Positions 1 to 23,003 of a stretch of DNA of 23,003 bases are shown here, piece after piece. The notes below the pieces were generated by a model. The model saw only the letters and a program-made list of their open reading frames with translations, was not told the DNA's origin and made no database searches. Position 1 is the stretch's first letter. Every line of letters begins with the position of its first letter. Origin of the DNA: a virus; IMG/VR virus record IMGVR_UViG_3300028892_000589, positions 1-23,003 of that record; one strand, written 5' to 3'. The translations under genes and the position numbers were made by a program.

Positions 1-51
1 GTGACCAAAAAATCTAAAGAACAGGTTATCGATCGATTAAACAATTTGTAA
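1..51 (+). CDS. int: Tyrosine integrase, 3' end only
   Basis: The window opens inside an open + strand frame whose last 16 codons read VTKKSKEQVIDRLNNL followed by TAA at 49-51. This resembles the tail that follows the catalytic tyrosine in phage tyrosine recombinases, where the sequence typically runs Y-(S/T)-H-V-T-x-K. The catalytic residues lie outside the window, so the identity rests on this short tail plus context: it ends directly beside repeated arm-like motifs and an attP-like core, and it faces the late genes, the usual orientation of int in Gram-positive temperate phages. It would catalyse insertion and excision at the host attachment site. Confidence 0.75.
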   Translation: MTKKSKEQVIDRLNNL

Positions 52-70
52 TTTGCCCCTTTTTTGCCCC
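52..70 (+). repeat. Integrase arm-type site, left pair (direct repeat copy 1)
   Basis: The 19-bp sequence TTTGCCCCTTTTTTGCCCC begins right after the integrase stop. It consists of two TTTGCCCC motifs with an 11-bp period, about one helical turn. An exact copy lies at 266-284. Paired short direct repeats on both sides of a core are typical arm-type binding sites for the N-terminal domain of tyrosine integrases. The role is inferred from layout. Confidence 0.65.
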
Positions 71-98
71 TTTTGTATAAAATTAACATTAAACAAAC

Positions 99-129
99 AA
101 AAGAACCCCTATAAATAGAGGTTCTTTTA
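99..129. terminator. Bidirectional intrinsic terminator in attP
   Basis: AAGAACCCCT (101-110), a short AT-rich loop and AGAGGTTCTT (117-126) form a 10-bp stem with one mismatch. It is followed by TTTTAT on the + strand and by a T-rich tract on the minus strand. On the + strand it would end int transcription. On the minus strand it lies just downstream of the GroEL-like MGGMM-stop core, so after integration it could act as the new terminator of host groEL. Confidence 0.7.
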
Positions 130-135
130 TTATAA

Positions 136-153
136 CTACATCATGCCGCCCAT
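136..153 (-). other. attP: attP core matching the 3' end of groEL
   Basis: On the minus strand these 18 bases read ATG GGC GGC ATG ATG TAG, which is Met-Gly-Gly-Met-Met-stop, the characteristic end of bacterial GroEL. The preceding in-frame minus-strand codon is TAG and no GroEL-like coding lies upstream, so this is not the host gene itself. It sits between the paired arm-type repeats, 85 bp from the integrase stop. The simplest reading is that the phage core copies the last codons of groEL so that insertion leaves the host protein intact. The exact crossover cannot be seen here. Confidence 0.7.
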
Positions 154-265
154 CTAAGGTTGTCTGACACACTCATTTACACTAGTATAAAAATGCCTAT
201 ATAACAGCCTTTTGATCAATTTCAATTACAAAAATAATTCGACTAGTTCGAACTAATAAAGTTAT

Positions 266-284
266 TTTGCCCCTTTTTTGCCCC
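266..284 (+). repeat. Integrase arm-type site, right pair (direct repeat copy 2)
   Basis: Exact second copy of the 19-bp paired TTTGCCCC motif, again with an 11-bp period and the same orientation as the left pair. The 214-bp offset between copies, with the groEL-like core between them, fits the P and P' arms of an attP. It ends 19 bp before the -35 box of the SOS promoter, so integrase binding could touch that promoter. Confidence 0.65.
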
Positions 285-303
285 CTATTCTTTCTTTAAT
301 CCC

Positions 304-332
304 TTTACAAAACGAACAAACGTTCGTATACT
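304..332 (+). promoter_or_regulatory. SOS promoter: LexA box inside the -35/-10 spacer
   Basis: TTTACA (304-309), a 17-bp spacer and TATACT (327-332) form a good sigma-A promoter. The spacer contains CGAACAAACGTTCG at 313-326, a perfect match to the Gram-positive LexA/DinR box (CGAAC-N4-GTTCG). LexA bound here would cover the promoter, so the four genes downstream should be induced by DNA damage, the same signal that induces most prophages. Confidence 0.85.
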
Positions 333-363
333 GAAGAAGAATTAAACAAGAGGAGTGGTCAAA

Positions 364-684
364 TTGAAATATAATGATTTTAAAAGCCTTTTGAAAAACC
401 GTCTATCCGGTTACGAAGTATTTATGCAAAAAGCCGAGGAATTCCAAATTGCTAAGAATAAACTGCGTTCCGGAAAGGCTAAGTGGAACGATAAAAAAGT
501 TAACAAAGCAATTAACGGTATGTGGGATCAAGCTGCACAAAATATCTATCAGACTGTTAAAAATATGGATAAGATTCCAAATAGTCAATCATTAGACCCT
601 TACAATGATTGGCTTAAATTTATGGAAAGTAGAAATCTGTTTGAAGTACTGTCAGATTCTCTTGCTGATGTCGAAATGGAATAG
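364..684 (+). CDS. SOS-operon protein 1, unknown function
   Basis: First gene behind the LexA-box promoter, 106 residues from the TTG at 364. The upstream GTG at 355 overlaps the AGGAG ribosome site (351-355) and cannot be the main start; TTG at 364 has ideal 8-nt spacing. The protein is soluble, with no membrane segment or signal peptide. It is rich in Lys, Asn and Trp and looks mostly helical, with a basic stretch (residues about 30-50) and a middle section containing NGMWDQAAQN. I recognise no family. Its place at the head of an SOS-controlled operon suggests a role in DNA damage response or prophage induction, but nothing in the sequence fixes the function. Confidence 0.75.
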   Translation: MKYNDFKSLLKNRLSGYEVFMQKAEEFQIAKNKLRSGKAKWNDKKVNKAINGMWDQAAQNIYQTVKNMDKIPNSQSLDPYNDWLKFMESRNLFEVLSDSLADVEME

Positions 685-695
685 GAGTGATTGAT

Positions 696-986
696 ATGCA
701 AATACCATTAGCGCATCAAAGAACCTACGCATTAGAAAGATATTACTACGAGTTTATCGAGAGGATGGGTCCAGCACATTTCATGTATGACCAGTTTGTT
801 AGGACAATGGAAAATTTTGGGAAACCCTATTTCACTGTACCCATCAGCTATAGTCATTATTCGGAAGAGTTGGCTTTTGTATTTAAAATAGACGGTGAAA
901 ATTATCTGTTCGATCACGTTAGGACTCAAAACAAGATTCTTAGAAAATACGATCCTAACACAAAGTATAGGCCCGGCGGTAACTGA
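696..986 (+). CDS. SOS-operon protein 2, DUF5960-like
   Basis: Second gene of the SOS operon, 96 residues. ATG at 696 is preceded by AGGAG (683-687) with 8-nt spacing and is preferred over the GTG at 687, which overlaps that site. It begins nearly at the stop of gene 1, so the two are likely cotranslated. The protein is rich in aromatic residues (RYYYEF, GKPYFTV, SYSHYS) and has a KIDGENYLFDHV segment. The pattern reminds me of the small DUF5960 proteins of streptococci and enterococci. That assignment is from memory, and the biochemical function of that family is not known to me. Confidence 0.75.
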   Translation: MQIPLAHQRTYALERYYYEFIERMGPAHFMYDQFVRTMENFGKPYFTVPISYSHYSEELAFVFKIDGENYLFDHVRTQNKILRKYDPNTKYRPGGN

Positions 987-987
987 T

Positions 988-1254
988 ATGAACATAATCA
1001 GTCAATATGAGCAGGGCTACCTATCTTTCTCTGAGTTTATAAATGATTTTCCGTACAGTATTTCTGAGTCACAGGAAGCTTTATACGGCGCAAAATGTGT
1101 CGAGTTTTATGTTGTTGTCACTTTAGGTAAAACGGATTGTCGCTATTATGTACAACGCTATGGAGGCGATTGTAATGAAATCATTGAAAGGTACTGTATC
1201 GAAGATACGTGTGTTGAAGATGGCGAAAATCCCTTTAGTGCGTTTCTCGCTTGA
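988..1254 (+). CDS. SOS-operon protein 3, unknown function
   Basis: 88-residue ORF that starts one base after the TGA of gene 2. Its own ribosome site is weak (GGCGGT), so expression probably depends on translational coupling. The protein is acidic, with four cysteines (C47, C58 and two in the segment YCIEDTCVEDGENP near the end) that could be structural or bind metal. The last 80 bases overlap gene 4 in another frame, which is unusually long for a phage operon and raises the possibility that the C-terminus has been extended or shifted. No family is recognised. Confidence 0.6.
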   Translation: MNIISQYEQGYLSFSEFINDFPYSISESQEALYGAKCVEFYVVVTLGKTDCRYYVQRYGGDCNEIIERYCIEDTCVEDGENPFSAFLA

Positions 1255-1441
1255 TGGAGTGAATTGTTTAATTGCAGCACACAGCTTAAACTTTTTAGCT
1301 GATGTAGACGAAGGAATGCAGATCGTGGTTGCTGGTGAGTATAATAGTAGGAAACAATTTGTTGTGAAGAAGTATTCGGTGATTGGTAAGACGAAGATTA
1401 TGATTGAGTTTGAAGCAGCTAGAAGAGAGTTTTCAAGGTAA
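1175..1441 (+). CDS. SOS-operon protein 4, possible OB-fold protein
   Basis: 88 residues from ATG 1175, which has a good GGAGG site (1162-1166) at 8-nt spacing inside gene 3. A start at 1148 is possible but has no ribosome site. The N-terminal 70 residues alternate beta-like stretches and Gly/Asn/Asp turns (KGTVSKIRVL, PLVRFSLDGVNCLIAA, GMQIVVAGEYN, QFVVKKYSVIGK), which looks like a small barrel such as an OB fold. A basic and acidic helical tail follows. An OB fold in an SOS operon would fit nucleic-acid binding, but this is inference from pattern only. It is the last gene of the operon; no clear terminator follows. Confidence 0.7.
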   Translation: MKSLKGTVSKIRVLKMAKIPLVRFSLDGVNCLIAAHSLNFLADVDEGMQIVVAGEYNSRKQFVVKKYSVIGKTKIMIEFEAARREFSR

Positions 1442-1466
1442 AATTATTGTTTTCTCGCCACCTTTA

Positions 1467-1482
1467 AGAAACTATAATTTCC
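1467..1482 (+). promoter_or_regulatory. Possible second, degenerate operator with -10 hexamer
   Basis: AGAAACT-AT-AATTTCC repeats the left half of the palindrome at 1516-1533 exactly and the right half loosely, 50 bp upstream of it. It overlaps a perfect TATAAT hexamer at 1473-1478, though a convincing -35 box is lacking. It could be a second, weaker binding site of the same regulator. Confidence 0.35.
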
Positions 1483-1511
1483 AAAAACACTTAAATTCGT
1501 ATTTTTATAAC

Positions 1512-1540
1512 TTTACAGAAACTGAAGTTTCTGATATTAT
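1512..1540 (+). promoter_or_regulatory. Promoter with palindromic operator in the spacer
   Basis: TTTACA (1512-1517), a 17-bp spacer and TATTAT (1535-1540) make a near-consensus promoter. Overlapping the -35 end and filling the spacer is the inverted repeat CAGAAACT-GA-AGTTTCTG (1516-1533), with 8-bp arms. The downstream gene starts with a helix-turn-helix, so self-repression is the natural guess; the phage repressor could also bind here. Confidence 0.7.
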
Positions 1541-1569
1541 GTATTTAAAATAATTAAGAGGTGATTTAA

Positions 1570-2205
1570 ATGGATCAGATTTTGGAAAACATAAGAGAAT
1601 TATTATCATCAAATATCCCAACATCAAAAATTGAGGAATACACAGGCATAACCAGCCAAAATATAAACAAATATCGGAGAGGAGAAACAGATATATTAAA
1701 AATGAGTTTGGCTAACGCAAAGAAGATTAACGATTACTATAATTTTTTAGAAAATGACAATACTTTCACTAAAAATGAGTTGGATAGATTAGATAGTGTT
1801 TTTTCTTATGATTCATTGGACATTGAAGTAAAAATGTTACTTATTACAAGATATGTTGATGGAAGAGCATATCAGCCTGAATTGCAAGGTTTTGATTTAA
1901 GATACAACTCAAACGGCGGATTTATATATAGTCAAATTCATTCTGGCGTTGGAACAGCACATCCGATTTTTGAATTTACTGAAAACCAATTTTATGTTAC
2001 TCCTACTCGTTCATACGTAAGTCAAGTTGCCGGTAAGTTAATAGAAAAAGTTGATGTAAGTACTGTTGGTCCAATTCCAAAGTGGTTCTTATACAAAAGA
2101 TATCTAGATGACATTGATAATATCACTGCGTCTATAAAAAAAATAAAGCGTGTAGCAATTTTAACTCAAGAAAATTTCAATGCTCAATACAGTAGAATTA
2201 AATAA
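1570..2205 (+). CDS. Helix-turn-helix protein of unknown function (accessory gene)
   Basis: 211 residues from ATG 1570 behind AGAGGTGAT. The N-terminus (about residues 15-45, with IEEYTGITSQNINKYRRGET) has the pattern of a phage-repressor-type helix-turn-helix, in which a TGI-S-N-Y core precedes an RRGE wing or turn. The rest (about 60-211) is rich in Tyr, Asn and Ile, has no membrane segment, and resembles nothing I recognise. It lies between attP and the endolysin, against the late direction and with its own promoter, which is the usual place for lysogenic-conversion genes. Expression in the lysogen is therefore likely. Possible roles are autoregulated transcription control or exclusion of other phages. 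Neither can be chosen from the sequence. Confidence 0.8.
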   Translation: MDQILENIRELLSSNIPTSKIEEYTGITSQNINKYRRGETDILKMSLANAKKINDYYNFLENDNTFTKNELDRLDSVFSYDSLDIEVKMLLITRYVDGRAYQPELQGFDLRYNSNGGFIYSQIHSGVGTAHPIFEFTENQFYVTPTRSYVSQVAGKLIEKVDVSTVGPIPKWFLYKRYLDDIDNITASIKKIKRVAILTQENFNAQYSRIK

Positions 2206-2237
2206 AAAAGTCCCCTACTCAAACGAGTAAGGGGGAT
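2204..2237. terminator. Convergent terminator between accessory gene and endolysin
   Basis: TCCCCTACTC (2211-2220), loop AAAC and GAGTAAGGGGGA (2225-2236) pair with a single bulged A. On the minus strand a T6 run follows, making a strong end for the late operon just after the endolysin stop. On the + strand the T-run is weak (ATTTGTG), so it probably works less well for the accessory gene. Confidence 0.85.
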
Positions 2238-2242
2238 TTGTG

Positions 2243-3223
2243 TTACTTAACATCTTGCTCCAAGAACCAAGAATTGATTCCGTCCAGCAAGTATGCTTTT
2301 TTAGATTTAGATTGGTTAACGGATTTAATCTGTTTGATTTTATACTTCTTACCTTTAACCCACGTAGGAATGTTTTGCCCGGTTTGATATTGAGTGGCAT
2401 GACTTTGCACTGTTACTGTATCGCCTACTTTTTTAGTAGCGTTTGTAGTTGAGCTGGTAGCCAGTTGAATATCGTTCTTGTGGGCCCAACCCAGGCTATC
2501 AATCAAATATGGTTTGTTACCGCTGACCACACGCTTGATTGTGCCAGTTTTACCGCGACTAGCAGTCGACCGACCAGCGCCTGTACTATCCTTGTATAGC
2601 GCATCAGTGATTTTCACCTTGTCTCCTACTTTAAAACTTGTTGGAGCAGCCGGCTTGCTTGTGGATTCATTGTTGTTGCTAGATGAATTTGCAGAATATC
2701 CGAACACAGCCAGCGCCGCATTAACTGCTGCATCCATTTTAGCGAATAAAGCTTTCATATCGGATGCGTTGTCGATAAATCCCCATTCGATCAACAGGAC
2801 TTTTTTACCTGATCCCGAGTTACGAGCGATTCCCAGCCAAGAGCCATCTTTGGCGCCACGATCAACTAAACCTAATGTTTTGGCAATTGCGGCAGATACC
2901 TTAGCAGCTGTTGCTTTATTGCTTGCTGAACCATATAAGACTTCCACGCCCGTAGCTTTTCCGTTGAAGGCATTCAAGTGGTTAGAAATTTGCCAACCGT
3001 CAGCGCATTTGTTGATGTTCGCCGCTACATTGTTGATAATCCCATTTGATGTCGTGCTAGTATTGTCGGTAACGTTTTTTGCGCCAGTTTTCTTGACCAT
3101 TAAATCGGTGATTGTACGCGCTACATCCGCTTCTTTATAACCGTTGCCTACCGCTCCTGGATCTGTCCATGCATTTCCGTTTTTCTTTCCGCCATGTCCT
3201 GCGTGTACTGATTGGATTGTCAT
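2243..3223 (-). CDS. lys: Endolysin, N-acetylmuramoyl-L-alanine amidase with SH3-like wall-binding repeats
   Basis: 326 residues with no signal peptide, so release depends on the holin. Residues 1-175 are an Amidase_3 zinc amidase: VHAGHGG (H10), GYKEADV (E31), SNHLNAF (H82) and LIEWGFIDN (E146) supply the expected zinc ligands and catalytic glutamate. It cuts the bond between MurNAc and L-Ala in peptidoglycan. A Ser/Asn-rich linker (about 176-195) leads to two SH3-like segments (about 196-255 and 262-326), the first with KVGDKVKITD and PYLIDSLGW, the second with KVGDTVTV and WFLEQDV, which should bind the wall. AAAGGAGG precedes the ATG at 3223. It is the last gene of the late operon, downstream of the holin. 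Confidence 0.93.
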   Translation of the reverse strand: MTIQSVHAGHGGKKNGNAWTDPGAVGNGYKEADVARTITDLMVKKTGAKNVTDNTSTTSNGIINNVAANINKCADGWQISNHLNAFNGKATGVEVLYGSASNKATAAKVSAAIAKTLGLVDRGAKDGSWLGIARNSGSGKKVLLIEWGFIDNASDMKALFAKMDAAVNAALAVFGYSANSSSNNNESTSKPAAPTSFKVGDKVKITDALYKDSTGAGRSTASRGKTGTIKRVVSGNKPYLIDSLGWAHKNDIQLATSSTTNATKKVGDTVTVQSHATQYQTGQNIPTWVKGKKYKIKQIKSVNQSKSKKAYLLDGINSWFLEQDVK

Positions 3224-3258
3224 AAATATTCCTCCTTTAGGTATAGAAAAAGAGCGGC

Positions 3259-3594
3259 TTATTCAGCCACTCCTTGGTCAACGCCATCTTTCATCCCTTT
3301 TACTGCTGATTCGATTAACAGATTCAGCTCGTCTTCGGTGAACTTGATCCCGTTCTTGTTAAATAAGTCTACTAACTGAGCCTTGGCCTCTTGCAACTTA
3401 GCATCTCCATTTGCTTCTGCGTACACTTGCTGGACAGCGGCTACCACAATATCTACATAGTTCTTCTTGCTTTCCAATTGAGCTAGCACACCTTTCCTCT
3501 TCAAATATGCCGTTCCTTTTTGTCCAATGAAAGTTGTCGCCAAACCAACAACGACAATCAACAAGTTTAACAATACATCCTGTAATGCTTCCAT
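3259..3594 (-). CDS. hol: Holin, LLH family
   Basis: 111 residues with one N-terminal membrane segment (about residues 7-26, LLNLLIVVVGLATTFIG) followed by a charged, helical cytoplasmic part containing YLKRKG and an alanine-rich helix that ends in ESAVKGMKDGVDQG. This architecture matches the LLH-type phage holins of Lactobacillales. Holins form lesions in the membrane at a set time and let the endolysin reach the wall. It lies directly upstream of the endolysin and follows the coiled-coil membrane protein without a gap. Confidence 0.85.
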   Translation of the reverse strand: MEALQDVLLNLLIVVVGLATTFIGQKGTAYLKRKGVLAQLESKKNYVDIVVAAVQQVYAEANGDAKLQEAKAQLVDLFNKNGIKFTEDELNLLIESAVKGMKDGVDQGVAE

Positions 3595-4002
3595 TTAAAT
3601 TCCACCTTTCAAAATAGTGTTCTCATTTTTTAATGTTTCGTTTTCTCCTTCAAGCTCTTGGATTCGTTCGTCTCGTTCTTCCACTTGCAACTCAAGAAAT
3701 CCAATCTGTTCCCGATAGTCCTTAACTTCTTTTTCGTGAGTTTGCTTGAATTCGGCAAACTCCGTTCGAACCGCCGCTAATTCTTCTTTGAACCCTTTAA
3801 CTTGCTCTTTGTATTCAGAGATAATAGTCTTCATTTCTTGGATGTACATTGATTCCGTTGTGTTATCGCCTTCTGTTTTCACTTCATCTACTTTGTTTTT
3901 CCCTTGAACTTTAGCTACTGCCTTTGGACCAAGATAAGCTGTGACAAACAGCCCCACCAAAGTAATAATCTGCGGAAATCCACTTTCCCAAAACTTATCC
4001 AT
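3595..4002 (-). CDS. Membrane-anchored coiled-coil protein of the lysis cassette
   Basis: 135 residues from the ATG at 4002. That start has AAAGGA at 8-nt spacing, whereas the ATG at 4011 touches the ribosome site. A single N-terminal membrane segment (FPQIITLVGLFVTAYLG) is followed by a long coiled coil from about residue 50 to the end, rich in Glu and Lys with leucine spacing. It resembles small lysis-module proteins that sit beside holins, such as XhlA-type partners or antiholins, but I cannot assign a family. It overlaps the upstream gene by 8 nt and ends next to the holin start, so the lysis genes are translated together. Confidence 0.8.
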   Translation of the reverse strand: MDKFWESGFPQIITLVGLFVTAYLGPKAVAKVQGKNKVDEVKTEGDNTTESMYIQEMKTIISEYKEQVKGFKEELAAVRTEFAEFKQTHEKEVKDYREQIGFLELQVEERDERIQELEGENETLKNENTILKGGI

Positions 4003-4426
4003 CCGATCCATCCTTTATTACGATTTCTTGTTGGTGCGCCTTAATTATGTTGGTACTCTCGGCAGCAATAATGAAACAGTAAATAAAAGAGGGGTTTGTG
4101 CTACCTTCAAGAAATGTAATTAAGAAACACAATCCAAGCAAAATCCATAGGAATAATAGAACAAAGTATAAAGGGAGTTTGAGATACACATTATCAATTA
4201 TCAATCCAAACACTTTCAGAGCGCCGATAATGATAAACATCAAACCAAAATAACGACCACCGATAAATCCGAAGATATTATTGATAGCCGCATAAGCGTT
4301 TGAATATGAAAGGATGTTTGAGTTGAAAAAGTGGTAGAAGCCATAGGCGATTGAACCTAGAGAGAAAGCGAAAGAAGTACTTCGTTTGTTAATATATCCG
4401 AGTGTATATCTAATTAATTCCCGCAT
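3995..4426 (-). CDS. Multi-pass membrane protein of the lysis cassette
   Basis: 143 residues with about four hydrophobic segments: around 18-36, 48-80 (IFGFIGGRYFGLMFIIIGALKVFG spans one or two), 85-108 (PLYFVLLFLWILLGLCFLI) and 113-126. A short charged C-terminus follows. Small multi-pass proteins with this layout are frequent between tail-fibre and holin genes in Gram-positive phages, but I recognise no named family. It could be a holin-like or antiholin-like factor. It is the first gene after the terminator at 4446-4475 and has only about 20 bases for a leader, with an AGGTGG ribosome site. Confidence 0.75.
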   Translation of the reverse strand: MRELIRYTLGYINKRSTSFAFSLGSIAYGFYHFFNSNILSYSNAYAAINNIFGFIGGRYFGLMFIIIGALKVFGLIIDNVYLKLPLYFVLLFLWILLGLCFLITFLEGSTNPSFIYCFIIAAESTNIIKAHQQEIVIKDGSDG

Positions 4427-4445
4427 ATGCCACCTACTTCCCTAA

Positions 4446-4475
4446 AATAAAAAGCACACTCGATTGAGCGTGCTT
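4446..4475 (-). terminator. Intrinsic terminator directly before the lysis cassette
   Basis: On the minus strand AAGCACGCTC-AATC-GAGTGTGCTT (4475-4452) forms a 10-bp stem with one mismatch, followed by TTTTTATTTTA. It ends about 20 bases before the first lysis gene, which leaves no room for a promoter between them. Confidence 0.8.
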
Positions 4476-4481
4476 AATTTA

Positions 4482-4683
4482 CTACTTATCAAAATTTTCG
4501 GGTGTAAGTACTAAATAGCTGATCTTTTCAGAATCCTGAATAGTACTCATATCAAATATATCTTCAACCTCAATATTTTGATTCCACCTCTTCATAATTT
4601 TTATATCAATCAGTTTAATTTTTTCTTCCTAATGGGCTGTTAAGGACTTTCATTTCCTGTTCTTTCATATTTAGTATTTTCAA
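4482..4683 (-). pseudogene. Small ORF interrupted by a one-base frameshift
   Basis: A TTG start at 4683 with GGAGG (4692-4696) at 8-nt spacing opens a frame reading MKILNMKEQEMKVLNSPLGR that stops at 4615-4617. The next frame continues from the same place with KIKLIDIKIMKRWNQ and ends ISYLVLTPENFDK at 4482. Removing one A from the A6 run (minus strand, 4619-4624) joins both into a continuous 66-residue protein. The downstream part has an ATG at 4595 but no ribosome site. This is either a real frameshift, a sequencing slip or, less likely, a programmed shift. No function is recognised. Confidence 0.55.
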
Positions 4684-4810
4684 CCTCATAACCTCCAGTT
4701 TTTTTCTCAATAATATCATTTTGGAAGTTTTTTAAAAATAGCTTAATTTTCTTTTGCCCATCTGGATCAGCTTTAAAAGCTTTTTTTGATAAATTTTCTG
4801 CCCTGATCAT
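4640..4810 (-). CDS. Small hypothetical protein (56 aa)
   Basis: ATG at 4810 with AAGGAG upstream opens a 56-residue frame starting MIRAENLSKKAFKADPDGQK and ending ERTGNESP. It is hydrophilic and lysine-rich, probably helical, with no membrane segment. Its end overlaps the start of the frameshifted ORF at 4683 by 44 nt, so the two look like a coupled pair. It lies between two minus-strand terminators (4875-4906 and 4446-4475). No family is recognised. Confidence 0.6.
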   Translation of the reverse strand: MIRAENLSKKAFKADPDGQKKIKLFLKNFQNDIIEKKTGGYEVENTKYERTGNESP

Positions 4811-4845
4811 TTATGCCATCTCCTTATTTTATAAAGCGCACTTTC

Positions 4846-4926
4846 CTAAAATATAATCCACAACACTACTAGCCAAAAAAGCAGACAACCAAGAATGATT
4901 GTCCGCCAGATTTGATATGGTTTCAT
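4846..4926 (-). CDS. Possible 26-residue membrane peptide
   Basis: ATG at 4926 with GGAG (4934-4937) at 7-nt spacing encodes a 26-residue peptide with a basic N-terminus (MKPYQIWR) and a single hydrophobic stretch (IILGCLLFWLVVLWIIF). The same bases form the terminator hairpin at 4881-4906, so the ORF may be accidental. The ribosome site and the uninterrupted hydrophobic segment argue that it might be translated. Confidence 0.4.
   Translation of the reverse strand: MKPYQIWRTIILGCLLFWLVVLWIIF
4875..4906 (-). terminator. Intrinsic terminator after the receptor-binding gene
   Basis: On the minus strand GCGGACAATC-ATTCTT-GGTTGTCTGC forms a 10-bp stem with two G-U pairs, followed by T6. It lies about 40 bases after the stop of the 515-residue tail gene and would cut transcription before the small ORFs and lysis genes. 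Confidence 0.75.
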
Positions 4927-4947
4927 TATTGTACTCCATTCAGGTTT

Positions 4948-6495
4948 CTAATCGGTTAGCTTTAAATATATTCTAACTGACGTGTTTAAAGGTTCGTTTT
5001 TCGCCACAATTTGGTTCACAAAACTGTCTAAATATATCTTATATCTAGTGCCAAAGTCTGTAATACTCCCCCATCGTTGCTGACTGTTAGAATCTTCTAA
5101 TTCTACATTTAAGTGGATGTTACCATTCATAATTATATTCTGAATGGTTGCTGCTCCCCCTATACCATGCACGGGTTCATCGATAAGATATGTGTCGTTA
5201 TTTCTCATGGTACTTACTAACGGAATCCCATTGTGCTCCTTGTATATACTATAAATTCCAGCCCGTATATGCTGCACAGTAAAACCGCTTTGCGCAATCC
5301 AACGGCATTTAATAAGTATTTCGTTTCCCTTATAAGTAACATCTTTGTATTTGATAAAAGCTAAGTTTTGAGTATCCGCATGATAGATATCTGACTTGAC
5401 GATTATTTGAACTTTATCACAATAGCCGCTTAAATTACTGCTTGAAGTGATTAAATTGTCATCTACATAAATGAAGACATCTTGCCCTATCTCGTCTCCA
5501 TGCCATCCGCCAATATAATCGCTTTCACCGTCTAACCTTATGACCCCTTCGTTATCCCCCGTGGTAATGCTATATAGAGGATCGAAATTAACCGAACAAA
5601 CGTAAACATCGGTTGCTCTCCAAACATCTACATTAATGCTATTATCAATAAATCTTTCGTACGTATGTCTAAGCCATCCATTTTTTTGATGGGTATAAAT
5701 AAAAAGAATATCCCCATTCTTGGTAAAGAACATTCTCTTTTCAGGTATATCAACTGTTAAATCAAACATTTTATTATAATCATTGTATTTGAAATCAGTT
5801 TGGATTCCTACCAATAATTCGGTGTATGGGTTGGCAGACTTCGCACATACAATAACGATTGATTTATCGTTTGGACCTGTCAAAAATGTTTTTAATGTTG
5901 TATCAATATTTGTTGCAGAAAATTGATAGTAACTGTTGATATCTGTTGATTCTGTAATGTTTTTTAAGGAATCCACTGTCATGCTGGATGTTGCTATTTT
6001 AAAATACCAATTTCCATCTTCCGCAGCTATAGGTTCTTTGATTATGGTATAGGTAGTGTTTGGTGAGCAAGGAACTATCATTGTTTTGAATCCTGCTGTT
6101 CGGGTTAGTTTCATTGTATTGGCTGATCCCGACAGATAAAAACTATTGGCCCACTCTCCATCAAACAGAGTGTCAGACCTTTTAGTGAAGAAACTTGTCT
6201 TGCTAGGTGTTACCGCTCTTGGAACAATATTACTGACGTTGACCGCTCCTTCGCCGACAACTGCCACGCTTCCTCCTGTCATCGCTTCTTTTACTTGTTG
6301 TGATAGCATTGTCATCGTAACTTGTTCGTTTCCGCCTTTGTCCATTTTTTTTATTTCAAGTTCATTATAGTTTCGAACAATTCCTTCTTCAATTTCATTC
6401 AATTTTTCAGTTGTCACAACTGCGCCAGCCTCAATATTCTGCGCCTCAGTTTTGCTCTCATCGTAATCATTCCAGTAATGTCTTTGATATGCCAT
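4948..6495 (-). CDS. Receptor-binding / tail fibre-type protein
   Basis: 515 residues from ATG 6495, directly after the stop of the tail-tip gene. The N-terminal 60 residues (HYWNDYDESKTEAQNIEAG, then VVTTEKLNEIEEGI) match the widespread anchoring segment of fibre and baseplate proteins in Gram-positive siphophages. A short helical stretch (about 50-75) leads to a long beta-rich region with many aromatic and Asn/Thr residues, fitting a carbohydrate-binding head. Being the last tail gene before lysis, it probably determines host range. No enzymatic motif is visible. The distal part is not one I recognise and is likely the variable portion. Confidence 0.8.
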   Translation of the reverse strand: MAYQRHYWNDYDESKTEAQNIEAGAVVTTEKLNEIEEGIVRNYNELEIKKMDKGGNEQVTMTMLSQQVKEAMTGGSVAVVGEGAVNVSNIVPRAVTPSKTSFFTKRSDTLFDGEWANSFYLSGSANTMKLTRTAGFKTMIVPCSPNTTYTIIKEPIAAEDGNWYFKIATSSMTVDSLKNITESTDINSYYQFSATNIDTTLKTFLTGPNDKSIVIVCAKSANPYTELLVGIQTDFKYNDYNKMFDLTVDIPEKRMFFTKNGDILFIYTHQKNGWLRHTYERFIDNSINVDVWRATDVYVCSVNFDPLYSITTGDNEGVIRLDGESDYIGGWHGDEIGQDVFIYVDDNLITSSSNLSGYCDKVQIIVKSDIYHADTQNLAFIKYKDVTYKGNEILIKCRWIAQSGFTVQHIRAGIYSIYKEHNGIPLVSTMRNNDTYLIDEPVHGIGGAATIQNIIMNGNIHLNVELEDSNSQQRWGSITDFGTRYKIYLDSFVNQIVAKNEPLNTSVRIYLKLTD

Positions 6496-8238
6496 TTATC
6501 CTTCACCTACCCTTTCTAATTCTTCAATTCTACTTTCCAAGTTTTTTATAGCTGAAAAAAGTAAATATATTAGTTTTGACTCTGAAACATTTCCTTCTAA
6601 ATCTAAAACAGAACTATCTGCCACGAACTCTTCAGAAAGTAGTATTCCCAATCCATTATTTCCATTTGCCAAATAATCAAACGAAACTATATCGGTATTT
6701 TTGATAGCTTGTATTGCTAAATCGCCATCAAATATAACCGGATTGCTTATTTGATCCGCAGATAAATTCGAGATAATTTCGCTAGCGTTATGTAGAGAAA
6801 CCATCCCGTCAGAAAATTTAACTTTATTTTCATCATCAATCTTAGATTCGATGAACTGTTCATCAAAGTTTATCTTTAGTCCATTTCCGTTAAATTCCCC
6901 TTTGAGTTTTTCAGCTTGAATATCAGCAATTTTTTCTCCCGAAATAGAGCTGTCATCGATTTCAGTGTTTGCATTTATTCTTACTTTTCTAGGATTTATT
7001 CGTAAAGGATTGTTGTCGGGATCTTTTTCTTCAGACAAATTAATCTGCTCAATGATTTTTTCTTTGTCGATCATTTCATTTTTAACACTTGCAACTTGAG
7101 CTGCTACAGCTTTGACCCCAGAATCAGCTTTACTCTTATATGCTGTTGTTGCGTTCGAAACTGCTTCTGCTTCTGCTGAACTAGTTGCACGCAACCCTCC
7201 GTTATAGGACAGCGTGTATTTCAAATTAGGTATCTTGTATTGATTGCCTTCGATATCTTCGACAATCATCCAGTCTCCTGCTTCTATCGAAGGGATACCA
7301 CGCCATTCAATATTGAATGGATAATACTCGATCGAGCTAAGCAGCGAGAATATGTCTTGCAAATCAGCTTTACTAACAAATGGATTATCGATTTCTAATT
7401 GATTACCTGTGGTAGATCCAACTGTTATACTAGCCGAATCGCCCGCTGGGGAATTTGTCAATCCACTGATTTTATATTTCAAATCATTTTTGCTTAGGCC
7501 TTTCGAATAGTACAAATCTGTATTGATAATCTTCACAGTATCGCTACCACTCTTTAGTTGAAGTACATCATATTTAGAAAACTTGATGTATCCTGCTACG
7601 TACTGGGAAATATAACCCAACATTTGCCTAATGGTTAAGTCTGTTGGTATAGTTGTGATTTTTTTATCTGGCAGTTGTAAGAATGTTTCAACATCCATGG
7701 CAACACCTGCTTGATAGCACGCATCTGCGGCTACATCAAATAGCTTGGCTGGGAAAGTTACCGTTGGATTGTATGTGCCTTCCAGAAACAAAACTGAGTC
7801 CATACAATTTATAGTTGTTGTTTTTTCATTCTCGTCAACATCTACATGCTCGCTAACAAAAAAAGTGCCTAACCGAACGTACTCGATTGGGTTATCATAA
7901 AAAATCTTGTTCAGATAGCTGCCTATTCTCATTTTGTTAGTCTTATTCACATATTTTCTTGCTTCAGAACCTGTTTTTTGTTCCCGTTCAATACCCAACT
8001 CAACAATTACTTTGTCTAGTTCACTGATTCCGCGAACTATCTTGTCAAGCGTGATAGAAACATAATCAGAAAAAACAGACCCGATTTGATAACCAGGTCC
8101 GTTTATACTTCCAGATTCAAATTTTATATTGAAAATATCAGCTTCAGTAAATGACTGATCATTAATAGTGATCCGTGCATAAATTTTACGTTCGTTTTTC
8201 TCGAAAGCTTCATTGAATTTAATACTTGATTTCAACAT
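6496..8238 (-). CDS. Tail-tip / tail-associated structural protein (Tal-like)
   Basis: 580 residues from ATG 8238, chosen over the TTG at 8253 because GAGGAG lies 7 nt before it. The first 350 residues are beta-rich, with mixed motifs (KIYARITINDQSFTEADIFN, later PFNIEWRGIPSIEAGDWMIV) seen in baseplate hub or Tal N-domains. The middle (about 375-430) carries alanine-rich and charged helices. The end contains repeated small beta motifs and a short coiled coil (AIKNLESRIEELERV) that could trimerise. Position after the Dit-like protein and before the receptor-binding protein supports a role in the adsorption apparatus. No peptidase motif is seen. Confidence 0.75.
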   Translation of the reverse strand: MLKSSIKFNEAFEKNERKIYARITINDQSFTEADIFNIKFESGSINGPGYQIGSVFSDYVSITLDKIVRGISELDKVIVELGIEREQKTGSEARKYVNKTNKMRIGSYLNKIFYDNPIEYVRLGTFFVSEHVDVDENEKTTTINCMDSVLFLEGTYNPTVTFPAKLFDVAADACYQAGVAMDVETFLQLPDKKITTIPTDLTIRQMLGYISQYVAGYIKFSKYDVLQLKSGSDTVKIINTDLYYSKGLSKNDLKYKISGLTNSPAGDSASITVGSTTGNQLEIDNPFVSKADLQDIFSLLSSIEYYPFNIEWRGIPSIEAGDWMIVEDIEGNQYKIPNLKYTLSYNGGLRATSSAEAEAVSNATTAYKSKADSGVKAVAAQVASVKNEMIDKEKIIEQINLSEEKDPDNNPLRINPRKVRINANTEIDDSSISGEKIADIQAEKLKGEFNGNGLKINFDEQFIESKIDDENKVKFSDGMVSLHNASEIISNLSADQISNPVIFDGDLAIQAIKNTDIVSFDYLANGNNGLGILLSEEFVADSSVLDLEGNVSESKLIYLLFSAIKNLESRIEELERVGEG

Positions 8239-8242
8239 ATAA

Positions 8243-8605
8243 TCACTCCTCAATAAAACTTAGGGTTAAACCTTCCCACTTCATAGCTTGAAACTTATCA
8301 TTCCAAGAATATGAAGCGGCAGTCCTATCCCCTACGTAAAATCTTTTAGTTGTATTTCCGCCAACTTGCGGATCAGGATATGAAACCGAGAAAAAAGCAG
8401 CAGATACTTTTGATAGTATTTGTGATATTTCACTGTCAGATAGTGGTCCCCAAGCAATATCAAGCTTTACTTTCTCTGCGATTATATCTCTGATCATTTT
8501 CCCGCTGGCGTTTCTTCCAGTAGAATCAGCATCAATCGTTTGGATACTTGCTGAAAAAGTCTTGGGTGGCTTGACCACGCTCCCATTGATACTTAAGTTT
8601 GCCAT
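8243..8605 (-). CDS. DUF6711-like tail protein (probable Dit role)
   Basis: 120 residues starting MANLSINGSVVKPPKTFSAS with a strong TAGGAGGGTGG site. The pattern NG-VVK-P, IQTIDADSTGRNASGKMIRD and ID-ADS-GR matches the DUF6711 proteins of lactic acid bacterial phages, as far as I recall that family. In these phages it is the first gene after the tape measure, where the distal tail protein usually lies, so it probably forms the short Dit-like ring linking the tail tube to the tip. It is much shorter than a full Dit, with no carbohydrate-binding insert. Confidence 0.75.
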   Translation of the reverse strand: MANLSINGSVVKPPKTFSASIQTIDADSTGRNASGKMIRDIIAEKVKLDIAWGPLSDSEISQILSKVSAAFFSVSYPDPQVGGNTTKRFYVGDRTAASYSWNDKFQAMKWEGLTLSFIEE

Positions 8606-8617
8606 CTTACCACCCTC

Positions 8618-11600
8618 CTATTTTCCGATTACTGGATTAACGCCAGTTTGTTTCTCAATTTTTTTTATTTCTTCTAGTACAACTGTGGCTAAGGTAGCAC
8701 GATCAACTTTAAGATTGACTTCCGTTCTTGTAGGAGTTGGATTGTCGCCGCCTCCATTACCCGGACGATTCAACAACATCAATAGAATGCGATAAAGTTC
8801 ATCCGTTCCCATTGATTGCGAAGGCGTGCTCTGGTTGTTGAAACTTGAAGACATGCTAGATACACTTGCCGGTTCTGTGAACATTTCTGGCAAAACAAGG
8901 CTTGAGTTGAACATATCAAGCCCAAGATACTCAACAGCTTGTTGAATCAGTTCAGCAGCACGTTGAGGTCTCTCAAGTGGAATGACCATCTCTTTCTTGT
9001 TGCCTTCTCCCATACGATATAAACCGTCTTGAGTAACTAAGCCACCGTTCTCATATCCAACACCTCGATAAGCTGCTGCCAATGATCCGTACCGACTTAA
9101 TGCATATCTCATAGAAGCCAAAATATTCGACATTGGGTCCCAAATATTTTTGTTGTACGGGCTTCTTGCATATGCTCTAAAGGTTGGATCAATAACCTGC
9201 ATCAAACCTTTTGAAGGTGTGCCATTTTTGGCGTTGATATCCCAATTGTTGATAGCGTTAGGGTTACCATTTGATTCAGTCTTCATTTGGTAAAGCGTGC
9301 GATTTGCATTGGCTAGTGAGTAAATTCCTAGTTTGTTCAATGCGCTATTGACAGTCGAACGCCATCTTTCTACTGATGAACCATACTTACCAGCAACTGC
9401 TGCACCTCCAGATGCACCAAACGAAGCATTCTTGTCAATGTCGCTTGCTCCGAGTGAGCCGTTGATATGCAAATGATCGTAATGGTCATTCTGCGGCCAT
9501 CTTACCCAACTTCCGCTCGATCCAGTACCAGACATTCCTTTTCGGTCTCGAACTTTACCTTGAGTGATTACGTAAGCTACTTTTGAAGCAAAGTTATCAA
9601 ACACCCAGTTCGCTGGAGCAAAGTATTTCGAAGATCCGTTCATACTTGCTGGATAGGCGACATCAATTGCTTGATGCTTTCCGTGGGAATGTGGATCACC
9701 TGGTCTAAAGCCAGAAGTGATTCTCATACCAGGATATCGATCGACAGTTTTTCTAGCGATATCATATAGGTATTTGTATACACCCCAACTCCCCATTGAT
9801 CCATCAAACGAAATATTTTGTGCTTCATATCCTGCATTGAACTTCGATTTAAACCATTCATAAGAACCTTCTGCGATCGTACCAACGGAACCTTTCGCCA
9901 TTGATAGAGCCGGTTCAACAGCACCTTTCAAGTTAACGAACTTAGAAATTGCAGCATTCAAAAGCTTCTTCGGATTTGATGCATAAGACCAAATATCCGA
10001 TGCAATTTCTTTTGCACCATTCCATTTCTCTTTAAACCATTCACCTATACCATTTGCATAGGCTGGTACGCCATACATCGCAGCAGTCTTTGGACCACTT
10101 AAAACAGACGTTCCTTTTGGTAGATCGACCATTAGATTTCTTTGCGCCGGAAAGATACCAGTACGTCCATCTGGTGTCCGGTAAGCTTCCTGATAATTAG
10201 AACCTAGTCCGTCGTTGACCAGAGCCATGCCGCCTGGATGATACCCAGTACCTTTAGCATAAGTAGGAATTGTCCATTTTTTCAAAGCGCTACTTCCTGC
10301 ACCAACTTTGTTTAGTACCCAGTTGATACCGCTGATTACACCGTTGACACCTTTTCCGATAACTCCGACCATTCCGTTGAAAATTTTTCCAGCGCCTTCT
10401 TTGACGGATTTGACACCATTGCTCAAACCTTTACCAATCTTGCTACCTAATCCGGTTGCCCAACCAGTGATTTTATCGAAAGCTTCAGAAGCATTTTTCT
10501 TCATTGTTTCAAAAGATCCGCCCATACTAGTCTTAAGATTAGAGAACGCTGTACTTGCTTTTGATTTTGCATTTCCTGCTGCTGTTGTAACTTTGTCTTG
10601 TATTTCATTCCATTTTTCAACGGTATTCTTTTTGACGTTACTCCATCGATCAGAAATGTTCGTTCTAAGTTCTTGTAAACGTTTGGATGCATTATCCTTA
10701 GCAGTTCTTGCTTTGTTTGATACATCTGTAGAAAAAGTGTCCCAAGTTTCTTTGGTATTCTTCTTGATGTCACTCCATCGTCCGCTAACATTCTTCCAAA
10801 TATCAGAAGCTTTTTCCGAAACAGTTTTCTTGGCGTTGGCCCAAGTATCACTGGTCCATTTTTGAACATTTCCCCAAGTATCAGAAACAAATGTCATGAT
10901 GCTGCCAAACTTGTCATCTATGACATCTTTAAGTTCACCAATCGCTTTTTTAGGATTCTTAACTGCGTTAGCAACTTTTTCTAACACGCCAGCAAGAATT
11001 TCTAACCCTTTTGTCAAGAGTTCAATTTGTCCAATAATCAGGAATTTAGCCACCTGAGCAAGAGGAACAATAACGACATCCCAGAACCATTTAAAGATTG
11101 GTTTGAAAATCTCAATCACTTGGTTCAGCACATCTAGAGCAGCTGATAGATAATCAAAATATTTGGGCACGTAGTCTTCAATGTAAAAACTTGCCAGTGG
11201 CAACAATACGTTTTTATACAACCACTCAAGCCCATCACCTACATTTTTCAAGATTGGACGAATCGATTTGAATAATTCATCTATAGCTTTGAGTAATGGT
11301 GTGAAATCAAGATTCTTCGCCCATTCTTCAGTCGCTTTGGTCATGCCGTTGATATTACCTAATAAATCATCTACTGCATCAAGGATTGTTCCGAAGATTG
11401 ATTCTCCAACTTTTCCTTCTTTCCAAGCCTTTTTAAGTTGCTCAGCAATGTTGCCGATTGTGTTGAAGATATTCGTATAGATTTCAAGGATGTTCGCAGC
11501 TATACTTTCTCCACGACCATCGTTCCATGCATTACGAAAAGCAACAGCCACTTCATGAAGCAATTCAAGGATTCGGTTCCACATATCGAAAATGGATTGA

Positions 11601-13510
11601 ATCAAGCGTGTTCCTCGTCCTTTGTCTTCCCAAGCTCGTTTGAAAGCACCAGCGATATCACCGATTATTCCGAGTACATCTGCCAAAAGAATAAGGATGT
11701 TCTCGATAAACTTTTGACCAGTTCCGTTTGTCCAAACTTCCATAAATGACTTGCCGATAGCAGAAGCTAGACCTATTACTTCACCTAATGCATACTTCCA
11801 AGCATCGATCACTCGTTGTCCTTGATTTTTCCATGCATCTTGGAAAGGTTTGAAGAAATCCTTCAAAATATTTTGAATATCCTTCATCCATTTGGGCGTA
11901 GAATAGTTACCAGTTGCAGACCCAAAATCAATACCAGGAGCAGGATCTTCTTTCTTTGCATCATCAGTATTCATCGTTAGCTTGTTGATTTGATCAAATC
12001 CCATTAACGATCGTTGCAGTTTTTTGACTTTCTCATTGGCCTTATTTGCAGAAGAACCAGTATCGTTCAGCGCTTGGATATTGTCATACAATCCACTAGC
12101 GCCTTGTTTTGCCGCGTCATAGGTTGTCCCGAATAACATTGCAATAAATGAAGCAAGCTGCCCCGTGAGTTGGGCCACTGTACTCATTAACGCATTCAAC
12201 GCTGGTAAGATTGCCGTGTATATTGGATAGAATGCCGTCATAAGATTGACTTTAATCTGATTCAACGAGGCGCTGAATTGATCGTTCGTTTTCAATGCTG
12301 ACATCATACCGCTAGCCATTTTGGTGATTGCGCCACCTAATAATTGATACACAACTAATGAAGGTAGCAAGTATTTCATTGACTGGCCAAAAGCGTTTGT
12401 GCTTCCAGTCATTCTGTTTGTTCCGGCCGTTACTTTATTGGAGTTACTAGAAAATAGACTTCCGAACTTTCCAATAAATCCAAGAGAGTTCCTTAAGCCA
12501 TTTCCGACGCTCCCAAATCCATGAGAAACTGCATTGGACATGCGGTTGAATACACCGCCATATTTAGAAACAGCTCGCTCAGATTGTTTCAATCCTGTAC
12601 CCGTCATACTAGCGCCGCTAGAGGCGTTACCCGTTTGGATGGATGATTGTCCTAATGCGGAGTTAACACGTTGTAGTGCCTTTCTCAGTGCGTCTGCGCG
12701 GTCTTCAGTTTGTGCGTATTCCTTTTGCAAACGATCATTATCACTTATAAGCTTATTCATCTTGATTGATTGTTTTTGAATCTCACCAGACGTTTTCAGT
12801 GATTGAGGAGTATCTTCATAATTCTTGAATCCAGATGTAAAGCTGCCTGTTGGCACACGTTGGTCGTTGTACTCCGCCTTCAACGTCCGAATTCGTTTTC
12901 GCATCGCTTCAATTTGGGCTTCGTTTTGGCTCATGCCTTTTGTTATATTTTCCAAGGAAGACGGAACAGCGTCTAATTCACGCTTAATTGTATTACCCAT
13001 ACCTTTTGCTTGATCTTGAAACTTAGTCATCTGTGCCTGCGCTCGAGCGATTTGTTCATCGTATTTAACGACTTTCCCTGTATCTCCTTGACTAGATGCC
13101 GTTTGCCTTTGCGATTTCAGATAAGCAACCTTTTCTTGTGCTGCTTTCGCTTGTCCCATCTTGGCGTTGATCTCATTCACCATCGCATCGATTTCCTTGG
13201 TCACTTTCGGACGAGCTTTACGTACACCTGTTGCAAAGTTATCACCAGCCGCTTCAGACGATTGCTTTGTTGATCGTTCGAAGTTTGATAACGTCTTTTC
13301 GAGTGCTTGATTCATTTTTTCTAATTGTTTCGTGAAATTGCTAGCGCCTTTTTCAATATCCATATTTTTCTCTGTGCGATCCATTGAGTTACCGGACATT
13401 TGTTGGATTCTACTCATTGCACCCTCAATTTTTGGCAATACACTCTCTAGGGATTGCTCAACTCGAGCAGTATTGATATCTAATAAGACTTCAAGTGTTT
13501 CTAATTCCAT
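8618..13510 (-). CDS. tmp: Tail tape measure protein with M15-like peptidase and lytic transglycosylase domains
   Basis: 1630 residues. The N-terminal 300 are coiled coil, with hydrophobic segments at roughly 375-460 (PSLVVYQLLGGAITKMASGM and LPALNALMSTVAQLTG). Residues about 880-1030 form Trp-spaced helical repeats (DTWGNVQKW, DTWANAKK, DIWKNVSGRW, DRWSNVKKN), typical of the tube-spanning rod. Near 1262-1350 lies a zinc peptidase-like domain: SHGKHQAID supplies H-x6-D and DHYDHLHIN the HxH, as in M15 or related D,D-peptidases. Near 1410-1485 lies an SLT lytic transglycosylase with TESNGNPNAINNWD, SKGLMQVI and AYRG. The protein sets tail length and should open peptidoglycan during DNA entry. 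AGGTAGGTGAG precedes ATG 13510. Confidence 0.95.
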   Translation of the reverse strand: MELETLEVLLDINTARVEQSLESVLPKIEGAMSRIQQMSGNSMDRTEKNMDIEKGASNFTKQLEKMNQALEKTLSNFERSTKQSSEAAGDNFATGVRKARPKVTKEIDAMVNEINAKMGQAKAAQEKVAYLKSQRQTASSQGDTGKVVKYDEQIARAQAQMTKFQDQAKGMGNTIKRELDAVPSSLENITKGMSQNEAQIEAMRKRIRTLKAEYNDQRVPTGSFTSGFKNYEDTPQSLKTSGEIQKQSIKMNKLISDNDRLQKEYAQTEDRADALRKALQRVNSALGQSSIQTGNASSGASMTGTGLKQSERAVSKYGGVFNRMSNAVSHGFGSVGNGLRNSLGFIGKFGSLFSSNSNKVTAGTNRMTGSTNAFGQSMKYLLPSLVVYQLLGGAITKMASGMMSALKTNDQFSASLNQIKVNLMTAFYPIYTAILPALNALMSTVAQLTGQLASFIAMLFGTTYDAAKQGASGLYDNIQALNDTGSSANKANEKVKKLQRSLMGFDQINKLTMNTDDAKKEDPAPGIDFGSATGNYSTPKWMKDIQNILKDFFKPFQDAWKNQGQRVIDAWKYALGEVIGLASAIGKSFMEVWTNGTGQKFIENILILLADVLGIIGDIAGAFKRAWEDKGRGTRLIQSIFDMWNRILELLHEVAVAFRNAWNDGRGESIAANILEIYTNIFNTIGNIAEQLKKAWKEGKVGESIFGTILDAVDDLLGNINGMTKATEEWAKNLDFTPLLKAIDELFKSIRPILKNVGDGLEWLYKNVLLPLASFYIEDYVPKYFDYLSAALDVLNQVIEIFKPIFKWFWDVVIVPLAQVAKFLIIGQIELLTKGLEILAGVLEKVANAVKNPKKAIGELKDVIDDKFGSIMTFVSDTWGNVQKWTSDTWANAKKTVSEKASDIWKNVSGRWSDIKKNTKETWDTFSTDVSNKARTAKDNASKRLQELRTNISDRWSNVKKNTVEKWNEIQDKVTTAAGNAKSKASTAFSNLKTSMGGSFETMKKNASEAFDKITGWATGLGSKIGKGLSNGVKSVKEGAGKIFNGMVGVIGKGVNGVISGINWVLNKVGAGSSALKKWTIPTYAKGTGYHPGGMALVNDGLGSNYQEAYRTPDGRTGIFPAQRNLMVDLPKGTSVLSGPKTAAMYGVPAYANGIGEWFKEKWNGAKEIASDIWSYASNPKKLLNAAISKFVNLKGAVEPALSMAKGSVGTIAEGSYEWFKSKFNAGYEAQNISFDGSMGSWGVYKYLYDIARKTVDRYPGMRITSGFRPGDPHSHGKHQAIDVAYPASMNGSSKYFAPANWVFDNFASKVAYVITQGKVRDRKGMSGTGSSGSWVRWPQNDHYDHLHINGSLGASDIDKNASFGASGGAAVAGKYGSSVERWRSTVNSALNKLGIYSLANANRTLYQMKTESNGNPNAINNWDINAKNGTPSKGLMQVIDPTFRAYARSPYNKNIWDPMSNILASMRYALSRYGSLAAAYRGVGYENGGLVTQDGLYRMGEGNKKEMVIPLERPQRAAELIQQAVEYLGLDMFNSSLVLPEMFTEPASVSSMSSSFNNQSTPSQSMGTDELYRILLMLLNRPGNGGGDNPTPTRTEVNLKVDRATLATVVLEEIKKIEKQTGVNPVIGK

Positions 13511-13520
13511 GCTTTCTCAC

Positions 13521-13997
13521 CTACCTTTCTTCTATGAGTTTTCTTCTTTCTCTTGTTGCTTTGATAGCCTGAGCTTGGGCCAAGAAAATTTCTTGCTCAC
13601 GCTGCATAGCTTCTTGCTTTGTTTCTTCTTCGGTCTTCGCTTCTTCAACCGCCTGTTCAATTTGTTTGAGAAAAGGATAAGCGTCTTCGAACCCAGGCAT
13701 GTGTTTAGGGTCGTTAAAAGCATAGATTGATAATTTTTGCTGCGCATAATCAAAATATGCCCTCTCTCTCATTTCATTTTCTTTTATCCGCTTGTTGGCT
13801 TGAACTTGTATCATGATTTCCTCAAGTGTCATTCCCCAATACTCTGTAGAAGGGATTCCTGCTTCAACAGCTTGTGGGTACATGAATTCAAGCATTTCGG
13901 ATAGATTATCGAAGTTTTTTACAGAAGACTGTCTTCGCTGTTCGTTTGATCCAAAGATTCCCCATCTGTCGCTTCGTTCGCCGTTTCTTTCTTTCCG
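13521..13997 (-). CDS. Tail assembly chaperone, T part of the GT frameshift protein
   Basis: This frame is entered by -1 slippage at 13997-14003 inside the upstream G gene and stays open to 13521, giving a 268-residue GT fusion (110 from G plus 158 from here). An ATG at 13895 (MLEFMYPQAVEAGIPST) could open a 124-residue ORF but has no good ribosome site, so the fusion is the likely product. The sequence carries EYWGMTLEEIMIQVQANKR, a typical T-domain segment, and a charged Glu/Gln-rich helix at the end. It sits directly before the tape measure, as in lambda and relatives, where GT brings tube subunits to the tape measure. Confidence 0.85.
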   Translation of the reverse strand, partial: RKERNGERSDRWGIFGSNEQRRQSSVKNFDNLSEMLEFMYPQAVEAGIPSTEYWGMTLEEIMIQVQANKRIKENEMRERAYFDYAQQKLSIYAFNDPKHMPGFEDAYPFLKQIEQAVEEAKTEEETKQEAMQREQEIFLAQAQAIKATRERRKLIEER

Positions 13998-14326
13998 AAA
14001 AAACCAGCTTCATCCAAGAAGTCGTTGATTTCACCAAATAGATCCATCGTTGTTTTTCCTGATTCAATGTATTGCTCGAACGCATCAACGATTGCTTTAT
14101 CTGTCACGCCGCTTGTTTTATTGGCGCCTTGTAAGATAATCAATAAACTGTTGGCTGGTGGTAATTTGATTTCGCCTTGCTTTTTAACAAACAGTCCCAT
14201 AATCCCTTCATCTAAGCGCTTTTCGATTGCTAAAATCGATTTACCGTCTAAACGAAGTTGTAAATTTAGCTCTCCTAATTGAAATGTTTTAGTGTTTGGC
14301 ATTTGTACTACGTTGTTTTTTGACAT
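13919..14326 (-). CDS. Tail assembly chaperone G
   Basis: 135 residues from ATG 14326 behind AGGAGG. The protein has LGELNLQLRLDGKSILAIEK near the N-terminus and an ANSLLIILQGANK segment, the look of tail assembly chaperones of Gram-positive siphophages. The C-terminus after residue 110 is an acidic tail (TDGESLDQTNSEDSLL) that is replaced in the frameshifted product. It coats the tape measure during tail assembly and is not part of the mature virion in related phages. Its gene follows the terminator at 14345-14381, so its level is probably lower than that of the major tail protein. Confidence 0.85.
   Translation of the reverse strand: MSKNNVVQMPNTKTFQLGELNLQLRLDGKSILAIEKRLDEGIMGLFVKKQGEIKLPPANSLLIILQGANKTSGVTDKAIVDAFEQYIESGKTTMDLFGEINDFLDEAGFFGKKETANEATDGESLDQTNSEDSLL
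13997..14003 (-). promoter_or_regulatory. -1 frameshift site T-TTT-TTC
   Basis: In the reading frame of G the codons are GGT TTT TTC GGA (…EAGFFG). The heptamer T TTT TTC is a canonical X-XXY-YYZ slippery site. After a -1 slip the frame reads CGG AAA GAA and stays open through the T ORF. The shift happens after codon 110. Confidence 0.88.
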
Positions 14327-14344
14327 GTATGTTTCCTCCTAATT

Positions 14345-14381
14345 TATAAAAATAGAGACTAAGGATTATCCCTCAGTCTCT
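14345..14381 (-). terminator. Intrinsic terminator after the major tail protein
   Basis: On the minus strand AGAGACTGAGG-GATAAT-CCTTAGTCTCT forms an 11-bp stem with one G-U pair, followed by ATTTTTATA. It lies between the abundant major tail protein and the low-abundance chaperones, so partial termination could set their ratio. The stop of the possible tail-protein extension (14366-14368) falls in its loop. Confidence 0.8.
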
Positions 14382-14431
14382 GATTCGTTTACGTTATCTT
14401 CCTCAGTAATATTGAGGGTTGTTACGCCCCC
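14366..14431 (-). other. Possible -1 frameshift extension of the major tail protein
   Basis: The tail gene ends CCG GGG GCG TAA. A -1 slip of the Gly codon GGG within the G5 run (14427-14431 holds the C5 on the + strand) lets reading continue as GVTTLNITEEDNVNESETEG and stop at 14366. The product would be 158 instead of 139 residues. The extension looks like real coding sequence and uses the otherwise empty gap, but there is no classical X-XXY-YYZ heptamer. Confidence 0.5.
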
Positions 14432-14841
14432 GGCGCTGGTGCCGGAGTGATATCTGGACCGTCACTTACCACAATACCTACGTTAAATCCAATCGCTTGG
14501 TTAACTTCAGCTCCATCAAATTTGTAGTAAGGTTCGCCAGTGAATTCAGCTTTCAATCCGTCTGGATAAGTAATCGTCCAATCTACAGATTTTCCAGTTT
14601 CAACTAGCGCATGAATATCACGGAAGTTATCTCCTTGATATACAATTGCAAATTCCAAATTGTCAGTATCTTCGATACCTTTGATATAAGCTTTCTTTTC
14701 TGATCCCAAGTGTGTAACATCAACTTTTTCTGGGTCACTGCCCAACGCTGGGATAGATTTAACTCCTGCTACAGTTTTAGTTGTTGCACCATCTTTGTAG
14801 GTTAAGACAGTGCCCTTTGATAATAGTCCTGCAAAATCCAT
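14422..14841 (-). CDS. Major tail protein (tail tube)
   Basis: 139 residues from ATG 14841 with a strong AGGAGGAATT site, as expected for an abundant structural protein. It begins MDFAGLLSKGTVLTYKDGAT and carries VDVTHLGSEKKAYIKGIEDT and YQGDNFRDIHALVETGK, a pattern of the TP901-1-like tail tube proteins. The end is Pro/Ala-rich (ITPAPAPGA). Many copies polymerise into the tube around the tape measure. It lies between the tail terminator and the chaperones, the normal position. A -1 shift near its stop may create a longer minor form. Confidence 0.85.
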   Translation of the reverse strand: MDFAGLLSKGTVLTYKDGATTKTVAGVKSIPALGSDPEKVDVTHLGSEKKAYIKGIEDTDNLEFAIVYQGDNFRDIHALVETGKSVDWTITYPDGLKAEFTGEPYYKFDGAEVNQAIGFNVGIVVSDGPDITPAPAPGA

Positions 14842-14853
14842 GTGTAATTCCTC

Positions 14854-15216
14854 CTATTTTTTGTAAACGTATTTCGTAACATTATCAACTACAGCTGTTA
14901 CTTCAACGATGATTCGCTTCAAATCAGCCGTGTTAGCATCTTTAGCGGTACCAGAAAAACCAATAACACTGAATGTACTTAAAACACTTTCAGCAATACT
15001 GGTCTGGCTTTTGTCTCCGTATAATTCAACTGTGATCGTCCAATCTGTTTGTAACTCGTTGCCCAACGAATCAATCTGATATGGTTTGTTGGCCGTTCGA
15101 TAGATAGCTAACGGGAAAGTATTCCATGTCGAAGGATAGTCCGTAGCAATCTTCTTGATAGCAGTAACGGATTGTAATACTTCAACAGTGACTGTCTTCA
15201 TATTCACTCGTTCCAT
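14854..15216 (-). CDS. Tail terminator / tail completion protein
   Basis: 120 residues from ATG 15216, which overlaps the TGA of the upstream gene in a TGATG arrangement and has GGGAG at 8-nt spacing. An in-frame GTG at 15219 is less likely. The sequence alternates helices and strands (TDWTITVELYGDKSQT, LKRIIVEVTAVVDNVTKYVYKK), consistent with the gpU/gp17-like tail terminator fold that caps the tube and joins it to the head. The family is inferred mainly from its position directly upstream of the major tail protein. Confidence 0.7.
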   Translation of the reverse strand: MERVNMKTVTVEVLQSVTAIKKIATDYPSTWNTFPLAIYRTANKPYQIDSLGNELQTDWTITVELYGDKSQTSIAESVLSTFSVIGFSGTAKDANTADLKRIIVEVTAVVDNVTKYVYKK

Positions 15217-15758
15217 CACTTCAACTCCCTTAATTTGCGTTGTACATGTTCTTTGTAGATTTCAGGTGCTTCACCGATCAAATCTACTAAAGAAGGATAC
15301 AAGAACGGTCGTGCTGGCTGTCCTTTGGTAATGTAGAAGTCTGTACCTTGAACAGTCACACGAGGAATACCGTATATAGCTTCCAAATCAACTGCAACAT
15401 CTTTTGCTGGGATAAACCATGCTGTTTGCGAGTAAACTGGTGTAAATCCTTCTGGTAAGTCTTTTTGACTAGCTTCACCGACAGGACCAGTACCAACTTC
15501 ACGAAATAGCGATTCTTGCTTGTCGGACCAGACACGTCCAACAATTTGGTTTTGTGCATTAATCACGACTTCGTTTTTCAAACTATCCAACAATTCACCA
15601 CTAGAATATTTCATGCTAGACGACAATCGCAATTCGGCAGCTTGTTTGATCAACTCAGTGATTTCAAAAGTCGCATCCCACATCGCATCATCTAAGATTT
15701 GCGGTATTGCTTTGACTTTTCGCCGTAAACTTTCAAGGCCTTTGATTTCAACTCTCAC
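15216..15758 (-). CDS. HK97 gp10-like head-tail joining protein
   Basis: 180 residues from the GTG at 15758 (MRVEIKGLESLRRKV), which has AAAGGA at 9-nt spacing. The ATG at 15767 touches that site. The N-terminal I-KGL-SL-RK pattern, the central GELLDSLKNEVVI and FREVGTGPVGE, and the late QPARPFLYPSL motif are hallmarks of the HK97-gp10-like family. It helps build the neck between connector and tail. It overlaps the preceding head-closure gene by 11 nt, typical for these tightly coupled genes. Confidence 0.85.
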   Translation of the reverse strand: MRVEIKGLESLRRKVKAIPQILDDAMWDATFEITELIKQAAELRLSSSMKYSSGELLDSLKNEVVINAQNQIVGRVWSDKQESLFREVGTGPVGEASQKDLPEGFTPVYSQTAWFIPAKDVAVDLEAIYGIPRVTVQGTDFYITKGQPARPFLYPSLVDLIGEAPEIYKEHVQRKLRELK

Positions 15759-16098
15759 GATTATCATTCCTTTCTAGCGTAATGTTCTTGTGCGTCGAAA
15801 ATGTCTGGATAGATTTGATCGTGAAGTCTGGTTCCTCATCTTTACCAACGTAGACGCAAATGCCGTCTAATTCGTTTTGCGCTTCGTTTATTTTGTCGCC
15901 CTGGTATTTGCATGCTTTCATCGTTTCAAGCTTACTACCGTATATTTGTGCGTTTACCGTACCGCTTGCCGCTTGTACATTCATTCGCAACTCAATTGGA
16001 TCATATGGGTAAGTGATTATTTCTTCTGCTTCTTCGTCAAGAGTGACTTTCCGCCTCTTTAGATAAACAGTTTGTAGGTTATTCTTCAGTAGGCGCAT
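15748..16098 (-). CDS. Head closure protein (head-tail adaptor)
   Basis: 116 residues from ATG 16098, starting MRLLKNNLQTVYLKRRKVTL and overlapping the end of the connector gene by 20 nt. The middle has YPYDPIELRMNVQAASGTVN, which fits the small beta-barrel head-closure proteins (SPP1 gp16-like), and the end is a typical TFSTHKNITLERN strand pair. It would sit below the connector and close the filled head. The ribosome site (GAAAGG) is 12 nt away, so translation is likely coupled to the gene before it. Confidence 0.78.
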   Translation of the reverse strand: MRLLKNNLQTVYLKRRKVTLDEEAEEIITYPYDPIELRMNVQAASGTVNAQIYGSKLETMKACKYQGDKINEAQNELDGICVYVGKDEEPDFTIKSIQTFSTHKNITLERNDNRES

Positions 16099-16405
16099 AG
16101 TAACTCACAACCTTTCCCTTTCGGAATCTGTTCAAGCCACGTTGAATAGAGACTGGAATATCGGTCAAGAAAGACTGCGATACGCCGCCTTCAGACCTTG
16201 AAGCTTCACCTTCAGCGCCCTGTTGGTTGTATGCGATTGTTGCAAGTTGTCTTGCATATACCCACATACTATCAATCATCGCTTCACGACCAGTATAATC
16301 AAGGACGAGTGCGACAGCGTCCTCGATCAATACTGTTGCTGAGATAGGAGATATCTCCAATTGCTCAGCTAGTACTGAAATAACTTCATCTCGTTTCTCG
16401 TCCAT
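16079..16405 (-). CDS. Head-tail connector protein (gp6/gp15-like adaptor)
   Basis: 108 residues from ATG 16405, with AAGGAG at 7-nt spacing. The longer frame to 16459 runs into the capsid gene and lacks a ribosome site. It is helical: DEVISVLAEQLEISPISATV, then LVLDYTGREAMIDSMWVYARQLATIAYNQQGAEGEASRSEGGVSQSF in outline, matching the phage_connect or gp6-type adaptor pattern in which a Y-N-x-x-G-x-E-G-x-x-S-x-S-E-G-G motif is common. It forms the ring beneath the portal. It follows the major capsid gene directly, as usual. Confidence 0.85.
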   Translation of the reverse strand: MDEKRDEVISVLAEQLEISPISATVLIEDAVALVLDYTGREAMIDSMWVYARQLATIAYNQQGAEGEASRSEGGVSQSFLTDIPVSIQRGLNRFRKGKVVSYYAPTEE

Positions 16406-16416
16406 GATTTCACTCC

Positions 16417-17451
16417 TTATTCGCCAGTCCCACCAGCGATCGTAGTAGTCGGTGTCCATAATTTATGCTTGAATTGAACGATACGAACATTTTTAGATTC
16501 GTATACACGTTCCCAGTTACCGCCAGTAGCTAACTCAGTGTTTGTTGGAGAAGAGCCAGCGACAGATTTGCTAGTGAATTTAACTCCACGAGGATGCAAT
16601 AAGAAATGTTGGCGGTTAACCAAGATATCATCGCCAGCTAATGCATCACGATCTGTTTCTGTTGGAACTGGAGCAGCGCCGTTACCTAAACCGATAGCCC
16701 CTTGGCCAAAGATGTAAGATGTGAACACTCCGCCAGAATTAGGCATACCATCATCAACGATCACGCGTTTACCCATGTAAGTTGGGATTTTCGTGTTGTT
16801 TGAATCTAGCAAGAACTCAATCAAGTTTTGTTTACGCAAGTTAGCATATACAGATGAATGAACGGCAATGGCAGTCAGTTTTTCTTCTGCATCACCTAAT
16901 TTGTATGAAGCATCTAGGAATGTTTCACCAGTGAATGCTGCATCGTTACCTGTTAAAGCAGAAATATCTAAGCTATTGTCGCCCATTTTAGTAGTTGTGG
17001 CACCAAACACACCTTTTAAGACGCTCAACAAAGTAGCTTGTTGACGGCGTGCCCAATAAGCAGCAACCAAGTCACCGATAGCACGCATAGGATCGTCACC
17101 AGACAATGCTTTAGATAAATCATTTACTTTCCAAGCTTTACCACGCATCAAGAGAGCGGCAACGTCTTGACCAGCAGTGATTTTATCTGTTGCCAATGAT
17201 TCTGTATCAGATAACACTTCATCGTCGCCTGTTAAATCTTGCCAAAACGGCATGTTGATCAACTTACCACCAGCAGTAGCCAAAGCATCTAATTCTGGGT
17301 CTTTCACAACAATTCCTGATTGGTACAACGCTGATAATTCAGCAGTACGTTCAATAACGTAACGGTTGAAGACTTCTGGTACAATGACATCTTCGATTTT
17401 TGTTTTTGCAGCAAAATACTGCAAGTTCATTTTCATTAAACTTTTTTCCAT
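16417..17451 (-). CDS. Major capsid protein
   Basis: 344 residues from ATG 17451 (MEKSLMKMNLQYFAAK), preferred over a GTG at 17463. It carries VIVPEVFNRYVIERTAELSA, then FWQDLTGDDEVLSDTESL, KAWKVNDLSKALSGDDPMRA and a C-terminal QHFLLHPRGVKFTS region. These match the large group of HK97-fold capsid proteins in Gram-positive siphophages whose N-terminus begins MNLQ(Y/F)F. It forms the icosahedral shell. The gene follows the scaffold, and its codons are well suited to high expression. No cleavage protease gene is present; the separate scaffold should assist assembly. Confidence 0.92.
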   Translation of the reverse strand: MEKSLMKMNLQYFAAKTKIEDVIVPEVFNRYVIERTAELSALYQSGIVVKDPELDALATAGGKLINMPFWQDLTGDDEVLSDTESLATDKITAGQDVAALLMRGKAWKVNDLSKALSGDDPMRAIGDLVAAYWARRQQATLLSVLKGVFGATTTKMGDNSLDISALTGNDAAFTGETFLDASYKLGDAEEKLTAIAVHSSVYANLRKQNLIEFLLDSNNTKIPTYMGKRVIVDDGMPNSGGVFTSYIFGQGAIGLGNGAAPVPTETDRDALAGDDILVNRQHFLLHPRGVKFTSKSVAGSSPTNTELATGGNWERVYESKNVRIVQFKHKLWTPTTTIAGGTGE

Positions 17452-17466
17452 TTTTTCTCCCACTTT

Positions 17467-18117
17467 CTATTTATTCGCTAATGCCTGTAGGGCTTTGGCT
17501 TTTTCTGGATCTTCTCGTAGCAATCTTCCTTGCTCAGTAAGGTTTAAGGTTTCTGCAGCAAACGGATTAATGTCAGGCAAAGTTGTATTAGCACCTAGTG
17601 GCGAATCAACTGAATTCAATAGCGCTTGATCAACAGCAACTTTTAGCGCTTCATCCCATGCTTTCTTGAATGTTTTGACATCTTCCAAAATTTCTTCTGC
17701 GGTGTCACCCTTGATACGTGCCGCTAACTCTTTGCTGATTCCGATTGACTGTAACTGATTGCCTTTTTCAACAAATAATTGTTCTTGTCGAAAAGCTTCT
17801 TTTTCTTTTTCGAATTCCAACTTATCTTTGTTAAGCAATTCTTTTTGTCTTTCTTCCTCACTTAGCTTTGCCAAACGGGCAGCTTCATTCTTTTCTTCTT
17901 CAAATTCTTTCTGCCAGCGTGACTTTTTACTTTTGACAATAGAGTCAACTTCTTTGTCGTCCTTGAAACCAAACTTCTCTTTGATTGCTGCAATCTCTTC
18001 GTCGCTCAACTCTTCTACATTAATCTGTTTTGATGTTTCAGAATCATCCGGAGTATCTGATTCATCTTTTTCAGTAAAGAATTGTAGGTTAAGTGGCAAC
18101 AGTTTTTTGTGTTTCAT
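17467..18117 (-). CDS. Capsid scaffold protein (DUF4355-like)
   Basis: 216 residues from ATG 18117, with AAGGAG at 8-nt spacing; the frame to 18135 is a longer alternative. The N-terminus (MKHKKLLPLNLQFF) resembles that of the capsid protein. It is followed by an acidic stretch, a highly charged coiled coil (about 60-120) and a small C-terminal part (TLPDINPFAAETLNLTEQGR) that ends in a helix. This is the standard makeup of DUF4355 scaffolds, which guide capsid assembly and leave before DNA packaging. It is placed directly before the major capsid gene. Confidence 0.9.
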   Translation of the reverse strand: MKHKKLLPLNLQFFTEKDESDTPDDSETSKQINVEELSDEEIAAIKEKFGFKDDKEVDSIVKSKKSRWQKEFEEEKNEAARLAKLSEEERQKELLNKDKLEFEKEKEAFRQEQLFVEKGNQLQSIGISKELAARIKGDTAEEILEDVKTFKKAWDEALKVAVDQALLNSVDSPLGANTTLPDINPFAAETLNLTEQGRLLREDPEKAKALQALANK

Positions 18118-18197
18118 GTTCTGTACTCCTTCCATATCTTTTAGAGTGGATAAATGCTTGCACTTCCGATGCTTTTAATGTCTTCACGCTTGGACAT

Positions 18198-18227
18198 GAC
18201 AAAAAGCCTAGTCAATGACTAAGCTTT
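18198..18227 (-). terminator. Terminator after the minor head protein gene
   Basis: On the minus strand AAAGCTTAGTC-ATT-GACTAGGCTTT forms an 11-bp stem with one mismatch, followed by TTTTTGTC. It overlaps the last codons of the minor head gene. It probably reduces or separates transcription between the packaging and capsid parts. A possible promoter just beyond it (TTGTCA-17-ATTAAA) is weak. Confidence 0.7.
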
Positions 18228-19367
18228 CAATCCCATTATTTTTCTTTTCTGTTCTCTTATTTCTTCATCCGAATACTTTTCTTTCAGCTTATCTATCCAT
18301 TCGTTATAGGTAGTGTCACCTCTAATTGGAATGACTTTGCCACTGATAGGATCCAAAGTATTTCTAGGCAGCTTAAGAGTGCGTTTGCTGTACATAATAG
18401 CTATTGTTCTGCACCAAGGATGGAAAGGCGGATACGTACCACTAACACCATTTACTTTAGCTTCAGAAACTCGATATATTTTATGATCTTTTCCTTTACA
18501 GATATCAGATGTTCGTAAGTCCAAGACTGCAACAAGCATGTACTCTTTTACGCCGTTATCTTGCCACGCTTTGAGTTTCGCTTGATTAGCCATGTAATTA
18601 GCTTCCGTGCGTATCAACCGCCTAGCAACACCTATTGAGCGGTCAAATTCACTAGCTATTGCCTTAGCCATTTCAAACTCAGACATGCCAGTCATGGATT
18701 CAACGGTGAACAATTCTTCCAACCTTGCTGCTAAAGCTTCAGTATCGCCCCACAACCGTTTAGAATAATTCGATCCATGCCAGTGGCTATCGAGGATGTT
18801 CTTTGTATACCTGGTCGATAGTTCCTTAAACTGATAATCCTTCTTATTCCATACCTCAATAACTACGCCATTCTTGGCATTATCTTGCGCCTTTCGGATG
18901 ACTGATTCTGCCGTTGCCTCACGATACGATTCGTGAATAGCATCTACATAGAACTCTGTCTGCTTTTCTAACTGAACATCTGCAACTTGCTTAGAAACTA
19001 AAAAAGACTTGGCTTTCAAGTCTTCTGCACGAGTGATACGCTCTTTAAATGCTAATGCTTGCAATCGTTTTTTTGCTGCAGCTTGTAACTCAGGATCCTT
19101 AATCTGCTTGGATAGCTTTCTTAACTCCGCTAACTCTTCAACTGATGTTGTTTGATTCAGTATCTGTTTAGCTTCATTCTCAGATAGCCCAGACCGTTGT
19201 TGAGAGCGTTCAAATAACTTCCTAACCTTTTGGGTTAAGTAAGTCTGTGCTTGCCTGTAAGCCTTCGCTACAGCTTCCTCAACTTTGATTGCTCCATCGT
19301 TTATCTTTTGTTCTGCGTCGATGTTACGTCGTTCCCAGTAGGATAGCTTGCGTTTCTTTTGAGCCAT
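18219..19367 (-). CDS. Minor head protein, Mu gpF / SPP1 gp7 family
   Basis: 382 residues. The N-terminal two-thirds are helical and highly charged. The C-terminal part carries the family signature: RTEANYMANQAK (253-264), VLDLRTSDIC (281-290) with a Cys, and PPFHPWCRT (313-321). Proteins of this family bind the portal, are present in a few copies and assist head assembly or DNA entry. At 382 residues it is longer than SPP1 gp7 (about 308). AAGGAG precedes ATG 19367. It lies two genes after the portal, as in SPP1-like phages, with one small gene in between. Confidence 0.9.
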   Translation of the reverse strand: MAQKKRKLSYWERRNIDAEQKINDGAIKVEEAVAKAYRQAQTYLTQKVRKLFERSQQRSGLSENEAKQILNQTTSVEELAELRKLSKQIKDPELQAAAKKRLQALAFKERITRAEDLKAKSFLVSKQVADVQLEKQTEFYVDAIHESYREATAESVIRKAQDNAKNGVVIEVWNKKDYQFKELSTRYTKNILDSHWHGSNYSKRLWGDTEALAARLEELFTVESMTGMSEFEMAKAIASEFDRSIGVARRLIRTEANYMANQAKLKAWQDNGVKEYMLVAVLDLRTSDICKGKDHKIYRVSEAKVNGVSGTYPPFHPWCRTIAIMYSKRTLKLPRNTLDPISGKVIPIRGDTTYNEWIDKLKEKYSDEEIREQKRKIMGLKA

Positions 19368-19384
19368 TTAATCAGCTCCTTTTT

Positions 19385-19894
19385 TTACTCTGCCAATCCT
19401 CTTGTACCAGAATCGAAGTCGATATCTTTTATTTCGACATCCACCTCGCCTATTACACCAACATTTGGCATAGTTATAAGTTTTTCCAATTCTACTTTTA
19501 CAACTTGATATGGTACGAGAGTGATTACAGCTTTAGTAATACGTTCTTCTTTTTGTCCATTAACTATCAAAGTTTTTTCTGGTCCATTCCATAAAAAGCC
19601 ATAGTCAGAATCATCGACATTTTTAGCACCATCGTCATTTATCAAGTCGTAAGTTTCTTCAAAGATATCCGGTTTACATGGATAGAACTCACCATGAACG
19701 CCTTTGATGATGTAATCACCGTCAGATATTTCCATTGTGCCTTCTAATGTTTCAATACCAGGTAATCCATTCGGCATATTATTATGGTCAACCCATGCTT
19801 CACCAACAAATTCTTTGCATTTGCGATAAGAACGTGCAGATAGCATTTTTAGTTGTACAACTTCAACTACTACCGGTTTCTTCCTAGCTTTCAT
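19385..19894 (-). CDS. Phage protein of unknown function, two-part (PGDYI-type N-terminus)
   Basis: 169 residues from ATG 19894 (MKARKKPVVVEVVQLK), which overlaps the portal end by 11 nt. The frame to 19921 is a longer alternative. The first 80 residues follow a pattern common in many phages: KARKKPVVVE, IETLEGTMEISDGDYIIKGV, then GEFYPCKPDIFEETYD. The next 75 residues (FLWNGPEKTLIVNG to the end) are different and beta-rich, so the protein looks like a fusion. No function is known to me for the N-terminal type. Location between portal and minor head suggests a head gene or an accessory insertion. Confidence 0.75.
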   Translation of the reverse strand: MKARKKPVVVEVVQLKMLSARSYRKCKEFVGEAWVDHNNMPNGLPGIETLEGTMEISDGDYIIKGVHGEFYPCKPDIFEETYDLINDDGAKNVDDSDYGFLWNGPEKTLIVNGQKEERITKAVITLVPYQVVKVELEKLITMPNVGVIGEVDVEIKDIDFDSGTRGLAE

Positions 19895-21302
19895 CCCCTT
19901 CGTCCTCCTCTGGCTCATCATCTAAATCCGAATGACTATCTTCAGCTTGCACACCTAATGCTTTCTGGTTCATCACAATAGCTTCTTCTTTTTCAAGGTT
20001 CAACTGTTTTAACACCTCGTCCACATCGTCAATATCTGGCAACCATCCCAGAAGTACTTTAAGCGGTAAGATACCAGCTTGGTAAGCACTGACGATTTGA
20101 TTGATGATATCGCTAGTGTTTACAGGTAAATTAGGCTTAAGTTTGATCTTCGTTCCTTGCGCATCAACGGAATTGTCTGTAACCTTCAAAATTGTTTCAA
20201 ACAGTTCCATGCGCTTTCTCAAACCTTTAATCATATAACGTGATTTAACCGACATAAGCTGAAGTAAGCCAAACAGTTTGTACTTCATAGCTTCACCAGA
20301 AACATTTCCAGAAAACTTCTCATCATTCATATCAGGTACATAGGTAATCTTATGGATATCGTCAAGGATTGCTGATCTTAAAAGATTAACGCCATCCTCG
20401 TTTAATTCCTTAGTAAGATACCCTGCGTCTACTTCGTTAGGCATTGCAGCCGTTTGAAGCATCTTTTCTTTCGCCAACTTCTCGCCATCACCATCTTCTA
20501 AAGTAAATCCTCTAATAAACAGAATTGCATCTACAAAGGCCTCTTTGTCGTTTAGTCGATCGGATTGGAGTAGATTGTACGCATCAATCAAAGAAATGGC
20601 TTGTTCAAAGTCACCTTGCTTTTCTTCATTATTCCGATACTCAATGACTGGCACTGCTTTGAAGTAATGTGGCTTGGCATCCACTAGTGAGTATTCACCA
20701 AATCCTCTTGAGCTTGCGTGATACGTAATCACTCGATTGTCGTTGTAATACTTAACCACATAGTGATCAACGCCGCCTTGTAGCGTTAGTACAGGCTGAT
20801 AATGAACTGCAAATAAAGGGTTCTTATCTACCGTGTCATCTGTCACCAAGAAGATCCCTCTAGGATCAATACATTTGATTTCTAATTGTGTTCCATCGTT
20901 TTCCTTTGTCTTGTTTAAATACACAAGTTCATAACCCACACCGAATGTTGATAGGTCTTTCTCTAATTCTGTATCATGAGAAACGATGTCAATCCTGTCG
21001 TAAGCATCTAAGATTGGTAATATGTTCTTATCTGATTCAGATACATAAGAAATCGGATTACCCACCATAAAACCAACGTTCATATCCACTACATATTTCG
21101 CATGGTTGATCAACACTTTATTATTTGGCGCTGCATCATTTTCTTTTTTGCGATTAAGAATGTCATGCTTACCATCGTAATAATCTGATAGCCTTTCTAG
21201 TCTCGCCAATTCCATCATGTGCTGTTGGATACAAAAATTAAGCAACTCAGCAGATGGGTTATTTAAGTCACCGGCTATCTGTCTATTAACTACAATTGCC
21301 AC
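19884..21302 (-). CDS. Portal protein, SPP1 gp6-like
   Basis: 472 residues from GTG 21302 behind GAGAGGTGAT. The sequence contains the typical portal signature: LINHAKYVVDMNVGFMVGNPIS near residue 65 in outline, HYFKAVPVIEYRNNEEKQGDFE, then SLIDAYNLLQSDRLNDKEAF and later VPDMNDEKFSGNVSGEAMKYKL. These match the SPP1 gp6 portal family. The C-terminus is highly acidic (DDEPEEDEGDES). Twelve or thirteen copies form the vertex channel through which DNA is pumped by the terminase. It is adjacent to the large terminase and followed by an overlapping small gene. Confidence 0.95.
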   Translation of the reverse strand: MAIVVNRQIAGDLNNPSAELLNFCIQQHMMELARLERLSDYYDGKHDILNRKKENDAAPNNKVLINHAKYVVDMNVGFMVGNPISYVSESDKNILPILDAYDRIDIVSHDTELEKDLSTFGVGYELVYLNKTKENDGTQLEIKCIDPRGIFLVTDDTVDKNPLFAVHYQPVLTLQGGVDHYVVKYYNDNRVITYHASSRGFGEYSLVDAKPHYFKAVPVIEYRNNEEKQGDFEQAISLIDAYNLLQSDRLNDKEAFVDAILFIRGFTLEDGDGEKLAKEKMLQTAAMPNEVDAGYLTKELNEDGVNLLRSAILDDIHKITYVPDMNDEKFSGNVSGEAMKYKLFGLLQLMSVKSRYMIKGLRKRMELFETILKVTDNSVDAQGTKIKLKPNLPVNTSDIINQIVSAYQAGILPLKVLLGWLPDIDDVDEVLKQLNLEKEEAIVMNQKALGVQAEDSHSDLDDEPEEDEGDES

Positions 21303-21315
21303 AATATCACCTCTC

Positions 21316-22548
21316 TTAAAATCCGAATTTAACTTTGCTGACGATTTGAGCCTTTTTGCTTTTCTTCAACTCGTGTGAGTAAATTGCATATCTTAATGCA
21401 TCAAGAACATCATCAAATTCTTTGATTGGTTCCCCTTTTCGTTTATCCCAAACATATTGATAAATTTCGTTTGAAAACTTCTTAACTTTGTCACGACAGA
21501 TAAAAAGCTTATCCGCTTTAATCTTCTTAGCAACAGATTCAACGCCGCTTAATCTGGCTTTGTCTGCATTGAAAGCTTCGATGCGTTCACGTTTGAACCT
21601 TGCAACATGTTCTGGTCTGGCAGAATCACAATAAAAAGGTATCCTAGAGCCATAACGCTCTTGAATACCTTTGGCAATTTCTACCCAATAATCAATTTCT
21701 TCAAACTGTGTGGCATGTTCTTCTATGAGATATGCTGTTCCGTTATCTGTTTCGCCTATAACAACAATTGATCCCCAGTGTTCGTACCCCCAGTCAACTC
21801 CACAATAGAAAGAGGATAACTGAGGGATTTCATTCGATTGGACGTAATGCTTACTCGCATCAAAGTCTTGATATACCACGCCTTCAGCAGATACCCACAA
21901 TCCTTTTATGTCACGATCGTAGAACATACCGCTAGGTGTCGACTCTTTAATGTTTTCTCTGTATCGATCAGAAAGAAAAGTGTTGTCATCTAATTCAAAA
22001 TGAAACGCCTTGATATTTTCACTTGTATTGTCGATATATTCCTTTTTTAGCCAATGCTCTGGATTATCAGGGTTGGTATCGCCCAATATCCTAGCGCCTG
22101 TCCCTGAACAACGAGAAACGATTTCAGCAAATACTTCTTGCTTAGCTAATGAAGCTTCATTGATATATGCACCATGAGCCGTCATGCCACGAATAGCACC
22201 GACACCGCCAATGTTTCCAGTGTATGCTTGAACCACCTTCACACCGAACAAGACAAAGTTATTATGCTTATCAAATTTGGGTTCAATGCTATACATGTTG
22301 TAAAGCTCTTGCAGAATATTCTTTTGAATAGTGGCGCTTGATACACCAGCGAGAATATACATTGGCTCTTTAATACCTTCTTTATCTGCTATCTTGCGCA
22401 CACGTCTTAACTCAAACAAAAATAAGTCATTGTTTATCTTTGTCTTTCCTGATCGCTTAGCTCCATGTAGCAAAGTAATGAACCAATCTTTCTTTACCGT
22501 TTCATTCAAAACTTGAATTTGTTTAGTAGTGTATACATCACTAATCAT
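21316..22548 (-). CDS. terL: Terminase large subunit (PBSX / Terminase_3 type)
   Basis: 410 residues. The ATPase has a Walker A GAKRSGKT (29-36) and a Walker B ending in GAYINEA with catalytic E131. Residues 157-161 (GDTNP) fit the coupling motif. The nuclease part carries GVDWG with D252, FYCDSARPEH with D308 and DDVLDALRYA with D383, the three acidic positions expected for metal binding. This motor cuts concatemeric DNA and pumps it into the head through the portal. The ATG at 22548 lies inside the small-terminase gene, overlapping by 8 nt. The type suggests headful packaging, though that is not certain. Confidence 0.95.
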   Translation of the reverse strand: MISDVYTTKQIQVLNETVKKDWFITLLHGAKRSGKTKINNDLFLFELRRVRKIADKEGIKEPMYILAGVSSATIQKNILQELYNMYSIEPKFDKHNNFVLFGVKVVQAYTGNIGGVGAIRGMTAHGAYINEASLAKQEVFAEIVSRCSGTGARILGDTNPDNPEHWLKKEYIDNTSENIKAFHFELDDNTFLSDRYRENIKESTPSGMFYDRDIKGLWVSAEGVVYQDFDASKHYVQSNEIPQLSSFYCGVDWGYEHWGSIVVIGETDNGTAYLIEEHATQFEEIDYWVEIAKGIQERYGSRIPFYCDSARPEHVARFKRERIEAFNADKARLSGVESVAKKIKADKLFICRDKVKKFSNEIYQYVWDKRKGEPIKEFDDVLDALRYAIYSHELKKSKKAQIVSKVKFGF

Positions 22549-23003
22549 TCAATTCACCACTAATCTTCTCTAACAACTCATCCAACTTATCTTCAGTAGT
22601 CTGAGTTGTGCCATTTTTGATTTTCTCAAGTTTAGCCTCAGCAAGTTTTATTTCCACTTCTGTTTTCTTAGCTTGCATTTCTTCTTTTTGCAGTTGAGCA
22701 GCCATAAGCTTATCTTGTCTATCTGTTCTATCTCTACTATCTCGCCACTTATCAGGACGCCTATTTTTTAACCAAAATATTTGAGCTGTCGTATCACCTT
22801 TTCTAGCATTTCTTAATAAGGCGTTTTCCACTTCGACATCAACGACTTCTTTCCCTTTTTTTATGGCCTCCCTAATCTCCCGATGCTCACTTTTCCACCT
22901 GTACAATGTAGTTGTGCTTATACCCATTCTTTGTGCTATCTGTTCATCGGTCAGTCCATCACGTGCCCAACCTTCTAACAAAATAAGATTCTCTTGCTCA
23001 AGC
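22541..23003 (-). CDS. terS: Terminase small subunit, 5' end cut by the window
   Basis: The frame stays open to the right edge, so the start is missing; the TTG at 22981 is not a real start because the family's conserved segment already runs through it. The visible part begins with LEGWARDGLTDEQIAQRMGI and STTTLYRWKSEHREI, a helix-turn-helix that recognises the packaging site, then KKGKEVVDVEVENALLRNA and QIFWLKNRRPDKWRD, conserved in small terminases of Gram-positive phages. A Lys/Glu-rich coiled coil and a C-terminal helix for binding the large subunit follow. It begins the structural operon, upstream of terL. Confidence 0.93.
   Translation of the reverse strand, partial: LEQENLILLEGWARDGLTDEQIAQRMGISTTTLYRWKSEHREIREAIKKGKEVVDVEVENALLRNARKGDTTAQIFWLKNRRPDKWRDSRDRTDRQDKLMAAQLQKEEMQAKKTEVEIKLAEAKLEKIKNGTTQTTEDKLDELLEKISGELND

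Follow-up and report, generated by a model that had tools for sequence, protein, structure and literature searches.

The question raised by this locus is whether a phage that carries a copy of the end of the chaperone gene groEL integrates at that gene and, if so, what the insertion does to groEL. The DNA analysed was the 23,003-nt virus record IMGVR_UViG_3300028892_000589, the whole of which is called the window here, and the region of interest lies at positions 52-284. As set out below, we consider it very probable that a temperate tailed phage uses this region as its attP and integrates at the groEL end, with the arms, core and hairpin in the roles proposed here.

Layout of the candidate attP

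The integrase gene is cut by the contig end, and only its last 16 codons and the stop codon (49-51) are present (1-51, plus strand). The C-terminus, VTKKSKEQVIDRLNNL, is the same as the ends of the 379-aa integrases of the related contigs L003, L006 and L007. The L007 homologue matched Pfam PF00589 (8.9e-25), which identifies it as a tyrosine recombinase, and the Pfam search found no arm-binding domain in it. A 313-aa lipoprotein-like gene adjoins the integrase in relatives (L006, 6488-7429; L003, 10244-11185). Elsewhere, the window carries phage genes including those for terminase, endolysin and holin. When phage records were searched with the window by blastn and megablast, E. gallinarum phage records were matched, and the attP region was without a match. 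Judging by these matches and by the enterococcal relatives among those described below, the host group is most likely the enterococci.

The first-pass annotation had reported two exact 19-bp paired repeats beside the integrase stop and, on the minus strand, the GroEL ending MGGMM-stop at 136-153, both of which were borne out. The repeats are direct and read on the minus strand; one (P' arm, GGGGCAAAAAAGGGGCAAA) lies at 52-70 and has the same position in attL of relatives, and its exact copy (P arm) lies at 266-284 and is also present in attR of relatives. Each repeat holds two GGGGCAAA units 11 bp apart. This unit occurs exactly four times in the window, all within the two repeats, as compared to 0.70 expected occurrences, and four were reached in one of 100 shuffles. 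No third copy of the 19-bp repeat was found in the whole window with up to 3 mismatches (mean by chance, 0.01), and thus repeats unique in the window flank the core on both sides. We infer from this arrangement that the tyrosine integrase binds the paired GGGGCAAA arm repeats on either side of the core. Between the core and the P arm lies an imperfect palindrome centred on TTCGAA (231-268), kept by eye in L004, L006 and L088, which may be the site of an accessory protein, possibly an excision or repressor protein. Phage records were also searched at a loose limit with the L007 junction, whose arm part spans L007 1685-1713. Among the best 20 of 140 records, Streptococcus phage records matched the arm repeat over 29-31 bases (E 0.01-0.6), with 2-4 such places in each record, suggesting that the arm motif may be common to other phages; three unannotated records (H30-H32) matched the groEL part of the junction, and the other rows among these 20 look like chance.

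Junctions at the groEL end in relatives

A 38-base pattern consisting of the core and the first half of the hairpin retrieved six IMG/VR contigs. Three of them (L004, L006 and L008) are window-like. In the other three (L003, L005 and L007), a complete 542-aa groEL, identified as GroEL by NCBIfam in L007, leads into the core, behind which come the hairpin, the arm and the 379-aa integrase as in the window, so that the reading frame of groEL is intact at attL. These three are all the same-type contigs with host flank, and their integrases are 98.7-100% identical to that of L007. The comparison of same-type prophages that had been called for thus placed every one of them at groEL. No integrase of the window's type was found at another locus, and other genes appeared only further out in the family.

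Both ends of an insertion were recovered on one contig in four of the nine records searched for the groEL end, 35-46 kb apart: 38.9 kb in G001 (Enterococcus termitis), 34.8 kb in G004 (Lactococcus laudensis), 45.8 kb in G007 and 42.1 kb in G008. In G003, attL and attR were on two separate contigs, and the remaining four records had one site each. The attL of G007 consists of ATGGGCGGCATGATGTAG and the phage hairpin, and its attR of the phage left arm, ATGGGCGGCATGATGTAA and the host hairpin. From these G007 flanks, an attB was predicted that agreed with the native groEL end L090 at 607 of 618 positions (9 mismatches, 2 gaps) and with L091 at 612 of 619 (3 mismatches, 4 gaps), while the occupied right flank, used as a control, shared 153 and 152 of 300 positions with L090 and L091, respectively. 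The attP predicted from G007 had 431 identities with the window over 453 positions. The lysogens compared here are near relatives of the window's phage, none of that phage itself having been found, and it is in these relatives that a core equal to the host site, together with attL and attR, was observed. The proposal that the phage inserts at the groEL end and leaves the coding end in place is therefore supported by the attL, attR and empty attB of relatives.

These junctions also fixed the limits of the core. On the minus strand, 153-136 reads ATGGGCGGCATGATGTAG and encodes MGGMM-stop. The first-pass annotation had taken all of 136-153 as the core, and its identity with groEL held up but its extent did not. 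Comparison of the attB and attP predicted from the G007 flanks with empty sites and the window showed that phage and host share a core of 17 bp, the end of which falls within the stop codon of groEL. This core, ATGGGCGGCATGATGTA (137-153, minus strand), equals the last 17 nt of the near-host groEL up to the TA of the stop codon. The stop codon carried by the phage is completed by base 136, which is G in the phage and A in the near host and is thus the first phage-specific base. Accordingly, the stop codon in the window's type is TAG at attL versus TAA at attR and attB. G004 showed the same difference between its ends, as did another enterococcal type, with TAG at attL (L232, L264 and L334) and TAA at attR (L234, L243, L248, L291 and L299) and at the native site L112. 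In some phages the stop codon is unchanged, TAA being found at both ends in G001 and G008. At a wobble base, phage and host cores match each other: the window's type has GGC in both, the L081/L112 type GGT.

The distribution of the site was assessed in Enterococcaceae, for which 103 groEL ends were obtained from 105 genomes, one genome per species. The 17-bp core was exact in 55, had one mismatch in 36 and at least two mismatches in 12; MGGMM-stop was the ending in 93 of the 103. Most of the enterococcal species examined, thus, carry the docking site exactly or with one mismatch.

Two readings would deny that the window holds a groEL-directed attP. As MGGMM-stop is such a common GroEL ending, the groEL-like core could be a chance or generic GGM-repeat match in a phage that integrates elsewhere, and among the matches listed many loci fit an 18-bp pattern although no groEL or related integrase was recognised in their vicinity. 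However, attL, attR and the empty attB of close relatives match up at the level of single bases, which makes this reading extremely improbable. IMG/VR contigs are often proviruses, and the window could on that account be a prophage edge, attL or attR. This too is very improbable, although a shade less so: the window has the integrase end on one side and an arm followed by phage-like genes on the other, as in the attP contigs L004 and L006, the window-like contig L008 ends shortly past the P arm, and groEL sequence is absent upstream of the core in the window.

Based on the junctions of relatives, integration at groEL proceeds as described below. Strand exchange occurs within the 17-bp core that copies the groEL end up to TA. 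The groEL of the lysogen keeps its full protein sequence, and takes the third base of its stop codon from the phage (TAA to TAG in the window's type). The phage hairpin comes to lie behind groEL, where it would serve as a new terminator, and the terminator hairpin native to the host ends up at attR, on the other side of the prophage. As the integrase gene is convergent with groEL, the hairpin would in addition protect int from antisense transcripts that read through from groEL. This provides a base-level account of how a phage could dock at a chaperone gene with the gene product unchanged.

The hairpin behind groEL

A hairpin past the stop codon had been noted at 99-129 after a spacer of about 7 bp. 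The hairpin itself was confirmed, but those limits mark only the centre of the stem; the full stem has 16 pairs, spans 131-96 on the minus strand and begins 4 nt past the stop codon, with its GAACC part beginning at nt 12. The fold of minus-strand 153-91 had a z value of -4.35, and none of 200 shuffles was as stable. The stem-loop is followed by a T-rich run on the minus strand, as in intrinsic terminators, and a scan for consensus terminators flagged the hairpin on this strand only. A strong stem starting 5-10 nt past the groEL stop was present in 10 of 12 related junctions, with the GAAC part at a fixed place, nt 11-12 past the stop, in all 10; the two Lactococcus junctions L011 and L023 had only weak hairpins (-3.5 and -4.5 kcal/mol). 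Changes on both sides were seen at four stem pairs across the 12 junctions, a count made without statistical control. The 12 were hand-chosen and are partly related (the stem of L003 is that of the window but for a single base), and near-duplicates such as L005, L007, L264, L255 and L300 were left out. From structure and conservation, we infer that the phage hairpin terminates groEL transcription.

DNA of this kind also remains behind groEL where no complete prophage is found. With up to 2 mismatches allowed, the paired arm motif occurred in nine of the 103 enterococcal groEL flanks, 45-95 nt past the stop, and among 17 other bins of these flanks it was absent from 16 and present once in the other. 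Integrase matches (E up to 0.01) were found in seven of the 103 flanks and in none of the 103 reversed flanks; one of the seven, L160, is marginal (E 0.004), and two, L121 and L181, are complete prophage ends. Eight of the 103 groEL ends were assigned as decayed attL scars, five with integrase tails (L095, L105, L115, L160 and L171) and three with arms only (L123, L130 and L142), although the eight are not to be counted as independent events, as species may share ancestry. In all eight, the 1,100 nt searched held a broken integrase or none that was detected, and a stem of 11-15 pairs followed by a T run was present, with zero or one of 200 letter shuffles as stable. However, since a terminator-like stem lies within 80 nt in 75 of all 103 groEL flanks, eight of eight is little above the base rate, and retention by selection is only suggested. 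A further count, which gave 6 among the 10 flanks with a scar or a prophage and 12 among the other 93, was set aside because the pattern used was too strict. Docking, thus, can leave lasting DNA behind groEL.

The role and the origin of the hairpin are each open to another reading. Rather than serving groEL, it could mainly terminate the integrase gene, its place after groEL being incidental. It does sit between the int stop and the core, its plus strand folds too (-11.5 kcal/mol), and two related junctions go without a strong hairpin; a part in terminating int on the other strand is accordingly possible. As the main role, this is nevertheless rather unlikely, given that the GAAC part lies at a constant distance from the groEL stop in the 10 strong cases and that the scars keep hairpin and T run with the integrase broken or undetected, the latter a weak argument at the base rate given above. 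As to origin, the phage may have captured terminator and core from a host groEL rather than donated them to hosts, a reading to which we give somewhat less than an even chance. Judged by eye, the window's hairpin and spacer closely resemble the native flank L093, and those of L232 resemble L098; against this reading, phage-type DNA is seen in the scars to stay at groEL. Returning to donation by the phage, the evidence is about evenly balanced for the broader proposal that groEL-docking prophages repeatedly donate a terminator, sometimes along with a new stop codon, that this module is kept by selection after decay as the rest erodes, and that a share of enterococcal groEL genes now have terminators of phage origin.

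Known systems and targets of the integrase family

Mycobacteriophage Bxb1 likewise uses a groEL gene, groEL1, as attB, but has a serine integrase and interrupts groEL1 rather than preserving it. Phage 21 and the element e14 integrate in icd of E. coli and supply an alternative 3' end of the host gene, as here, although the gene is different and the replaced coding tail is longer. Staphylococcal PICIs are small satellites without phage structural and lysis genes, and the window, with its terminase, endolysin and holin genes, is not of this kind. Among these PICIs, SeCISE48 and its relatives integrate at the groEL 3' end, as the enterococcal phage does (PMC8125051); unlike the phage here, they are satellite islands of staphylococci, and the word "terminator" is absent from the main text of that paper. 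Geobacillus phage phiOH2 is described as a prophage next to groES/groEL with an integrase gene at its terminus, likewise, in another host (PMC3744691), and in PMC5341023, a figure legend gives groEL as one of the integration sites. Integration at the end of groEL is, thus, already known for the staphylococcal islands (PMC8125051). In titles and abstract openings of the open-licence literature, no enterococcal or lactococcal phage at groEL was described among the matches listed. The present analysis adds the site of the enterococcal phage, mapped to the base, and the groEL scars.

Beyond the window's type, the target varies. Integrases 46-52% identical were found at groEL (L011, L012, L023 and L337), at gyrB (L042, L338 and L339) and at carA (L010 and others), and an integrase remnant at gyrB (L024) was 68% identical over 69 residues; NCBIfam supported GyrB for L042 and CarA for L044. 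Hence, the wider family is not tied to groEL as its target. At 19 genome loci, the gene beside the integrase was groEL in five (L009, L011, L012, L021 and L023), carA in one (L010), gyrB in one (L024) and none of these in 12. The corresponding figures for 48 viral loci were five (L028, L029, L032, L034 and L035), 11, one and 31, where L028, L029 and L032 are contigs of L007, L005 and L003, L035 looks the same as L009, and in many of the 31 the contig stops at the integrase or carries an attP. Among 295 genomes of the lactococcal family, eight gave nine matches, some of them in genomes already represented in the 19 genome loci, with groEL at four, gyrB at two, carA at one and none at two. An integrase search of the 105 Enterococcaceae genomes (E up to 1e-60) gave matches in 29; only G001 and G017 had one of 66-67% identity, both beside groEL, and for the other matches (37-44% identity), groEL, gyrB and carA were absent from the 1.5-kb flanks of the 28 loci fetched. 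Relatives of the integrase, thus, also lie behind the 3' end of gyrB or carA, and a hairpin and arm-like repeats were seen by eye between gene and integrase in L042 (4211-6226), L044 and L010, so that the family has switched between housekeeping genes (groEL, gyrB and carA).

The attR flank gave no match when plasmids were searched with it. In IMG/VR, distant integrases, only 25-30% identical, were found directly after groEL among the matches listed (e.g. L231, L241, L258, L275, L282 and L331), suggesting use of the groEL end by at least two integrase lineages. Sequences resembling AACCCTTGATATATCAAGGGTT were observed past the stop in many of the groEL contigs with distant integrases among these matches.
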